64,000 nt of DNA from an uncultured Myxococcales bacterium (lineage in GTDB: Bacteria; Myxococcota_A; Polyangia; Polyangiales; Polyangiaceae): contig CALFNG010000400.1 of NCBI GenBank assembly GCA_937902985.1, forward strand, positions 1 to 64,000. The letters run 5' to 3'. Positions 1 through 64,000 of the stretch are shown here, in pieces. The position numbers and the translations under genes were made by a program. Position 1 is the stretch's first letter, and every line of letters starts with the position of its first letter. The notes beneath the pieces were generated by a model that was given only the letters and a program-made list of their open reading frames with translations, was not told the origin of the DNA and searched no databases.

Positions 1-806
1 GTGCCCCACCGGATCTCGAACTCGGCTTCGGTGAAGGGCGGAGCACATTTGTTCTTGACGATTTTTACACGCGTGCGGCCGCCGACCGGTTCATCGCCTA
101 CCTTCACCTGACCGATGCGCCGCACGTCGAACCGCATCGATGCGTAAAACTTCAACGCATTGCCGCCCGTGGTCGTCTCCGGCGACCCGAAGGTGACGCC
201 GATCTTCTGCCGGAGCTGATTGAGGAATACGAGCGACGTGCCTCCGCGGTAAGCCGCCGCGGTGAGCTTGCGGAGCGCCTGGCTCATGAGCCGCGCCTGG
301 AGACCCATGTGCGAATCGCCCATGTCGCCCTCGAGCTCCGCCTTGGGCGTCAGGGCGGCGACCGAATCGATGACCACGATATCGACGGCGCCCGAGCGAA
401 CGAGGATCTCGGTGATATCGAGCGCCTGCTCCCCCGTGTCGGGCTGCGACACGAGGAGCTTGTCGGTCTCGACGCCCAGGGCGCGCGCGTAGGCCACGTC
501 GAGAGCATGCTCGGCGTCGATGAACGCGGCCACACCACCGACCCGTTGCGCCTGCGCGATGGCGTGGAGCGCGAGCGTCGTCTTCCCGCTCGACTCCGGC
601 CCGTAAATCTCGACGATGCGACCTCGGGGAATGCCTCCGATGCCGGTCGCCAGGTCGAGCGCGAGCGACCCGGTGGAGATCGTCGCCACCGGCTCGGGAT
701 CTTCGTCATCGCCAAGCGTCATGACCGCTCCCTTTCCAAACTGTTTCTCGACCGCCGTCATCACGCCTTTGAGGGCGCGCATCTTGTCCGCGATTTGGTC
801 CATCAT
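1..806 (-). CDS. recA: RecA recombinase, 5' part (3' end outside window)
   Basis: RecA forms ATP-dependent filaments on single-stranded DNA, drives strand exchange and triggers LexA-type cleavage in the cytoplasm. About 268 codons are visible. The Walker A motif GPESSGKTT lies at about residues 69-77, the Walker B strand reads [12 protein letters not shown], and the L2-loop region reads [15 protein letters not shown], all classic RecA. The frame runs off the window edge inside the core domain, so about 75-90 C-terminal residues are missing here. Two adjacent ATG codons (806 and 803) are possible starts; a GGGAG-type site lies about 15 bases upstream. The ATP-binding core shows no disruption. 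Confidence 0.97.
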
Positions 807-1003
807 GGTTCTCTCAGCTCCCTTCGGTCGATCCGTGACCGCGAAGGGAACGTCAGCGAGCGATGTGCCATGCGAGAGGCGGCCTTTCGCCGCTACAAAC
901 GGGCCGTGCGGCCGTCCAGCGCCCCCGGAGACATGACCGTGGACAGGGCGGCGCGGGCGGCCCCTTCGGTCGTGCCCGGGACGGCCGCTATGCTCGTGGG
1001 CCC

Positions 1004-1170
1004 ATGAGCGTCAGGTACCTCGGGTTCGGGTTCGCGGCTCTGCTCTCGGCGGGGTGCCATCACGACAGCGGCGTCGAGGCCTGGCGCCGAGCGCGCCGTG
1101 CGACGCGACGCAGCTGGGCGCCGTGCAGAAGGTGCCGTACACGGCCGACTACTACTTTTACGCTCCGTGA
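1004..1170 (+). pseudogene. decayed lipoprotein, frameshifted after the lipobox
   Basis: An ATG at 1004 starts a convincing lipoprotein signal ([18 protein letters not shown], lipobox LSAGC). The same frame then turns into arginine-rich nonsense. A more protein-like continuation (ATQLGAVQKVPYTADYYF) is in another frame and stops at 1170. I read this as a small secreted lipoprotein broken by a frameshift. No family is recognised. It sits between the recA promoter region and the quinone oxidoreductase, and the remaining bases to 1314 show no other gene. Confidence 0.4.
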
Positions 1171-1314
1171 CGCTCGACGCGGGCGCGCGGCCGCTCGACT
1201 AAGCGCCCCGGGCCCGCGTACTCGTACTCTTTCTGCCGCGAACTCGGCCGCGAACCTGCGAGCCGCCTGGATGCGGATGTTCGCTCGGCCGGCCCCATGC
1301 TAGCCGACGAGGTC

Positions 1315-2292
1315 ATGAAGGCCATTCGGGTTCATGCAGTCGGCGACGCGTCGGCCCTCTCGTTCGAAGACGTGCCGGACCCCACTGCGGGACCCGACGA
1401 CGTGGTCGTTCAGATCGAGGCCGCCGGCGTGAACTTCGTCGACGTACACCAACGGAACGGGCTCTACAAGGTGCCGACGCCCTTCACTCCCGGCTCCGAA
1501 GCGAGCGGGCGGGTCGTGAGCATCGGGCTCCGCGTCAGCGGCGTCGCGGTCGGCGACCGGGTGGCCTATACGGGGTCGCTCGGGGCGTATGCCGAGCTGG
1601 CCAGGGTGCCCGCGAACCGGGTCATGAAGGTCCCCGAAGGGCTCACGGCGAAGCAAGGGGCCGCCGCGATGATGCAGGGACTGACGGCCCACTATCTCGC
1701 GACGTCGACGTTCCCGCTGTCGAAGGGCGACCCGTGCGTCGTTCACGCGGCCGCCGGGGGCGTCGGCCTCCTCCTATGCCAGATCGCCAAGCTCCGCGGC
1801 GCGACGGTGATCGCCACGGTGTCGACCGAGGAGAAGGCGGCCCTCGCCCGCGACGCCGGCGCCGATCACGTGATCCTCTACGAGTCGGAGCCATTCGAAG
1901 CCGAAGTGAAGCGGCTGACGGGCGGCGTCGGCGCGAAGGTCATCTACGATGGCGTCGGCAAGACGACGTTCTCGAAGGACCTCGAGTGCCTGGCCCCGCG
2001 GGGCACCCTCGTGCTCTTCGGCCAGTCGAGCGGCCCCGTGCCCCCGTTCAACCCCACGATTCTCGCGGGCAGAGGGTCGCTCTACCTCACGCGGCCCACG
2101 CTGGTGAACTACGTCGCGAGCCGCGAAGAGCTCGTCGCTCGGGCGACCGATGTCTTCGGATGGATCCGCGACGGCAAGCTTCGTTTGCGCATCGCGCACG
2201 AGTTCCCCCTCTCGGAGGCCGCGGCGGCCCACCGAGCGCTCGAAGGACGCGGCACGACCGGGAAGCTTCTTTTAGTCCCCGACGGAGCGTAG
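1315..2292 (+). CDS. qor: quinone oxidoreductase (zinc-free MDR family)
   Basis: This is an NADPH:quinone reductase of the medium-chain dehydrogenase/reductase superfamily, about 325 residues, which is normal for the family. The N-terminal GroES-like domain reads MKAIRVHAVG and then VQIEAAGVNFVDVHQRNGLY. The nucleotide-binding fold carries AAAGGVGLLLCQIAKLRGA, with the AxxGxG loop typical of zinc-free quinone reductases. The C-terminus (TTGKLLLVPDG) matches the family end. The ATG at 1315 is preferred to one six codons upstream because GAGG lies just before it and homologues start MKAI. It is probably cytoplasmic and monocistronic; the next gene is convergent. Confidence 0.9.
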   Translation: MKAIRVHAVGDASALSFEDVPDPTAGPDDVVVQIEAAGVNFVDVHQRNGLYKVPTPFTPGSEASGRVVSIGLRVSGVAVGDRVAYTGSLGAYAELARVPANRVMKVPEGLTAKQGAAAMMQGLTAHYLATSTFPLSKGDPCVVHAAAGGVGLLLCQIAKLRGATVIATVSTEEKAALARDAGADHVILYESEPFEAEVKRLTGGVGAKVIYDGVGKTTFSKDLECLAPRGTLVLFGQSSGPVPPFNPTILAGRGSLYLTRPTLVNYVASREELVARATDVFGWIRDGKLRLRIAHEFPLSEAAAAHRALEGRGTTGKLLLVPDGA

Positions 2293-2334
2293 AGCCGCGC
2301 CGAAGCCGCGGGACCGGCAGAACGCGCTCGCGAG

Positions 2335-2868
2335 TCAGTTGACGAAGAAGCTCTTCGAGAGGTTCACGTCGCCCCCCTCGAAGGTCGGGACCATGGTCGC
2401 TTCGACCTGATCGCCGATGCACTCCAGGGCCTCGGGCGGAGGCGCGACCGGGGTCTCGACCGCAGCGCGGACGACGCGGCCCGTGCCGCGAAACGTGAGA
2501 TGCATGTGCACGTACCCGGCCGGGAGACCCTGGCCGCGGCACGGATTGAGATCGATGTGGCCCAGCGCTCCGAGCCCCGCCCCGAGGCGGAAGAGCACGG
2601 GCTCGTGCTGATTGACGTGAAGACTCGACCACACGAGGGTCGCGGGAACGGCGGGCGGCGGAGGCGCCTCGTTCGCATCGTCGTCGTCCCCTCCGATGAC
2701 CACGTCGCGCGTGACGGTCGTTTCGGGGGCCGCCGGCGGGGTCGGGTCGAACTCGACCTCGTTCGTGTCTTGCGGATGCACGCACCCGGCAGTGAGCGCC
2801 GCGACGCCGACCGCAACGAGACGCGCAACGAGACCGAGGCGGCCGAGCGATGCTCTCCCCACGCACAT
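2335..2868 (-). CDS. lipoprotein with AgmX/PglI-like C-terminal domain
   Basis: A predicted lipoprotein with signal GLVARLVAVGVAALTAGC (lipobox LTAGC), then an acidic and proline-rich linker (GGDDDDANEAPPPP). The C-terminal half has two spaced cysteines around a beta-rich segment (NPCRGQGLPAGYVHMHLTF, later ECIGDQVEATMVPTFEGG). This pattern occurs in the C-terminal domain of myxobacterial AgmX/PglI gliding-related proteins and TonB-like proteins; the link is a family resemblance only. A GTG at 2910 would add 14 residues. The chosen ATG at 2868 gives a normal 29-residue signal. It is convergent with the quinone reductase. Confidence 0.65.
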   Translation of the reverse strand: MCVGRASLGRLGLVARLVAVGVAALTAGCVHPQDTNEVEFDPTPPAAPETTVTRDVVIGGDDDDANEAPPPPAVPATLVWSSLHVNQHEPVLFRLGAGLGALGHIDLNPCRGQGLPAGYVHMHLTFRGTGRVVRAAVETPVAPPPEALECIGDQVEATMVPTFEGGDVNLSKSFFVN

Positions 2869-2965
2869 GGTGTTAGCAGTCGAATGGCCAGCGCGGTAGG
2901 CGATTGTCACGAAGGGGGCGGCCGCCCGGACAGGCCGCCAGGGCCGCCCTCCCTCGCTCGCGTGT

Positions 2966-4516
2966 TCACGCGGCTATCGGGCGGAAGCCTCGATCGAGCA
3001 CCCGAAGGCCGATGGCCTCGGCGACGTGCGCGGGCGACGGAGCCGTGGCCCCCTCGAGGTCCGCGATCGTCCTCGCGACGCGGAGCACCTTGCCATAGGC
3101 GCGCGCGGAGAGCGCCAGCCGCTCCATGGCCGCAGAGAGCAACCGCGCCCCGCCGGCGCACAGGCCGGCGACGCGCTCGAGATCGCGCGAAGCGAGCGAC
3201 GCGTTCGTGCCCCTCGAGACTTCGCCCCGCACGAGGCGGTCGTGCTGGACCGACCGGGCCCCCTCGACGCGCGCGCGGACCGCTGCGCTCTGCTCGCCTC
3301 GCTGGGAGCTCTGGAGTGCGGCGACTTCGACCGGGGGCAAGACGACGTGCACATCGATGCGATCGAGCAGCGGACCGCTCATCTTCGCGCGATAGGCGCG
3401 GACCCGCTCCATGGAGCACGCGCACCGCCCGCTGCCGTCGCCGAGCCAGCCGCAGTAGCAAGGGTTCAGCGCGCAGACGAGCAGCACCCGCGCGGGGAAC
3501 GTGGCCTTGGCGTTCGCGCGCGAGATCGTGACGACCCCGTCTTCGAGCGGCTGGCGCAGGGCTTCGAGCGCCGAGCGACGAAACTCGGCGAGCTCGTCGA
3601 GAAAGAGGACTCCGTGGTGCGCGAGGCTCACTTCGCCGGGCCGCGGGCCATCGCCTCCGCCGACGAGGCCGATCTCGCTGACCGTGTGGTGCGGAGCGCG
3701 AAAGGGCCGCGCCCGCGAGAGCCCGCGGCGCGCCGAGAGGAGCCCGGCGACGCTGTGAATGGCGGTCACTTCAAGCGCCTCGTCCGTCGACAGCAGAGGG
3801 AGGAGCGCGGGCAGGCGCCTGGCCAGCATGGTCTTCCCTGCCCCCGGCGGCCCAATCATCGCGAGGTTGTGGCCGCCGGCCGCCGCGATCTCGAGCGCGC
3901 GCCGCGCGGTCGACTGGCCTCGAACGTCGCCGAGATCGTCGGCGAGATCGGATGTCGGTTCGTCGGGCGAGACCTCTGGTGAAGGCTGCGCGACAGGCAG
4001 GTTGCCGCGGCCACCGAGCGCGTCGAGCAGCTCCTGGAGCGAGCCGGCGGTTCGAACGTCGACCCCCTCGACGAGCGCCGCCTCGGCGGCGTTGGCGCGC
4101 GAGACCACCGCGCGCTTCACGCCGCGCCGCCGCGCCCCGAGGAGCTGCGGGAGGACGCCTCGAATCGGTTGCACGGTTCCCGCGAGGGAGAGCTCGCCGA
4201 GGAAGAGCACCCCGGCGACGGCGCTGACGGGCGCCGCTCCGAGCGCGGCCAGCACCGCAGCGGCGATGGCTAGATCGAAGCCGCTCCCGGTCTTCTTCAT
4301 GTCGCCCGGGGCGAGATTGACCACGATGCGGCACTCGCCGATGTCGACCCCGAGGTGCGCGAGCGCGCTCTTCACCCGGACCCGGCTCTCGCGAACGGCC
4401 GCCTCGGCGAGCCCGACGAGCTCGAAGAACGGCGGGCCGCGGGTGGCCTCGACCTCGACCCGAACGGGATGCGCGTGAAGACCGACGAGCGTGGCGCTTA
4501 GGGCGGTAGCGAACAT
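2966..4516 (-). CDS. comM: YifB/ComM-family AAA ATPase (Mg-chelatase-like)
   Basis: ComM is a hexameric helicase that promotes branch migration during natural transformation. At 516 residues the length fits. The N-terminal Lon-like fold begins MFATALSATLVGLHAHPVRV and contains LVGLAEAAVRESRVRVKSAL and NLAPGDMKKTGSGFDLAIA. The AAA core has Walker A (IGPPGAGKTMLARRLP), Walker B (GVLFLDELAEF) and a cysteine cluster (CALNPCYCGWLGDGSGRC) seen in the family. The C-terminal helical domain ends near AEAIGLRVLDRGF. A ComEA-like protein lies elsewhere in this window, so a competence role is plausible, but no full uptake operon is present. Confidence 0.94.
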   Translation of the reverse strand: MFATALSATLVGLHAHPVRVEVEATRGPPFFELVGLAEAAVRESRVRVKSALAHLGVDIGECRIVVNLAPGDMKKTGSGFDLAIAAAVLAALGAAPVSAVAGVLFLGELSLAGTVQPIRGVLPQLLGARRRGVKRAVVSRANAAEAALVEGVDVRTAGSLQELLDALGGRGNLPVAQPSPEVSPDEPTSDLADDLGDVRGQSTARRALEIAAAGGHNLAMIGPPGAGKTMLARRLPALLPLLSTDEALEVTAIHSVAGLLSARRGLSRARPFRAPHHTVSEIGLVGGGDGPRPGEVSLAHHGVLFLDELAEFRRSALEALRQPLEDGVVTISRANAKATFPARVLLVCALNPCYCGWLGDGSGRCACSMERVRAYRAKMSGPLLDRIDVHVVLPPVEVAALQSSQRGEQSAAVRARVEGARSVQHDRLVRGEVSRGTNASLASRDLERVAGLCAGGARLLSAAMERLALSARAYGKVLRVARTIADLEGATAPSPAHVAEAIGLRVLDRGFRPIAA

Positions 4517-4645
4517 GATCGTGTCGCACCCCAGCGAGACGCATGCCCGACCGCGCTACGCCCATCGCGTGGGCGAATCGAGCACCGAGACCGTCCGCCG
4601 ACGGCGCGCGCATGTCCGCGGACACCCGCGCGACCCTCACGCGAC

Positions 4646-4684
4646 GAGCCTCCCGTTCGAGCCTCCCGTTCGAGCCTCCCGTTC
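4646..4684 (+). repeat. 13-bp tandem repeat, three copies
   Basis: The unit GAGCCTCCCGTTC is repeated three times without mismatch at 4646-4658, 4659-4671 and 4672-4684. The last copy runs into the stop codon of the cysteine-rich remnant on the minus strand. It looks like slippage duplication in the spacer between comM and that remnant. The unit is not a multiple of three. Confidence 0.9.
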
Positions 4685-4917
4685 AAAGCGCCGAGCAGAA
4701 GCCGTTCTGGGCGCAGAAGTGAACCTCGCTCCCGTTGCACTCCTGGTCGATGCAAGAGCCGCCGGCGCACTCCGAGCCGGTCCTGCAAAGCTGGCACTGG
4801 CCGCCCGTCGCGCAGAGCGGCAGCGCCGCCGGGCACGCGCCCGCATGGCACGCGGTGGTGAGCGTCGACCCCTGGAGATCGTAACCCGACTGGTAGCGAA
4901 CGACGACGGCCGTTTCC
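4683..4917 (-). pseudogene. remnant of a cysteine-rich secreted protein
   Basis: One minus-strand frame reads as a typical cysteine-rich secreted module (for example CQLCRTGSECAGGSC and NGSEVHFCAQNGFCSAL) and ends at the TGA at 4683-4685. The same frame has an in-frame TGA just upstream, at about 4918, and no usable start or signal sequence. Only the C-terminal 75 or so residues therefore survive. It resembles the other cysteine-rich lipoproteins of this window. No specific family is assigned. A one-base error upstream is the alternative explanation. Confidence 0.5.
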
Positions 4918-4976
4918 CTTCACGGAACATAGCGGCGGGCGCGTAACTTCCCAGGACGCGGACGGCTGCGCCGCCG

Positions 4977-6596
4977 CTAGACGCGACTCAGCTCACGGGC
5001 AAAGACGTAGGCGACGATGACCATTCCGAACATACCTTCGAGGAGGGCCATCGCCGCGTGACCCGGCCCGACCAGCGCGCTCGCGTAGACGAAGCTCGTC
5101 CCGGCGACCGCGGCGAGGCCGACGAGGAACCACCGCGCGAGCGGGCCTTCTCGCCCCGGCAAGCCGCGAATGACGTCGACGAAGCGGCGCGTCAGCAGCA
5201 CGAAGACGAACATCGACAGGAAAGAGCTGTCGGCCGAGCCGGTCGAGAGAAAGAAATCGTAGAGGCCGTGAGCGACGACGACGAGCACGAGGGTACGCGA
5301 CAGATCCCCCGCCCGGACCTCGCGACCTCGAACGGCGTCGTCGATCGCCACGGCGACCAGGCCCGTGGTGCTGATGTGCAAGAAGTTGGCGGTCAGGAAG
5401 CGGGAGAGGGCGGTCGACAGGCCCATGTGGAAATAGTTGACGTTCTCCTCGGCCGCGAAGCCCAGCCCGACCAGCGCCCCGCAGGCGAGCGACTCGCGGC
5501 GGCTTCCCCAGCGGCGCAAGACAGGGACGAGGGGCAAGAAGAGCAGCGCCTTCGACAGCTCTTCCCGGACGCCCACGCCGACGACGAAGTAGATGAGGTC
5601 GAGGAGCGCGACCCCCTTTTCGGCGAGCGAGAGCACGCGCTGCTCGACGATCGCCAGCGCCATCGTGACGTAGGTGCTCGCGATGCCGAGTACGAACGCG
5701 ACGAAAAAGAGCGGCACGCGCGCGCGGGGTCGCTCGCCCACCCGCCCGATGAGGGCGCAGAGCGCGAACCAGACGAGCGCGGACACCGCCGCGAGCATCA
5801 GGATCGGGAGAGTCGCTCCTTCGTATTGCGACGGGAAGAACCAGCGGACGACGGCTCCCCAGTCGCGGCGTCGCAGCGCGTCTTGCATCCGCACGCCGGC
5901 GCCGACCTGGTGAGCGAAGCGCGGATGGGAGAGGGCCTCGGCGAGCCGGGGCCACGCGTCGGCGTCGATCCATTGCTGGCAGGCAGCGTTGGCGTCTCCG
6001 TGCCGGTCGTCGAACGCCGTGGCTTCGCGGGCGAACCACTCGGCGGCCTTCTCGTTGTCGTCTTCGTGGCGGGCTTCACGGCCCAGGAGATGGTTGGCCC
6101 ACGGGAGCGGGGGTTCGGCGCTCGCGGCCGCGAGCACGGCGGCCTCTTCGCCTTCCCTCGGTTGATCCAAGAGGACGCTCAGCCACCACCGACTGAGGAG
6201 CGCGATGCCGGCCGGGAGATCCGGGGCGGACACGACGTCTTCGACCGGGGCATCGAGCGTGGCAGGCGACGGCGCGGGCGAAGCCGGCGGGAGAGCCCCG
6301 GGAGCGCCCGGCCGATCCGAAGTGGCCTCGGCCACCAGCGCGGCGTGGTTGTCGAGGAGTTCGATGATCACGGGCAGCGAGGCGGGGCGCTGGCGAGCGA
6401 GTTCGAGGTACGCCTGCTCGGCGTCTGCGAACTGCGCGCTCCGCGTGAGCGCGCGTGCGCGATCGAGCGGCCCGCCCGATCGCCGCGCGAGCGGAGCGAC
6501 GAGCACCCCCGCGAGCGCGCACACCGCGAGGACGAGCAGAATGGTCGGCGTGGCGCCCCGGATGCGCGGATCGAGTTTCATCATGGTCGTGGGCAT
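4977..6596 (-). CDS. PrsW-type intramembrane metalloprotease
   Basis: A polytopic membrane protein of 539 residues. The first hydrophobic segment (PTILLVLAVCALAGVLVAPL) is followed by a soluble, TPR-like region of about 200 residues, then a cluster of membrane segments with the PrsW protease signature: VREELSKALLFLPL (EExxK), GFAAEENVNYFHMG (FxxEE) and VVAHGLYDFF (HxxxD). In Bacillus, PrsW performs site-1 cleavage of an anti-sigma factor. The target here is unknown; none of the neighbours is an anti-sigma factor. The start at 6596 (a second ATG is at 6584) lies only 3 bp from a 12-bp tandem repeat array. Confidence 0.85.
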   Translation of the reverse strand: MPTTMMKLDPRIRGATPTILLVLAVCALAGVLVAPLARRSGGPLDRARALTRSAQFADAEQAYLELARQRPASLPVIIELLDNHAALVAEATSDRPGAPGALPPASPAPSPATLDAPVEDVVSAPDLPAGIALLSRWWLSVLLDQPREGEEAAVLAAASAEPPLPWANHLLGREARHEDDNEKAAEWFAREATAFDDRHGDANAACQQWIDADAWPRLAEALSHPRFAHQVGAGVRMQDALRRRDWGAVVRWFFPSQYEGATLPILMLAAVSALVWFALCALIGRVGERPRARVPLFFVAFVLGIASTYVTMALAIVEQRVLSLAEKGVALLDLIYFVVGVGVREELSKALLFLPLVPVLRRWGSRRESLACGALVGLGFAAEENVNYFHMGLSTALSRFLTANFLHISTTGLVAVAIDDAVRGREVRAGDLSRTLVLVVVAHGLYDFFLSTGSADSSFLSMFVFVLLTRRFVDVIRGLPGREGPLARWFLVGLAAVAGTSFVYASALVGPGHAAMALLEGMFGMVIVAYVFARELSRV

Positions 6597-6599
6597 CGC

Positions 6600-6646
6600 G
6601 TGGGGCCGACCGTGGGGCCGACCGTGGGGCCGACCGTGGGGCCGAT
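6600..6646. repeat. 12-bp tandem repeat, about 3.9 copies, in a divergent promoter region
   Basis: The unit GTGGGGCCGACC is repeated three times exactly (6600-6635) with a partial fourth copy ending near 6646. A shorter duplication of TCTCGATTGT follows to about 6668. The array fills the leader between the start of the PrsW-like gene (minus) and the plus-strand cysteine-rich lipoprotein, so copy-number changes could alter promoter spacing for either gene. Confidence 0.9.
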
Positions 6647-6765
6647 GGTCTCGATTGTTCTCGATTGTGTCACTTTACCTAGAGAGCGAACTCGGGTCTC
6701 ATCGAGGCATAGGCGGGGGTTGGCCCACAGTTCTTCCGGAGACCCACGAGGTCATACTGCCCTTC

Positions 6766-7638
6766 TTGTCACGGATCGCACGGCTGATTCGCGGCGCCTC
6801 CTCCTCCTGGAGAGCACGCGCCCGGACCGCATTCGCTGCGCTCGTCGCCCTGGTCGGGCTTGGCGGCGGAGGGTGCCGCGCGAAGCCGGCGCCCGGGGAG
6901 AACTGCCGTGTGGCCGACCAGATGGTGTGCTCCGCGCACGATCGCGCGCTCGTGTGCGAGTCGACAGCGACCCCCGCGAGCGCCGATTCGTCGGGCAGCG
7001 CGGCGAACGGAAGCGCGGCGACCGCCACGAGCGCGCCCGCACGAACCTGGCTCGACGTCGCGTGCAAGGGTACGCACGGGTGCACCCGAAGCGGTGACGA
7101 CGACGTGTGCGACGACACGCTGGCAACGGCCGGCGACTCGTGTCCGCGAAGCCCGCCGCTCGACTACGCTTGCACGACCAGCCACGCCGACGCGCTCGTC
7201 TGCAAGGACGGTCGCTTCGAGCTCTGGCGGCGTTGCCGGGGCCCGCAAGGGTGTCGTGTGATCGACGGCCGAAACGTCCACTGTGACACGTCGCTCGGCG
7301 AACCCGACGATCCTTGTGAGCGCGCCGGCACGTTCGCGTGCTCCGTCGACGGAAAGGCGATGCTCGAGTGCGACGGCAAGGTCCTCGTTCCCGCGTCGTC
7401 GTGCCGCGGTCCGAAGGCCTGCTTCTTCGCGCCGGGCGAACCGGGCGCCGAGCCGCACAACATCGATTGCGACGACGGCGTCGCCCGCGAGGGCGACCCC
7501 TGCATCCAGACCAAGAGGATCACCTGCGCCGCGGACCACAAAGCCGAGCTGGCGTGCGACGGGCATCAGTACAAGATGAAACGTGAGTGCCGGCGGAGCG
7601 ATTGCCGCGTCGACGGCACCGAGCTCTTTTGCGACTAG
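6766..7638 (+). CDS. cysteine-rich lipoprotein with four internal repeats
   Basis: The reading frame has an arginine-rich n-region, a hydrophobic stretch (AFAALVALVGLGGGGC) and a lipobox-like end, so a secreted lipoprotein is predicted. After a Ser/Ala linker come about four copies of a roughly 50-60 residue module, each with CDG or CKDG, CRGPxxC and a terminal CD (for example VCKDGRFELWRRCRGPQGC). No ATG lies at the right place: a TTG at 6766 is the closest usable start, and CTG 6757 is another candidate. The frame is open for 550 bp further upstream, but that part overlaps the PrsW-like gene on the other strand. Function unknown; a cell-surface binding role is a guess. Confidence 0.7.
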   Translation: MSRIARLIRGASSSWRARARTAFAALVALVGLGGGGCRAKPAPGENCRVADQMVCSAHDRALVCESTATPASADSSGSAANGSAATATSAPARTWLDVACKGTHGCTRSGDDDVCDDTLATAGDSCPRSPPLDYACTTSHADALVCKDGRFELWRRCRGPQGCRVIDGRNVHCDTSLGEPDDPCERAGTFACSVDGKAMLECDGKVLVPASSCRGPKACFFAPGEPGAEPHNIDCDDGVAREGDPCIQTKRITCAADHKAELACDGHQYKMKRECRRSDCRVDGTELFCD

Positions 7639-7647
7639 GTCTCTGGG

Positions 7648-7690
7648 GAGAAACCGCAAAGACGCCGAGGCGCGAAGGTTCTTGGGGTGC
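7648..7690 (+). repeat. half copy of the dispersed inverted-repeat element (element A)
   Basis: The stretch begins GAGAAACCGCAAAGACGCCG and continues with GAGGCGCGAAGG. It closely matches the left arm of the complete element at 39614-39807. The matching right arm is not present. It sits between two convergent stop codons, 22 bp beyond the stop of the downstream kinase. Confidence 0.6.
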
Positions 7691-7711
7691 GTGAAGAATG
7701 AACGCTCGCCT

Positions 7712-9154
7712 TCACTGGTGAGGAATGAGGTTCGTGAACCAGGCCGCGGCGCCCGCGACGAGGAGCAAGAGCACCACCAGGACACCGACCTTCTGGCCAT
7801 TCTTCTTGTCGGGTCCCGCGAGCGCCAGGGGGGCCGGGAGGGGCAAGGGCGCAGTGACCGGAGGCGCGACCACGGGCGCCATGGCCGACGCGCCGGTCAC
7901 GCGCGAAACGCGGGGCGACGAGGGCGCGGGCGGTGACGGCACCGGCTCGTCGTCTTCCAGGGCGGCGAGGTTGCCCGCCGTGATGTCCATCGGCAGCGTC
8001 GGGCGCGTGGAATCGGACTCGGTCTTGTGACCGACGGAGATCTCGTCGATCCAAGACCCGACGTTGACCATCGACCCGGTCACCTCGGGCGGATTGAGCG
8101 ACCCGGTGATGGTCGACGTATCGATCGGCTTCGAGGCCGTGGGCGCGTTGTTGTCGTCGGTCAGCGACGTGAACTCGAGGAGCGCCTCTTCGATCAACTT
8201 GTCGATGATGCTCGCCTGCATCGGGCGGTGGCGCGAGCGCTCTTTCAGGGCGCCTTGCACCAGCGTCGCGATGTCGAAGGTGCTTACCGGCACGCCGAAC
8301 TTGAACAGGAACTTCGACAGGTCGCGCCCGAGATCGCGCGCGTTCCGGTAACGGTGCGCCGGCTCGCGCGCGAGCGCCTTGTTCAAGATGCGTTCGAGCT
8401 CGGGCGGCACCTTCTTGTTGATCTGCGAGATGCTCGGCACCACTGCGGCCTGCACCTTCTTCACGGTCTGGAAGTCGGTGTCGCCGAGAAAGAGCCGCTG
8501 GCCCGCGAGGAGCTCCCAGAGGATGATGCCGACCGCGAAGATGTCGGTCCGGGCGTCGACCTCTTGGCCCATCGCCGCTTCGGGTGCGAGGTACGAGAAC
8601 TTGCCCTTGATGATCCCCGGCTCGCTCTTCTCGAGCTGGCTGTTGGCCTTCGCGAGGCCGAAGTCCACGATCTTGATCTCGCCGTGCTTCGTGATGAGCA
8701 CGTTGGGCGGCGACATGTCGCGGTGCACGATGTAGAGCGGCACCCCGTTCGGGTCGGTGAGCTCGTGCGCGTACGCGAGGCCTTTGCAGATCTCGAGCGA
8801 GATGTAGACGGCCGCTTCGACGGGAAAGTCTTTCCCGATCTTCTTGATGTGCTCGATGATCGCCTTGAGGTTCGCGCCGTCGACGAACTCCATGACGATG
8901 AAGAACGCGCTGTCGCCGACCCCGATGTCGAACACCTGGACACAGTTCGAGTGCGTGAGCTGCGCCGAGAGGCGCGCCTCGTCGAGGAACATCGAGATGA
9001 ATTTTTTCTTCGACGACAGGTGCGGGAGGACGCGCTTGATCGCCACCTGCTTCCGGAACCCCTGCAGGCCCTCGCTCTCGGCCCGGAAGACCTCTGCCAT
9101 GCCGCCCGACTCGAGCTTCTCGACGACGCGATACCGTTGGTGGCTGTCGGACAT
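7712..9154 (-). CDS. membrane-anchored Ser/Thr protein kinase
   Basis: A Hanks-type kinase of 480 residues. The start ATG at 9154 (MSDSHQRYRVVEKLESGG) has AAGG upstream; an upstream extension in the same frame is arginine-rich and rejected. The glycine loop reads LESGGMAEVF, so the first glycine is Glu. The Lys in VAIKRVLPHL, the catalytic loop HRDMSPPNVL and DFGLAK are intact. The alanine/proline-rich linker leads to one C-terminal membrane helix (VGVLVVLLLLVAGAAAWF), so the kinase domain faces the cytoplasm and only about 8 residues lie outside. Substrate unknown. The divergent neighbour is the YbjN/porin/cytochrome operon. Confidence 0.93.
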   Translation of the reverse strand: MSDSHQRYRVVEKLESGGMAEVFRAESEGLQGFRKQVAIKRVLPHLSSKKKFISMFLDEARLSAQLTHSNCVQVFDIGVGDSAFFIVMEFVDGANLKAIIEHIKKIGKDFPVEAAVYISLEICKGLAYAHELTDPNGVPLYIVHRDMSPPNVLITKHGEIKIVDFGLAKANSQLEKSEPGIIKGKFSYLAPEAAMGQEVDARTDIFAVGIILWELLAGQRLFLGDTDFQTVKKVQAAVVPSISQINKKVPPELERILNKALAREPAHRYRNARDLGRDLSKFLFKFGVPVSTFDIATLVQGALKERSRHRPMQASIIDKLIEEALLEFTSLTDDNNAPTASKPIDTSTITGSLNPPEVTGSMVNVGSWIDEISVGHKTESDSTRPTLPMDITAGNLAALEDDEPVPSPPAPSSPRVSRVTGASAMAPVVAPPVTAPLPLPAPLALAGPDKKNGQKVGVLVVLLLLVAGAAAWFTNLIPHQ

Positions 9155-9439
9155 ATCCTTCGGGGGGCCTCGCGGTCGCTTTGAGGGCTGGACGCCTGGA
9201 GCCCGCGCTCCAGAGGGTGCCATCCACGCGGAGTCACGGTCAAGACAGTGGTCGCGACACTCGCCGGCACGGCGCGGAAAGCCCCGGAACGGCTCCGCCA
9301 CGCCCAGCGCACCACGCGGACGCGGATTTTGCCGCATCCGACAGGGGTCACCTCGCGAGGATTGATTGACATGCCGCCCACTTGAAACCATTCTCGCGGC
9401 CCGCAGGGTTTGCCTGCGAACCCTGGAGGCCGTGCCACC
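9155..9439. other. divergent intergenic region, kinase / cytochrome operon
   Basis: This 285-bp gap separates the kinase start (minus) from the GTG of the YbjN-like gene (plus), so it should hold both promoters. I see no clear -35/-10 pair, hairpin or repeat, only a slightly AT-richer patch around 9358-9395. Confidence 0.5.
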
Positions 9440-9895
9440 GTGGAGAACGACTTCGAAAACGCGAAGAAGCTCGTGGAGGCCACCATCCGCAAGATCGGCC
9501 TCGACCCGGCCAACTGCCGGGCGTCGAGCGGCTCGAGCACGTCAGCCGGGCAGGCGGCCTGGACGCTCAAGAGAGGCAGCGCGTCGGTGCTGGTCGCCGT
9601 GACCAAGCGCGAAGACGAGGGGGTCGCCTACCTCCGCGTGGCCTCGCCCGTGGTCACGCTGCCCGCCGACCCCGCCAGGCACGAGGCCCTGTTTCGCAAG
9701 CTCCTCGAGCTCAACGCCGCCGGCCTGGCAAACGCCGCCTTCGGTCTCATGGGCGATCGCGTGGTGGTCGTGTCGGAGCGCCCGGTGGCGGGCCTCGACG
9801 AAGGCGAAGTCGACCAGACGGTGCGGCACCTGGCCGCGGTCGCCGACACGTTCGACGACCGGCTCGAGAAGGATTTCGGCGCCACCCGCGCATGA
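9440..9895 (+). CDS. YbjN-like (type III chaperone fold) protein
   Basis: A cytoplasmic protein of about 151 residues. The pattern RVASPVVTLP, then LLELNAAGLANAAFGL, then VVVVSERPVAGLDEGEV, then a final FDDRLEKDFG helix is typical of the YbjN/CesT-like fold, a small alpha-beta chaperone-like domain with no enzyme activity. GTG at 9440 is chosen because GGAGG lies about 10 bases upstream and the protein then starts VENDFENAKKL; an ATG ten codons earlier lacks this. Its stop codon overlaps the start of the barrel gene (ATGA), so it is translationally coupled to a porin/cytochrome operon. A role in assembling that system is inference. Confidence 0.75.
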   Translation: MENDFENAKKLVEATIRKIGLDPANCRASSGSSTSAGQAAWTLKRGSASVLVAVTKREDEGVAYLRVASPVVTLPADPARHEALFRKLLELNAAGLANAAFGLMGDRVVVVSERPVAGLDEGEVDQTVRHLAAVADTFDDRLEKDFGATRA

Positions 9896-11511
9896 CCGCC
9901 ATGAGGCCCGGGTGCGTGCCACAAACGGTCTCGCGTGCTGCCCGTCCGGCGCCCGCCGCCTGCCCCAGGTTTGCCGCGTTCGTCCGGCTTGCGACGCTCG
10001 TCGCGGCCGGCCTCCCCCTCGGCATCTTCCTGGTCCCGGCGACGGCGAAGGCCATGGATGCCGAGGTCACGAACGATGAGACGGCCCAGTTCTACGACCT
10101 TCGTTCGCCAACCGGCACGGTCCTCTCGCGCCGCCGCCTCACGGCGACGCTCGGCGTGGGCGCCTACAACCTCCTCGACGCGCCCGAGGGAAACCCGAAG
10201 GCCGCGGATCTCTCGTTTCGCGCGCGCGTTCGCTACGACGCGGACTACGGCGCCTCGGGCGCCGAGACCGACCCGACGATGTTCGCCAGCGTCGTGCCCG
10301 GGTTCCAGGAGCAGCTCGTCGACCTGATGTACGCCTACGTCGAGGGCCGGCGGCTCGCGGGAGGCTGGCTCGGGTTCAAGGCCGGGCGGCAATACGTGAC
10401 CGACGTCCTCGGCTGGTGGGGGTTTGACGGCGCCGAGGCCAGCATCACGACGCCCTACTACCTCAAGGCCGAAGTCTACGGCGGCCTCGAGGAGCGGGGC
10501 GGCATGCCGCTCGGCGCTCCTCGCTTCGAGTCCGACGGCATCTGGCGCGGGAACCGGTCGAACTTCGATCCCTCCCTCTACACGGCGTTCCAGGCCGCCC
10601 GGGCCGCGCCGGCGTACGCCGTGGCGCTCGAATCGACCGGCGTCACCTGGATCCACGGCCGGCTGACGTACCGGCGCGTCGACAACACCGGGTCCGTGAA
10701 CACCTCCGAGTTCGCGAGCGGCCTCTACCCGGCCAACATCGAGACGGGCACCCGCGTCTCCTCCGAGCGCATCGGCTACGCCATGGACGCGAGCCTGGCC
10801 AGCCTGGGCGGCGCCAAGGCGGGGATCGTCTACGACCTCTACCGGGCGGACATCACGTCGATCTACGGGTCGCTCGACGCGTACCTCGGCCGCAAGGTCA
10901 CCGTGAGCGCCGACTACGACTACTACGTGCCGTCGTTCGACGGAGACAGCATCTGGAACTTCTTCGCCGGCGAACCAACGAACGACCTCGGCCTCCGCGC
11001 GAACGTCGACGTGAACGACAAGCTCTCGATCGCTGGGGGCGGTCACGTGCGGATCTTCAGCGTGCAGACCGAGGCGTTCAATCCCACGGGCACGCAGTCG
11101 CAGTACTTGCCGTCGCCGCTCTACTCGCTGAACGGCGCGCAGTTTCCCACCAACGGGCACCCGTTCGACGGGGGGGGCGACCTTCGCGCTCGCTGGCGCA
11201 CCGGCGAGACCGAAATGGCGCTCCGCGCGAGCGGCGACTTCGGCGAAGAGGGCGACCGGGTTGGCGCGGACATCAACGCCGAGCACGTCATCGAGACGCG
11301 CTACGTCGTCAGCGGGCGCACGGGCCTCTGGCAATGGACTGACAAGCTGCAGCCCGATCGCGACACCACGAGCTTCAACTACGTCCTCGGCCTGGGCTAT
11401 CGCTTCGCGCAACGCTCGCAGGCGAAGGTCGAGTGGGAGCATGATATCAACGGCCTCGTCGGGCAGCGCTTCCGCATCATGTTGAACCTCCAGGTGGCGG
11501 CGTCGAAATGA
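9892..11511 (+). CDS. outer-membrane beta-barrel, partner of a 13-haem cytochrome
   Basis: A secreted protein of 539 residues with a long N-terminus, a hydrophobic signal (ATLVAAGLPLGIFLVPATAKA) and a probable cleavage site after residue 54. The mature part is rich in alternating aromatic strands (for example VTVSADYDYYVPSF and NYVLGLGYRFAQRSQ) and ends in a strand (RFRIMLNLQVAASK) resembling outer-membrane barrels. No named porin family is certain. The ATG overlaps the previous stop (ATGA), and its own TGA overlaps the start of the multihaem cytochrome. In Geobacter and Shewanella a barrel next to a periplasmic multihaem cytochrome forms an electron conduit through the outer membrane; that role here is inferred from context. 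A second ATG at 9901 is possible. Confidence 0.8.
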   Translation: MTAMRPGCVPQTVSRAARPAPAACPRFAAFVRLATLVAAGLPLGIFLVPATAKAMDAEVTNDETAQFYDLRSPTGTVLSRRRLTATLGVGAYNLLDAPEGNPKAADLSFRARVRYDADYGASGAETDPTMFASVVPGFQEQLVDLMYAYVEGRRLAGGWLGFKAGRQYVTDVLGWWGFDGAEASITTPYYLKAEVYGGLEERGGMPLGAPRFESDGIWRGNRSNFDPSLYTAFQAARAAPAYAVALESTGVTWIHGRLTYRRVDNTGSVNTSEFASGLYPANIETGTRVSSERIGYAMDASLASLGGAKAGIVYDLYRADITSIYGSLDAYLGRKVTVSADYDYYVPSFDGDSIWNFFAGEPTNDLGLRANVDVNDKLSIAGGGHVRIFSVQTEAFNPTGTQSQYLPSPLYSLNGAQFPTNGHPFDGGGDLRARWRTGETEMALRASGDFGEEGDRVGADINAEHVIETRYVVSGRTGLWQWTDKLQPDRDTTSFNYVLGLGYRFAQRSQAKVEWEHDINGLVGQRFRIMLNLQVAASK

Positions 11512-12839
11512 GCGCTCTCACGCCGCTGACGAGAGTCACGCTGGCCTTCGTGCGCCTCTTCGCGCCGCTCTTCGGGATCCTCTTCATCGTGCCGCTGGCG
11601 CTGGCGGAGAACCCCGCCGGCGGCGGAACGTCACAACACGGGCTCGCGCCCCTGTCCGACGACCGCCAGGTGCCGCGGGCCCTCTTGCCGCCGGGCGCGG
11701 CCGAGATGGACTCGGGCCCGAGCGACGTCATTTTCCCGCAGCAGGCCATCACGATTCGCTTCAACCACGCGAAACACCTCGGCAAAGAGATCGGCACGAA
11801 GTGCAAGACGTGCCACGGGGGCGCCTACACCAGCACGACGGCCAACGACGCCCTCGTGCCGAACGGGGAGCTGTGCGACGCGTGCCACTCGACCGACCAC
11901 ACCGACCTCGCGAAGGTGAAGCCGGGCGACGACGCGATGGGGCAGTGCGCCTTCTGCCACGTGGGTTACAAGAACGGCGACGGCAACACGGTGCCGACGC
12001 TGGCCCTGCCGCGGGCGAACCTCGTCTTCAATCACAAGACTCACGCCGACCGGAACATCGCCTGCGCCCAGTGCCACGGCGCGATCGACCAGCTCGAGCT
12101 CGCGACGCGCGACCAGCTGCCGCGTATGCAGGGCTGCTTCAACTGCCACCAGAAGCCCGACTCGGCGTCGCGCGGCGAAGCCAAGAGCGCGTGCGACACG
12201 TGCCACTTCAAGGGGGACCGCGGCACGGTCATCAAGACCATGTTCGCCAGCGGGACCCTGCAACCGCCGCGCTGGCTCCACAACGCGGAGCACACGCCAG
12301 ACTTCCTCGAGCGCCACAAGCAGGTCGCGGCCGACGACTCGCAGTTCTGCGCGAACTGCCACAAAGAAGATTTCTGCACCGACTGCCACGACGGCCGCAC
12401 CCGCCCCCGAACGATTCACCCCAGCGACTACTTGAACATGCACGCCATCGAGGCGCGCATGGAGACTCAGAAGTGCCAGAGCTGCCACCGCGAGCAGAGC
12501 TTCTGCGTCGACTGCCACCTGCGCGCCGGCGTGGCCGAGTCGAGCCCCGTGAACGCGAAAGACAACGCGCGGTTCCACCCGGCGAAGAGCATCTGGAGCG
12601 ACCCCCCTCGCCGGGCCGGCCACCACTCGTTCGAGGCCGAGCGGAACCTGAATCAGTGCGTCAGCTGCCACACCGAACGTGACTGCGTCGTTTGCCATGG
12701 CGCGCTCGGGGTGGGCGGCGGCTTCGACCCCCACCAGAACGGCTTCGTTGCCGGGTGCGCAACGCAGCTCCGCAGGAACCCACGCCCGTGCCTCGTCTGC
12801 CACGAACCTACGGACCGCGACCTCACGAGATGCAAGTGA
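11508..12839 (+). CDS. 13-haem c-type cytochrome
   Basis: A 443-residue exported protein; the signal (LFAPLFGILFIVPLALA) is probably cleaved after residue 33. I count thirteen CXXCH haem-attachment motifs: CKTCH, CDACH, CAFCH, CAQCH, CFNCH, CDTCH, CANCH, CTDCH, CQSCH, CVDCH, CVSCH, CVVCH and CLVCH. Extra His residues (FNHAKHLG, FNHKTHADR) are likely distal ligands, as in NrfB/MtrA-like and cytochrome c3-like proteins. The start overlaps the stop of the barrel gene (ATGA), a strong sign of co-translation. Electron transfer across or outside the outer membrane is the likely job; donor and acceptor are unknown. Confidence 0.93.
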   Translation: MSALTPLTRVTLAFVRLFAPLFGILFIVPLALAENPAGGGTSQHGLAPLSDDRQVPRALLPPGAAEMDSGPSDVIFPQQAITIRFNHAKHLGKEIGTKCKTCHGGAYTSTTANDALVPNGELCDACHSTDHTDLAKVKPGDDAMGQCAFCHVGYKNGDGNTVPTLALPRANLVFNHKTHADRNIACAQCHGAIDQLELATRDQLPRMQGCFNCHQKPDSASRGEAKSACDTCHFKGDRGTVIKTMFASGTLQPPRWLHNAEHTPDFLERHKQVAADDSQFCANCHKEDFCTDCHDGRTRPRTIHPSDYLNMHAIEARMETQKCQSCHREQSFCVDCHLRAGVAESSPVNAKDNARFHPAKSIWSDPPRRAGHHSFEAERNLNQCVSCHTERDCVVCHGALGVGGGFDPHQNGFVAGCATQLRRNPRPCLVCHEPTDRDLTRCK

Positions 12840-13151
12840 AACCCGCGACCCCGACTGCGGCCCTCGTGGGCCAGGCTTTGGGCCCGCCCGAGGCGCCCGA
12901 GTCGCCCCAGCCGGCTGCGGGAGGCGCGGGAGGGACGCACGCCGAGCGAGAGCCCGGCGCTGCGCAACCGGGACCACCGGGGCAGCCGGGGCTGCCGGGG
13001 CAAAGCTCGCCGCTCGAGCTACTCCCGCGGCTCGCGCAGCAATCGTCAAACATGACACCGTGGCGCGAAACGGCCTTGCAACAGCCGTGCTGCGGGGGAT
13101 ATGTGTTCATCCCTTGCCGCTGCGACAAGCTTTGTGTGAAGGAGGACGACG
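12840..13151 (+). other. 312-bp gap after the cytochrome gene
   Basis: There is no convincing gene here. One frame, continuous from an ATG at 12830, reads a proline/glycine-rich collagen-like piece (PGPPGQPGLPG) and then a cysteine patch (CCGGYVFIPCRC), but it runs on through the next gene in the wrong frame. A ribosome-binding site, GGAGG, lies at about 13141-13145 for the following GTG. No terminator hairpin was seen. Confidence 0.5.
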
Positions 13152-13406
13152 GTGAAAGAGCTCGTGCGCTACCTCTTGGAGAACGTGTACCTGGACTTCC
13201 AGGGCGAGATCTCCCTCGACACCGTCCGACAATTTCTGCGCACCGACGACAGCCGCGAGGCCCGGCAGCTTCTCCAGAAGCTCATCGAGGACAAGGGCGT
13301 CGACGAGCTGCTCCTCACGATGGCCGACGTCTTGAAGGATCATCTGCGCTCCGGGATCAACGAAGAAGTCGTCCGCGAGCAGCTCGCCCTTTACTCGGAA
13401 AGCTGA
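13152..13406 (+). CDS. small 84-residue protein, unknown function
   Basis: A compact acidic helical protein (starts MKELVRYLLENVYLDFQGE, ends REQLALYSES) with no signal or membrane segment. The GTG at 13152 has GGAGG 7 bases upstream. Its stop codon overlaps the probable start of the downstream lipoprotein. I recognise no named domain. The alternation of charged and hydrophobic residues suggests a helical bundle or small adaptor. Its placement after the cytochrome suggests it belongs to the same gene cluster, though a 312-bp gap separates them. Confidence 0.75.
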   Translation: MKELVRYLLENVYLDFQGEISLDTVRQFLRTDDSREARQLLQKLIEDKGVDELLLTMADVLKDHLRSGINEEVVREQLALYSES

Positions 13407-14554
13407 TCGCGAGCGCGCTGTTTCTCGCCGCCGCCGTCCCGCTCGGCGGCTGCGACCAGGGAGTGCAGCGCGACGAGCCGCCGGGTGTAGGCCTGCCGAT
13501 CGTGCCCCTTCGCCTCCTCGCGGCGAACATCGACATGAACCACCCCCTGCCCTCCAACGGTCGGATCGAGCTCCAGTTCGACCGGTTGTTGCAGCCGCTC
13601 AGCGTCATACGGCAGACGTTCGTCCTCGAAGACATCGGGATGACGACTGCCTTCACGCCGACGATCGCCTACGATCCGGTCGCCCGCATCGTGACGATCA
13701 CGCCCCTGACCGACGTCAACCAGGTCTTGAAGCCCGACCAGACCTACGAGCTCATCATCACGACGCCGAAAGACCGGGCCGACGTGAACGGGCTCCGCGC
13801 CATTGACGGCGCGCTCCTCGAAGCGCCTTCGTTCCGCACGATTGCGTTCAAGGTGACCGATCCCCTCCCCTCGCCGCCGACCACGGTGAGCATCGATTTT
13901 TGCCGGGACATTTACCCCATCTTCTCGCAGAAATGCTCGCTCTCGCCCTGCCACCTCGGCCCGTCGGCGAACGACAAGACCACCCCCATGACCGCGGCCG
14001 GGCTCGCCCTCGACCCCCCAAGCTTCATCGCCGGGACCGCGCTCGGCCGGGTGGCGCAGGGCGCGAACACGGGGGCCAGGTCGGTCGCCGCGGCGCCCTC
14101 GCTGCTCTTCGGCGAAGACATGCCGATCATCGACCCCACGGGAAACCCGAGCAATAGCTGGCTGATGTACAAGATCCTCCTGGCGACGCCGACTCCCGAT
14201 CCAATCGTCGAGGCGGGAGCTGATGCCACTGAAGGGGAGCCCGAGGCGGGCGGGGCCGACGCAGGGATGTTCGACGCCGGCGGGCGCGACGGAGAGGCCG
14301 GCAGCGACGGAGAGGCCAGCGACGGGGGCGTCGTGAAGACCCCTCCCGTGGTCATCCCCCCGATCGACGTCTCGCACGTCCATAGCCTTCCGTGGACCAC
14401 CGACTTCAGTGACGACCGCGCCGTCCTCTCGAACTACGTCCTGGGCCGCGAGATGCCGTACCCCGGCTTCACCGCGCCGCTCACGCCCGACCAGCTCGAG
14501 CGCGTCAGCCTCTGGATAGCCGAAGGCGCGGCCGCGCCCGCTGCCTGCAAGTAG
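13403..14554 (+). CDS. lipoprotein with Ig-like domain and a CX4CH motif
   Basis: A 383-residue predicted lipoprotein (IASALFLAAAVPLGGC). Residues about 40-150 read like an SbsA/Big_5 Ig-like domain (HPLPSNGRIELQFDRLL, then LKPDQTYELIIT). A segment FCRDIYPIFSQKCSLSPCHL follows, with a CX4CH motif of the type in planctomycete-like cytochrome domains, then a disordered Ala/Gly/Asp linker and a C-terminus ending WIAEGAAAPAACK. No ATG, GTG or TTG lies in frame near the signal. A CTG at 13403 overlaps the upstream TGA and is preceded by GGAAAG, so I use it. It would place a possible electron-transfer lipoprotein in the cytochrome cluster. Confidence 0.7.
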   Translation: MIASALFLAAAVPLGGCDQGVQRDEPPGVGLPIVPLRLLAANIDMNHPLPSNGRIELQFDRLLQPLSVIRQTFVLEDIGMTTAFTPTIAYDPVARIVTITPLTDVNQVLKPDQTYELIITTPKDRADVNGLRAIDGALLEAPSFRTIAFKVTDPLPSPPTTVSIDFCRDIYPIFSQKCSLSPCHLGPSANDKTTPMTAAGLALDPPSFIAGTALGRVAQGANTGARSVAAAPSLLFGEDMPIIDPTGNPSNSWLMYKILLATPTPDPIVEAGADATEGEPEAGGADAGMFDAGGRDGEAGSDGEASDGGVVKTPPVVIPPIDVSHVHSLPWTTDFSDDRAVLSNYVLGREMPYPGFTAPLTPDQLERVSLWIAEGAAAPAACK

Positions 14555-14564
14555 CCCGAAGGCG

Positions 14565-15458
14565 TTATCCGGATACCCGGTTGCGGCCGGCTTGCTTCGC
14601 TTCGTAGAGGCGCGCATCGGCGCGCTCGTAGAGCGATTCGGGCCCCGCTTCGTCGGCCAGGAGGGTCGCGACGCCGAGGCTGACGGTGCAGCGGATCGAA
14701 TCGTGCTCATGTTTGAGCGACGCGCTCTGCACGATGGCGCGCACCTTCTCGGCCGTGATGAGGGCGCCGTCCATCCCGATCTCGGGCAGCAGCACCGCGA
14801 ACTCTTCGCCGCCGGTGCGCGCGAAGATGTCTTCCCGGCGCAGGCGCGGCTTCACCGCCGACGACACCATCCGGAGCACGCCGTCTCCAATGAGGTGACC
14901 GTACGTGTCGTTGATCGCCTTGAAATGGTCGATGTCGAACGCGATGAGCGAGAGCGTGCGCTCGTAGCGCTTCGACCGGTTCACTTCGCGCTCGAGGGCC
15001 TCGTTGAAGTAGCGGCGGTTGAAGATCTGCGTGAGGCCGTCCACCGTCATCAGCCGGTAGATTTCCTCGTGGTAGTGAACCTCGACGTTCTCTCCCGTCA
15101 TGAACTTGAGGATCGATCGGCCGACGCGCACTTGATCGCCGTCGCACAGTCGATGTTCGGTGATCGCGTCGTCGTTCACGAACGTGCCGTTCGTGGACCC
15201 GAGGTCACTCACCCAGTACGCGGACCCGTCGAACGAGATGCGCGCGTGGTGGCGGCTGATGCTCTCCTGATCGATGAAGAGGTCGTTGCTCGACGAGCGA
15301 CCGATCTCGAACGGTGCGGACCCGAGCTGCACGCGGCGTCCGAGTTCGGATCCGTAGATCACGACGATGCAGGCGTCTCCCGCGCGTGCCCCATCGGCCC
15401 CGATCGCGAGCTCGGTGATCTGGGTAACGCGGGTTCGCTCGGAGTCGTCGGGCGCCAC
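14565..15458 (-). CDS. FHA-domain diguanylate cyclase (GGDEF)
   Basis: A 297-residue cytoplasmic signalling protein. The FHA domain (about 44-115) has the core GRSSSNDLFI, SISRHHARI and LGSTNGTFVND and would bind phosphothreonine, most likely on a Ser/Thr kinase or its substrate. The GGDEF domain carries GGEEF at about 216-220 and an inhibitory RxxD site (RRED, about 207-210) five residues upstream, so it should make cyclic di-GMP with product feedback. It joins kinase signalling to c-di-GMP. It is convergent with the cytochrome-cluster lipoprotein, 10 bp apart. The start at 15458 fits the FHA layout. Confidence 0.93.
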   Translation of the reverse strand: MAPDDSERTRVTQITELAIGADGARAGDACIVVIYGSELGRRVQLGSAPFEIGRSSSNDLFIDQESISRHHARISFDGSAYWVSDLGSTNGTFVNDDAITEHRLCDGDQVRVGRSILKFMTGENVEVHYHEEIYRLMTVDGLTQIFNRRYFNEALEREVNRSKRYERTLSLIAFDIDHFKAINDTYGHLIGDGVLRMVSSAVKPRLRREDIFARTGGEEFAVLLPEIGMDGALITAEKVRAIVQSASLKHEHDSIRCTVSLGVATLLADEAGPESLYERADARLYEAKQAGRNRVSG

Positions 15459-15553
15459 TGGGTCCGGATTTTACAGCAGAGCCCGACTTTGAAGGAAATG
15501 CGCTGCGAAAGTCGGCACGAATCTCCTCGCTCGGAATTCCAGGCTCAGCCGCG

Positions 15554-16705
15554 CTAGAGGACCACGTCCCGAAGCACGATCTTGCTTGGATCCGCGATTC
15601 CGACGCCAAGATCGGCGGCGGCCTGGATATAGAGGGGAGCCCTGCCCTCGTCGGTCAGGGATTTCAGGTGGAAGTTGGCGCGCGCTTTTTCGACCTCGGC
15701 CCAGCCGACGCTGTCCATCGCGACGGGGTCAGTGGAGACGTAGACCGCCTCGTGCGGGATCACGTATTCGGGGTGCTTGTAGAGCGGGCCGCCGTGGGCC
15801 ATCAGCTTGAAGCCATCGAAGACGCAGAGGCGGAGGCGGCTCCGCAGCACGTCTTGCGCCGACAAGATCGCGATCTGAGGGCTCGCGTGGTGGTCGTGGA
15901 AGTCTTGCGGATTGACGCTGCAGCCGTGCGTCATGTTCTTGAGCGCGCCAGTGTAGCCGCAGATTGAGTGGTCCTTGACGAGCGCGAAGTTGATGAGTGC
16001 CGTAGAATCGGTCAGCGCGCGCACGAACTTGGTGTGGCGCTGCGTACCGGGGATGTCGCGCCAGTCCATGGTCGCGTCGTTGTTCGAGTGCCACACCACG
16101 CTCACACCCGCGGGCACGTTGCTCGCGTTGATGCGCGTCCCGTGCATGAAGCCCGGGTATTGCTCGAGGATGGTGATGTTCGCCGCCGGGACTCCCGAAG
16201 CGATCATCGCGTCGACGAACGGGAGCACGAGCTCCTTGTTGGTCGCCATGTTTTGCAGGGCGATGCCGTTGACCTTGACGCACACCTTGTCTTCCGGGTG
16301 CACGATGAGCTTGGCAGCCTCGGCGAGGTCGGCCTTGCCGGTCAGCTCCTCGAGGGAGCGGCGGAGCATCTCTTTCGCGTCGGCCGGCTTCGGGAAGAGG
16401 TTGTTCGCCTCGAGACAGCCTGCCTTCTTGACCCGGACCACACGGCCCGGCGCCGAGAAGGGCACGAAGCCCGACGGCGGCTGCGCCGCGAGGTTCGGGG
16501 CCGTTTTCGCTTGCGCCGTGCTCGACCGTACGAGCGCCGCGCCGGCTGCGGCCCCGGCCGCTCCCCGCAGGAAAGCCCGACGCGACGGCCCAGTCGGCGC
16601 TCCGCTCGACGCATCACGATCGCAAGAGCGCGACCGGGCTCCCCGCGCGTCGGACTCGATGCATTCGTGCGTCGCGCGCTCTCGGTCCATATCGTGCTCG
16701 ACCAT
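15554..16705 (-). CDS. DUF362 protein with Tat-type signal
   Basis: A 383-residue protein. The start ATG at 16705 has CGGAGG upstream; a longer frame to 16855 would overlap the CsbD gene and is rejected. The N-terminus has a twin-arginine signal, SRRAFLRGAAGAAAGAAL, so export in folded form is predicted. The rest is DUF362-like (KVCVKVNGIA, GYTGALKNMTHGC, VSTDPVAMDSVGWAEVE). DUF362 members are often linked to iron-sulphur proteins; no 2x[4Fe-4S] motif is visible here. The role is unknown. It is last in an apparent kinase-CsbD-DUF362 operon. Confidence 0.82.
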   Translation of the reverse strand: MVEHDMDRERATHECIESDARGARSRSCDRDASSGAPTGPSRRAFLRGAAGAAAGAALVRSSTAQAKTAPNLAAQPPSGFVPFSAPGRVVRVKKAGCLEANNLFPKPADAKEMLRRSLEELTGKADLAEAAKLIVHPEDKVCVKVNGIALQNMATNKELVLPFVDAMIASGVPAANITILEQYPGFMHGTRINASNVPAGVSVVWHSNNDATMDWRDIPGTQRHTKFVRALTDSTALINFALVKDHSICGYTGALKNMTHGCSVNPQDFHDHHASPQIAILSAQDVLRSRLRLCVFDGFKLMAHGGPLYKHPEYVIPHEAVYVSTDPVAMDSVGWAEVEKARANFHLKSLTDEGRAPLYIQAAADLGVGIADPSKIVLRDVVL

Positions 16706-16782
16706 CGGGTAGCCTCCGCGCCTACGAATCACGTACCACGGAGGCCGCCCGATGGCCAAGAGGAGGCCCGCGGGGCCGGGCC

Positions 16783-17034
16783 TCAGACGGACGACTTCCG
16801 GTCCGCCGGGTCGCTGGGGCTCGAGCCCTTGTGCGAAGAGACCTTCGCGATCCACTCGTCGACCTGCTTCTCGGCCTCGTCACGCAAGACGCCGTAGCGC
16901 TCCTGGATCTTGCCGACGAGCGCGTCTTTCTTGGCGCCCGCGTCCTTGAGGTCGTCGTCGGTGAGCTTGGCCCACTTCGACTTCGCTTGCGCCGTGAGCT
17001 GCTTCCATTCGCCCTGGATTCGATCCCAATTCAT
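16783..17034 (-). CDS. CsbD-family stress protein
   Basis: An 83-residue hydrophilic protein with the CsbD signature (MNWDRIQGEWKQLTAQAK, then KWAKLTDDDL, then KIQERYGVLRDEAEKQVDEW). CsbD and YjbJ proteins are abundant general-stress proteins of unclear mechanism. The start codon overlaps the stop of the kinase upstream (ATGA), so the two are translationally coupled. The Ser-rich tail (SSHKGSSPSDPADRKSS) could be phosphorylated by that kinase; this is a guess. Confidence 0.9.
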   Translation of the reverse strand: MNWDRIQGEWKQLTAQAKSKWAKLTDDDLKDAGAKKDALVGKIQERYGVLRDEAEKQVDEWIAKVSSHKGSSPSDPADRKSSV

Positions 17035-18149
17035 GTGGACTTCTCCGTCATGTGGTTGAAGGCCGCGCCTTCGCGCTGCAGGTTGAGTTCGAGCGGGACG
17101 CTCGAGGCGAGCAATGAGGTCGGCGAGAGCCGGTCAGAGCCAACGAGCCCTTCGACTTCGGCGAGCGCGTCGTCGGCGCCCGGCTCCGCCGCGTCCCAGG
17201 TGATCTGGATATCGGCGCCGTCTTGCGCAACGAGAGCGGCGAGGAGCGCGTCCCACAAGTCGCGGGCGTTCAAGAACCGGTCTTCGGGGCTCACGGCGAG
17301 CGCGCGAGCCAGCACTTGCTCGACCTCGTCGCCAACGATGGCGCCGAGCGCCCTGGGCGTGGGCCGCGCGTGCGGGTCGCATGACTGCACCGCGAGGTTG
17401 CCCACGATCTCGCCTTCGAGCGCCTCGCGCCCGGCCAGGAGCTCGACGACGATGAGGGCGAACGCGAAGACGTCGGTCCAGGGGCCGGTCGTGCCGTACG
17501 CGGCCGAGAACTGCTCGGGGGCGCCGTAGCTCGGCGTGAACGACTGCGACAAGAGCGCGCCCGGAGGGACGACGGTCGCGCCTCGCACCACCTTGGCCAC
17601 CCCGAAGTCGAGGAGCTTGGTGCGCGGCGCTTCGTCGCGTCCGTCGCTGAGTACGAAGATGTTGCCCGGCTTCACGTCGCGATGAGCGACGCCGCGCTCG
17701 TGCGCGATCGCGAGCGCCTCGGCGATTGGGTTCAGAAGCGCGACGGCCTCGGCCAGCGTGCGAGGGCGGAGCCCCTCGGCGCGCTCACGGCGCATCACGA
17801 TCTCGAGGCACTCTCCGTCGAGCCACTCGAGCACGGTATAGGGTACCCAGTCGCCGCCGGCCGTGGTCAGAGAGCTGACGTCGCGCGCCTGGCAGATGGA
17901 GGCGCACCGCTCGGAGAGCTCCATGAGAAGGCGGCCCTCTTCGACGAAGCTCGCGAGGAGCTGCTGGCGCGAGTCATCGGAGAGCAACGGCGCCGTGAAC
18001 GCCTTGATGGCGACCGAGCGCTGCCAGACGCGGTGCGTAGCGCGGTACACGACGGAGAGCGCCGTCCTCGCGACGACGTGATCGACGTCGTACTTGCCGG
18101 CGATCGTCGTTCCCACCAGGTCGAACGGGTCTGAATTCGGCGTCGTCAT
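17031..18149 (-). CDS. soluble Ser/Thr kinase with a degenerate glycine loop
   Basis: A Hanks-type kinase of 372 residues with no membrane segment. The start ATG at 18149 gives MTTPNSDPFDLVGTTIAGKY. The glycine loop reads VARTALSVVYRA, with all three glycines lost. The Lys in VAIKAF, the catalytic loop HRDVKPGNIF and DFGVAK are present. The activation segment has TPSYGAPEQF. Activity may be reduced or need a partner. The C-terminal region is acidic and not a named domain. The gene ends in an ATGA overlap with CsbD. A further 39 codons are open upstream, but they do not look like family sequence. Confidence 0.88.
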   Translation of the reverse strand: MTTPNSDPFDLVGTTIAGKYDVDHVVARTALSVVYRATHRVWQRSVAIKAFTAPLLSDDSRQQLLASFVEEGRLLMELSERCASICQARDVSSLTTAGGDWVPYTVLEWLDGECLEIVMRRERAEGLRPRTLAEAVALLNPIAEALAIAHERGVAHRDVKPGNIFVLSDGRDEAPRTKLLDFGVAKVVRGATVVPPGALLSQSFTPSYGAPEQFSAAYGTTGPWTDVFAFALIVVELLAGREALEGEIVGNLAVQSCDPHARPTPRALGAIVGDEVEQVLARALAVSPEDRFLNARDLWDALLAALVAQDGADIQITWDAAEPGADDALAEVEGLVGSDRLSPTSLLASSVPLELNLQREGAAFNHMTEKST

Positions 18150-18439
18150 GGCTACCGGCTTTTCGTAGGGCGCTGTTCGCAGGGTGTCGGCAAGGCTCGT
18201 GCACGCTTCTGCAGTGTTTCCGAGGTTCGGACTGCACAACCGCACCGCGGCTAAAGCAACCTCCATGCTCAGCAGGCCGTTGCGCCCGGTGCCGCAGACT
18301 TAGAGCCTCCACGGGCCGCCCGTGGGCGCGCCAGGCGTCGTGGCACTCCGGGGCGACGTGGCGAAATGCGCCTCGCGGCGACCGCCGAGTGTCTCCGCGA
18401 TTGACGCAGGAAGGCACGCCGTCCAGCGTACGATGCCAG

Positions 18440-20200
18440 ATGCCGAACCTTCTCGCGATGTGCTTCGAGGGCGAGCTTGCTCCGTCCTTCGACATGCGTT
18501 GCCTGACCGACGGCCAGTCGCTGCCAGACGGCTGGGGGCTCGGTTACTATCCAGCGGGCGAACCTTCGGCTTCCGTGCTCAAAGAGCCGGCGCCGTCGCG
18601 GGGGAGCATCCGGGGCGAGCTGGTCAAGGCCTGGGAGCACCTCGAGTCGTCGCTCTTCGTCTTGCACGTCCGGACGGCGACCTGGGGCTCGAACACCGAC
18701 GCCAACACGCAGCCGTTCGTGAAGAGCCTGGGCGGCCGCGACTGGATGATCGGGCACGCCGGCAGCCTCGTGTCGCAGCTCGACGAAGCCCCCGATCCGC
18801 GCTTCGAGCCCATCGGCGCGACCGACACCGAGCGCGTCTTCTGCGTTTTGCTCGGGCGGATCGCCGCTCGCGGCTGGCGCTCGATCGCCGAGGCAGACCC
18901 GCGCGTCCTCCACGAATGGCTCCTCGAGCTCAACGCTCGCGGCACGCTCGATCTCGTACTTTGCGACGGGAGCAGCCTGCTCGCCTACGGCGACCGTTCG
19001 AAGCCGGGCCTTCACGTGGCGGCCCTGCTCCCACCTTACGCCGGGCTCTCGTTCGGCGACGAAGACGTGCAGATCGATCTCACGCGCCGCGGCAGCAAGC
19101 CGCGCAAGGGTTGCGTCGTCTCGTCCGAGCCGCTCCTCGGCGAAGGCGCGTCGACCGGACTCGCGTGGCGTCCTCTCGCTCCCGGCGAGGTCATCGTGCT
19201 GCGGCAAGGCGCGGTGGTCGGCGGCGGCTTGGCCGACGAGAACGGTCACGCCGGCGCCCCGCACGCATCGAAGATGCCGCTCACGCGGGCGGAGCGACGG
19301 CACGCCGCGCGCAAGGCGCCGGGCCGCTTCTCAATCGTGCACCGAACGACGTACCGCTACGCGAACCCCGTCGAGAGGAGCACGCATCTCCTACGTCTGT
19401 TCCCCGCCCACGATCGGCTGCAGACGCTGCTCGAGTCGAGCGTCACGGTCTCGGTCGACGGGCGCGCGCACGACTTCGACGACGCGTTCGGCAACCGCTC
19501 GCGCCGCGTCCTCCTCGAGACGCCCTATCGCGAGCTCACCATCACCTCCAAGTCGCGGGTCGAGGCCCTCGACTCGGATCCGCTCGGCTTCGACGCGCGT
19601 CATGTGCGGAGCGCCATTCCGCTGGTGTGGATGCCCTGGCAAAAGACGATGCTGCAGCCCTATCTTCAGGCACCGGAGCTGGCCGAGAGCGAGCTCAACG
19701 AGCTGGTCGACTACGCGATGCGGTTCGTCGCCCGGAACGACGGCGACGTGCTCGATACGCTGCTCGATCTCAACGACGCCATCCATCGCGAGTACACGTA
19801 CGTGCAGGGGTCGACCACGCTCGCGACGACCGCGTTCGACGTCTACTCGAGGCGGCGCGGTGTCTGTCAAGACTTCACGAACCTCTTCATCTGTCTCGTC
19901 CGGCTCATGGGCGTGCCGGCGCGCTACGTGTGCGGCTACCTCTTCACCGGGCCGAAGCACGCGAACCGCCGCCAGGCCGAGGCCTCGCACGCGTGGGTGC
20001 AGGTGTATCTCCCCGAAGTCGGCTGGCGTGGCCTGGATCCCACCAACGGCGTCGCGACGAGCACCGACCACGTGCGCCTCGCGGTCGGGTGTAGCTACCG
20101 CGACGCGACCCCCACCTCGGGAACGATCTACGTGGGCGGCGGCGGCGAGACGCTCGAAGTCGACGTGCGCGTGGAATCCGAGACCGGCGAAGAACGGTAG
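18440..20200 (+). CDS. class II amidotransferase-like / transglutaminase fusion
   Basis: A fusion of two domains, about 586 residues. Residues 1-260 align with YafJ-type glutamine amidotransferases (GWGLGYY, LHVRTATWGS, GHAGSL, ATDTERVFC). The catalytic Cys2 of YafJ is Pro here (MPNLLAM) and the HNG motif is HAG, so amidotransferase activity is probably lost. A start at 18458 would instead begin Met-Cys; the alignment favours 18440. Residues about 290-586 are a transglutaminase-like module with an N-terminal beta domain (IVHRTTYRYANPVERS) and an intact triad: Cys476 (GVCQDF), His517 (SHAWVQV), Asp533 (GLDPTNG). It belongs to the ATP-grasp/alpha-E/transglutaminase family group and is probably cytoplasmic. 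Confidence 0.88.
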   Translation: MPNLLAMCFEGELAPSFDMRCLTDGQSLPDGWGLGYYPAGEPSASVLKEPAPSRGSIRGELVKAWEHLESSLFVLHVRTATWGSNTDANTQPFVKSLGGRDWMIGHAGSLVSQLDEAPDPRFEPIGATDTERVFCVLLGRIAARGWRSIAEADPRVLHEWLLELNARGTLDLVLCDGSSLLAYGDRSKPGLHVAALLPPYAGLSFGDEDVQIDLTRRGSKPRKGCVVSSEPLLGEGASTGLAWRPLAPGEVIVLRQGAVVGGGLADENGHAGAPHASKMPLTRAERRHAARKAPGRFSIVHRTTYRYANPVERSTHLLRLFPAHDRLQTLLESSVTVSVDGRAHDFDDAFGNRSRRVLLETPYRELTITSKSRVEALDSDPLGFDARHVRSAIPLVWMPWQKTMLQPYLQAPELAESELNELVDYAMRFVARNDGDVLDTLLDLNDAIHREYTYVQGSTTLATTAFDVYSRRRGVCQDFTNLFICLVRLMGVPARYVCGYLFTGPKHANRRQAEASHAWVQVYLPEVGWRGLDPTNGVATSTDHVRLAVGCSYRDATPTSGTIYVGGGGETLEVDVRVESETGEER

Positions 20201-20414
20201 TCTCTTGCGGTTCGAGAGCGAGATCGGCCGCAGGGGCGGTCCTCGCGATGGTTCGCTGGTCTTTCGGGAAGCCCAGACCCTGCTATGCCTTCGCCGGCGC
20301 GGGGACGGGCGACGCGCCCAACGCACGGGTGCAGAAGGTGGCCGGAGGTGGCCGGAGGCGGCGGATGGCCCCTGTGTCGGGTACTGACGGTGTGATCTGA
20401 AGGAGCGACGGAGC

Positions 20415-21620
20415 ATGGGAAGTGGTCTCGAAAATCTCGTCGCCGAGGGCGTCATCACCGAGGTCATCGCGCGGCTGCAGAGCGGCAAAGAGGCAGAGGT
20501 CTACGTCGTTCGCTTCGGAGGGCGGGTCGTGGCCGCCAAGGTGTACAAAGATCGCGACCACCGGAGCTTCAAGAACAACGCTTCGTACATGGAAGGGCGC
20601 TCCGTCCGGAACTCGCGCTCGCAACGGGCCATGGACCGGGGGACGAAGTTCGGCAAGGCCGCGGCAGAAGACGCGTGGAAGTCGGCGGAGGCCGACGCGC
20701 TCTACAAGCTTCACGCCGCCGACGTGCGTGTCCCGACGCCAGTGCTGTTTCTCGACGGCGTTCTCCTCATGGAGCTCGTGCTCGATGGCGACGGCGAGCC
20801 CGCCAGGCGTCTCATCGATACCGACCTTTCGGCCGAGCAGGCGAACGCTGGATACCACGACATGCTGGGTCAGATCGTGCGAATTCTATCCTGCGATTTG
20901 ATCCACGGAGATCTCTCACCCTACAACGTGCTCTGGGCCGCCGGCGGGCCCACCGTCATCGACTTTCCGCAGATTCTCTCGGCCTCGCACAACAGCGGTT
21001 CGCAGCGGTTCTTCCTGCGCGACGCGGAGAACATCCTCGGGCACTTTGCCCGCATCGATCGCACCTTGAATGCCCGCCGCGGCGACGCGTCGGAGATCTG
21101 GCGCGCCTACGTGAGCCGCGAGCTCACGCCCGACTTTCGACCCACGGGGCGGAGCCGCCCGCCGCCCCCTCCGCCGTCGCCCGCGCGTCTCCCGGAGGCG
21201 AAACGGGTATTTCCCCACGCTCCGCGCGCTCAGAGACCGGCGGTCGCGCCCTCGGTCGCGCCCCCCGCTGCGGTGCCTGCGCCCTTCATACGAGCGGCTC
21301 CCGGGCCAACCCGGCCACCGGTCCCCGCGGCGCGACCGAACGGCGCCCCCCGGAGGCGCCCCGCCGGGCGCGAAGTGGAAGTGATCGTGCGCCGTCATTC
21401 CCCTTCTCTCCCCACACCGTCCGACTCCCGATCGCCAGCGGCGAACGTGGCCTCCGGCGTCGGGTCCCGCATGGGTCCCCGCGTGGCGAGCGATCCCGTG
21501 GGAGGAGCAGAACACAGGCCCGCGCTAGACTGTGCGTCCGCCTGCGCGTCGACGATCGAGCCCCGACCGCCTTCCGAGGCGCAGCCGTCTGCGCGCCGTC
21601 GCAGACGTCGCCGTCGGTGA
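20415..21620 (+). CDS. RIO-type serine kinase with poly-Arg tail
   Basis: Residues 1-230 are a RIO1-like kinase: GKEAEVYVVRFGGR, then KVYKDRD, catalytic loop HGDLSPYNVLW and metal motif VIDFPQ. RIO kinases are atypical protein kinases; bacterial members are poorly understood. The ATG at 20415 has GGAGC upstream. From about residue 240 the protein becomes disordered and Pro/Arg-rich (RPPPPPPSPARLPEAKR) and ends in eight consecutive arginines. The extra tail is unusual and could bind nucleic acid. A 7-copy pentanucleotide repeat lies 20 bp beyond the stop. It follows the transglutaminase fusion by 215 bp. Confidence 0.88.
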   Translation: MGSGLENLVAEGVITEVIARLQSGKEAEVYVVRFGGRVVAAKVYKDRDHRSFKNNASYMEGRSVRNSRSQRAMDRGTKFGKAAAEDAWKSAEADALYKLHAADVRVPTPVLFLDGVLLMELVLDGDGEPARRLIDTDLSAEQANAGYHDMLGQIVRILSCDLIHGDLSPYNVLWAAGGPTVIDFPQILSASHNSGSQRFFLRDAENILGHFARIDRTLNARRGDASEIWRAYVSRELTPDFRPTGRSRPPPPPPSPARLPEAKRVFPHAPRAQRPAVAPSVAPPAAVPAPFIRAAPGPTRPPVPAARPNGAPRRRPAGREVEVIVRRHSPSLPTPSDSRSPAANVASGVGSRMGPRVASDPVGGAEHRPALDCASACASTIEPRPPSEAQPSARRRRRRRR

Positions 21621-21986
21621 CGACGGCCGAGGGGCAACGTGAAGCGAAGCGAAGCGAAGCGAAGCGAAGCGAAGCGCGGTCAATGTGAGTGATCGGGCAG
21701 CGACCAGCGCGAGCAGCGCGACCAACGTGGTCCATGAGGCGACGTAAGGCCATGCGGGCATGAAAAATAATTCGCTATCGAGATGAATCCTCCGCATACT
21801 CTCTAAAGTGGGCGGACTCTCGGTCTTCGTCCGATTCCGAACAGCACATACCGGAGTCGTCACTCGAGGATCGAGGTTGCGAGGGTCAAGTCGCAGTCGG
21901 TCGCGTTCGTTCGTGCCGGTAGCGTTCGTCGCCGGCGGCCATCGAGCGAGAGCGAACGAGACTGTCTGCAGGGTCCCGGAGGACGA
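21621..21986. other. intergenic region before a cysteine-rich lipoprotein
   Basis: This 366-bp gap contains the GAAGC array and an AT-richer patch around 21758-21810 (GAAAAATAATTCGCTATCGA), unusual for this genome and a likely promoter zone for the downstream lipoprotein genes. No hairpin terminator was recognised. Confidence 0.5.
21641..21675 (+). repeat. pentanucleotide repeat GAAGC x7
   Basis: Seven perfect tandem copies of GAAGC. The unit is not a multiple of three, so inside a gene it would be a phase-variation switch. Here it lies 20 bp after the RIO-kinase stop codon and more than 300 bp before the next start, so an effect on 3' RNA or a promoter is more likely than on coding. Confidence 0.95.
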
Positions 21987-24335
21987 ATGCGACGAACGAT
22001 GATTGAGGCCGTGACCTGGGTTCGAGTCGGAGGCGCCTGCGCGCTCCTCGCGCTGGCCACGGCAACGGCCGGCTGCGGCTCGAGTGCGACGGATCAGGGC
22101 CCCCCGACAGAAGCCGGCGCCGCCATCGAGGACGCGAGCGCGTCCGACGGCACCACGGGCCCAACGGGCGACGCGGGCTCCGGGGACGACGCCTCCTCGG
22201 ACGCGGTCGCCCCGGTTGACGCCGTCGCCATCGCCGTCGTTGACGCCGGCCCACCGTGCGACCCCGACGCGAGCGCCGACATCGACTGCACCGGACTCTG
22301 CGGACCCGTTCACGACGCCTGCAGCGGGGCGACGAAGATGTGCGGCGGCTGCATGCCGGCCGTGACGGCAGACGGCGGGACCGAGGCGCGCGTCTGCGAC
22401 CTCACGACGAACACGTGCGTGAAGCCGAAGCTCACGTGCGCCGACCTGGGCGCCGAGTGCGGAACCGTGCGCACTTCCTGCGGCGACTTCCTCGACTGCC
22501 CGGACACGACGACCAAAGGGTGTCCCGACGGCAAGGAGTGCAACCCGGACACGAACAAGTGCCAGGACTGCGAGAACGTCACCTGCGCCGACCTCGGCTA
22601 CGAGTGCGGCTTCGCCTGGCTCGGCTGCGGGCCCAACATCGCGAGCACCGACTGCGGGCAGTGCGCGGCCGACGCCGACGGCGGAGCGCGACGGTGCAAT
22701 CCCACGTTCAATACGTGTGAACCGAGCTGTGTCCCCGCGTCTGCGGCGGTGATCTGCGCCGCGGCGAAGACGTCGAGCGGCGTCGAGTGCGGCATCATCT
22801 CCGACGGCTGCGGCGGCACGGTCGATTGCGACAACGTCGCGGGCTTCGTCTGCCCGGCCGGCCAGAGCTGCGGGGTGCGCGGCATCGCGAATCACTGCGA
22901 TCCCAAGGAGACCCCGGACGAGTGCGTCGCTCAGGGCCGGACGTGCGGCAACATCGTCAGCAGCTGCACCAAGGCCACGATCCACTGCGGCGACTGCGCG
23001 ACGGGCCAGGTGTGCAACACGAACGACGTCTGCGGGCCGCCGTGCATCGCGAAGAAGTGCACCGACTTCGCACAATACGAGTGCGGCTCGTTCGACGACG
23101 GCTGCGGCGCCACGGTGACGTGCGGCACCTGCCCGAACGGCGTCTGCGACCAGGCGACGAACACCTGCTGCGCCGCGAAGGTCTGCGCTGTCGACTACGC
23201 CGGCCATTGCGGCGTCGGCCTGCCCAATGGGTGCAGTCAGGGCACGGAGTCGTGCGTCTGTTCCGCCGGTTCGTGCACGGCCAACGGGGGCGCGGGGCCG
23301 GTCGCGGCCTCCGGCGTCGTGGGCGCCTGTTGCGTTCCGCATCCGTCGGCGTTCTATACCGGCAACGGGCAATGCGGGACGAAGCTCCCCGACGGCTGCG
23401 GCGGCGGCGTCGACGCGGCGTGCGCCGCAGGCACGGAGTGCGTCGCCAACGCGACGGGAGCCGCCGGGCTCGCGCCAGCCAACGGCGTCGTCGGGTCGTG
23501 CTGCTCGCGCACCGACTCGTGCAATCTCGCGTCGGGCACCTGCGGCCCGGTTCAGGACTCGTGTCGTCCCGTGGGCACGACGAACAACTGCAACAAGTGC
23601 ACGACGGGCACGCAATGCACGAACAGCACGTGCTGCCACCCCGCGCCGGCGTGCAGCGGCAGCGGTGAGGGCGCAGAGTGCAACGACACCAAGCAGCCCG
23701 TCGATACCGGATGCGGCTCAGCGCGAGCGTGCACCTGCAGCGGCGGGCGCGTCTGCCTGTGCAACGGGCACGTGTGCGCCCCGGCCGACGGCGCGGGCAC
23801 CTGCAAGACGCCGCTCACCTGCTCCAGCGCAACCTACGCCGGCAAGTGCGGCGTCGGCCTCGACAATGGCACGGGCGGCACGATCCCGTGCGGGTGCCCG
23901 ACCGGGCAGGTGTGCTCGACGAGCACGCCCGGGACGACCGGGACCTGCCACTGCAACAACCCCACCGGCGCGGCCTATACCTGCAGCAACGTCCCCGGCG
24001 GCCCCGGACAGCCCGGCGGCGACGCGTGCGGCGCGTACGACAACGGCTGCGGCGGCACGCTGCAGTGCGGCTGCCCCTCGGGCCAGGCGTGCAACGCGAT
24101 CCCGAACCCGAACGTGTGCTGCGCTCCGGCCACGTGCCCGACGCCCGCGCTCGGGAGCGCCTGCGGGAGCGTCACCAACGCCTGCACGACCGTGAGCTGC
24201 GGTTGCCCGAACGGCACGGGCAACGAGTACTTCTTGTGCGCTGCGGGCAAATGCGCATGCACGAAAGACACGTGTCGCGGGCGCACCGGCGCTCAACCCG
24301 ATCGATGCGGCGGCACGCTGCAGTGCGGAGGCTAA
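21987..24335 (+). CDS. large cysteine-rich repeat lipoprotein
   Basis: A 782-residue predicted lipoprotein (ACALLALATATAGC, lipobox TAGC). A disordered Asp/Ala/Gly linker of about 80 residues is followed by some twenty cysteine-knot-like units with the loose pattern C..ECG..DGCGGT..CG.C..G..C (for example GCGGTLQCGC and CGTCPNGVC). The repeats vary in length. Such proteins are abundant in Polyangia and are often misannotated. The cysteines suggest disulphide-rich repeats outside the membrane. No catalytic domain is visible. It is 4 bp from the von Willebrand A lipoprotein, so the two are probably one operon. ATG 21999 is an alternative start. Confidence 0.85.
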   Translation: MRRTMIEAVTWVRVGGACALLALATATAGCGSSATDQGPPTEAGAAIEDASASDGTTGPTGDAGSGDDASSDAVAPVDAVAIAVVDAGPPCDPDASADIDCTGLCGPVHDACSGATKMCGGCMPAVTADGGTEARVCDLTTNTCVKPKLTCADLGAECGTVRTSCGDFLDCPDTTTKGCPDGKECNPDTNKCQDCENVTCADLGYECGFAWLGCGPNIASTDCGQCAADADGGARRCNPTFNTCEPSCVPASAAVICAAAKTSSGVECGIISDGCGGTVDCDNVAGFVCPAGQSCGVRGIANHCDPKETPDECVAQGRTCGNIVSSCTKATIHCGDCATGQVCNTNDVCGPPCIAKKCTDFAQYECGSFDDGCGATVTCGTCPNGVCDQATNTCCAAKVCAVDYAGHCGVGLPNGCSQGTESCVCSAGSCTANGGAGPVAASGVVGACCVPHPSAFYTGNGQCGTKLPDGCGGGVDAACAAGTECVANATGAAGLAPANGVVGSCCSRTDSCNLASGTCGPVQDSCRPVGTTNNCNKCTTGTQCTNSTCCHPAPACSGSGEGAECNDTKQPVDTGCGSARACTCSGGRVCLCNGHVCAPADGAGTCKTPLTCSSATYAGKCGVGLDNGTGGTIPCGCPTGQVCSTSTPGTTGTCHCNNPTGAAYTCSNVPGGPGQPGGDACGAYDNGCGGTLQCGCPSGQACNAIPNPNVCCAPATCPTPALGSACGSVTNACTTVSCGCPNGTGNEYFLCAAGKCACTKDTCRGRTGAQPDRCGGTLQCGG

Positions 24336-24339
24336 GTCG

Positions 24340-25503
24340 ATGGCAAGCGGGATGAGTCGGACGAACGGCACGAGCGGAACGAACGCGGCGAGATCAGGCG
24401 CCGGTGTGGCGCGAATGAGCGCCATCGCGGCGGCCGCCTGTCTGGGCGCGATCGCACTGACCGGGGCGGGTTGCGGGTCCAGCGCGGCGACCCCGAAGGG
24501 CAACGGCGACGCCGAGAGCCCGACCAGCTCTTCGTCCGGCGGCTCCTCGTTTCAAGGCGGGGACGACGAAGGCGGCGAAGGCGGAGGAGGGTGCTCCTCG
24601 GTCTCGAAGCGCGCGGAGAAGATCCCGCTCGACATGGTCATCGGCCTCGACACCAGCTTCTCGATGGACTTCGACGACAAGTGGACCAACGTGAAGGCGG
24701 CGCTCAAGTCGTTCGTCACGAATCCGTCGTACGCGGACCTCGGGTTCGGGCTCCAATTCTTCCCGATCCGCAAGCAGTGCAGCGTGCCCGACTACCAGGC
24801 GCTCGCCGTCGACCTCGCGCCGGGCGCGACGGTGTCCGCTCCCATCTCGCAGGCGCTCGACGACCAGATGATGGCCGGCGGTACGCCCACCGTGCCGCTT
24901 CTCCAGGGGCTCATCGCCTACCTGCGCGCGCACCCCAACCCGGCGCGCAAGCCGGTGCTCCTCCTCGCGACCGACGGCGTCCCCGACGACACCTGCACCA
25001 GCCCCGTCGACGGCGAGACCCCCAACACGCTCGCGAACGCGATCTCCGTGGCCGCGGCGGCCTTCGCCGGAATGCCGTCGATCTCGACATTCGTCATCGG
25101 CGTCGGCTCCGATCTGTCGGCGCTCAACGGCATCGCGCAGGCCGGCGGGACGGGCACGGCGACGCTGGTCGACACCGGCGGCAACGCCCAGCAGCAGTTC
25201 CTCGCCGCGCTCGACGCTGCGCGAAAAAGCGCCATTCCCTGTGACTTCGCGATTCCCGCCGGCAACGTCGACCCCGCAGAGACCAACGTCGAATACGTGC
25301 CGGGCACCGGCGCCGATCTGACGTTCGTCTTCGTTGGCGACTCGACCGGATGCTCGAAGGCACCCGACAACGGGTGGTACTTCGACGCTCCCACCAAGCC
25401 GACGAAGGTCAGCCTCTGCCAGGCCGCGTGCGACACCGTGAAGGCCGACGACCTCGGGCAGGTGAACGTCGTCTTCGGCTGCCCGCGCATCGAAGCGAGA
25501 TAG
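24340..25503 (+). CDS. von Willebrand A-domain lipoprotein
   Basis: A 387-residue lipoprotein (AACLGAIALTGAGC) with a Ser/Gly/Glu-rich linker, then a VWA domain from about residue 95. The metal-ion adhesion site is intact: DTSFSM (DxSxS), the Thr in GGTPT and the Asp in ATDGVPDD. VWA domains bind proteins and metal ions at the surface. Extra cysteines flank the domain. It starts 4 bp after the stop of the 782-residue lipoprotein and is likely co-translated with it, suggesting that the two form a surface complex. ATG 24352 is an alternative start. Confidence 0.88.
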   Translation: MASGMSRTNGTSGTNAARSGAGVARMSAIAAAACLGAIALTGAGCGSSAATPKGNGDAESPTSSSSGGSSFQGGDDEGGEGGGGCSSVSKRAEKIPLDMVIGLDTSFSMDFDDKWTNVKAALKSFVTNPSYADLGFGLQFFPIRKQCSVPDYQALAVDLAPGATVSAPISQALDDQMMAGGTPTVPLLQGLIAYLRAHPNPARKPVLLLATDGVPDDTCTSPVDGETPNTLANAISVAAAAFAGMPSISTFVIGVGSDLSALNGIAQAGGTGTATLVDTGGNAQQQFLAALDAARKSAIPCDFAIPAGNVDPAETNVEYVPGTGADLTFVFVGDSTGCSKAPDNGWYFDAPTKPTKVSLCQAACDTVKADDLGQVNVVFGCPRIEAR

Positions 25504-25521
25504 AAGGACGAGGAGACAGCG

Positions 25522-27189
25522 CTACTGAGGTTTGCGCAGGTAGACCTGGAGGGCGCCTATGGCCGCCGGCGGCGCGAAGTCGTTCGCCAGCACGCCCCTC
25601 AGTTCGGGGCAGAAGGCGTAGCCGCGATCGATCGCGTCGAAGACCATGGCCGCGGGCTTGTTCGCGAGCACGGCCGCGCACGAGGTCTTGCGGTGGTAAT
25701 CTTGCAATTGCGCGAGCGCGGCCAGCTGAGCGGGGTCGGGCTTGACCTCGGTCAGGGGCAACAAGCCAATCGGATCGAGCCAGTAGATATGAAAATAGGG
25801 CGCCGCCGTCTTGCGCTCGGCGGCGAACAAGATGATGTGCGAGTTGCCCCAGTCGTAGGCGAACACGGTGTCGTCGGGCTTGGTGTGAGCCTTGACGTAG
25901 AGGCCCGCCTTCTTCTCGTCTTCCCCGCTCTGATGCTCGGGAACGTCCCACGACTTGGGGTCGCCCCCCCATCGAGGCTTCGCGTCCTCCAGACTGGAGA
26001 AGCCGTAGTACCCGGCGAACGTGAGCGCCAGCGCGGCAGTCGCTCCGCGGTCGTCCGCCCGATGGCGAACGCCCTCCGTTCTCCAGAGGCGAGTGACGAT
26101 CAGCAAGAACACGAGGTGAGAACTCGCGATAGTCGGGATGATCTGGTAGTCGAATCCGCGCGCCTGCAGGCACGCCGCGAGATACGCGACCGGCGGCACG
26201 ATGACGAACGGCAGCGCGCGCGGCGGCAAGAGCCCGACGCCGATCGACGCCCCCCCGGCGACGAACGCGGCCTCGGCGAGGTGATTGAATCGATCCCAGT
26301 ACGCCAAGTAGAGGCGGTGCCAGTCGGTTCCGTACAGGTACCGATTGCCGACGTAGGGAATGACCCAGCACCAGTGCAGGTATCCCGTGAAGCTCCCCGA
26401 CACGAGGAGTGCTAACGTCAGCAGCAAGACGAAGGTCGCGCTCCCCGCGACGAAGATCTTGCACCGCTTCCAGAAGTCGAAGACCGCCCCGGCGTTCGGC
26501 ATGGCGATGATGAGGGCGCCCGGGCCGAAGTACATGATGCCCGTCGGCTTGCCGAAGATCTGGCTCGTCACGAAGAACGCGCCCGCGAACAGGGCGACGC
26601 GAGACCACCGAGCTTCGAGGTCACCGCTCACGAAGAGCAGCACCATTCCGACCGACCCGAACATCGAATAGAATCCCTCGCGCTGAGTCGTGCCTTCCCA
26701 GCCGAACGTGAAATACCAGGACAGCCAGATGGCCGCCGTCGCCGTGGCCCACGCGGCCCGCGTCAGCGAACGGACGCGGCGCCGGGGATCGAGCGCGGGA
26801 GCCAGCAGCGCGCCCATCGTGCCGCTGCCGACGATCTGGATCGCCAGATCCGCGCGGCGGAAGCCGCGGTCGGTGATGCCGACAATCGCCTGAATGGCGG
26901 CGTGCAGGTAGTGGATGGTTGGCCCGTCCTGCGCGCCGACATCGCGATACAGGCGAAGGCCGTGTCGAATGCACCAGGCGGTATATTGAAATACGAGCGG
27001 ATCCGTGAAGAGCGGTTCCCTCAGATTCGTTCGCATCGCCGACATGATCAAGGGCGCGAGCGCCAACGGGAGCGCGAACGGAGCGAGCGCCCGTCGGGTA
27101 GGCGCGTCGAACATCGCCGGCAGCCTGGACGAGGCGACACGAAACCGCGTCCACGCATCGCGAAGGAGCTCTGACCTCGACCGTCGCAT
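25522..27189 (-). CDS. polytopic GT-C-like membrane protein
   Basis: A 555-residue membrane protein with roughly ten hydrophobic segments (for example LAPFALPLALAPLIMSAM and FVAGSATFVLLLTLALLV). The pattern of an early periplasmic loop with acidic residues (FTDPLVFQY, RDVGAQDGPTIHYLHA) and a C-terminal soluble region resembles the GT-C glycosyltransferase superfamily that uses lipid-linked sugars. The exact family and donor are not identifiable by eye. A second protein of this general type is at 59022-60461. It lies on the minus strand downstream of a kinase, with a 104-bp gap. Confidence 0.65.
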   Translation of the reverse strand: MRRSRSELLRDAWTRFRVASSRLPAMFDAPTRRALAPFALPLALAPLIMSAMRTNLREPLFTDPLVFQYTAWCIRHGLRLYRDVGAQDGPTIHYLHAAIQAIVGITDRGFRRADLAIQIVGSGTMGALLAPALDPRRRVRSLTRAAWATATAAIWLSWYFTFGWEGTTQREGFYSMFGSVGMVLLFVSGDLEARWSRVALFAGAFFVTSQIFGKPTGIMYFGPGALIIAMPNAGAVFDFWKRCKIFVAGSATFVLLLTLALLVSGSFTGYLHWCWVIPYVGNRYLYGTDWHRLYLAYWDRFNHLAEAAFVAGGASIGVGLLPPRALPFVIVPPVAYLAACLQARGFDYQIIPTIASSHLVFLLIVTRLWRTEGVRHRADDRGATAALALTFAGYYGFSSLEDAKPRWGGDPKSWDVPEHQSGEDEKKAGLYVKAHTKPDDTVFAYDWGNSHIILFAAERKTAAPYFHIYWLDPIGLLPLTEVKPDPAQLAALAQLQDYHRKTSCAAVLANKPAAMVFDAIDRGYAFCPELRGVLANDFAPPAAIGALQVYLRKPQ

Positions 27190-27293
27190 TCGGCAGCGTC
27201 GTCTTTACGGCGGCCCGACTCCCCAGTCAACGACAGGGAACACGCGGCGCGCGCGAGCGAGCGAGCGCCGCACGCGAGCGCCGATGTCTGGCG

Positions 27294-29168
27294 TCAGGGT
27301 TCGCGGAAGCCGAGGGTGACTTCGGCGACACCCCCGCCCGACTCGACCTGCGCGCTGCCTATCCGGATCGTCACGGATGCGTCTTGCACGCAGCGCGCGA
27401 GACCGGGCAAGAAGTCAGCGCCCGTGACCACGGCCGATCGCGCCACGCCCGACTCGTCGAACGAGAGGTTCAGGGTGGCGACGCCGGGAGCGCGCGCGCC
27501 TTTCGCCTTGAGCGACGACCGATAGCACTGGCCGAGCGCGAGCCCGTGAAGCGCGGCGCGAACCGCCTGCTCTTTCACGTTCTCCACGTTGACCATTCCG
27601 ATCTCGACGTAGGCCCGCGCCGGATCGAACGTGGGATCCGCGGCCGGCGCCTCGACGACCCCCGCAGCCGCAATGGGATTCGACGTCGGGTCCGATGCGA
27701 CCGCCGGTGCAGAGGGCGCCGCCGGTGGCGCCGCCGCGACCGAAGCTACAGCGCTGGGCGCACCGGGCGCCGGCGCAGCGGGGCCTGCCACGGCCCTGGA
27801 GTTCGCAGCGGGCGCGCCGCCGGTCTTCCCGTGACCAGCAGCGTGGGTGACCACGAGCGCGTGCGGACCCGCGGGCGGCGGGTCAGCCGCATCATCGTGG
27901 GACGCGACGGTCGCGGGCGGCGTCCGGGTTGGGTCGGGCGCAGCGGCGCCGAGCGCAGCAACCGGCGGCGCGCTCGCTGCCGCAGCCAGGGCCGAAGGGT
28001 GCGCCCGACCTCTGGAAAGCAGCGCCGTGCCCGAGGCGCCCAGCGCGACGAGCAGCATGACGGCCCCCGCGACGAGCAGCCCGCGACGCCGACTCGGAAG
28101 GCCCGTTACCGCTGCGCTGGTTCCTTCGAGCGTCGGCTTCGCTCCGGAGCCGTAGGACGACGGCGGCGGAACGGGCATGGCGACCGTCGCCGCGTTCACC
28201 ATCGACTGCTCGGGCAGGGGCGTCGAGACGTTCACGCGTGGAGCGAGCGGAGTGGCGCCAACTGCCCCGTCGATGACGAGCCGCAGCTCGGCGCGCATCT
28301 CGCGCGCGTTCGTGTAGCGCTCTTCGCGGAACTTGCGGAGAGCGCGGAGCGTGATGGCCTCGAGGCGCGGGTCGACTCCGGACGCGATCGTCGACGGTGG
28401 CTGCGGCTCTTCGGTGATGTGTTTGAGCACGATGCCGATCGCATTCTCGGCGTCGAACGGGACCCGACGGGTCAGCATCTCGTAGAGAATGACGCCCACC
28501 GAGTAGAGATCGCTCCGGGGGTCGAGCGACTCGCCCCGGCCCTGCTCGGGAGACATGTACTCGGGCGTTCCCACCAGGAAGCCCGCCGTGGTCACCGGCG
28601 CCTCTGACTCGCGCTCGCCGGCGACCCGATAGGCACGCGGGTCGGTGATCTTCGCGATCCCGAAGTCGCAGACCTTGATGGTGTCCTTGGGTCGCCCGTC
28701 GTCGTCGGTTCCGCTTTGCACCATCACGTTCTCGGGCTTGAGATCGCGGTGGACCACGCCCGTGTCGTGGGCGACGGCGAGCGCCGCGAGCGTCTGCATC
28801 GCGATGTCCGCGACGCGCGAGGGCGCGAGCGGCCACTCCTCGCGGAGGAGCGCGTGCAGGCTCCTGCCGGAGAGGTACTCCATCGCGATGTAGAGGAGTC
28901 CGTCGGGCTCTGCTCCGAAGTCGAGGATCTGGATCGAGTTGGGGTGGTTGAGCCGGGACGCCGCCTTGGCCTCCCGGTGGAAGCGACCGGCGAAGGCGGG
29001 ATCGCCGGCGTGCTCGCCGAGCATGACCTTGATCGCGACCGTCTTTTCGAGAGCGACCTGCCGCGCGCGGAACACCGCGCCCATCGCGCCCGTTCCGATC
29101 AAGCTCTCCACGACGTACTTGCCGGCGATCGTTCGCCCGACGAGCTGTTCGTGTTCGCCCTTCTTCAT
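27294..29168 (-). CDS. Ser/Thr kinase with membrane helix and AgmX-like tail
   Basis: A 624-residue kinase. The kinase domain (1-280) is canonical: IGTGAMGAVFRA loop, VAIKVM, HRDLKPENVM, DFGIAK, and TPEYMSPEQGRG in the activation segment. A linker and one membrane helix (GLLVAGAVMLLVALGASGTALL) follow. A long Ala/Pro-rich spacer then leads to a C-terminal domain outside the membrane with two cysteines (LGQCYRSSLKAKGA, then LARCVQDAS), matching the AgmX/PglI-type domain also seen at 2335-2868. The outer domain may sense or bind an envelope partner. Start ATG 29168 (MKKGEHEQLVGRTIAGKY). A 9-bp repeat array lies upstream. Confidence 0.93.
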   Translation of the reverse strand: MKKGEHEQLVGRTIAGKYVVESLIGTGAMGAVFRARQVALEKTVAIKVMLGEHAGDPAFAGRFHREAKAASRLNHPNSIQILDFGAEPDGLLYIAMEYLSGRSLHALLREEWPLAPSRVADIAMQTLAALAVAHDTGVVHRDLKPENVMVQSGTDDDGRPKDTIKVCDFGIAKITDPRAYRVAGERESEAPVTTAGFLVGTPEYMSPEQGRGESLDPRSDLYSVGVILYEMLTRRVPFDAENAIGIVLKHITEEPQPPSTIASGVDPRLEAITLRALRKFREERYTNAREMRAELRLVIDGAVGATPLAPRVNVSTPLPEQSMVNAATVAMPVPPPSSYGSGAKPTLEGTSAAVTGLPSRRRGLLVAGAVMLLVALGASGTALLSRGRAHPSALAAAASAPPVAALGAAAPDPTRTPPATVASHDDAADPPPAGPHALVVTHAAGHGKTGGAPAANSRAVAGPAAPAPGAPSAVASVAAAPPAAPSAPAVASDPTSNPIAAAGVVEAPAADPTFDPARAYVEIGMVNVENVKEQAVRAALHGLALGQCYRSSLKAKGARAPGVATLNLSFDESGVARSAVVTGADFLPGLARCVQDASVTIRIGSAQVESGGGVAEVTLGFREP

Positions 29169-29231
29169 CCCCTGCCAGTCTACCCGGCTCGCGCGACGCA
29201 GGCGACGCGACCGTGGCCGTCGCGCTCGCCC

Positions 29232-29276
29232 GTCACGCCGGTCACGCCGGTCACGCCGGTCACGCCGGTCACGCCG
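29232..29276. repeat. 9-bp tandem repeat, five copies
   Basis: Five perfect copies of GTCACGCCG at 29232-29240, 29241-29249, 29250-29258, 29259-29267 and 29268-29276. Neighbouring copies can pair as short CCGG stems. The array lies between the alpha-E gene stop and the kinase start (both minus), so it is in the kinase leader. Confidence 0.95.
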
Positions 29277-29298
29277 GCGCTCTTTTGGTTACCGATTT

Positions 29299-30282
29299 CT
29301 ATTGAGCCGCTTCGGCGAGGGGCTCGGGCACCGGGTCGGGGCGGGTCGCGAAAAAGGTCTCGTGCACGGCGGCGTGCACCGCATTCAGCTTCGATTGCAG
29401 GCCGTCGAGATGCGGATGGAGGCCCTCGGCCAGGATCTCTTCGACGATCGCGTATTCGTACTCGGCGCCGAGGCGGCCGAGGAGGCGCTCAGGGAGGGTA
29501 CCCGTCATGTCGGAGCGTGTGTCCATGATGGCGTGAAGCGAGCGCTGCGACTTGTCGAGGCAGTGACGGATCGAGCGCGGGAACAGCTTGTCGAGCATGA
29601 GGAAGCTGATGACCGACTTGTGCTCGATGCGTCCGTACTTCTTTCGGTACATCTCGAGCGCGCTCACCGAGCGGAGCAGCGCCAAGAGATGGATCTCGTC
29701 GAGGGTAGCGCCCACCTCGGGCGGCTTCACGAGAATGAGCGCCTGCTTCGCGTCGACGATGCGGCTCGTCTGATCGGCGCGCTCGAGCAGCCGACCAAGC
29801 CGCCCGAAGTGCCACCCTTCGCCGTGGGTCATCGTCAGGTAGGTGACGCCGACGAAGAGGTGTGACGCCTCCTTGACGGCCGCGAGGAAGTCGTGCGGGT
29901 CTTCGACGACGGAGCCGCCGGCGGTGGCCTCGCGCACGGCGAGATACCACTTGTTGATCTGCTCCCACGTCTCCGACGAGATCGCCTCTCGGATCGAACG
30001 CGCGTTGTCGCGGGCGTAACGGAGACACGACACGATCGAGTTCGGCGACTCGGTGTCGACCGTCAAGAAGCGAACGACCGAGTCGCGAGTCGGCCGGTCG
30101 TATCGCTCAGCGAAGCCTTCGTGGTCGCCCGTGGCCGCGACCACGCCCGCCCAGGGATCGCCGTGCGGGTCCGGCAGGTCGAGCGAGACCTGGAGGCTGA
30201 CGTCGAGGAACCGAGCGACGTTCTCGGCGCGCTCCGCGTAGCGGCACATCCAGTAGAGGGCGTCGGCTGCGCGACTCAGCAT
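29299..30282 (-). CDS. alpha-E domain protein (DUF403)
   Basis: A 327-residue helical protein with the alpha-E hallmark start [28 protein letters not shown], the core [14 protein letters not shown], and later [21 protein letters not shown]. Alpha-E proteins accompany circularly permuted ATP-grasp ligases and transglutaminase-like proteins and are thought to help make or process a peptide. The start overlaps the end of the ATP-grasp gene by 7 nt, so the two are co-translated. The transglutaminase partner is probably the fusion at 18440-20200. Confidence 0.95.
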
Positions 30283-31748
30283 GGCGCGGCCTCTCGACCG
30301 GGCAGATCGTCGCCGTTGGCGCCCAGCACCCAGGTGTCCTTGGTTCCGCCGCCCTGAGACGAGTTCACGACGTAAGAGCCTTTCCTCAGTGCCACCCGCG
30401 TCAGCCCTCCCGGGAGCACGTAGGTATCTTCGCCGTGGAGAATGTAGGGGCGCAAGTCCACATGCCGCCCTTCGAGCCCTTCTTCGACCAGCGTGGGCAC
30501 GCGCGAGAGACCGAGGAGCGGTTGAGCGATGTAGTTCCGCGGATTCTTGCGGATGTGATCGCCGAACGCCGCCCGCTCGGCGGCGGACGCTTGCGGCCCC
30601 ATCAGCATGCCGTAACCGCCCGACTCGTTCGCCGCCTTGACCACGAGCTTGTCGAGGTTCGCGAGCACGTGTTCGCGCTGCTTGTCGTCGAAGCAGACGA
30701 ACGTCGGCACGTTCGGGAGGATCGCCTCTTCGGCGAGGTAGTATTTGATGATGGCCGGGACGTAGGCGTAGATGACCTTGTCGTCGGCGACGCCGGTGCC
30801 CGGCGCGTTCGCGAGGGTGACGCGCCCGGCACGGACCACGTTCATGATCCCGGGAACGCCGAGCATGGAGTCCGGGCGGAAGACGGTCGGGTCGATGAAG
30901 GCGTCGTCGATCCGGCGATAAATGACGTCGACCCGCGCGCGGCCTCGCGTCGTTCGCATCCAGACGAAGCCGTCGCGCACCACGAGATCGCGGGGCTCGA
31001 CGAGCTCGACGCCCATCTGCTGGGCGAGGAATGAGTGCTCCGAGTACGCCGAGTTGTAGGGTCCCGGCGTCAACACCACGACGGTCGGCGAGGCGACGCC
31101 GCGAGGGCGCACGTGCTGCAGCATACGGAGCAGCTGGCTGGGATAGGCGTCGACGGGACGGACGCGCGAAGCCTCGTAGACATTAGGCAGGGCCCGCTTC
31201 ATCACCTGGCGGTTGTGCAGGACGAACGAGACCCCGGAGGGGCAACGGAGGTTGTCTTCGAGGACGTAATACTTCCCGTCGGAGTGCCGCACGAGATCGG
31301 TGCCGGTGATGTGCGCCCAGACGCCCTGGGGCGGATCGAGCCCACGGCAGCCCGGCAGGTAGGACCCTGCGCTCTCGATGATCTCGCGGGGGACGATCCC
31401 GTCGGTCACGATTCGCCGCGCGTGATAGACGTCGTCGATGAAGAGGTTCAGCGCACGCGCGCGCTGAGCCAGCCCCTTCTCGATGGCCGCCCACTCGGCC
31501 GCGGGAACGACCCGCGGCACGAGGTCGAACGGGAGGATTTTCTCCGTCCCCGCGTTGTCGCCGTAGACGCTGAACGTGATGCCCATGTGGAGCATCGCTC
31601 GTTCGGCGGCGCGCTGGCGGCGCGCGACCTCCACCCCGGGGAGGGCGGCAAGCGTGCGCGCGAGCAACCCGCAACCAGATCGAGGGCGGGCCTCGACATC
31701 GAACATCTCGTCGAAAAACGCGCGCGCGTCGTAGCTCGTGAAGTCCAT
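30276..31748 (-). CDS. circularly permuted ATP-grasp ligase
   Basis: A 490-residue protein of the DUF404/DUF407 circularly permuted ATP-grasp group. It shows [21 protein letters not shown], then [12 protein letters not shown], then [19 protein letters not shown], then [16 protein letters not shown], which is the ATP-grasp core. ATP-grasp enzymes activate a carboxylate with ATP to form an amide or peptide bond. Start ATG 31748 has GAGGAGC directly upstream. It is the first gene of the pair with alpha-E. The substrate is unknown; in the literature this group is proposed to make peptide tags or metabolites. Confidence 0.95.
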
Positions 31749-31851
31749 GAGCTCCTCGTCTCAGGGGGTATCATGTGCGACGTTTCTCCGGCGTTTCTAA
31801 ATTCAGCCCGGCTCGGCGGCGCGCATCCCATGCCCCCCGATTCGTCCGCGA

Positions 31852-33183
31852 TCAATCGCCGGGATAGGCGTCGGAGCCCATCTCGAGATCGTCGAGGCCG
31901 GCCGTCTCGACCTCGGCTGCCACCCGGTTGCCGACGAGGCGATCGATGACCTTGAAGACGACGTAGCTCACGCCGAAGACGAACGTCCCGCACGTCGCCG
32001 CTCCGATGAGCTGCGCCACGAGCTGACCCGGGTCACCGAAAAGGAGGCCGCGCACCGGACCGTTCACGCCGTTCCATCCTTCACCGAAGCTCCCGTCGGC
32101 GAAGAGGCCCACGGCGAGCACGCCCCATACGCCGCACACGCCGTGAACCGAGATGGCCCCGACGGGATCGTCGATGCGCAACCGCCGTTCGATGTTGCCA
32201 ACCGAGAGGGCCACGAGCAGTCCGGCGACGACGCCGATGAGAGCCGCCGCGGGAGGTGCGACGAACGCGCACGGCGCCGTGATGGACACGAGCCCTCCGA
32301 GCAGGCCGTTGCAGGCCATCGCCACGTCGGGCCGGCGATGCCGTTGCCAGACGTAGCCGAGCGACGTCAGCGCCCCCGTGGCCGACGCGATGGCCGTGTT
32401 GACGGCGACCTCGGCGATGCGGGGCTCGGTCGCCGAGAGCGTCGAGCCGGCGTTGAAGCCGAACCAGCCGAACGCGAGAATGAACGTGCCCATGATGGCC
32501 ATGGGCAAGTTGTGGCCCTGGATCATGCTGATGGTGCCGTCTTTGCGGAACTTTCCGATGCGCGGACCGATGACGAGCGAGCCGGCGAGCGCGGCGATGC
32601 CGCCGGTCATGTGAACGACCGACGAGCCCGCGAAGTCGACGTCGCCATGCCCGAGCCCGAAATCGGCGCCGAGCGCGGAGAGCCACCCGCCACCCCAGAC
32701 CCAGTTGGCGATCAGCGGGTAGATGAACATCGACATCGCGAAGCCGAAAATCATGAACGACGAGAATCGCCATCGCTCGGCGAGCGCGCCCGTGGGCACG
32801 GTCGCGGCCGTGTCCATGAAGACGGCCGAGAAGAGGAACATCGCCAGGTTCGGCGGATCGTGCGCGACGCTCATCAGCGCGAACTTCGACCCGCCGGTGA
32901 GACCGAAGAAGCGGCCCCCCAGGCGAACGCCGAGCTCCGCGAAGTCGGTGTTGCTCCAGCCGAGCGAGCTCCAGCCCTGGACGCCGCCGTAGGCGATCCC
33001 GTACCCGACGAGCCAGAAGCCCACGATTCCCACCGGATAGACGACGAAGTTCATCGCCATGGTGTTCACGGCGTTCTTCGAGCGCGTGAACCCGGTCTCG
33101 ACCATCGAGAACCCGAGCTGCATGAACATCACGAGGAACGCGCTGATCAGCAGCCACGCCAGGTTGAGCGAGTGGGCGAACAT
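31852..33183 (-). CDS. amt: ammonium transporter (Amt family)
   Basis: A 443-residue membrane channel for ammonium and ammonia. Visible Amt features include the first helix MFAHSLNLAWLLISAFLVMFMQLGFSMVETG, the motif DFAGSSVVHMTGGIAALAGS carrying the conserved pore His, and FGWFGFNAGSTLS. It starts 3 bp after the stop of a Ser/Thr kinase, so the pair is probably translationally coupled. Most amt genes are linked to glnK/glnB, but no PII gene is nearby. The C-terminal tail (ETAGLDDLEMGSDAYPGD) is acidic. Confidence 0.96.
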   Translation of the reverse strand: MFAHSLNLAWLLISAFLVMFMQLGFSMVETGFTRSKNAVNTMAMNFVVYPVGIVGFWLVGYGIAYGGVQGWSSLGWSNTDFAELGVRLGGRFFGLTGGSKFALMSVAHDPPNLAMFLFSAVFMDTAATVPTGALAERWRFSSFMIFGFAMSMFIYPLIANWVWGGGWLSALGADFGLGHGDVDFAGSSVVHMTGGIAALAGSLVIGPRIGKFRKDGTISMIQGHNLPMAIMGTFILAFGWFGFNAGSTLSATEPRIAEVAVNTAIASATGALTSLGYVWQRHRRPDVAMACNGLLGGLVSITAPCAFVAPPAAALIGVVAGLLVALSVGNIERRLRIDDPVGAISVHGVCGVWGVLAVGLFADGSFGEGWNGVNGPVRGLLFGDPGQLVAQLIGAATCGTFVFGVSYVVFKVIDRLVGNRVAAEVETAGLDDLEMGSDAYPGD

Positions 33184-33186
33184 CGC

Positions 33187-34248
33187 TCACCGGCTCCCGC
33201 CCGTAGAGGCGCTGCTCGACGGGGTCTGCGGAGCCGATGCCGGCGGAGCCGATGCCGGCGGAGCCGATACGGGATGCGTGTGCCGCGGGCGACCGCTCGC
33301 GATGGTGAGGACGAGCAGCGCACCGATGACGAGCGCGAGCACGGCGCGCGCGACGAGGCGCCTCGGAACGTGGAGGCGATCGAGGAGAGGGATGCCCCGT
33401 CGCGCCGCGCGTTCGCGGATGACCACGCCCGACGGGTTCTCGAGATCCGCGAGCATCTCCTTCGCGGTCGCGTAGCGCTCGCGCGGAGAGCGCTCGATCG
33501 CGTGCATGATGATCTCTTCGATCTGCGGATCGATGTTAGGCATGACCTCCCTCGGAGGCCGCGGATCTTGATCGAGCTTCGCGCGCATCGTCGCGTGCAC
33601 GTTCCCATGTGAGTACGGGAGCTCACCGGTGATCATCTCGTAGAGCATCGTTCCGAGCGCGTAGATGTCGGTCCTCACGTCGCCCCGCTTTCCCCGCACC
33701 TGCTCGGGGGCCATGTAGTCGGGCGTTCCGACCGGAGGCGTCAGCCCGAACCAGGTCAACCGCCGCGCGGCTTCGTCCATGGCGATCCCGAAGTCGAGCA
33801 GCTTGATCTTGCCGTCGGCGGTCAAGAGCACGTTGTCAGGCTTGAGGTCGCGGTGAACGATGCCCCGGGAATGCAGGTAGACGAGCGCGCTGCAGATCTG
33901 CGCCGCGATGTCGAGCGCCCGGGCCGGCTCCATGCGGCCTTCGCCCTGGACCGCGCGGAGGGACGTCCCCTCCGCGAACTCCATGACGAGGTACATGCGG
34001 CTCTTCGTCTCGGGAGAGAGCACGCGCACGATGTTCGGGTGATCGAGCTTCTTGCCGATGTTCTCCTCGCGTTCGAAGCGCTGGTAGAACGCGATGTCGG
34101 CCTCGTACTGGAGGTGCGGCACCTTCACGGCCACGGTGGCGCCGGACGTGCGGTCGAGCGCCTTGAAGATCGACGCCATGCCGCTCCGCGCAAGCAGCTC
34201 GGTGAGCTCGTACTGGTCTACGCGGTCTCCCGCGACGAGTTCGCGCAT
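33187..34248 (-). CDS. membrane-anchored Ser/Thr kinase coupled to Amt
   Basis: A 353-residue kinase. Catalytic motifs are VAVKVPHLQ, HRDLKPDNVLL and DFGIAMDEA; the loop reads LLARSGMASIFKA, so the first two glycines of the usual loop are Ala and Ser. The activation segment has TPDYMAPEQVRG. One membrane helix (RAVLALVIGALLVLTIASG) is followed by a short tail with a 15-bp repeat in the gene giving SAPPASAPPASAP. The stop is 3 bp from the amt start, so Amt or a nitrogen sensor is a plausible partner; this is inferred from position only. Confidence 0.93.
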   Translation of the reverse strand: MRELVAGDRVDQYELTELLARSGMASIFKALDRTSGATVAVKVPHLQYEADIAFYQRFEREENIGKKLDHPNIVRVLSPETKSRMYLVMEFAEGTSLRAVQGEGRMEPARALDIAAQICSALVYLHSRGIVHRDLKPDNVLLTADGKIKLLDFGIAMDEAARRLTWFGLTPPVGTPDYMAPEQVRGKRGDVRTDIYALGTMLYEMITGELPYSHGNVHATMRAKLDQDPRPPREVMPNIDPQIEEIIMHAIERSPRERYATAKEMLADLENPSGVVIRERAARRGIPLLDRLHVPRRLVARAVLALVIGALLVLTIASGRPRHTHPVSAPPASAPPASAPQTPSSSASTGGSR

Positions 34249-34290
34249 CCGTCAGGCTTGTCCTAACACCTCCCGGCGGCCGCGGGCCGC

Positions 34291-34338
34291 AAAGAAAGAA
34301 CCCCCCTGCGGGAGCGTCGACGCTTGCGACGCCCCCGC
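34291..34338 (-). terminator. Rho-independent terminator after the permease
   Basis: On the minus strand, an 11-bp GC-rich stem with one wobble pair (arms 34338-34328 and 34318-34308, 9-base loop) is followed 7 nt later by TTCTTTCTTT (34300-34291). It starts 24 bp past the permease stop codon, and the kinase begins just beyond it, so it separates the two transcription units. Confidence 0.75.
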
Positions 34339-34361
34339 GAGCTCGTGAAGACTTGCGAGAG

Positions 34362-36242
34362 CTACGAGACCAGCGGTTTTTCGTTGAGCAGCACCGGCCG
34401 CGACGACTTCTTGCTCGATCGCAGGAAGTAGATGCCGCCGTAAAGGCCCCACAAGGCGCAGACGCCGAGCGCGATGAACGGCTCCTTCACGCTCATCCCG
34501 CTGACCGCGAACGGTCCGACGATATAGAAGAGCATGCAGGCGAGGTTCGCGACGAGCCCGAAGAGGGGCACGACGAAGTGCTTGAACCCGTGGAAGCTGT
34601 CGTGCTCGCGAAAGGCCACGATCGCGACCAGGCACGTGATCATGTAGAGGAGGAACGTCCCGAAGTTACTGACCAGCGTGACGATGACCAGCGTGTTCGG
34701 CAGCTTGGAGATCACGTCGGGGTTGAAGATGCCGATGCTGTACCAGATGTTGTGGTACTTCGGGTCGAGCGGTGCGGGCGACGTTCCGCCGAGGTAAACG
34801 GTGACCGTGATCATGCCGATGAAGATCGACAGGATCGCCAGCGTCCAGATCGATCGGTGCGGCGTGTTCTTCGTTCCGTGGAGCATTCCGAAGTGCGCAG
34901 GGACCTCGTCGTCCTTGCCCATCGCGTAGGTGACGCGAGCGCCCGTGTTGATGCACGACAGCGTCGTGCCGATGAGCGCGAGGAACACCGTCAGCGCCTG
35001 GACGAGCATGAACGCGCGGCCTGCGCTGTAAGAGCCGAAGAGCCACGTCCCCGCGAGGACCATCATGTCTCCGAGCGGAGCGCCGGACGCGGCCGCGTTC
35101 GGCAAGGTGTACCCTTTGCTCAGGAAGTAGTTCGCCGCGAAGTACTCGATCAGGTAGCAAAACACTCCCTGGATGGCGAGCGACAGGAGCACCGCCTTCG
35201 GGATGTCGCGCTTCGCGTTCTTGGCTTCTTCGCCCATCGCGGTGACCGACTCGAAGCCGACCAAGATGAGGATGGCGACGCACGCCTGGATGAACATCAA
35301 CGAGAAGCCGTGCGGCGCGATGACCGAGCTGGCCGTGGTGTGGAACTGGAAGTGCGGGGTCAGGTCCTTGGGGTGATCCGAGTCGCTGGGCTCCATCGTG
35401 GTGGCATCGCCGTCGCCGTACGTGAGCGTGAAGGGGACCGCCTTGCCGTCCTTCATCTCGGGGACGGGATCGCCGGTCTTCTCGTCGACCTTGTTCTGCA
35501 TGACGGGCTGGCCCGAACCGTCGACCTTGGGTTTCCCGTCTTCGACGACCTGCTCCTGGGCCACGACGTAGTCGAGGGGGGTCCCGTTCACGAGCTGCAG
35601 GCCCTGCGAGCCCTCGGGGTGCTGCACGCGATAGGCGATCGCGATGACGGAGAAAACGAGGAGAGCGGTGATCTGGATGACGTTGATCGCGACGCTCACG
35701 CCGGTCGACCCGCTGACCCCGCGGAACGCGATGTACGCGACGCCCAGCGCGAAGACGATGCAGAAGAGGTACATGAAGAGCGGGCTGTTGAACCCGCCGC
35801 TGAAGGTGTCGGGAAAGAACTGGTTCAGGAGGTAGCCGCTGAGCAGCGCGGTCACCCCGACCATGCATCCCGGATACACCCAGTAGTAGAGATGACTGGC
35901 CCACCCGGTGATGAACTTCGCCATGCGGGCGAACTTGAAGGCCTTGGTCTTCGAGAGGAACGCCTGCTCGGCGAAGAAGTACGAAGAACCTGCGCCGGGG
36001 TAGAGCTTCGAGAGCTCCGCGTAGCTGATTGCCGTCGCGAAGCAGAGAAGCAGCGCAGCCACGATGCCAAACCACATGGCGCTGCCCGCCATGGGCGCGC
36101 CGTAGATGGCCTGGATCTGAAATGTGAGCCACAAGAAGGCGCCCGGCGCGATCAGCGCCATGGCGTTGACGGTTAACCCCGTGAGGCCGAGCGTGGCTCG
36201 GCTCGAGGGCGGTGACGACTCGGGTTTCGACGATTCAGCCAT
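34362..36242 (-). CDS. APC-superfamily amino-acid permease
   Basis: A 626-residue transporter with about 12 membrane segments. The N-terminal core reads GLTVNAMALIAPGAFLWLTF and later AISYAELSKLYPGAGSSYFF, typical of the APC amino-acid/polyamine family. Between two helices there is an unusual hydrophilic insert of about 100 residues (GKPKVDGSGQPVMQN, VDEKTGDPVPEMKDGKAVPF), outside the conserved fold. The start ATG at 36242 has AGGGGA upstream; an upstream extension is basic and not family-like. The substrate is unknown. A strong terminator follows. Confidence 0.88.
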   Translation of the reverse strand: MAESSKPESSPPSSRATLGLTGLTVNAMALIAPGAFLWLTFQIQAIYGAPMAGSAMWFGIVAALLLCFATAISYAELSKLYPGAGSSYFFAEQAFLSKTKAFKFARMAKFITGWASHLYYWVYPGCMVGVTALLSGYLLNQFFPDTFSGGFNSPLFMYLFCIVFALGVAYIAFRGVSGSTGVSVAINVIQITALLVFSVIAIAYRVQHPEGSQGLQLVNGTPLDYVVAQEQVVEDGKPKVDGSGQPVMQNKVDEKTGDPVPEMKDGKAVPFTLTYGDGDATTMEPSDSDHPKDLTPHFQFHTTASSVIAPHGFSLMFIQACVAILILVGFESVTAMGEEAKNAKRDIPKAVLLSLAIQGVFCYLIEYFAANYFLSKGYTLPNAAASGAPLGDMMVLAGTWLFGSYSAGRAFMLVQALTVFLALIGTTLSCINTGARVTYAMGKDDEVPAHFGMLHGTKNTPHRSIWTLAILSIFIGMITVTVYLGGTSPAPLDPKYHNIWYSIGIFNPDVISKLPNTLVIVTLVSNFGTFLLYMITCLVAIVAFREHDSFHGFKHFVVPLFGLVANLACMLFYIVGPFAVSGMSVKEPFIALGVCALWGLYGGIYFLRSSKKSSRPVLLNEKPLVS

Positions 36243-36410
36243 TTGAGGATCCCCTTTAGGTGGGCGCAACCTACCGAGGCGACTGTTTCGCGACATATTG
36301 AGCCCACGTTTCCGGTGCGTTTCGTAGCGCACGGGACGGTACGGAGACCGTCAAAGCGCGTGAATTGCGCCGATACGCCTCGATTCATGGAATAGTCGCC
36401 GGCCGTAGCG

Positions 36411-37232
36411 ATGCCGGAGTCGGACCCCCTCGCCGTGCCCGCATGGAGCGTCGATTTCGCCATTGCTTCGGATCGAGGCACCGAACGCAACGACAATGAA
36501 GACGCGTGCGGTTCGTACATCGAAAGCCCGACCCACGTGGTGGTCTGCATCGCCGACGGCGTGAGCGGCGAGCAAGGGGGCGAGATCGCGAGCCAGACCG
36601 CGATCGACGTGACGCTGCGCGCCTACAAGGAGGGCCCGGCGTCATGGGGGCCGATGAAGCGGCTCTATCGCGCCTTGCAGCAAGCGAACATCGAGATTCA
36701 CGATCGCGCGCTCGTGGTGACCGAGCTCCGGCGAATGTCGACCACCATGACCGCCGTCGCCGTCGAGGGAGGCATGGCGTACGCGGCGCACGTCGGAGAC
36801 AGTCGCCTCTATCTGATCCGCGGCGACGCGATCGTCCAGAAGACGAAGGACCATACGGTGGCGGGCGAGCGCAGGCGCCTGGGGCTCATCGGCGCGGAGC
36901 GCGCGAAGGTGCACCCCGAACGCCACGTGCTCACGCGAAGCCTGGGGCGAGAGCTCATCACCGCGGTCGATCGCCTGTCGTTCCCCGTCGCCGGGGGCGA
37001 CACGCTCGTCGTGTGCAGCGACGGCCTCTACAACGTGCTCGGCGACGAAGACGTCCGCACATCGGGGTCGCTGGCGGGCGCGCCCCGCGGCTGTCGCGCA
37101 CTCATCGACGCGGCGAACTCACGCGGAACCCCCGACAACCTGAGCGTCGCGCTCGTGAAGATCGCGGGACGCACGCCCGAGAACCAGGCACCGGGGCTGC
37201 GCGCTCTGCTGGCAAAGCTCGTGGGACGCTGA
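36411..37232 (+). CDS. PP2C-family Ser/Thr phosphatase
   Basis: A 273-residue soluble phosphatase that removes phosphate from proteins, the natural opponent of the kinases here. The metal-binding motifs are intact: RGTERNDNEDACG, CIADGVSGEQGG, VVCSDGLYN and GTPDNLSVAL. It is about 150 bp from the divergent permease, so it has its own promoter. Starts at ATG 36411. No regulatory domain is attached. Confidence 0.95.
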   Translation: MPESDPLAVPAWSVDFAIASDRGTERNDNEDACGSYIESPTHVVVCIADGVSGEQGGEIASQTAIDVTLRAYKEGPASWGPMKRLYRALQQANIEIHDRALVVTELRRMSTTMTAVAVEGGMAYAAHVGDSRLYLIRGDAIVQKTKDHTVAGERRRLGLIGAERAKVHPERHVLTRSLGRELITAVDRLSFPVAGGDTLVVCSDGLYNVLGDEDVRTSGSLAGAPRGCRALIDAANSRGTPDNLSVALVKIAGRTPENQAPGLRALLAKLVGR

Positions 37233-37508
37233 CGCCAGGACTCGGCCTGTTCGGCTAGGGAGCCAATAGCGCGTAGGCCCGAGTGCGCTGCGTCTCCCCG
37301 CTTGCCTCTCGAGGTCACATCGCTTGCGAGCCAAAAGCGGCACACTCCCTCGTGCTCGCTCTCGAGCGTGAGCCGACGGGCATTGCAGACGTTACAGCCG
37401 GCGGCCTCGTGGACACAATCGCGGGGAGCTGCGGATTCATCAGCCTGCCCGCTTTCGAGCATCCACCGCCGCGCCGGCCGCCGCGTGTGGCACTCTAACG
37501 GGATCCCG

Positions 37509-37838
37509 ATGCCCATCCTCTTCGCCCTCGCGGTCGTCATCGCCGCGCTCGCGCTCTGGGCTTCGGCTCGCGCCGCGATCACCGTGTGTGTCCTCGAGGT
37601 CACGGGCGGCAAGATCGAGGTCCGGCGCGGCGCCATCGCACCTCGGGTGCTCGCGGATCTTGAGGACGTGATGGAACGACCCAAGGTCGCCACGGCGACG
37701 CTTCGCGTCGTGCGGAACGCCGGGCGGGCTCGACTCGAGATCCAGGGCACGATGTCCGAGCAGCAGAAGCAGCGCCTTCGCAACGTCGTGGGCGCGCTGC
37801 CGCTCACCAAGCTCGCGAACGGACGGCGACGGCGATGA
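37509..37838 (+). CDS. DUF3634-like small membrane protein
   Basis: A 109-residue protein with one N-terminal helix (MPILFALAVVIAALALWASA) and a basic cytoplasmic domain (VLEVTGGKIEVRRGAIAPRVLADLEDVM) that resembles DUF3634. The ATG at 37509 has GGGA upstream; a much longer frame to 37302 is not supported. The stop overlaps the start of the broken SGNH gene by ATGA. Function unknown. Confidence 0.72.
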   Translation: MPILFALAVVIAALALWASARAAITVCVLEVTGGKIEVRRGAIAPRVLADLEDVMERPKVATATLRVVRNAGRARLEIQGTMSEQQKQRLRNVVGALPLTKLANGRRRR

Positions 37839-38657
37839 CCGGGCGAGAAAGCACCTCGTTCGCCTCGTTCGTCTCGACGATCGCGCTCGCCAGCGTCACG
37901 GCCCGGTGCGCGGCCGCCCCAGTCGATGTGCCTCCGCGCGACCTCGGGTCGATCGCGTCCGCGGCGCCATCGCCCCCAAGCGAACCCGCACCCGCAGCCT
38001 CGTCACCGGCGTCGGCCGAACCGGCCGCTCCAACCGTGGTCTCGCCGAGCCCCGTGAGCTACCTCGAAGGCGCGCCGCGGCTCGATGCCCTCTTCCGAGC
38101 AGGTGGCGCACCGGAGTCCGCGCCTCGTCATCTTCGCCTACGGCACCAACGAGGCCGTCGAGCCCAGGCTGACCGACGCCGCATATGAGCGGAGCTCGAA
38201 GGAGCTCCTCGGCCGCGTCGCGCGGGCCGCGCCGTGCCTCTTGCTCGGGCCGCCCGACCTGGCTCGCAAGAACGAAGTCACTGGAGAGTGGACGACCGTG
38301 CCGCGCCTCCTCGAGATCGTGGCGATGCAGAGACGGATCGCGGCCGAAGCGGGGTGCGCCTTTTACGATCAGCTGGCGGCGATGGGCGGCGCCGGATCGG
38401 TCGCCGTATGGGCCGCCGAGCCCGAGCCGCGCGCACGCAAAGATCGAGTCCACCTCACGGCCCGCGGTTACGCGCAGATCGCGACGTCGTTCGCGGCCGA
38501 CCTGCTCCACGCCTACGACCAGTGGCGCGCCGCGCGAGCGTCGTCGCCGGCCGTGGCCGCGCGCGCCCCTGACGAGGCGGCGGGCCCTCGGTCTTCTTTC
38601 GCCTACGGCGAGCTGCTCGAGCCGGGGTCGGCGCAGCAGCGAAAGCCGGTGGAGTAG
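37835..38657 (+). pseudogene. broken SGNH/GDSL hydrolase, internal deletion plus frameshift
   Basis: The N-terminal part (37835 on) has a signal-like stretch and a Pro/Ala linker, ending near LDALFRAGG at about 38105. A different frame continues with SPRLVIFAYGTNEAVEPRL, then LLLGPPDLAR, then KDRVHLTARGYAQIATSFA, which are the central and C-terminal blocks of an SGNH-type hydrolase (the final D..H pair is present). The first block with the catalytic Ser (GDS) is absent, so this is a deletion as well as a frameshift. The 3' end overlaps the FGE-like gene on the other strand (38603-38657). Intact family members probably act on cell-wall or surface acyl groups. Confidence 0.65.
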
Positions 38658-39448
38658 TCGTGATAGACGAAATCGTGCGCCACCGTCTTGTAGCTGCAGC
38701 CGTCGCCGTTCCGGTGCGTGTCGAGGTAGTAACCGCCCTGGAACGTGCCGTTCGGATCGCTCGTCCACTCGTGGAGGTTGCCGACCATGTCGTAGACGCC
38801 GTAGTCGTTCGTGCACCCTTCGTGGGAGCCCGTTGGAGAGAGCGTCCCGGCGAGCTGATTCAGGCGCGGGTCGTTCATCTCCTTCGCGCCGATCGGCGTC
38901 GAGGTCGATGGAGACAGGAAGCTCGGATAGTAGCGGACCATCGGGCTGCGCCCGCGGTCGTTGCACCGGCCCGCGACGCGCGCGGCGCCGTATCCGAACT
39001 TGTTCTCGTCGGGCCCCATGCACGCCTTTCGCCACTCGGCGGGGGCGCAGAGGCGCTTGCCCGCAGCCGAGCACGCGCGGGCTGCCTGGGAACCGCTGAT
39101 GTACCCCTGCGGGTAGACGCCGGGTCGGGTGACCGCGCGGAGCTGATGGCCCGTCTCGGCGGCACGGAACGGAGACCAGGGAATCTCGTGACCGTCGGCC
39201 GCGAGCTCGACGAGCGACGCCTCCCAGCGGTCGACACAGAATCGATGATCGATGTCAGCCATGCCCGGAGGGCACGTCCCCTCGCTGTTGGGCTGCAGCG
39301 TCTGGCTCTCGGCGACGGTCAGCGTGCGCACGCGGCGGCTGAGCCGCTGCGGCGCGCGCCCTGCGCTCTGCGGCGCCGGATCGTCGGCGCTCGCCTCTAG
39401 CGGGCGCATGGCGAGGATGGCGATCCCCGCTGCAAACACGGGGGCCAA
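38603..39448 (-). CDS. FGE/SUMF1-domain exported protein
   Basis: A 281-residue protein of the formylglycine-generating-enzyme sulfatase-modifying fold: FCVDRWEASLVEL, then GKRLCAPAEWRKACMGP, then YDMVGNLHEWTSD, then STGFRCC. Many bacterial members are not true FGEs and bind surface partners; the classic FGE active-site cysteine pair is not clear. The frame opens at TTG 39448 with a signal-like N-terminus. A perfect ribosome-binding site (AGGAGGA, 39497-39491) and an ATG at 39483 lie upstream but one base out of frame, so the true start may need a one-base correction. Confidence 0.8.
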   Translation of the reverse strand: MAPVFAAGIAILAMRPLEASADDPAPQSAGRAPQRLSRRVRTLTVAESQTLQPNSEGTCPPGMADIDHRFCVDRWEASLVELAADGHEIPWSPFRAAETGHQLRAVTRPGVYPQGYISGSQAARACSAAGKRLCAPAEWRKACMGPDENKFGYGAARVAGRCNDRGRSPMVRYYPSFLSPSTSTPIGAKEMNDPRLNQLAGTLSPTGSHEGCTNDYGVYDMVGNLHEWTSDPNGTFQGGYYLDTHRNGDGCSYKTVAHDFVYHDYSTGFRCCADPGSSSSP

Positions 39449-39534
39449 GGCGAGGGGCAGTCGAAGAGCCAGACTCCCAGCATTAACAGATCCTCCTACC
39501 GAGGGGAAGATATTGGTTTCGCTCGACCCTCTCT

Positions 39535-39562
39535 AGATCGCAGATCGCAGATCGCAGATCGC
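39535..39562. repeat. 7-bp tandem repeat, four copies
   Basis: Four perfect copies of AGATCGC at 39535-39541, 39542-39548, 39549-39555 and 39556-39562. It lies about 50 bp upstream of the complete inverted-repeat element B and about 50 bp above the FGE-like gene's candidate start. Confidence 0.95.
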
Positions 39563-39613
39563 ATCGCGCGCATCTTTACGTACCCGCTTGCCGTACCCGC
39601 ACCGGAGGAGGCG

Positions 39614-39807
39614 CCGAGAAACCGCAAAGGCGCGGAAGGATTTGGGGTTCAGAGAAGCCGAGTGTGGCGAGGGACGCTCGACCACGCACCCTACGACGCA
39701 GCGCGACGCAACACGAAGGCGCGCGATGCGACGAGACCCCACCTCGCCCTCTCTCTGTCTCGAACCCCAGCTTTCTTTTGCGCCTTTGCGCCTCTGCGGT
39801 TTCTCGG
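39614..39807. repeat. dispersed inverted-repeat element B (complete)
   Basis: The two arms are about 60 bp each. Left arm 39614-39673 starts CCGAGAAACCGCAAAGGCGC; the right arm ends at 39807 with its reverse complement, GCCTCTGCGGTTTCTCGG. The arms are imperfect, with short indels, and the loop is about 70 bp. It sits between the divergent FGE-like gene and a small plus-strand gene. It matches the half copy at 7648 and shares arm sequence with elements C, D and E. Confidence 0.8.
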
Positions 39808-40000
39808 TCGGTTTCTCGGGCCACCTGGCTGGACAGGCCACGATCCGTCCGGGACACGAGGCGCACGCAGACCTTTCGACGGAGTTCTCGGGAGATCGCG
39901 GCACCCGAACGCCGTGACCCGCGCGGCACGCCCATCGCAATCGTCTCGGTTCACCGCGACCCACCGCGACATGGTGGGCGCGCAAACGGAGAGGTCTGTC

Positions 40001-40261
40001 ATGGAAGAGACGATCAGCAAGAACATGAAGTCGGTCTACACGGTCGTCGATCGCGGTCAGGGCAAGTCGACCTGGGTGCGCGTCGGCGTCGGGTTTACGA
40101 ACCGCGACGGTTCGCTCAATCTCAGGCTCGACGCGATCCCGGTGAACGGCATGCTGCAGGTCCGGGAGTGGGAGCCGGGCGATCGCCGCCCGGACTCGGC
40201 CGACACACAGACGCGACCGCGCCTTCCCGCGCGCGACCAGCCGCTCGATTCGGTGGTCTGA
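40001..40261 (+). CDS. small conserved protein, unknown function
   Basis: An 86-residue protein starting MEETISKNMKSVYTVVDRGQ, with GAGAGG about 7 bases before the ATG. The central part (WVRVGVGFTNRDGSLNLRLD, then PVNGMLQVREWEP) is a short beta-rich pattern I have seen as a conserved hypothetical in related genomes, without a named function. The C-terminus is basic and disordered. It is 11 bp upstream of the ComEA-like gene and probably in the same operon. Confidence 0.7.
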   Translation: MEETISKNMKSVYTVVDRGQGKSTWVRVGVGFTNRDGSLNLRLDAIPVNGMLQVREWEPGDRRPDSADTQTRPRLPARDQPLDSVV

Positions 40262-40272
40262 GGCGAGGCGCG

Positions 40273-40875
40273 ATGAGCTCCCCCAGCCCCCGAATCGCCG
40301 GGGCGCTGTCGCGCCTGGTGGCGCGCGTGATCGGCTCGCGTTTCGCGAAGCCGATCGCGCGCGCCGCCCTCGTCGCGGCAGGCCTGGTGCTTCTCGCCGT
40401 CATCGGCCGCGCCAGCGCGGCGGGTGCGCTCGGCTTCGCCGCTCCCGTCGTCGGACCCGACGCAGCTGGGGCGGCTCCATCACCTGCTGGCGCTGCGGCG
40501 ATGTCCGCCGGGCCCCCGCCGTCTCCTGCCCCCGCGCTGGCCCTCGCGTCGCCCCTCGCGTCGCCCCTCACGGCCGCTCCTTCGGGAGCCCGAAGTCGAG
40601 CATCGAGCGACGATCCCGTCATTCTCAACACTGCCGCGGTCGACGACTTGCGGCGTTTGCCGGGCATCGGTCAGAAGCGCGCCGACGCGATCGTCGCGCT
40701 GAGAGCGCGTATGGGCCGGTTCCGGGCGGTCGAAGACCTCATGAAGGTCAAAGGCATCGGCCGGGCGATGCTCAAGCGCCTCCGGCCGCTCGTTCGTCTC
40801 GACCCGGCGCCGTTCGCACCGATCGCCGAACTCGCCCCCGCCGACGCCGGGCGTCCCCCGCTCAGCCCCCGTTGA
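40273..40875 (+). CDS. ComEA-like helix-hairpin-helix protein
   Basis: A 200-residue protein with one N-terminal membrane helix (AALVAAGLVLLAVIG), an Ala/Pro-rich spacer and a C-terminal HhH DNA-binding domain: ILNTAAVDDLRRLPGIGQKR, then LMKVKGIGRAMLKRLRPLV. This order matches ComEA, the DNA receptor for natural transformation. With comM at 2966 it hints at competence, but no comEC or pilus gene is here. It overlaps convergent hisG by 14 bp at the 3' ends. GAGGCG lies before the ATG. Confidence 0.85.
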   Translation: MSSPSPRIAGALSRLVARVIGSRFAKPIARAALVAAGLVLLAVIGRASAAGALGFAAPVVGPDAAGAAPSPAGAAAMSAGPPPSPAPALALASPLASPLTAAPSGARSRASSDDPVILNTAAVDDLRRLPGIGQKRADAIVALRARMGRFRAVEDLMKVKGIGRAMLKRLRPLVRLDPAPFAPIAELAPADAGRPPLSPR

Positions 40876-41503
40876 CAGCGCGTCGCAAGGCCTCGACGAA
40901 AGGCATGATCCGATCCTGCCGCAGCTTGTACGCGGCGCGATTGGCCACCAAGACGCTCGAGACGCGCACCACTTCTTCGCGCACTTCGAGGCCGTTTTGC
41001 ACGAGCGTCTCGCCGGTCTCGACGAGATCGACGATGACGTCGGACAGCCCCACGATGGGCGCGAGCTCGACCGACCCTTGCAGATAGATCACATCGGCTT
41101 GCACCCCACGGCGCGCGAAGTGCTCGGCAGCGATGTGCGGATACTTCGTGCCGACGCGGGGGACGCCGGCCGGCGGTGGACGACCCACGATCCCCGCCAC
41201 GACCATCCGGCAGACGCCCACCTTGAGGTCGAGCGGGCAGTACACATCGGCGGTTCGCTCGAGGAGCACGTCGCGGCCGCAGACTCCGAGGTCGGCCGCG
41301 CCGTACTCTACGTACGTCGGCACGTCGTCGGGCTTGAGGAGCAAGAAGCGAAGCCCGGCCGCCACCGATTCGCGCACGAGGGTCCGATCGTCGGCCAGCA
41401 GAGCGGCGACGTCGGCCCCCGCGCGCGATAGCAGCGGAGCCACCGCGCGGAGCACCCGGCCTTTCGGCAGGGCAACGGTGAGCGGCGCAATCGACGCGGT
41501 CAA
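40862..41503 (-). CDS. hisG: ATP phosphoribosyltransferase, short form (HisG)
   Basis: First enzyme of histidine synthesis: ATP plus PRPP to phosphoribosyl-ATP. The 213-residue length is the short HisG form, which needs HisZ as a regulatory subunit; no hisZ is in this window. Motifs: [18 protein letters not shown], then [16 protein letters not shown], then [16 protein letters not shown]. The start overlaps the murA stop by ATGA, so murA and hisG are translationally coupled. This is not a histidine operon context. Confidence 0.95.
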
Positions 41504-42783
41504 GCGTCCGCTCCCTTCACGCGTTCGATCTTGGCGCCGAGGCCTCGCATCTTCTCTTCGATGCGCTCGTAGCCCCGATCGATGTGGTAAACGCGGCGAA
41601 CTTCGGTCTCGTCTTCGGCGACCAGGCCGGCGATGACCAGCGACGCGCTCGCGCGGAGGTCGGTCGCCATCACGCTCGCTCCATAGAGCTTGTCGACGCC
41701 CTGGACGACGGCCGTGTTCCCTCGGAGCGCGATGCTCGCGCCCATTCGCTGGAGCTCCGGCACGTGCATGAACCGGTTCTCGAAGATGGTCTCACTGATG
41801 ACGCTCTCGCCTCGAGCGAAGCACATCAGTACCAAAAACTGGGCCTGCATGTCCGTCGGGAAGCCGGGGTGTGGGGCTGTCGTGACGTTCACCGCCTTGA
41901 GCGGCTTGTTTCGCCGGACCAGGATGTTCTGCCCTTCGGTCGCGATCTCGACCCCCGCCGCGCGCATCTTCACGATGAGCGGCTCGATGTCGCTGACCTC
42001 GGCCCCCTGGACCGTCACTTCGCCGCCCTCGGCGACCGCCGCGGCGATCATGTAGGTCCCGGTCTCGATGCGGTCGGGAATGATGGCGTGGTCGAACGGC
42101 GCGAGCTCGCCGCGCTCGGAGCCGCGGATGTGAATGACGTCGGTACCGGCGCCGTCGACCTCGGCGCCCATCTTGTTGAGCACGCGGGCCAGCTCCTCGA
42201 CCTCGGGCTCGCGCGCGCAGTTGACGAGCGTGGTGCGGCCCTTGGCGAGGGCCGCTGCCATCATCAGGTTCTCGGTCCCCGTGACCGTCGGGATGTCGAA
42301 GTACACTTCGCCCGCGCGCAGGCGGCCGCGGTCGCCGGGCCCCTCCACGTGCACGTAGCCACGCTCGAGGCGGATCTTGCACCCCATGGCCTCGAGGCCC
42401 TTGAGGTGCTGATCGATCGGCCTCGCGCCTATCGCGCAGCCGCCCGGAAGCGAGACCTTGGCGTGCCCGAAGCGCGCGACCAGGGGGCCGAGCACCAGCA
42501 CGCTCGCGCGCATTTGCTTGACGAGCTCGTACGGTGCCTCCGGGCGCACACTCGAGCCGGCGGCCACCTCGACCTCGGGCGCAGCGACCTTCACGTCACG
42601 CCCCAGAAAGCGGAGCAACGCGGCGGTCGTGTCGATGTCGCGCAGGGCAGGCACGTTGCGAAGGCGGCTCGCGCCATCCGAGAGGAGGGTCGCGCAGAGG
42701 ATGGGCAGGGCGGCGTTCTTGGCCCCACTGATTCGAACGGCGCCGCGGAGCGGCCCCCCCCCGCGAATACGGATAGCGTCCAT
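41500..42783 (-). CDS. murA: UDP-GlcNAc enolpyruvyl transferase (MurA)
   Basis: Commits UDP-GlcNAc to peptidoglycan synthesis. Full-length (427 residues). Key features: SGAKNAALP with Lys22, [10 protein letters not shown] with the catalytic Cys116 (equivalent to E. coli Cys115, so fosfomycin-sensitive in principle), and the conserved run [14 protein letters not shown]. The start ATG at 42783 matches family members; a TTG at 42819 would add 12 residues. The ribosome-binding site is weak. It is coupled by ATGA to hisG, with hemerythrin upstream. Confidence 0.97.
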
Positions 42784-42892
42784 GCTCCGTTTGTTGCCTG
42801 AATTCTCGGCCCCGGCCAAGTAGCAGGCACCGGCCGGCGACGCCGACCCCGAAACGGGGAGCGGAACTGCCGCGTCCGACTTGCCTCGAAGA

Positions 42893-43423
42893 CTAATTTT
42901 CGGTCAAGGAGGGGAGGCGAACCCCGCGCATCACCCGGTCGCGCGTGGGGAGCATAGCCGCATGGGTCTCGGTCGTGACGATCCAGATGGGGGGGCGCGA
43001 CCCTTCGACCTCGGCGCCGAGCGACTCGAGCCGCGAGGCCGAGACCATCGCTTCGACGCGCGGGAAGATCTCGGTCTCTTCGGCCTGCACGTGGTGTGAG
43101 AAGAGCGTTCGCAGGGCCTCGAAGCGCGGCGTGAACGCTGGCGTGTGGAGGCTGGTCGCGAGGACGCGCCGGAGCTGGACGCGCAGCATGAAGTGCTCGT
43201 CTGGGACGCGGCCGCCGACGTCGCCGGGCCCCCGCGTGCGGCCGAGGACAGCGCGCGCCGCGGGATAAAAGATCGTCTCTTCGGCCGCCATATGGGCGAT
43301 GAGCTCTTCGGTCAGACGCGATGCGGCGCGCGCCCGCTGGGGGCGACGTGTCTCGTGCGCGACGTCGTCGAACAACGCTTCGATCGCCCGGTGCTGGGCC
43401 ATGAGCAGGTGGGTGGCGTTCAT
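42893..43423 (-). CDS. hemerythrin HHE-domain protein
   Basis: A 176-residue protein with an HHE cation-binding fold: [16 protein letters not shown], then [16 protein letters not shown], then [13 protein letters not shown], then [19 protein letters not shown]. The helix-borne His/Glu residues would hold a di-iron site for O2 or NO sensing or iron handling. Start ATG 43423. An upstream extension to 43492 is not family-like. It lies upstream of murA on the same strand, 109 bp away. Confidence 0.9.
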
Positions 43424-43719
43424 CGCTGTCGCTCGTTCTTGGTCTCGGAAAGTTGCGGTTCGGCGAAGGCTCTGTGCCTTCTTCCAGAGCAACCGCTCTC
43501 GCCGGCGCGTTGTGCCCCGGTAAGCATCGGACAGTCGTGCGACGATGGGTGCTGGCGCGTCAGGCGCGTCCCAAGCAGCTCTTGGACCAACGCGCGAGGT
43601 CGCCCGAGGCAGATCAAACAGCGAGATCTCGTGGCAATCCGCTGAGGCAATCAGCCACGTGAGTCAAACCGCCGCGCGGCATCTCAAGCAAACCCGGGCC
43701 AATCTTCCCTCGCACGGGA
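43424..43719. other. intergenic region upstream of hemerythrin
   Basis: About 300 bp between hemerythrin's start and element C. It should hold the hemerythrin/murA/hisG promoter. I see no clear promoter hexamers, hairpin or short gene in it. Confidence 0.4.
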
Positions 43720-43954
43720 CGCGCGAGAGAGAGGAGATTGGCCGCGGAGGCGCAGAGACGCAGAGAGACAAGAGGGCTCGAGAGCGGTCCAGCTCGCGAC
43801 GTGCTCGTCAGGCGAGCAACGACCGTCGCCGCCGCGACATGTTCCCCGATCGTCCAAGGCCAGCACATCCATGCAAACCAAGGGTCTTCGACCCCCCTCA
43901 TCTCTGCTCTGCGCTCTCCGCGCCTCGGCGGCCAATCTCCCTCTCCCGACGCGC
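43720..43954. repeat. dispersed inverted-repeat element C (complete)
   Basis: The left arm (about 43720-43790) contains GAGATTGGCCGCGGAGGCGC; the right arm (about 43885-43954) carries its reverse complement, GCGCCTCGGCGGCCAATCTC. The central 90 bp are unrelated. It begins 28 bp beyond the glmU stop. The right arm is nearly identical over 26 bp to that of element E 17 kb away. Confidence 0.85.
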
Positions 43955-43981
43955 CCACGCGGACGGACAGCGAGCCACGCG

Positions 43982-45409
<1,428 letters not shown>

Positions 45410-45497
45410 GCTTTCCCTTCTTCGTCCCTTGTGTTCCGTGCGTCCGCTCGAGACGTGCGCCCGACCGAGTCGCGCAAACTATTGCACAGGCACGTAG

Positions 45498-45518
45498 GAC
45501 AGGTCCCTGTCTACAATG
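45498..45518 (+). promoter_or_regulatory. palindromic operator-like site with adjoining -10 box
   Basis: A perfect inverted repeat, GACAGG-TC-CCTGTC (45498-45511), is followed immediately by TACAAT (45513-45518), a good -10 hexamer. It is 28-48 bp upstream of the ATG at 45546, whose ribosome-binding site GGAGGA is also strong. A repressor bound here would block the promoter. Which protein binds is unknown. The -35 box is not clear. Confidence 0.5.
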
Positions 45519-45545
45519 TACGCACCTGAAGTTGGAGGAACTTAC

Positions 45546-46206
45546 ATGTCGAAACGCGCGGTGTTCGTGCGCGTACGGGGCAGCCTTGTCCCGGCATTTC
45601 TCGGTCTCGTCGCAGCGGCCGCTCGCAGCAATGACTTCGACGCGACCCGCAACACGCCCGCGCGTGGCGGCCTCGGCGCCGATCTTTTCGGCGTGGTTTG
45701 CGATCGAATGGGCGGGCAATCGCTCCACGAAGACCTCAGCGGCGGGTCGTTTCGCGTGCTCTGCCACGGCGAAAACGGCGACGGCGTCTTCGGCGACGCC
45801 TCGATGCACGTCGACGAAGCTGCCTCCCATCACGGGGGATCGACCGAACCTCGACGGCACCATCGCCTCGGCGGATCAGAAAAATGCGAGCCGGAACTAC
45901 GGCATCGCTCGCCTCGAACGGCTCGCGCAAGATCGCGCGACGCTCATCACCGCGCTCGACGCGACGTTCCCCGACATCGAGGTCCCCGTAAAGAACCTCG
46001 ACGCTGCCGACCCCACGCAGTCGTGCTCGACGGCCGCCGCCCAAGGTCGCCTGCACACCGAGCTCCCGAACCTGCTCGGCCGCTTCACCTCCCTTTACGA
46101 CGACGGGACGATCCCCGCCTCGACCGAGACGCTCGGCGCCGGGCACCCACGCCGTATGAAACGGGGCATGACCGCCCCCCCCAACGCGCCCGGAGTTTCT
46201 TCCTAG
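45546..46206 (+). pseudogene. frameshifted and truncated large secreted protein
   Basis: Starts well (ATG 45546, GGAGGA upstream). Residues 1-90 (GADLFGVVCDRMGGQSLHED) are in one frame. Around 45820-45826 the sense switches to another frame, which continues KLPPITGDRPNLDGTIASAD, then LERLAQDRATLITALDATFP, and stops at 46206. The style matches long polyangial surface proteins, so both a frameshift and loss of a long C-terminal part are likely. Function unknown. The end overlaps the phosphodiesterase gene on the other strand. Confidence 0.6.
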
Positions 46207-48011
46207 CGGATCGGCAGGCCGGGGAGCGGCGTCGTCCCTTCTTTGCGAACCGACTCGAGGGCGTCCGGGTTTAGGTCGAGGGCTCGCAGGATCGTCGGCG
46301 CGACCTGTCTGGTCCAGACGTGCTTCGTGACCGTACGGCGATGGAGACTCGGGTTCGAGACGAGCAGCGAGACGTGGGTGTCGTCGAGCGTTCCGCCTCC
46401 ATGCTCGGAGATCTTCTTGTGGCTACCCGAGTAGACGACGCCCCAGTTCGGTTGAATGATGACGTTGGGCGCGCGCGCCGCCGCGAGGGGGTCGGAAGAG
46501 GTCGGGTCGCCATAGATCGCGGCGAGCTCAGGCCCGAAGTTCACGCTCGCCGAGAAGATGGTCCCGGGCGGCAACATGTTCGCGAAGATGGCCGCTTCAT
46601 GGGCAGGGTCGGTCAGCTGGGCGACGACGTTCGCGATGTTCGCAGGCGACTGGTCTTGCAGCCAGAGAATGCCCGTGTCGTCGGTCTGCAGGTGACCGTC
46701 GACCACCGGCGAGGTCCCGTCATTCGGGTTGACGAAAGATGCGAAGACCTGGTCGACGTTCGGGTCGGCCGCGTTGACGAACGGAAGGGGGTCGTTGACG
46801 GTCGCGTTGCCGAGGCCACCGGCCTCCATCGCCAGCTTCGACCGGTCGATCGGCGATTGACCGTGCTTCGCCGAAACGACAATCAAAGTTCGTTCGAATA
46901 GGTGCTTGGCCTTCAGCTCGTTCACCATCCGCCCGAGCGATGCGTCGACGTGGGCGATGGCGCCTGCCAGCAGCGCGCTCGGCGTCCCGTCGGCGTCGGT
47001 GTAGCCGCCCGTGGGTAGCTTCTCGCCAACGCTCACCTGCTGGAAGTTCATGCCGAAGATGGTCGGCACCGGCGCGGGCTTCGAACCGTCGGAGGTCTTT
47101 CCGTCGATCTCGTTGATGACGGCCTGAACCTTCACGTCGTCGTACGCCATCACCGACGGCTCGCAGGTCGTGTAGTCGGTGACCTTCGAGAGCGGGAGCG
47201 AGTTCGTCGTTCCGTCGCAGAGGGCAAGGGTGCCCGCGAGGTCGATTCCGTTTGCCGTGCCGCCGTTCTTGATGAGCGAGTTTATCTCCGGCGTATAGAG
47301 GTCTTCGACGCCGAGGCCGGAAGGACCGTTGACCCAGTCGTACGCCGGGTGCTTGTCGGACCAGGCCGTGTAGCCACCGGCAGCCCGGATCACTTCGAAG
47401 ATCGTGTTGGTCTTGATGAACTGGTGGGGATAGACGGGATTGCAATTTCCCTTGCTATCTTTCGCGTGGGGCAGGTTCGCAGGGTTGATGGGGCTGAACA
47501 GCTGCGAGTCGTCGAACTCCGCGGTTTCGAAGTACGTGGCTTCGGTGCCCGGCTTGCCCTGGCAGTTACTCCCGGGCGCGTAGAGGGTTCGGTCGTAGCT
47601 GTCGTCGTAGTAGAGGCCCGTGGTCTTTGGTGTACCGCCCGTCACGAGCGCGGCGAGACCAGGAAACGAATCCGACGGCGTCGGGGTGTGAGCGTCCGTG
47701 TACTCGACTCCAGTGCGCGCGAGCTCGGCGAATGTCGAATCCGGGTGTGCGGTGATCCAGTTGGCGACGTCGACCTGGTGCAGGCCGTCGACGCTGATGA
47801 GAACGACGTGGCGCACGTCGACGCGGTGGTCGTCGTTCTCGCCGTCGTCGTCGCCTTCAGTGCGATCGCGGCCTGCTTGCTCGCTTTGCAAGTCGATCGC
47901 CTGGCCGGTCGAGGCGGTGGTTTCGCTCGAAGTGCGATTGCCCGAGGCGTTCGATCCACACGCGCCGAGCAGGAACAGCGCAAACAGCGGAAGAGCTTTT
48001 CGAAAGGTCAT
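46203..48011 (-). CDS. phosphodiesterase/nucleotide pyrophosphatase-family lipoprotein
   Basis: A 602-residue predicted lipoprotein (LPLFALFLLGACGS, lipobox LGAC) with an alkaline-phosphatase-superfamily domain: HVVLISVDGLHQVDVANW, then TPTPSDSFPGLAALVTGG (nucleophile Ser or Thr), then VVSAKHGQSPID, then KISEHGGGTLDDTH. It probably cleaves phosphodiester bonds outside the cytoplasm. Start ATG 48011. The position usually read DH is KH here, so a metal ligand may differ. The substrate is not predictable. Confidence 0.82.
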   Translation of the reverse strand: MTFRKALPLFALFLLGACGSNASGNRTSSETTASTGQAIDLQSEQAGRDRTEGDDDGENDDHRVDVRHVVLISVDGLHQVDVANWITAHPDSTFAELARTGVEYTDAHTPTPSDSFPGLAALVTGGTPKTTGLYYDDSYDRTLYAPGSNCQGKPGTEATYFETAEFDDSQLFSPINPANLPHAKDSKGNCNPVYPHQFIKTNTIFEVIRAAGGYTAWSDKHPAYDWVNGPSGLGVEDLYTPEINSLIKNGGTANGIDLAGTLALCDGTTNSLPLSKVTDYTTCEPSVMAYDDVKVQAVINEIDGKTSDGSKPAPVPTIFGMNFQQVSVGEKLPTGGYTDADGTPSALLAGAIAHVDASLGRMVNELKAKHLFERTLIVVSAKHGQSPIDRSKLAMEAGGLGNATVNDPLPFVNAADPNVDQVFASFVNPNDGTSPVVDGHLQTDDTGILWLQDQSPANIANVVAQLTDPAHEAAIFANMLPPGTIFSASVNFGPELAAIYGDPTSSDPLAAARAPNVIIQPNWGVVYSGSHKKISEHGGGTLDDTHVSLLVSNPSLHRRTVTKHVWTRQVAPTILRALDLNPDALESVRKEGTTPLPGLPIR

Positions 48012-48143
48012 GGGGAGATCGCTCCTGCACCGCGGCACGCGGCGCGATCAGCGACTTACTCGATGCTGCGCGACCCGCGGTGTGCCGATCCTGCGACGTT
48101 CTTGCGGCGCTGATCGGCCAGGCGTCGGGGCGCAAAGTCCCGT

Positions 48144-49328
48144 TCAGGGCGCGGGGCTCGGCTCCAGCGCCGTGCTGCGCGCCTCGTCGCGGGCAAAACC
48201 ATCTCGGTAAAGCGTCAGGTAGCGTCGCGCCTCGCGGGCCGCGCCCGCGTGATCTCCGATCTGGGCCAGGGCGCGAAATCTTTCCACATGGGCATCCTCT
48301 GCCAGCGGCGACGCCGGATAGAGGCGCACGAGATCGCTCAAGAGGCTGATCGCGCGGCTGTCGTCACCCTGCGCGCGTGCCTGCTTCGCTTGAGCAAAGA
48401 GGGTGTTCTGATTCGCGAGGTCCATTGTCTCCATCGCCGGCTTCGACGCGGGACGGGCCTCGCGCGCGACGGGCGCCGGACCGCTCGGATGGCGACCGAC
48501 GTCACGTTTCGACAGCGGCAAGTCGGGCTCGCCCCGAGGCGCGGCTCGCGATTCGGAGCTGGCATCCGTCGCAGCGGGAGCAGGACCTGGCTGACCCGCG
48601 GCGAGGCCTGCAGCCTCGGAGCCCGCGGGGGCGACGGAGTCCTCTTCCGCTGAGGTCCACTCCATTCCGCCATAAAGGAGCGTCTCTCTGCCTGCGTGCA
48701 GGACGCTGACCACACCATGGGTCACGGCGACCTTCGTCTTCGGGACTCCCGAAGGCCCGACCCTGGTAACCTCCACCGAGAACGACGTGCCGTGCACGGT
48801 CACCAGCGTGTCTGGCGTTCGCACCGCGAAGACATGTCCCGCAGGCAACTTGGGCACTTCCACTCGGAGCAGCCCCGACTCGATGACAATCTCTTCGCGC
48901 GTATTCGAAAGGGCCGAGACGTCAGGCACCTCGAAGCGCGTCTTGGGTCCCGTCGCGACGACGACGCCGCTCGGGAGTCGGAGCCCCGACGAGCCTTCGT
49001 TCTGGGACGTGAACACCCCGCCATCGCGATCGAGGGGGTGCGAGTCGCCGAGCAGTGAGCGTCCGCCCCCCGCGAGCCGACCGATGGCCGTCGATCCGCG
49101 CCACGCGCCGACGGCCACGAGGAGGACGACCGCGACGGCGGCCAACGCCACCTGCCAGCGAGCCGGCCTCCACGCGCTGCGCTCGGCGGTTGCGCTGTCC
49201 ATCGCCCGGACGACCGCGCCGACCAGTCGAGCGCGACGCGCCGGGTCCTCGGCGACCGCCTTCACGGGAATGGCGGCGCGCGACCACCGAGCGAGGAGGT
49301 CGGGCCTTCGCGGCCACTTGCTAGCCAC
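48144..49328 (-). CDS. FecR-type anti-sigma protein with TPR-like tail
   Basis: A 394-residue membrane protein that probably controls the ECF sigma factor encoded just upstream. One helix (RWQVALAAVAVVLLVAVGAW) is followed by a FecR domain (RLPSGVVVATGPKTRFEVPD, then VRTPDTLVTVHGTSFSVEV, then VTHGVVSVLHAGRETLLYGG). A disordered spacer precedes two TPR-like helices (ARAQGDDSRAISLLSDLVRL, then HVERFRALAQIGDHAGAARE). The GTG at 49328 overlaps the sigma stop codon, which shows translational coupling. Confidence 0.88.
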   Translation of the reverse strand: MASKWPRRPDLLARWSRAAIPVKAVAEDPARRARLVGAVVRAMDSATAERSAWRPARWQVALAAVAVVLLVAVGAWRGSTAIGRLAGGGRSLLGDSHPLDRDGGVFTSQNEGSSGLRLPSGVVVATGPKTRFEVPDVSALSNTREEIVIESGLLRVEVPKLPAGHVFAVRTPDTLVTVHGTSFSVEVTRVGPSGVPKTKVAVTHGVVSVLHAGRETLLYGGMEWTSAEEDSVAPAGSEAAGLAAGQPGPAPAATDASSESRAAPRGEPDLPLSKRDVGRHPSGPAPVAREARPASKPAMETMDLANQNTLFAQAKQARAQGDDSRAISLLSDLVRLYPASPLAEDAHVERFRALAQIGDHAGAAREARRYLTLYRDGFARDEARSTALEPSPAP

Positions 49329-50052
49329 TTCGGTGCCCCCCGTCTCTCGGCGCGTCCCCTCGGGGAGGGCCTTCGGGCGACCCGTCGTCTGCCCGCACTC
49401 GCTTCTGGAACTCACGCCGAGCTCGCACCAGGCGCGACTGCGCCGCCGCCATCGAGACACGGAGAATCGCGGCGATCTCCGCGAGGTCGTGGCCCAGCAC
49501 GTCGTGCAGGACGAGCACCATGGCGCGGTCCGGGGTCATCGAGGTCAGGTGGGTCTGCGCACTCCTGATCTGGTCCCGGACGCTCATGTCGCGCACCGCG
49601 TCACCGACCAGGCGCGTGTCGGCGGCATGTTCGGCGCCCTCGACGGAGTCGAAGACCCGGCGCGCACGCCGCCGCGCTCGCAATGCGTTGAAGGCGACGT
49701 GCGCCGCCACGGCCGAAGCCCACGTGGACAAGCTGCAACCGCGCGCGAAGCGTCCGCGTACCAGAGTCAGGACGATCTGCTCGAACGTGGCCTGCACGAG
49801 GTCGTCGTGGTCGAGTTCGCGCTTGCCCATCACGCGATATAGGGCAGGCTCGATCGCCGGGATGAGGCGGTCATGTAGCTCCCCTGCCCGTCGTGTGTCT
49901 CCCTTGAGAACGGCCTCGATGAGACCTTCATCGTCGAGAGGCCCCGAGGGGTTGGGCGCGGACGGCGACGTGGGCGGCGCCAGTCGCAGCCAACGCTCCG
50001 CCTTGGCGACGCGACGTAACGGCTTCAAATCCACGCTCCTCCTCTCCCGCAT
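49321..50052 (-). CDS. ECF-type sigma-70 factor
   Basis: A 243-residue RNA polymerase sigma factor. Region 2 reads YRVMGKRELDHDDLVQATFE and SLSTWASAVAAHVAFNALRA; region 4 has AMVLVLHDVLGHDLAEIAAI followed by MAAAQSRLVRARREFQ, the DNA-binding helix-turn-helix. Start ATG 50052, with no clear ribosome-binding site. Its stop overlaps the FecR gene. The target promoters are unknown; autoregulation of the four-gene minus-strand unit is expected. Confidence 0.92.
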   Translation of the reverse strand: MRERRSVDLKPLRRVAKAERWLRLAPPTSPSAPNPSGPLDDEGLIEAVLKGDTRRAGELHDRLIPAIEPALYRVMGKRELDHDDLVQATFEQIVLTLVRGRFARGCSLSTWASAVAAHVAFNALRARRRARRVFDSVEGAEHAADTRLVGDAVRDMSVRDQIRSAQTHLTSMTPDRAMVLVLHDVLGHDLAEIAAILRVSMAAAQSRLVRARREFQKRVRADDGSPEGPPRGDAPRDGGHRSG

Positions 50053-50104
50053 GGTAACCGGTGGGCGCCTCCGGCAGGCACCCAACGTGGGGGGGCCGGA
50101 CGAT

Positions 50105-51046
50105 TCAGGGAAAGGCTATCCGCACGCCTCCCTGCGCTACCCAGCCGACCGCCGGAAGGCGGGCCAGCAGCTGGCCCCGTCCGCGAATGTCGACGGCGCC
50201 GGTGGCCTCGCCCGCCTGAACCCCCGCGACGAACCCGACCCGCTGGGATGCCATCCACGCTCCGTCGAGGCCTTCTTCGAGCCCCACGATCCACCGACCG
50301 ACCTGCGCGGACGTCCCCGTCAGCGCGTCTGTTCCCGTCACCTGAACGAGTTGCAGCGCCGCCCCCGCGCGCACGGTGAATCGCAATCGGTCGCCGAGCC
50401 GGAGCGCCACGAGGCCAAGTCCGGTCGAGATGCCGAGGCGCACGATCGACAACCGATCCGGGTCGAACCGCCGAACCGTACACGCCGCTGCGGCGGTCAC
50501 GAACACGCTCTCCGGTCTCAGCGACTGTGCGAAGCGCATCTCGCCGCCGAACGCGGGCGGGGACCCGGCGGCGGCCTCCACGGAAAACAGCGCGTCGAGC
50601 CACGCCCGCGTAGAAGAATCACGCGAGTCGGCGGCGGGGGGCGTCTCGCTGCTCGCGTGCTCCGCTGCCGGCGCGGGCAACGTCGGTTCGCGTCTCGACT
50701 CGTCTCGCTCATGATCGACGAGATCGCCGGCGATCGTCGCGATGGCGAAGCCCACGGTCCGCCAGCGTTCGATCTCCGGGTCCGCGACGGAGAATTCGAG
50801 GTCTCGGGCCCGCCACCGTTGCCCGACACCGGCCCGCAGCCCGACTTCCACGTGGGCCCCCATACGCGCCGGCCCGTTCCAGCTGACTATCGCCACGGCG
50901 AAGCCTTGATCGTCGTCGGCGCTCTCCTGTGCGGCCACGCACCGCGCGAGCGACTGGGTGCCGAGGGTACACGCGTCGAGCAGCGTCTGCGCGTAGGGTG
51001 AAGCGACGTCGGCGGCGGGAAGGTCGACTGCGATTGTGGGAGACAT
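50105..51046 (-). CDS. hypothetical protein in the sigma/FecR operon
   Basis: A 313-residue protein, no recognised family. Start ATG 51046 lies 2 bp after the stop of the upstream lipoprotein. There is no obvious signal peptide, although the C-terminal third has amphipathic strands (RLRFTVRAGAALQLVQV and GRWIVGLEEGLDGAW) suggestive of a beta-rich, barrel-like or periplasmic domain. Conserved-looking pieces are GFAVAIVSWNGP and RTVGFAIATIAGDLVD. Sits between a lipoprotein and a sigma factor. Confidence 0.7.
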   Translation of the reverse strand: MSPTIAVDLPAADVASPYAQTLLDACTLGTQSLARCVAAQESADDDQGFAVAIVSWNGPARMGAHVEVGLRAGVGQRWRARDLEFSVADPEIERWRTVGFAIATIAGDLVDHERDESRREPTLPAPAAEHASSETPPAADSRDSSTRAWLDALFSVEAAAGSPPAFGGEMRFAQSLRPESVFVTAAAACTVRRFDPDRLSIVRLGISTGLGLVALRLGDRLRFTVRAGAALQLVQVTGTDALTGTSAQVGRWIVGLEEGLDGAWMASQRVGFVAGVQAGEATGAVDIRGRGQLLARLPAVGWVAQGGVRIAFP

Positions 51047-51048
51047 CG

Positions 51049-51567
51049 TCAGTGGCAAACGTGGTCCGTCGAGCATGATTCCCCGTCGGGGCAATCGGCG
51101 CCCGTGACGCACGCCACGCACGCGGCCTGCCAGCACTCAGTGCCCGCGGGACAGTCCGAGTCGTCCAGGCACTCGGCGCAGGCGCCCTGACTCGGGTCGC
51201 ACACGTCCGATGACTCGCAATCGCCGTCCGTCGTGCACGGCTCGACGCACCGGTTGGTAACGCGGTTGCACGTGGAATTCGCGCCTTCGACGCAGTCGTC
51301 CATGCCGATGCACTGGACGCAGACGTGTAGAGCCGGCTCGCAACGTTTCGCGTCGCGCGACGTGCAGTCGCTGTCCGAAAGACAGCCGAAGGTATCTCCG
51401 CCTTCTCGGCTCTGGCCCATTGCGTCGAACGCGTCGACGGAGGCCTCGTGCGGTGCATCCGCCGTCGATTGGCCGTCGGGAGACGGAAACAGGTCAACCG
51501 ACGTATCCGCGCAGCCGAGGAGCACGTGAAAGGGAAGTAGCGCGCCCAGGCGCAGTCGTGTCCACAT
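51049..51567 (-). CDS. cysteine-rich EGF-like lipoprotein
   Basis: A 172-residue lipoprotein (LRLGALLPFHVLLGC) with a cysteine-rich C-terminal half in EGF-like/DUF spacing (CLSDSDCTSRDAKRC, then CVQCIGMDDCVEGANSTC, then CVEPCTTDGDCESSDVC). Start ATG 51567 is preferred to 51588 because it gives a normal signal. First gene of an operon with a hypothetical protein, an ECF sigma factor and FecR. Confidence 0.8.
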   Translation of the reverse strand: MWTRLRLGALLPFHVLLGCADTSVDLFPSPDGQSTADAPHEASVDAFDAMGQSREGGDTFGCLSDSDCTSRDAKRCEPALHVCVQCIGMDDCVEGANSTCNRVTNRCVEPCTTDGDCESSDVCDPSQGACAECLDDSDCPAGTECWQAACVACVTGADCPDGESCSTDHVCH

Positions 51568-51735
51568 GCTGGCAAGGCAAAGTGCCATCGATCCGTAGGC
51601 GCAGCAAGGACACCACCCTGGCCGAGCGAAGGTAGAAAATCGTATGCACCCTGCCTGCTGCCGACCCGGACCGGTTACTTAGGGTTCATAGGAGACGCGT
51701 AGGCCGCACAGGAGGTACGTGCTTCGGAGGGATCC

Positions 51736-52175
51736 ATGAGAATTCTCGCGAGAAGTCTAGTTGCGGTACCACGATCGCGGTTCTCACGGCGGCAGCGTCT
51801 TGCGGCGGCACCAGCCCCACTGGGTTCGACACGGACGGCGGAAGCTCTAGCGGAGACGACGGCCTCTTGAACGAACCCGCGCTCTACATCGCTCCGCAGT
51901 CGCCGACCAACGGCGGAACGCCGCTATTCCCGCAATGGATCAAGGGCTCGTACAACAACAACCCGCCCACCCGCGGGACGTTCAATGCCGGGGCTACGAT
52001 TGACCCGCCTCCGGCCGGAAGCACGCTCGCCGCGAAATATACGGGTGGGTTCATCTGGGATGTGAGTAAGCTCGGCCTCGGGCCCGGGTCGCACGCCGCC
52101 GTATTTCGGTTCACGACGGCGACCGGGATCGGGCCATCGGGTGCGTCACCATCGTCATCATGCGTCATCATGTGA
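51736..52175 (+). pseudogene. frameshifted short lipoprotein
   Basis: The ATG at 51736 (GGAGGGATCC before it) begins MRILARSLVAV. One missing base at about 51766-51768 would restore TTIAVLTAAASCGG, a complete lipobox, in the frame that continues LYIAPQSPTNGGTPLFPQW and TGGFIWDVSKLGLGPGS and stops at 52175. A later piece in a third frame (CVTIVIMRHHVNSFG) runs to an ATGA with the next gene, so a second frameshift is likely. Resembles large polyangial surface lipoproteins cut short. Confidence 0.6.
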
Positions 52176-52260
52176 ACTCGTTCGGTGACGCGCGACGGGC
52201 GCGTCGAACTTCAAGCAGGCACCTGGGCCGAGATCACCGGCTCGTGGAGGGTCGAATTTC

Positions 52261-53253
52261 ATGAAGAATGCATGCGTCTTCCTTGCAGTTTCCTTTGGCG
52301 TGACGATCGTCGCGGCATGCGGAAGCTCGACGACCAGCGGCCCTAGCAACGACGGCGGCCTTTCCAGCTCGAGCAGCTCCAGCGGGGCCGGGAGTAGCGG
52401 GAGCGGGAGTAGCAGCGGCGCCGTCGGCAACGACTCCGGTTCCACGCCGGGCCGCGAAGGTGGCGCGGGCGGTTGCACCTGCGCCGCGCCAGAGGTGTGC
52501 TGCGTTGGCGGAGGTGGCGGAGGAGCGGGTCGAACCTTCTCCTGCGCCGCGGCGAACTCCTGTCCGACGGGGACGCTTGTGGTCGCGTGCGTCAGCGCCC
52601 AGAGCTGCGGTGCGGGCCAGCAATGCTGCTATCTGCCGAGCGCAGATACTCCCAGCACGACGAACGTCAGTGAATGCGCGGCCAGTTGCCCGGCGGGCGC
52701 TCGCTCGACGTGCACGACGAGCGCCGACTGCCCCGCGGGCTCGACGTGCGGACAGCAGTCGGGCGGTACATACGGCTTCATGACCTGCCACGTGCCACCC
52801 CCGTGCATGGGCACGGCAGACTGTTCGATGGGTCAGGTCTGTTGCGAGGGAACGCCGAACACGTGCCATACGGGAACGGCGTGCCCCGCCGGAAGCCCGC
52901 AGCTTTGCGGCGCTCCCACCGATTGCGCGTCGGGCCAACTGTGCTGCGCGGACGCCGCCGATGGGGGAAACTCCGCTTCGTGCCAGGCGGGCGCGGCTTG
53001 TCCGGCGGGGACGGCCCTCGTCTGCGCGACATCCGCCGATTGCGCGACCGGAATGGCGTGCTGTCAGGGCGGAGGACAGACGTGCCAGGCGCCGTCAGCG
53101 TGCGGCATGCCCGGGAATCGCGAGGTTTGTGCCACGAGCGCAGACTGCCCCGCTGCATTCCCTGTTTGCCGAGGGATGACTTGCAGGACCGCGCCCGACG
53201 GCGGAGTGCCCTTCGATAGCGGTGCCCCCAGGGATGCGGCCACGGGCGGCTAG
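52261..53253 (+). CDS. cysteine-rich lipoprotein
   Basis: A 330-residue lipoprotein (FLAVSFGVTIVAACGS) with a Ser/Gly linker and six or seven cysteine-rich units (CTTSADCPAGSTCGQQ, then CGAPTDCASGQLCC, then CATSADCATGMACC). The spacing differs from the 782-residue protein: each unit has a C-x5-C-x4-x-CC pattern. No catalytic domain. The ATG at 52261 overlaps a stop in the broken gene before it. Confidence 0.85.
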   Translation: MKNACVFLAVSFGVTIVAACGSSTTSGPSNDGGLSSSSSSSGAGSSGSGSSSGAVGNDSGSTPGREGGAGGCTCAAPEVCCVGGGGGGAGRTFSCAAANSCPTGTLVVACVSAQSCGAGQQCCYLPSADTPSTTNVSECAASCPAGARSTCTTSADCPAGSTCGQQSGGTYGFMTCHVPPPCMGTADCSMGQVCCEGTPNTCHTGTACPAGSPQLCGAPTDCASGQLCCADAADGGNSASCQAGAACPAGTALVCATSADCATGMACCQGGGQTCQAPSACGMPGNREVCATSADCPAAFPVCRGMTCRTAPDGGVPFDSGAPRDAATGG

Positions 53254-53327
53254 CTCGGTCTTGTCCGTCTGACGCGACGACGTCGGCCTGGCCGGCCGCG
53301 AAGGCCGAACCCGCGCTCTACAAGAAG

Positions 53328-53453
53328 GAGGCAAGGGCGCTCACCGCGAGGGTCGCGATCCTCGAGTCTGGTCGCATCGCCCAGACGGGGACGCGCGAGC
53401 AGCTCGCAGCCAATCCCCGGACCGCGTTCGTTCGCGCGTTCGGGGGCTCGTAG
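53328..53453 (+). pseudogene. C-terminal remnant of an ABC-transporter ATPase
   Basis: One frame reads EARALTARVAILESGRIAQT, then REQLAANPRTAFVRAFGGS, then TAG at 53451-53453. This matches the end of CysA/PotA/ModC-type ABC ATPases (usual form: adRvavLegGrivQ.Gtp.eLl..P...Fva.f). The Walker motifs are absent: only about 42 codons remain, with no start. A small relic left by a deletion or transfer. Confidence 0.6.
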
Positions 53454-53477
53454 CGTAAGGGTCCGCGAAGAGCGCGA

Positions 53478-55007
53478 CTATTGCGTCGTCACCGTCAGGC
53501 CGAAATGGCCGCCCTGGGGGCCGGCGGAGTCGACGACGATCGTGTAGGTTCCCGCGGCCACGTCCGTGAGCTTGACCGTCGAGGCGAAGCCCTGGTTCGG
53601 CGAGTCGTCAGCGCAGCCCAGTGCGCTCGACGTGGACACGGCGCAGCCGGGCAGGATGTAGAGCACCGTGTCGAAGTCCGTCTCAGGCGCCGCGGTCGAC
53701 ACGGTCAGGGTGCCCACGGGTTTCGGGAGCGTGAGCAGCACGACGGACTCGGGACGGCCGACGGCCGTGGCCACCGCGCAGCCCGAAGGCGGATCCCACA
53801 GGCTGACGCCACTCGCCTGACCCCATGCAGCGAGGAGCCCCGCCGTTGCCACCTGGGGGGCCGCTTTGCACACGGTCGACTGGAGCGTCGCCACCGAGCT
53901 GCAGGTATTCGCCGCGCCGACGATGCGCGGGGAGCACACGGTCCCCGTCGCGCACCCGTTGATCCCGTAGGCGTCGCATGCCTGACCCGCCGGCCGGATC
54001 ACCTGGGGCGCGACCGTCACGGTCACCGAGGTCCCCTTGCGGCCCATCACATCTTCCGGAGTGACCAGGATCTCCGGCACGAGCGACGCAAACCCCGCCG
54101 CAGGATTGTTCTGGAACACGAACGATTGTCCGACCCCGCTCCGGGCGTCGAGCAGATACGAAGACACCGGGGTCGAGACCCCATCGCCGCTCAGGTCGAC
54201 GCTGATCGGGCTTCCGTGGGCGTCGAGAAACTGCAAAACGAGGGTCTGCAGATCCTCATCGGGGTCCGCGCCGACGAAGATCTCGGTGGATTGCGAGCCC
54301 CCACCGTAATACGCGACCTGCGTGAGGCTCGGCGCGACGCCTGCCAGGCACGTCGGCGGGGTCCCCCCGCACGCGAGGCCCTCGGCGCACCTGCTCATGA
54401 TCTCGGTGACGTCGCACCCGGCGCCCAGAGCCGCGACGGCCTGCTCCGTCAGCGTGGCCTGGAGCGAGGTCGAGAGAGCGCCGTTGATGTCGGAGAGAGA
54501 GACGACGGCCGAGGCGACGGCCGGGAAGTTCCTGTAGAGACCCGTCAACGTGACCGTCTGGGTGAAGGTCTTCTTGCCCAGCGTCGAGCCGTCGAAGTGC
54601 AGGCGTTGCTCCGCCGAGTCGGCGACGCCGTTCCAGTTCGTGTCGAACGCGGCGACGGGGTTGTTCGATGCATCGAGCAAGCGAACGTGCAGCTCGGTCG
54701 TCTGCCCCGTCGGATCGCTCCCTTGAACGTCGAAGACGAGATCGCTCGCGTGACGGCCGCCCGTTCGCAAGTCGATGGCGCCCAGGACGGCGCTCGACGG
54801 CGGGGGGGGCGGTCCGGCCTCCACCGGCGCTGCGCCGTCGGGGGTCGGAGGGGGCGGCGTCCCCGAATCGGAGCCGGGCGTGCCCGTCGGCACCGGACCG
54901 GCCTCGGGCGAGGTGCCACCCGGACTGCCGGGCGCCCCCGAGCTCCCGCCGCATCCGGCTGCGACGAGCCCCGCCGCGAGCCAGGAGACCAATTGACGAG
55001 TGGGCAT
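53478..55007 (-). CDS. large secreted lipoprotein, unknown function
   Basis: A 509-residue lipoprotein (SWLAAGLVAAGC) with a proline-rich linker and no recognised catalytic domain. The central part has beta-rich strands (TFTQTVTLTGLYRNFPA) and EF-hand-like DTNWNGVADS and DLSGDGVSTP, which may bind calcium. The C-terminal region has an internal duplication of a bacterial pre-peptidase-like domain (SVVLLTLPKPVGTLTVSTA, then ETDFDTVLYILPGC, ending AGTYTIVVDSAGPQGGHFGL). Start ATG 55007 has GGAG upstream. Confidence 0.78.
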   Translation of the reverse strand: MPTRQLVSWLAAGLVAAGCGGSSGAPGSPGGTSPEAGPVPTGTPGSDSGTPPPPTPDGAAPVEAGPPPPPSSAVLGAIDLRTGGRHASDLVFDVQGSDPTGQTTELHVRLLDASNNPVAAFDTNWNGVADSAEQRLHFDGSTLGKKTFTQTVTLTGLYRNFPAVASAVVSLSDINGALSTSLQATLTEQAVAALGAGCDVTEIMSRCAEGLACGGTPPTCLAGVAPSLTQVAYYGGGSQSTEIFVGADPDEDLQTLVLQFLDAHGSPISVDLSGDGVSTPVSSYLLDARSGVGQSFVFQNNPAAGFASLVPEILVTPEDVMGRKGTSVTVTVAPQVIRPAGQACDAYGINGCATGTVCSPRIVGAANTCSSVATLQSTVCKAAPQVATAGLLAAWGQASGVSLWDPPSGCAVATAVGRPESVVLLTLPKPVGTLTVSTAAPETDFDTVLYILPGCAVSTSSALGCADDSPNQGFASTVKLTDVAAGTYTIVVDSAGPQGGHFGLTVTTQ

Positions 55008-55212
55008 TGCTGTTCGCTCCAGGTCCATAAAGCCGCTGGGCCTGGTGCACCGGTCATGCCAGTAGCTCTCCGGGCGCGACGGGATCGAGCGCGAGGCCGC
55101 AATCGTGAGCCGGTACCCGCGACACAAAGTCGCGAGACGTCAGCGCCATGGCGATCCGTGTCAGGGCGCTGTCGATCGAAAGCGCGTTCTCGGGACTACA
55201 AAAGCCGATAAC

Positions 55213-55241
55213 GGCGGCGCGACACCAGGTCGCACCGCCGT
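55213..55241 (-). terminator. probable terminator after the RTX gene
   Basis: On the minus strand a 12-bp stem (one wobble) with a 5-base loop lies 34 bp past the RTX stop (55275). It is followed by TTATCGGCTTTT, a moderate T-run. It separates the RTX gene from the downstream lipoprotein. The remaining bases to 55008 hold the lipoprotein leader. Confidence 0.6.
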
Positions 55242-55274
55242 CTCCGGAACGTTCGAGTGATTAGTAGTCGATGC

Positions 55275-57539
55275 TCAGTAGTGGACGACTTCGCAGTTCG
55301 CCGCGGTGGCGGAGGCCGCCATGGTGGCCGCGTCGAAGAGCGGGCCGACTTTCGATCCGTCTTTGGCAGTCGTGGCCCCGACCGTGCCCGTGTACGCGGT
55401 CGTGAGCGTGACCAAGATCGCGGTGGTGACCGTGGCGCTGTAGTAGACGCCTGGCTGCGCGGCGAAGGTGATCAAGTCACCGGCCGTGATGACACCGGTC
55501 TGGTCGGACGCTGTCGCCACCGACGTAGAAGCTGCGGTGGTAAACGCCCCGGCGAGCACCGTCGCGTACACGGTCCTGGGATTCGACCCGCTAGCGATTC
55601 CGATGTTGACGCAGGTGTTGAAGGCGCCAGGTTCGGCCGTGTTAACGGCGTCGTTCCCGTGCAGCACGTTGGCCACCGAGGCCCCGGGTGTCGACTCGCC
55701 GACGAGCGTGTCGTTACCGGCCATCCCGACGAGGATGTCGGCGCCGGCGTTTCCTTCGATGTCGTTGTCGAGGGCGTTTCCGGTGAGCGTGTCAGCGCCT
55801 CCGCCTCCGAGGAGGTTCTCGACGTCGATATCGACCTTGTCAGCCTCGGTGCTACCAGTGTTATCGCCGCTCGCCGTCAGGCCATCCATCGTGACCGTCA
55901 CGTGGGTGGCCACGGTCGCGATCTTGGTCGTGTCCGTGGCGGTCGTGGTAGCCGACCCCGTACCCGTGTAGCCGCCGCCGAGTGTAATCGAGCCGGCAGC
56001 TTTGGCCGAGATCGTATAGTTCACGCCCGGCTGCGCGGAGAACGTGATCGTATCGCCGTTGCTGACCGCCGCCGTGTTGTCCACCGCCGTCGTCACCGTC
56101 GCCGAGCCGTTCACAAGGGTGATCACCCCCGTGAGCAAGACCCCGTATCCACGCTGGCTGTAGTCCATGGTGTCGGTGCCGATACCGCCGTGGAACGTGT
56201 CGCTGCCCGTCTTGTTGGCGTCGACACCTTCGCGCACCGTATCGTCGCCCGCCCCGCCGCTGATCACGTTGGTTCCCGGGCCGGGGGTGAAGACGTTATC
56301 GAGCAGGTTGCCCGTGATGGTGGCCGAGGGCGCTGCCGCGGTCCCTCCGCTCTTGAGGTTGGCGACGTCCGCCCCGATGATGTCTTTCTCGGACCCCGCG
56401 GGGTCACCGCTCGCCGTCTTGCCGTCCATGACAGCAAGGAGGGCGCCGGTCCGCATGCTGTAGTCGACCGTGTCGACCCCGCCGCCGCCCACGAGGATGT
56501 CGGTCCCGTTGATGTACCCCTGGCCGCCCTGGCAGAACGTGTCGTTGCCGGGTCCGCCGTTCAGCGTGACGCTCCCTGCGATCCCGCCCATCATCTGGTC
56601 GGCGCCCGCGCTGCCGATGATGACGTCGGCGTCGAGGATGATGTCGCCCTCTGTGGCCCCCTGGGTCGGGTCACCCACCGACTTGGCACCCCCGCCGGAG
56701 GTGATGATCCCGAGGGGATCGATCGCCACCGAGACCGGACTCGCGGCCAGACGCAGCGAGTAGTCGACCGTGTCGGTGCCCGGGCCGCCGGAGAACGTCT
56801 CCGTGGGCGTCTGCGCCGCACCCTCGATCAGCGTGTCGTTGCCCGCGCCGCCGTAGATGCTGATCGCCGTCGGGAAGACGCCCGCGAACACCGCGTTGCC
56901 GCTCCCCGTGAACTTGTCGTCGCCGGCCCCGAGGAACACGCTGAGCGCCGGAGCGTTCGTGAACGTGATGTCCTTGGTCGGCTTCGCGTTGTTCAGCGAG
57001 ATGCCTCCGGACCCTGCGGCGACGTTATCGGCCGCCGCGGTCCCCTTGACGATGAGCACGTTCGGTACGCTCGGAGCGAAGGCCACGGCCGTCCCCACGG
57101 TGGTCGCCGTCCCCAGGCCGAAGAGGCCGTTGACGTAGTTCAAGATCACGACGTCGCCATCCACAACGCCGGTGCAGGTCACGACGATGCTCTTGACGTT
57201 GGCCTTCGAGCCCGCTCCGACCGCCAGCGCCTTCGTCGTGGCCGTGTCGAACGCCTGGACGCCGTTGACCACGAGCGACGAATCCGAGGCCTGGAGGTAG
57301 ATCTCCGCGGTCTCGTTGGTGAGCGCGATGGTGAAGACCCCGGTCGACGCGACGAACGTCGGAGCGACCGTGAGGGCCTTGCTGATGAATTCGCCGTTCA
57401 CCGCTGCAGCGACCTTGTCGCCTGCCGACGGCGTCGACGCGCTCGAGCAACCCGAGCCGAACGCGATCGCGGCCGCGATGAGCGCGACCCTTCCGAGACC
57501 CGGATACCGATCACTACCGATAAGAATTCCGTTGCGCAT
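55275..57539 (-). CDS. RTX (calcium-binding repeat) lipoprotein
   Basis: A 754-residue lipoprotein (LIAAAIAFGSGC). It carries at least nine RTX nonapeptide-like units (GGAGNDTL, GGPGTDTV, GGPGNDTF, GGAGDDTV, GGGGADTL, GMAGNDTL among them), separated by beta-rich inserts. RTX repeats fold on calcium outside the cell, and most RTX proteins use type I secretion; this one has a Sec lipoprotein signal instead. No protease, lipase or adhesin domain is visible. A hairpin-rich leader precedes the ATG. Confidence 0.9.
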   Translation of the reverse strand: MRNGILIGSDRYPGLGRVALIAAAIAFGSGCSSASTPSAGDKVAAAVNGEFISKALTVAPTFVASTGVFTIALTNETAEIYLQASDSSLVVNGVQAFDTATTKALAVGAGSKANVKSIVVTCTGVVDGDVVILNYVNGLFGLGTATTVGTAVAFAPSVPNVLIVKGTAAADNVAAGSGGISLNNAKPTKDITFTNAPALSVFLGAGDDKFTGSGNAVFAGVFPTAISIYGGAGNDTLIEGAAQTPTETFSGGPGTDTVDYSLRLAASPVSVAIDPLGIITSGGGAKSVGDPTQGATEGDIILDADVIIGSAGADQMMGGIAGSVTLNGGPGNDTFCQGGQGYINGTDILVGGGGVDTVDYSMRTGALLAVMDGKTASGDPAGSEKDIIGADVANLKSGGTAAAPSATITGNLLDNVFTPGPGTNVISGGAGDDTVREGVDANKTGSDTFHGGIGTDTMDYSQRGYGVLLTGVITLVNGSATVTTAVDNTAAVSNGDTITFSAQPGVNYTISAKAAGSITLGGGYTGTGSATTTATDTTKIATVATHVTVTMDGLTASGDNTGSTEADKVDIDVENLLGGGGADTLTGNALDNDIEGNAGADILVGMAGNDTLVGESTPGASVANVLHGNDAVNTAEPGAFNTCVNIGIASGSNPRTVYATVLAGAFTTAASTSVATASDQTGVITAGDLITFAAQPGVYYSATVTTAILVTLTTAYTGTVGATTAKDGSKVGPLFDAATMAASATAANCEVVHY

Positions 57540-57544
57540 TTGGC

Positions 57545-57574
57545 AAAACCCTTCCGTTTTGGAGCCGTGGCTCC
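57545..57574 (-). promoter_or_regulatory. paired hairpins around the RTX ribosome-binding site
   Basis: Just upstream of the RTX start, AAAAC and GTTTT (57545-57549, 57556-57560) flank GGAAGG (minus strand, 57555-57550), so the Shine-Dalgarno lies in the loop of a 5-bp stem. Next to it is a perfect 6-bp stem GGAGCC-GT-GGCTCC (57561-57574). The layout suggests translational control. It does not match a c-di-GMP riboswitch. Confidence 0.45.
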
Positions 57575-57840
57575 TGGTCGTTTTTGTTCGTGGAAGGGCA
57601 CGTCACGCCCATCGGAGTTTAATAGACGGAGTTTGATCGCCGAGTTCGGCGCGCTCCCCCAGGCTGCGCGCCGACTCGATCTCGGTCGTTCAACCTAAAC
57701 GGAGAGCCCGGGCAGAACTTCAGGACTTTCTTCGAAATGTTGGAATAGGGCCGCGACGGCGTGAAGTGCCCCGTGCGCAGAACCGCGGTACGCCCGACGT
57801 GTCGCCCCTCTCGGGCCGCAACTTCGAGTCAGCACCGACC
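57575..57840. other. intergenic region between RTX leader and element D
   Basis: Contains a strong hairpin at 57642-57677 (12-bp GC stem with one bulge, 11-base loop) about 100-140 bp upstream of the RTX start. No gene was found. The hairpin has no T-run, so it may be an attenuator or a structured leader rather than a terminator. Confidence 0.45.
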
Positions 57841-58034
57841 GATGGAGGGGGATGGATCGCCAAGGCGCAGAGACGCCAAGGAATGAGCCGGAACCGGAGC
57901 TCGATGCTCACGCCCGAGGACGGTTGACGCCGCGCTGGAGGTGCACCGCGTCCTTGGCCCCGGCTACGCTCTCACCCTCTACCCGCCCCCTCTGCTTTGG
58001 CGACTTGGCGCCTTGGCGATCCCTCTCCTCCAAG
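57841..58034. repeat. dispersed inverted-repeat element D (complete)
   Basis: The left arm (from 57841) carries GGATCGCCAAGGCGCAGAGA; the right arm ends in the reverse complement, GCGCCTTGGCGATCC, at about 58009-58023, then CTCTCCTCCAAG. The element starts 29 bp past the stop of the SRPBCC-like gene. The arm core differs from elements C and E (GGATCGCCAAGG in place of GAGATTGGCCGC), so it is a distinct subgroup. Confidence 0.8.
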
Positions 58035-58062
58035 CGTGACTTCCCGCAGGAGGCCTACCGCT

Positions 58063-58560
58063 TCAGGTGGCCGGCAGCTCTCGGCGGATCTGCTCGACCA
58101 CGTCGTCGAGGAAGCGGTGCACGGTCGCCTCCGCGACCCGATGCCCCAGCACCGCGTCGGCCGCGTTGCCCAGGACCCCGAGCGGCGGGTGGTACGTGCC
58201 CTCGAGCTCGAGCTGCGTCTCCGTCGACGTGAGCGGGAAGACCGACAGCTCGGCGTGCATCACCGGGAAGAGCCCGGGAGCGCGCGTGGCCTCCCACGAG
58301 AGGGTGAGCTTCGTCACGGGAGACATCCCGGGGACGCCCTCCTCGTCTCGGATTCCCTGCACCTTGATGCGAACCTCGACCGCGACGTCGATGCCCGCGA
58401 CCCCGGCGCGAAGGCTCGCCTCGACGGCGTTCGCTCGCTCGGCCGCCGAGCGGGTGGCGCGCTGGAAGGCCTCGAGCGGCCGCTGGTGGAACAGCTCGCG
58501 CACGGCGTCGTAGGGGCGGTTGACGTACTGGTAGCACCGTACCTTTCGAGGTTCGCTCAT
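58063..58560 (-). CDS. SRPBCC-like protein
   Basis: A 165-residue cytoplasmic protein (MSEPRKVRCYQYVNRPYDAV) that looks like the START/SRPBCC ligand-binding fold: a helix after the first strand, a long beta sheet (VEVRIKVQGIRDEEG, then VTKLTLSWEA, then LELEGTYHPP) and a C-terminal helix (ATVHRFLDDVVEQIRREL). The ligand is unknown. Start ATG 58560. An open extension to 58668 is arginine-rich and rejected. Confidence 0.75.
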   Translation of the reverse strand: MSEPRKVRCYQYVNRPYDAVRELFHQRPLEAFQRATRSAAERANAVEASLRAGVAGIDVAVEVRIKVQGIRDEEGVPGMSPVTKLTLSWEATRAPGLFPVMHAELSVFPLTSTETQLELEGTYHPPLGVLGNAADAVLGHRVAEATVHRFLDDVVEQIRRELPAT

Positions 58561-58684
58561 GCCATCCCCCGAGCATGGACGGTGCCAGGTGCCCCGGCGG
58601 GCGCGCGAGCCAGAGGCGCCTCCCCTCCCCGGCGGCCCGACGTCGGCACGTCTTGCGCGCCGCTGCAAAGCTGGCGCAGCGCCT

Positions 58685-59011
58685 TCACCGCCTGCGCGCG
58701 GTCGACGCCTCGAAAGCCGTGGCGAGCCGGGCCTCGACTTCGCCCCGCGTGAGGCCGCGAAGCTCGATCACCTTGAGGCGCGCGGTGTCTCCCCTGACGA
58801 GAACGACGTCGCGTCGAGGTACGCCGAGCGCTTCCGCCAGCGTCTCGATGAGCGCGTCGTTGGCCTTGCCGTCGACCGGAGGCGCGGCGAGCTGCACCAC
58901 GAGCGCTCCCCCCTTCGCCGCAATCACCCGGCTCGCACGCGCTCGAGGGCGCGCCTGCACCTCGAAGCGCACCGCGCCTTCTTTCGTCACGGTGAGTGCG
59001 ACGGTTTCCAT
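58685..59011 (-). CDS. DUF167/YggU-family protein
   Basis: A 108-residue small protein with the DUF167 pattern (FEVQARPRARASRVI, then LVVQLAAPPVDGKANDALIE, then VVLVRGDTARLKVIELRGL). Family members bind near nucleic acids or ribosomes, with no settled role. Start ATG 59011. Its start is 10 bp after the stop of the GT-C-like gene, so it may be in the same transcript. Confidence 0.88.
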   Translation of the reverse strand: METVALTVTKEGAVRFEVQARPRARASRVIAAKGGALVVQLAAPPVDGKANDALIETLAEALGVPRRDVVLVRGDTARLKVIELRGLTRGEVEARLATAFEASTARRR

Positions 59012-59021
59012 GCGCGGGCGA

Positions 59022-60461
59022 CTACGGCTCTTCCAGCGATTGCGGGAGCACGTAGAGATCGTAGCGGCCGACGCGTCGCGCCGAGGCCACGCGGTCGAGC
59101 GCTTCGCGCAGCGCACGCGGTCCGCGCGCGTCGGTGAGCAAATAGGCAACGGGGCGCGCCTGCCGAACGAGGTCCGTCCAGACATGGCGGCGGTCCGCGC
59201 CGCCGCGAAACGGGGCGAAGGGTAAGCGCTCGTCCATGAAGAGGCCCAGCCGGTAGGCGTCCCAGTAGTCGGCCCAGACGCCGTGAACGCCCGCGTCGGT
59301 CAGCGCGGTCGCCGTTTCGCTCATCTCGGCTCGGCACGCTCGGCCCGCGGCGGCGCCGTCCGCGTGCATCGCGTCGTGCGAGACCGACAGGATCATGTTG
59401 GCCGCAGCGATGGTGGCTCCCGCGAAGCCAACGGCCGGACGCGTCGCCGCCGCAATGCTGGCCAGGATGGCGAGCGCCGGCCAGGCGGGCGCCAGGTACC
59501 GGATCGATTGGGTATCGACGGCTCCGAGCACGAAGATCCCCGCGGTCGCGATCGGAACGAGGAGCAGATCCGCGATCTCCTTCCTTCGCCACTGCCTCGT
59601 CAGCCACACGACCGCACCGAGCGCCAGGGAGATCGTCGCGAGTGATAGGACCACCCAGAGCACACTGGCCGCCGGCGGGACGAAATCGCTTTGCCTGGAG
59701 GCGGCCCAGTCCGCGCCGAACATCATGGGCAGTCCGTCGAGGCCCAGGAGCCTGAGGTTCCGTGGCCACTCCCACGGATCCGCGACCCCTGGTTTGGGCC
59801 CCGTGGTGAGCACGAACCACACGCGCTCGAACACGACCCACGGCGCCGCGGCGGCGACCAGGCGACCGAGCGCCCGGGCCCGGTAGGCCGCAAGGGCGAT
59901 CGGCAGCGCCCAGGCGACCATCAGGTGATCGCCATACAGGGCGGCGCCCGCGAGCAGGCCGGAGATGACGACCCGGCGCGTCGTGGGCTTTTCCTGGATG
60001 GTATCGAGAGCCAGGAGGGCGAGCGTCGTCGCGGCGAGGCGGCCGCCGTAGATCGTGGTCTGCGCGAAGGCCGTCGAGGCGCTGGCCGTCGTGACGAGAA
60101 GGGCGGCGACGAATACCTGACCTTGCGCGCGCGCCGCGATCCGCGCGACGCACACGGCCTGGACCGCGGTCAACGAGAGGGCCGCCAGGCACGAGAGGAG
60201 CAGGTCGTGCCCGCCGAACCACGAAAATGGAACGAAGGCCCACGCCTCGAGCGCGCCCATGTAGCGCATTCCCCAGACGAAGACCGTGATCTCGCCGTGC
60301 GCGAAGTGGCGTCCCATGAGGACCGTCACCGCGGCGTCCGAGTCGAGGCAGTCGGACGCAAGCACGTACGGCAGGTGCGTGGCGAGAGCGCCTGCGCCGA
60401 CGAGGACGATCGCCGCGATCAACCGAAGCAGGGCGCGGGAGCGTCGATCAGAAATGGGCAT
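59022..60461 (-). CDS. polytopic GT-C-like membrane protein
   Basis: A 479-residue membrane protein with about ten hydrophobic segments (for example IAAIVLVGAGALATHLPYVL and LLLSCLAALSLTAVQAVCVA) and an early acidic loop (ASDCLDSDAAVTVLMGRHFA). The layout suggests a GT-C-type glycosyltransferase that uses lipid-linked sugars, as in the protein at 25522-27189. Neither donor nor acceptor can be named. Start ATG 60461. Confidence 0.65.
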   Translation of the reverse strand: MPISDRRSRALLRLIAAIVLVGAGALATHLPYVLASDCLDSDAAVTVLMGRHFAHGEITVFVWGMRYMGALEAWAFVPFSWFGGHDLLLSCLAALSLTAVQAVCVARIAARAQGQVFVAALLVTTASASTAFAQTTIYGGRLAATTLALLALDTIQEKPTTRRVVISGLLAGAALYGDHLMVAWALPIALAAYRARALGRLVAAAAPWVVFERVWFVLTTGPKPGVADPWEWPRNLRLLGLDGLPMMFGADWAASRQSDFVPPAASVLWVVLSLATISLALGAVVWLTRQWRRKEIADLLLVPIATAGIFVLGAVDTQSIRYLAPAWPALAILASIAAATRPAVGFAGATIAAANMILSVSHDAMHADGAAAGRACRAEMSETATALTDAGVHGVWADYWDAYRLGLFMDERLPFAPFRGGADRRHVWTDLVRQARPVAYLLTDARGPRALREALDRVASARRVGRYDLYVLPQSLEEP

Positions 60462-60582
60462 CGGGCCTCGCTGGGCGGTACCCTATCCGAAATCGTCGAA
60501 TGACGAAAAAGGAGGCCGGGGAACCGCCACATCGAGGCGCCGACTCGCGCACGACGGCCCGGCACTCGCCGGAGCACGTGCG

Positions 60583-61215
60583 TCAGCGCGGATACCCCGG
60601 ATAGCCCTGTGCCTGCGGAGCGTAGCCCTGGGGAGCGTACCCTTGCGGCATCTGCGGGGTCGACACGAACTGCAAAACCGTGGGGTGCACGCCGCGCAGC
60701 CAGGAGTGCGTCTTGTCGATCTTGGTCGGCATCACGATCATCCGACTGCGCACGATGAGAGTGCCGATGAGGCCCACCAAGAACGACAGCAACCCGACGA
60801 TGAAGAGCCCCGCGCCGGCGTCGCTGCTCTCTCCGGTCAAGGCCAGACCGAGCACGCAGAGCAGCACGCCCGGGAGGCACGACAGCCCCGCGATGAGGTT
60901 CCACTTCTTCCACGAGGCGCGGTGTTGCTCGCAGAGCGGGACCTGGAAGTTCGATTTCTTGCTGAAGATGAGGAGGCCGAGCCACCCCATGAACATCGCC
61001 CACGGCGGCGTGTACCGGTAATTCTGCGGCCGCCAGTGCGTGGGCTGCCCGCCGCACTTCATGCACATCGCCGGCAGCGGCGAGCCGTTGGCCGCAACGA
61101 GCAGCTTGCCCTCGACACGAGCCGAAGGCGGCCCGTAAGCGCCTGGCCCGTATCCAGCGTTCGCAACGGGCGCCTGCGGGGGAGCGTAGGGATTGTGCCC
61201 CGGGTACTGGTTCAT
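60583..61215 (-). CDS. membrane protein with proline/glycine-rich ends
   Basis: A 210-residue protein with a Tyr/Gly/Pro-rich N-terminus (MNQYPGHNPYAPPQAPVANA) and a similar C-terminus (PQGYAPQGYAPQAQGYPGY). Between them are a CMKCGG knuckle and three hydrophobic stretches (WAMFMGWLGLLIF, GLSCLPGVLLCVLGLAL, IVGLLSFLVGLIGTLIV). No named family. The unusual ends resemble polyangial membrane proteins. Start ATG 61215. Confidence 0.72.
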   Translation of the reverse strand: MNQYPGHNPYAPPQAPVANAGYGPGAYGPPSARVEGKLLVAANGSPLPAMCMKCGGQPTHWRPQNYRYTPPWAMFMGWLGLLIFSKKSNFQVPLCEQHRASWKKWNLIAGLSCLPGVLLCVLGLALTGESSDAGAGLFIVGLLSFLVGLIGTLIVRSRMIVMPTKIDKTHSWLRGVHPTVLQFVSTPQMPQGYAPQGYAPQAQGYPGYPR

Positions 61216-61292
61216 ACGGCCAGAATACCCACGACTCCATCCCGCCGAAAAGCCTCAACGGGCGTCTCTCCGCCGCGGCGCGCTGCACCCTC

Positions 61293-61456
61293 GAGGAGAG
61301 ACGAGATGGGCCGCAGAGGGCGCAGAGGAATGAGGGGTTGGAGCCAAGCCACGGGCTCGCAAATTCGCGGCGAGCCTGCCGGCGTCTCGAAGCGCCTCCT
61401 TCGAGCGTCCAAACCCCCAATCTCTGCTCTGCGCCTCGGCGGCCAATCTCCCTCTC
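61293..61456. repeat. dispersed inverted-repeat element E (complete)
   Basis: The left arm (61293-61345) has GAGATGGGCCGCAGAGGGCG; the right arm (61410-61456) has GCGCCTCGGCGGCCAATCTC. The 26-bp core of the right arm is identical to that of element C. It starts 30 bp beyond the transglycosylase stop. The centre is about 65 bp. Confidence 0.85.
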
Positions 61457-61485
61457 GCTCGCCCTCTAGCGAGAGCGAGATCGCG

Positions 61486-63624
61486 TCAGGGCAGGAGGTC
61501 GGGAACGGGGGGCAGAGGAACGGGGCCGTTCGGGACAGGCTCGTTGGCAGCGGAGGCGGGGCCGGTCGGGCCGCCGACCCGGCCCGGGCCGAGGGTCGTG
61601 TTCGGAACGTAAAGAACGACGGTCTCCCCCGCCTTCAGGGCAACCTTGCGACCCTTCCGGTTGACGCGCTCCATCGTTGTGGGCGTGATGTCGTAGCGGC
61701 GGCCGATCGTGGCGAGGGTGTCTCCCTCCTTCGCAACGACCGTCGCTCGCCTCATGCTCTTGTCGTGCTCGAGGTTCGCGAAGAACTCTTCCGAGCCCAC
61801 GGCGAGGACGCGCACGTCGCTATCGGGCACGACCACGACCCGCGAGAGATCCGCGTCTTGCGCGACGAACGCCTGCAGCGTCATTCCCTCTTGCAGCCGA
61901 GCGCCGGCGTCGATGTCGTTCCAGAGGGCGAGCTGGTCAGGCGACACGTGGAGCGCGCTCCCGATCTGGTTGAGCGAGTCGCCGACGAGCACCCGATAGA
62001 AGACGCGCTTTCGGTCGGGATACGCGAAGACGTCCGGCGGGACGACGACCGGAGGCTTCGGGCCGGTCGCCATCGGGACCTCGGTGGCCACGCCTTCGAC
62101 GTGAGGCACGAGGAGCGACGTGCCGCCCCGCACGGCCTCGCCCGGCGCGATGGCGTTGAGCTCCACGAGCTTCTGCGTCGTGGTCTTGCGAGCGAGCGCG
62201 ATCTGCTCGAGCGTCTCGCCGAAACGCACGACGTAGCGGTCGAGCGCCGGCTGGTCGCGGCGCATGCGAAGCAGCGCCTGCGACGCGAGGGCGCCCTTGC
62301 CCTGCGGGACGCTGACGGCCACCGCGCTCGCGGCATCCGCGTCGCCCGCGGGGCCGGCAGGGGGTGTGCGCGCCGAACGGAGCTCGGGGTTGAGGGCCTC
62401 GATGTCCTTGGTGGTGCACGACACGGCCTGCGCCACGAGCGCCAGTGACGTCCCGGGGGGCACGTTGACCTCGTCGGTCTCGATCGGAGGGTCGACCACC
62501 ACGTCCCCGAACCCGAACGCGGCGAGGTTGTGCGCGACCACCGCGGCGGCGAAGACCTTGGGCACGTAAAGGCTCGTCTCCCAGGGCAGCGCCCCCTCGG
62601 TGCGTTCGAGCGCCCAGAAGTCGTTCGTGTTGTAGCGCTTCACGATCGAGACCAGGCCGCCGTAGCCCATGTTGAAGCCGCCGAGCGCGAGTTCCCAGCT
62701 CCCGAAGCGGCGGTGGAGATCCCCGAGCAGGTCGGCCGCGGCGTCGGTGGCGAGCGTCGCGTTGAGGCGCTGATCGAGCCATCGATCGATCGCCAGACCG
62801 TAGATCTTCGCCGTCTCGGGCATCAGCTGCCAGAGGCCCTGGGCGCCCACGAGGGAGTGGGCGGTCTGATCGAAGCCGCTCTCGATCATCGACACCCAGA
62901 TCAGGTCTTCGGGCAGCCCCTTCCGGTGCAGGGAGCGGCGCATCATGTCCCGCCAGCGGCCCGAGTGCCGATACAGGTTGGCGAACGTGGCGTGGCCGCG
63001 CGGGTCGTCGCGAAAGTACTGAAGATAGCGGACGACGCGCTCGTCCCAGCGGACGGGCAAGTCCGGCATCTCGAGGCGCTCGAGCCAGGTCAGATCCTGC
63101 GCGCTCTCGGGAGAAGACACCGGCATCGGACGGGAAGGAGGCACCCCGGAAGCCTCGACCACCGGGCGGCGATCGCCCGGCAGAACCAGGTTCGACGGCC
63201 AGGCGGCGCCCGGAGCGGGCGAGGCCGGTGGGAAGAGCTCGTGCTCGGCGTCGCGGAGCGCCTTGAGCTCGGGGCTCTCGGCCCCCATCCACGCGTCGTC
63301 GGCCGTGGGTCCGCCGGCGATCCAGCGACGCGACGCGGCGTCCACGGGACGGGCCGGCTTCGCGCTGCTCTTCGAGGCCGGTTTTGCCGACGCACTGGCC
63401 GCGGTCGCGTTCGCCCCGCTTGCCGCGGCAACGTGGGAAGCCAGCGGGGCCTGCAGGCTCGAGGCCGACTTGGCCTGGGCACCCTCGGCGGCCCGCGGCT
63501 CGGCCGCGTGTGCGCCGGCCGTCGCGAGCAGCCCAACGCAGGCCAGACTCCGTGCGAGGAGGGCCGTTTGCCCTATTTGCCCCGTCCGCGCCACGCGTCG
63601 CGGGAACATCACGCGCCTCGCCAT
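61486..63624 (-). CDS. lytic transglycosylase with LysM domains (MltD-like)
   Basis: A 712-residue secreted protein that cleaves peptidoglycan glycan strands. The signal is LLARSLACVGLLATAGAHA. An Ala/Ser/Pro-rich linker precedes the SLT domain: VSMIESGFDQTAHSLVGAQG with catalytic Glu248, and GLWQLMPETAKIYGL. Three clear LysM repeats follow (VRFGETLEQIALARKTTTQK, then YRVLVGDSLNQIGSALHV, then VVAKEGDTLATIGRRYDITP), with a possible fourth (NVPPGTSLALVAQAVSC). The order matches MltD. It ends 30 bp from element E. Confidence 0.93.
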   Translation of the reverse strand: MARRVMFPRRVARTGQIGQTALLARSLACVGLLATAGAHAAEPRAAEGAQAKSASSLQAPLASHVAAASGANATAASASAKPASKSSAKPARPVDAASRRWIAGGPTADDAWMGAESPELKALRDAEHELFPPASPAPGAAWPSNLVLPGDRRPVVEASGVPPSRPMPVSSPESAQDLTWLERLEMPDLPVRWDERVVRYLQYFRDDPRGHATFANLYRHSGRWRDMMRRSLHRKGLPEDLIWVSMIESGFDQTAHSLVGAQGLWQLMPETAKIYGLAIDRWLDQRLNATLATDAAADLLGDLHRRFGSWELALGGFNMGYGGLVSIVKRYNTNDFWALERTEGALPWETSLYVPKVFAAAVVAHNLAAFGFGDVVVDPPIETDEVNVPPGTSLALVAQAVSCTTKDIEALNPELRSARTPPAGPAGDADAASAVAVSVPQGKGALASQALLRMRRDQPALDRYVVRFGETLEQIALARKTTTQKLVELNAIAPGEAVRGGTSLLVPHVEGVATEVPMATGPKPPVVVPPDVFAYPDRKRVFYRVLVGDSLNQIGSALHVSPDQLALWNDIDAGARLQEGMTLQAFVAQDADLSRVVVVPDSDVRVLAVGSEEFFANLEHDKSMRRATVVAKEGDTLATIGRRYDITPTTMERVNRKGRKVALKAGETVVLYVPNTTLGPGRVGGPTGPASAANEPVPNGPVPLPPVPDLLP

Positions 63625-63759
63625 CGGCGGAACGCTCGCATGCGGGCGCGTGTGGGGTCAAATTCCGGGGGCGTGGATCCCGCCGAGGCACTTGCGAAAA
63701 GGCGGCCGATCGGGTGGGCTCTTGGGACGCTCGCGGTAACCGCGTGAGCACGCCCGACA

Positions 63760-64000
63760 ATGAAGGCCTGCCCCCAGTGCCATATCCGGTACGCGACGGA
63801 TGCCCTCCATTGCTTTCTGGACGGCGCCGAGCTCGCGGCCATTCTCGATCCGCTCATCGGCAAGACCATCGCCGGCTGCTACGTCATCGAAGACCTGCTC
63901 GGCGAAGGCGGGATGTCGACCGTCTACCGCGCGCGGCACAAGCTCGTCGACCGGCCCTGCGCCGTCAAGGTGATGAACCCCGTGCTCGCGACCGACGCCA
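63760..64000 (+). CDS. Ser/Thr protein kinase, N-terminal part (cut by window end)
   Basis: Starts ATG 63760. The first residues ([18 protein letters not shown]) form a half zinc-ribbon-like segment (two Cys, two His, then a Cys) typical of polyangial kinases. The kinase domain starts [20 protein letters not shown], with a complete glycine loop ([11 protein letters not shown]) and [10 protein letters not shown]. The remaining domain lies beyond the window. Divergent from the transglycosylase, 135 bp apart. Confidence 0.9.

Follow-up and report, generated by a model that had tools for sequence, protein, structure and literature searches.

Does a short run of genes in a myxobacterial genome encode a protein conduit that carries electrons through the outer membrane, and, if so, is it of a kind already described? 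The question is raised by five genes within a 64,000-nucleotide stretch of DNA (the window) from an uncultured Myxococcales bacterium, which an earlier note had read as a candidate conduit built from a barrel and a multihaem cytochrome, with a set of partners that differs from those of the classic Mtr and Pcc operons and may make it a different version. Two tests of this reading had been set beforehand, namely prediction of the barrel as an outer-membrane protein and conservation of the five-gene order in relatives.

Gene layout and the barrel-cytochrome pair

The five genes all lie on the plus strand, where the earlier note had placed them. The first (9440..9895; 151 aa, GTG start) encodes a YbjN/TY-Chap1-like cytosolic protein, with Pfam matches to TY-Chap1 (PF22551) at 2.9e-10 and YbjN (PF10722) at 5.4e-8, and is an optional cluster member, found upstream of the barrel gene in some lineages only. 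It is followed by the gene for an outer-membrane beta-barrel (9892..11511; a 539 aa precursor with a Sec-type signal peptide and 22 predicted strands) and by that for a c-type cytochrome (11508..12839; a 443 aa precursor with an N-terminal signal sequence and 13 CXXCH motifs). As had been described, these three genes are joined by two ATGA overlaps, at 9892-9895 between the YbjN-like and barrel genes and at 11508-11511 between the barrel and cytochrome genes. After a spacer of 312 nt (12840..13151) comes a gene for an 84-aa protein (13152..13406; GTG start, no signal peptide), and the reading frame of a lipoprotein with an Ig-like Big_5 region and a CX4CH motif (13403..14554) completes the downstream part of the cluster, again in agreement with the original description. 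The 84-aa protein is highly conserved (52-80% identity), has no Pfam match above chance and is present in 54 of 284 Myxococcota genomes, some of which lack the conduit genes.

Homologs of the cytochrome were found at 123 unique loci, seven of which are cut by a contig end and were left out of the pairing count. At stringent cut-offs the barrel gene lies directly upstream of that for the 13-haem cytochrome in 110 of the 116 loci with usable upstream sequence, and the remaining six comprise four with a weaker match to the barrel family and two with barrel-sized frames whose matches, at full sensitivity, are marginal. These counts rest on six-frame HMM searches, since simple gene calling missed several cytochromes, and the genome scan used a profile of a closer subset of the cytochromes, which limits its reach beyond Myxococcota. 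The pair is present in cultured Sorangium, Polyangium, Minicystis and one Myxococcus, the named hosts including Sorangium cellulosum So0157-2, Minicystis rosea DSM 24000 and Polyangium fumosum DSM 14668. Because the two genes persist as neighbours at more than 100 loci, and the 13 CXXCH motifs are retained in 112 of the 123, the gene set is not a product of chance. The barrel and the 13-haem cytochrome are the core of the cluster and an almost invariant pair across Myxococcota, while the YbjN gene and the 84-aa protein are looser associates. The preset test of gene order was passed for the barrel-cytochrome order, which is conserved across the phylum, with the correction that the strength of association varies among the five genes. 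No outer-membrane multihaem cytochrome was found within 6-7 kb of loci of the window type.

The barrel, the 13-haem cytochrome and the lipoprotein

The other preset test concerned the barrel, and here the prediction as an outer-membrane protein was borne out. The AlphaFold2 model (pLDDT 90.8, pTM 0.84) is a 22-strand barrel and its top structural matches are outer-membrane barrels. MtrB (6r2q_B) gives the longest alignment among the matches listed (396 residues, Z 14.9, rmsd 5.5) and is not singled out, ushers and porins scoring as high. The barrel was found to belong to no Pfam or NCBIfam family, none of 70 barrel sequences matched the MtrB_PioB profile (PF11854), a search of the whole genome with that profile at E 1 gave no match, and profile searches found no sequence similarity of the barrel to any known conduit barrel. 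The mature protein is free of cysteine, both precursor cysteines lying within the signal-peptide region.

The cytochrome contains exactly 13 CXXCH motifs (residues 99, 123, 147, 186, 210, 229, 281, 290, 323, 333, 384, 393 and 428), as well as two further invariant cysteines, Cys417 and Cys442. Twelve non-motif histidines are conserved in at least 93% of the aligned sequences and a thirteenth in 76%; this number fits a full set of second ligands, and all 13 haems are therefore apparently bis-His coordinated. The protein, which matches Pfam Cytochrome_C7 at 1.2e-17, has two halves. The c7-like first half, with haems 1-6, matches by sequence a fragment of the dodecahaem protein GSU1996 (3ov0) and ActA of alternative complex III (6lod, 6btm, 6f0k), its structural resemblance to ActA being weak; matches listed in a structure search with the cytochrome model are 6f0k and 8k9e. 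The second half, with haems 7-13, has no clear match among solved structures, and its model (pLDDT about 45-65), predicted without haems, is unreliable. The cytochrome profile matched no MtrA chain in solved structures. TIGR03508 is matched by 20 of 74 relatives of the cytochrome, all weakly, and not by the window protein.

The lipoprotein has its lipobox cysteine at codon 13451-13453 (CDQG, with Asp at +2), the CX4CH motif CSLSPCH at 13934-13954 and a conserved methionine at 14453 that is likely an axial haem ligand. Counted from the lipobox cysteine, C1, C162, C167, H168 and M335 are invariant in 39 sequences. Five of 17 relatives match Pfam PSCyt1 (best 4.7e-15), a match that the window protein itself does not reach, and cytochrome c matches also occur among the relatives; like PSCyt1-type monohaem cytochromes, the lipoprotein has a CX2-5CH motif and a conserved downstream Met. 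These sequence features mark it as a cytochrome with a single haem and a conserved Met. Among genomes of the order, it is encoded in all 33 with the barrel-cytochrome pair and in none of 11 without it, although the Fisher value of 1.3e-10 overstates independence, these genomes being related. In several genomes its gene lies elsewhere, away from the pair, with which it is nonetheless co-inherited.

How the lipoprotein is translated is a separate matter. No ATG, GTG or TTG was found in a usable position, and translation apparently begins at or before the stop codon of the 84-aa gene, with no canonical start codon. A -1 ribosomal frameshift that would carry ribosomes from the 84-aa gene into the lipoprotein frame is less favoured, as no slippery site is conserved and synonymous variation does not clearly fall towards the 3' end, and for these reasons the preferred candidate start is the CTG at 13403-13405, which overlaps the TGA of the 84-aa gene. 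This CTG is absent from four loci in which that gene ends in TAG or TAA.

A probable conduit and its alternatives

The same genome contains a second pair of the same wider family, a barrel-sized gene with a 13-haem cytochrome (G000:C477, locus L175). Unlike the window cluster, L175 adds a 24-haem cytochrome, 10- and 5-haem cytochromes and a protein of the NapC/NirT family (NapC/CymA), and relatives of this paralogue adjoin 19-, 23- and 34-haem cytochromes; neither the 84-aa protein nor a matching lipoprotein was found beside it. By gene content, L175 is a recognisable extracellular-electron-transfer (EET-type) cluster, and it offers a natural comparison between a conduit that has a large surface cytochrome and one that does not.

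The predicted barrel, the conserved order of the pair and the paralogous pair at L175, with its 24-haem and NapC/NirT-family neighbours, all support the candidate conduit of the earlier note, and the cluster core is probably a porin-cytochrome conduit that takes electrons across the outer membrane. Its 22-strand barrel would sheathe and insulate a wire formed by the exported 13-haem cytochrome, inserted into it from the periplasm. Haems 7-13 are likely the trans-barrel part, since in three relatives (L172, L174 and L186) the barrel is paired with a cytochrome of 7 haems similar to this half only, and the part with haems 1-6, which is akin to cytochrome c7 repeats, would extend into the periplasm. 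The lipoprotein, with its single Met-ligated haem, would be the conduit's own electron partner. Most likely it is anchored in the periplasm and shuttles electrons between conduit and respiratory chain, and less likely it is a surface cytochrome; the YbjN-like and 84-aa proteins may be accessory cytosolic factors. Both the passage of electrons across the outer membrane and its direction are what we infer from this arrangement.

It is improbable that the cytochrome is instead a periplasmic electron store or reductase and the barrel a separate pore for its soluble substrate, with no electrons crossing through protein. Some multihaem cytochromes do act as periplasmic capacitors or enzymes, and the kinship of the first half with c7 repeats and, weakly by structure, with ActA is in keeping with such a role, but the conserved non-motif histidines suffice for 13 haems and leave no obvious open catalytic haem, the pairing with the barrel is near-invariant across deep divergence, and genes for a 24-haem cytochrome and a NapC-like protein accompany the paralogous pair. 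The best structural scores of the barrel model, to pilus ushers and porins, could also point to an ordinary transporter or usher-like protein beside which the cytochrome is a fellow envelope gene and nothing more, with no functional complex; this is very unlikely, because the cluster contains no usher, chaperone or pilin genes and the pairing is kept in more than 100 loci and in a paralogous cluster with large cytochromes.

A closer competitor, which overlaps the main explanation, accepts the conduit and places the lipoprotein on the outer surface in the role of MtrC or OmcB, where its lipid and Ig-like domain would keep it in place and its one haem would serve as the terminal contact. Its gene follows those of the conduit and is co-inherited with them, and the Ig-like region would suit such a position. 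However, Asp at +2, an inner-membrane retention signal in E. coli, is found in 52 of 70 of these lipoproteins versus 6 of 68 further putative lipoproteins encoded at those loci (unbiased counts only, lipobox picks favouring Asp/Glu at +2 being set aside), and this hints at the inner membrane. Asp at +2 can also mark type II-secreted surface lipoproteins such as PulA, but the window protein lacks the Ala at +7 that goes with export of M. xanthus lipoproteins to the matrix (PMC3222651). A single haem would, moreover, offer minerals a small contact area. The surface placement is a real possibility that we hold to be less than even, and the anchored periplasmic shuttle is the preferred reading.

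A point against the conduit is the lifestyle of the named hosts, most of which are soil myxobacteria regarded as aerobic and so in no obvious need of extracellular respiration. A more speculative extension, advanced tentatively, is that soil myxobacteria generally have a dedicated conduit without a multihaem surface cytochrome, paired with a periplasmic Met-ligated monohaem lipoprotein and feeding or draining an oxygen-respiring chain, either to take up electrons or to hand them to oxidants, enzymes or other cells outside. The barrel-and-wire design would then occur outside metal-reducing anaerobes, and the lipoprotein, made without a canonical start codon, would be obligatorily coupled to the 84-aa gene.

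Relation to known systems

The porin-cytochrome conduits on record come from bacteria that reduce metals or oxidise iron. A distinct conduit family common in Myxococcota, including cultured strains, would open extracellular electron exchange to tests in predatory and cellulose-degrading soil bacteria, which are not known for it. In the literature covered, with preprints and most subscription journals outside the search, no report joining Myxococcota or Sorangium with such a porin-cytochrome system was found, and the main texts of PMC11475568 and PMC12545173 do not mention Myxococcota.

Like MtrCAB, MtoAB and PioAB, the window cluster combines a barrel with an exported multihaem cytochrome, and 396 residues of the barrel model can be aligned with MtrB, at a score that ushers and porins equal. 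It differs in that the barrel has 22 strands rather than 26-28 and no PF11854 match, the cytochrome has 13 haems rather than the 10 of MtrA, and there is no MtrC. Mature MtrB has a cysteine motif near its N-terminus, whereas the mature window barrel has no Cys. Alternative complex III also differs, as no genes for Fe-S or NrfD-like subunits lie beside the window cytochrome; the genome has its own ACIII-oxidase-like cluster elsewhere (5-haem / Fer4 / NrfD / COX1 at G000:C500).

The closest likeness is to the Pcc clusters (e.g., OmbB-OmaB-OmcB of Geobacter), which encode a porin-like protein of 18-22 strands and a periplasmic cytochrome of 5-14 haems (PMC4245776), much as the window has a 22-strand barrel beside a 13-haem exported cytochrome. 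The claimed dissimilarity from the classic operons is upheld for Mtr; among Pcc clusters, where an outer-membrane multihaem cytochrome is usual, those of Anaeromyxobacter, a two-gene version, and of Kuenenia also have none (PMC4245776). Searches of a genome suspected to be an Anaeromyxobacter (G008) for the Pcc cytochrome of that genus yielded no clear candidate. The suggestion of a different version holds up, since the barrel does not match MtrB/PioB and the cluster has neither a decahaem protein like MtrA nor a multihaem cytochrome for the surface. Compared by published features, the window cluster is most likely a distinct variant of the Pcc conduits, sharing with that of Anaeromyxobacter the lack of a surface multihaem cytochrome and differing in having its 13 haems in 443 aa, where the Anaeromyxobacter and Kuenenia cytochromes have 12-14 haems in 338-344 aa (PMC4245776), and in having a co-inherited monohaem lipoprotein in place of the surface multihaem cytochrome.

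Organization and conservation of the cluster

The window is contig C400, part of an 8.3-Mb assembly, and its closest named relatives are Myxococcota of the Labilithrix/Polyangiaceae type. The cluster comprises five genes on the forward strand. A YbjN/TY-Chap1-like gene at 9440-9895 comes first and the barrel gene at 9892-11511 second; the cytochrome encoded at 11508-12839 has exactly 13 CXXCH motifs. An 84-residue protein is encoded at 13152-13406, and the lipoprotein frame that follows it closes at 14554. The gene coordinates confirm both of the ATGA overlaps described in an earlier note. Two reverse-strand genes flank the cluster, a Ser/Thr kinase-like gene (7712-9391) that is transcribed divergently from it and a convergent FHA-GGDEF-like gene (14565-15458); judged by sequence alone, these are possible signalling neighbours.

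The cytochrome family was found in 129 of 284 Myxococcota genomes in a profile search (E 1e-20), many of the hits being weaker relatives, and the barrel in 51 of the 284 in a single-sequence search. Among 123 unique cytochrome loci, 112 keep all 13 motifs and 110 have the barrel directly upstream at a stringent cut-off, while seven are cut by a contig end. The six that remain below that cut-off have either a weaker barrel-family ORF (L176, L178, L179, and L186) or, at full sensitivity, a barrel-sized frame with a marginal match (L175 and L177) just upstream of the cytochrome. The 84-residue gene and the lipoprotein lie downstream in 71 of the 123 loci, and a YbjN-like gene lies upstream in 21, in only part of the lineages. 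Throughout the window's family the complete gene order is kept, with YbjN optional. Named hosts include Sorangium cellulosum, Polyangium fumosum, Minicystis rosea, a Sandaracinus MAG and a Myxococcus strain. Of the five proteins, the 84-residue one, for which no known family was found, shows the strongest conservation; it is also present in Myxococcota genomes devoid of the conduit, in which it can be followed by other lipoprotein-like genes. This protein and the YbjN-like gene are looser members of the cluster; for the latter, the Pfam family alone suggests a possible chaperone-like role.

The barrel and the 13-haem cytochrome

Neither the barrel nor its 69 aligned relatives match any Pfam or NCBIfam family above noise. 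The AlphaFold2 model built from the 70-sequence alignment (mean pLDDT 90.8) contains 22 barrel strands, counted from the listed strands, and its top structural matches (Foldseek, VIA-align) are outer-membrane barrels, in agreement with the location first proposed for this protein. These matches include ushers (FimD, Z 16.3, 344 residues) and Occ porins, and the longest alignment among the matches listed, 396 residues, is with MtrB from the Mtr complex (6r2q_B; Z 14.9, rmsd 5.5). The predicted fold says that this is an outer-membrane barrel, not which type of barrel it is.

In the cytochrome, haems 1-6 are matched by cytochrome c7-type repeats, namely Cytochrome_C7 (1.2e-17), the GSU1996 fragment 3ov0 and ActA of alternative complex III, and haems 7-13 have no clear counterpart among solved structures. 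At three other loci (L172, L174, and L186) the barrel's partner is a 7-haem cytochrome; it lacks the c7-like half and corresponds only to haems 7-13 of the 13-haem family. This pattern points to haems 7-13 as the likely trans-barrel wire. Twelve histidines outside the motifs are present in 93-100% of 74 cytochrome sequences and a thirteenth in 76%, which would suffice for bis-histidine ligation of all thirteen haems. Cys 417 and Cys 442, which are invariant, lie outside the haem motifs and flank the last haem, perhaps forming a disulfide near it.

The monohaem lipoprotein

The lipoprotein contains a monohaem cytochrome domain and an Ig-like Big_5 region that, in the window protein, scores below the Pfam cut-off. 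Some relatives of the protein have matches to PSCyt1 (4.7e-15) and to cytochrome c families. An alignment of 39 sequences shows no variation in the lipobox Cys, in the haem motif or in a Met-Pro downstream of it. Across 44 sampled genomes of the window's order, the lipoprotein profile hits all 33 whose cytochrome match is strong (E below 1e-80) and none of the other 11 (Fisher 1.3e-10). Relatedness of the genomes inflates this value, although genomes of both kinds occur within a single family, f2. The lipoprotein is therefore a partner of the conduit rather than a passenger. In several of the 33 genomes its gene is not linked to those of the conduit (L155-L157, L159, L161, and L169). At L062, L066, L067, and L148, which belong to more distant lineages, a member of the lipoprotein family that has PSCyt1-like haem motifs is encoded immediately upstream of the barrel, not downstream.

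The residue next to the lipobox Cys (+2) is Asp in 52 of 70 of these lipoproteins vs 6 of 68 other putative lipoproteins. Asp at this position causes inner-membrane retention of lipoproteins in Escherichia coli. In Myxococcus xanthus, Lys+2 directs lipoproteins to the inner membrane and Ala+7 to the matrix (PMC3222651). Polyangia may sort lipoproteins differently from either species, and we lean toward an inner-membrane-anchored shuttle that faces the periplasm. Such a shuttle could connect to a 5-haem/Fe-S/NrfD/COX1 cluster in the window's genome, which is typical of alternative complex III with an oxidase.

In about 60 of 65 loci (13152-14554 in the window, and L072-L151), the lipoprotein lies in the -1 frame of the 84-residue gene, with a variable 12 to 249 nt between the stop codon and the lipobox (30 distinct values are multiples of three vs five others), and most of them offer no suitably placed ATG, GTG or TTG. 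Since the frame is kept at such varied spacings and a canonical start is mostly lacking, translation, on this sequence pattern, must begin at or before the 84-residue stop codon. The commonest context there is CTGA, which makes the CTG overlapping the TGA stop a candidate start. This CTG is missing from L099, L116, L150, and L162, whose stop codon is TAG or TAA, and the lipoprotein may instead be made by frameshifting or from an internal start. No slippery site is conserved among the loci.

A paralogous cluster and comparison with known conduits

The window's own genome encodes a second, paralogous pair on contig C477 (locus L175, G000:C477:8000-26000), where a barrel-sized frame and a 13-haem cytochrome (profile E 2.6e-38) are accompanied by a 24-haem cytochrome, a divergent NapC/NirT-family gene (above the Pfam cut-off) and 10-haem and 5-haem cytochromes; relatives of this paralogue are adjoined by 19-, 23-, 34- and 8-haem cytochromes. 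The genes of L175 are laid out as in a porin-cytochrome cluster for extracellular electron transfer, likely a full pathway, and no other functional argument for the window's pair is as strong. The window's pair is best read, with fairly high confidence, as a conduit of the porin-cytochrome type. What is new is the 13-haem myxobacterial family itself, the fact that it is paired with a monohaem lipoprotein, and its occurrence in cultured soil myxobacteria. Identity with Mtr was rejected, as PF11854, the MtrB_PioB barrel family, has no match in the window's genome and the window's cytochrome has 13 haems. The likeness to the porin-cytochrome (Pcc) clusters is functional, in that the window's conduit would work in a similar way, and it is a possible member of that group.
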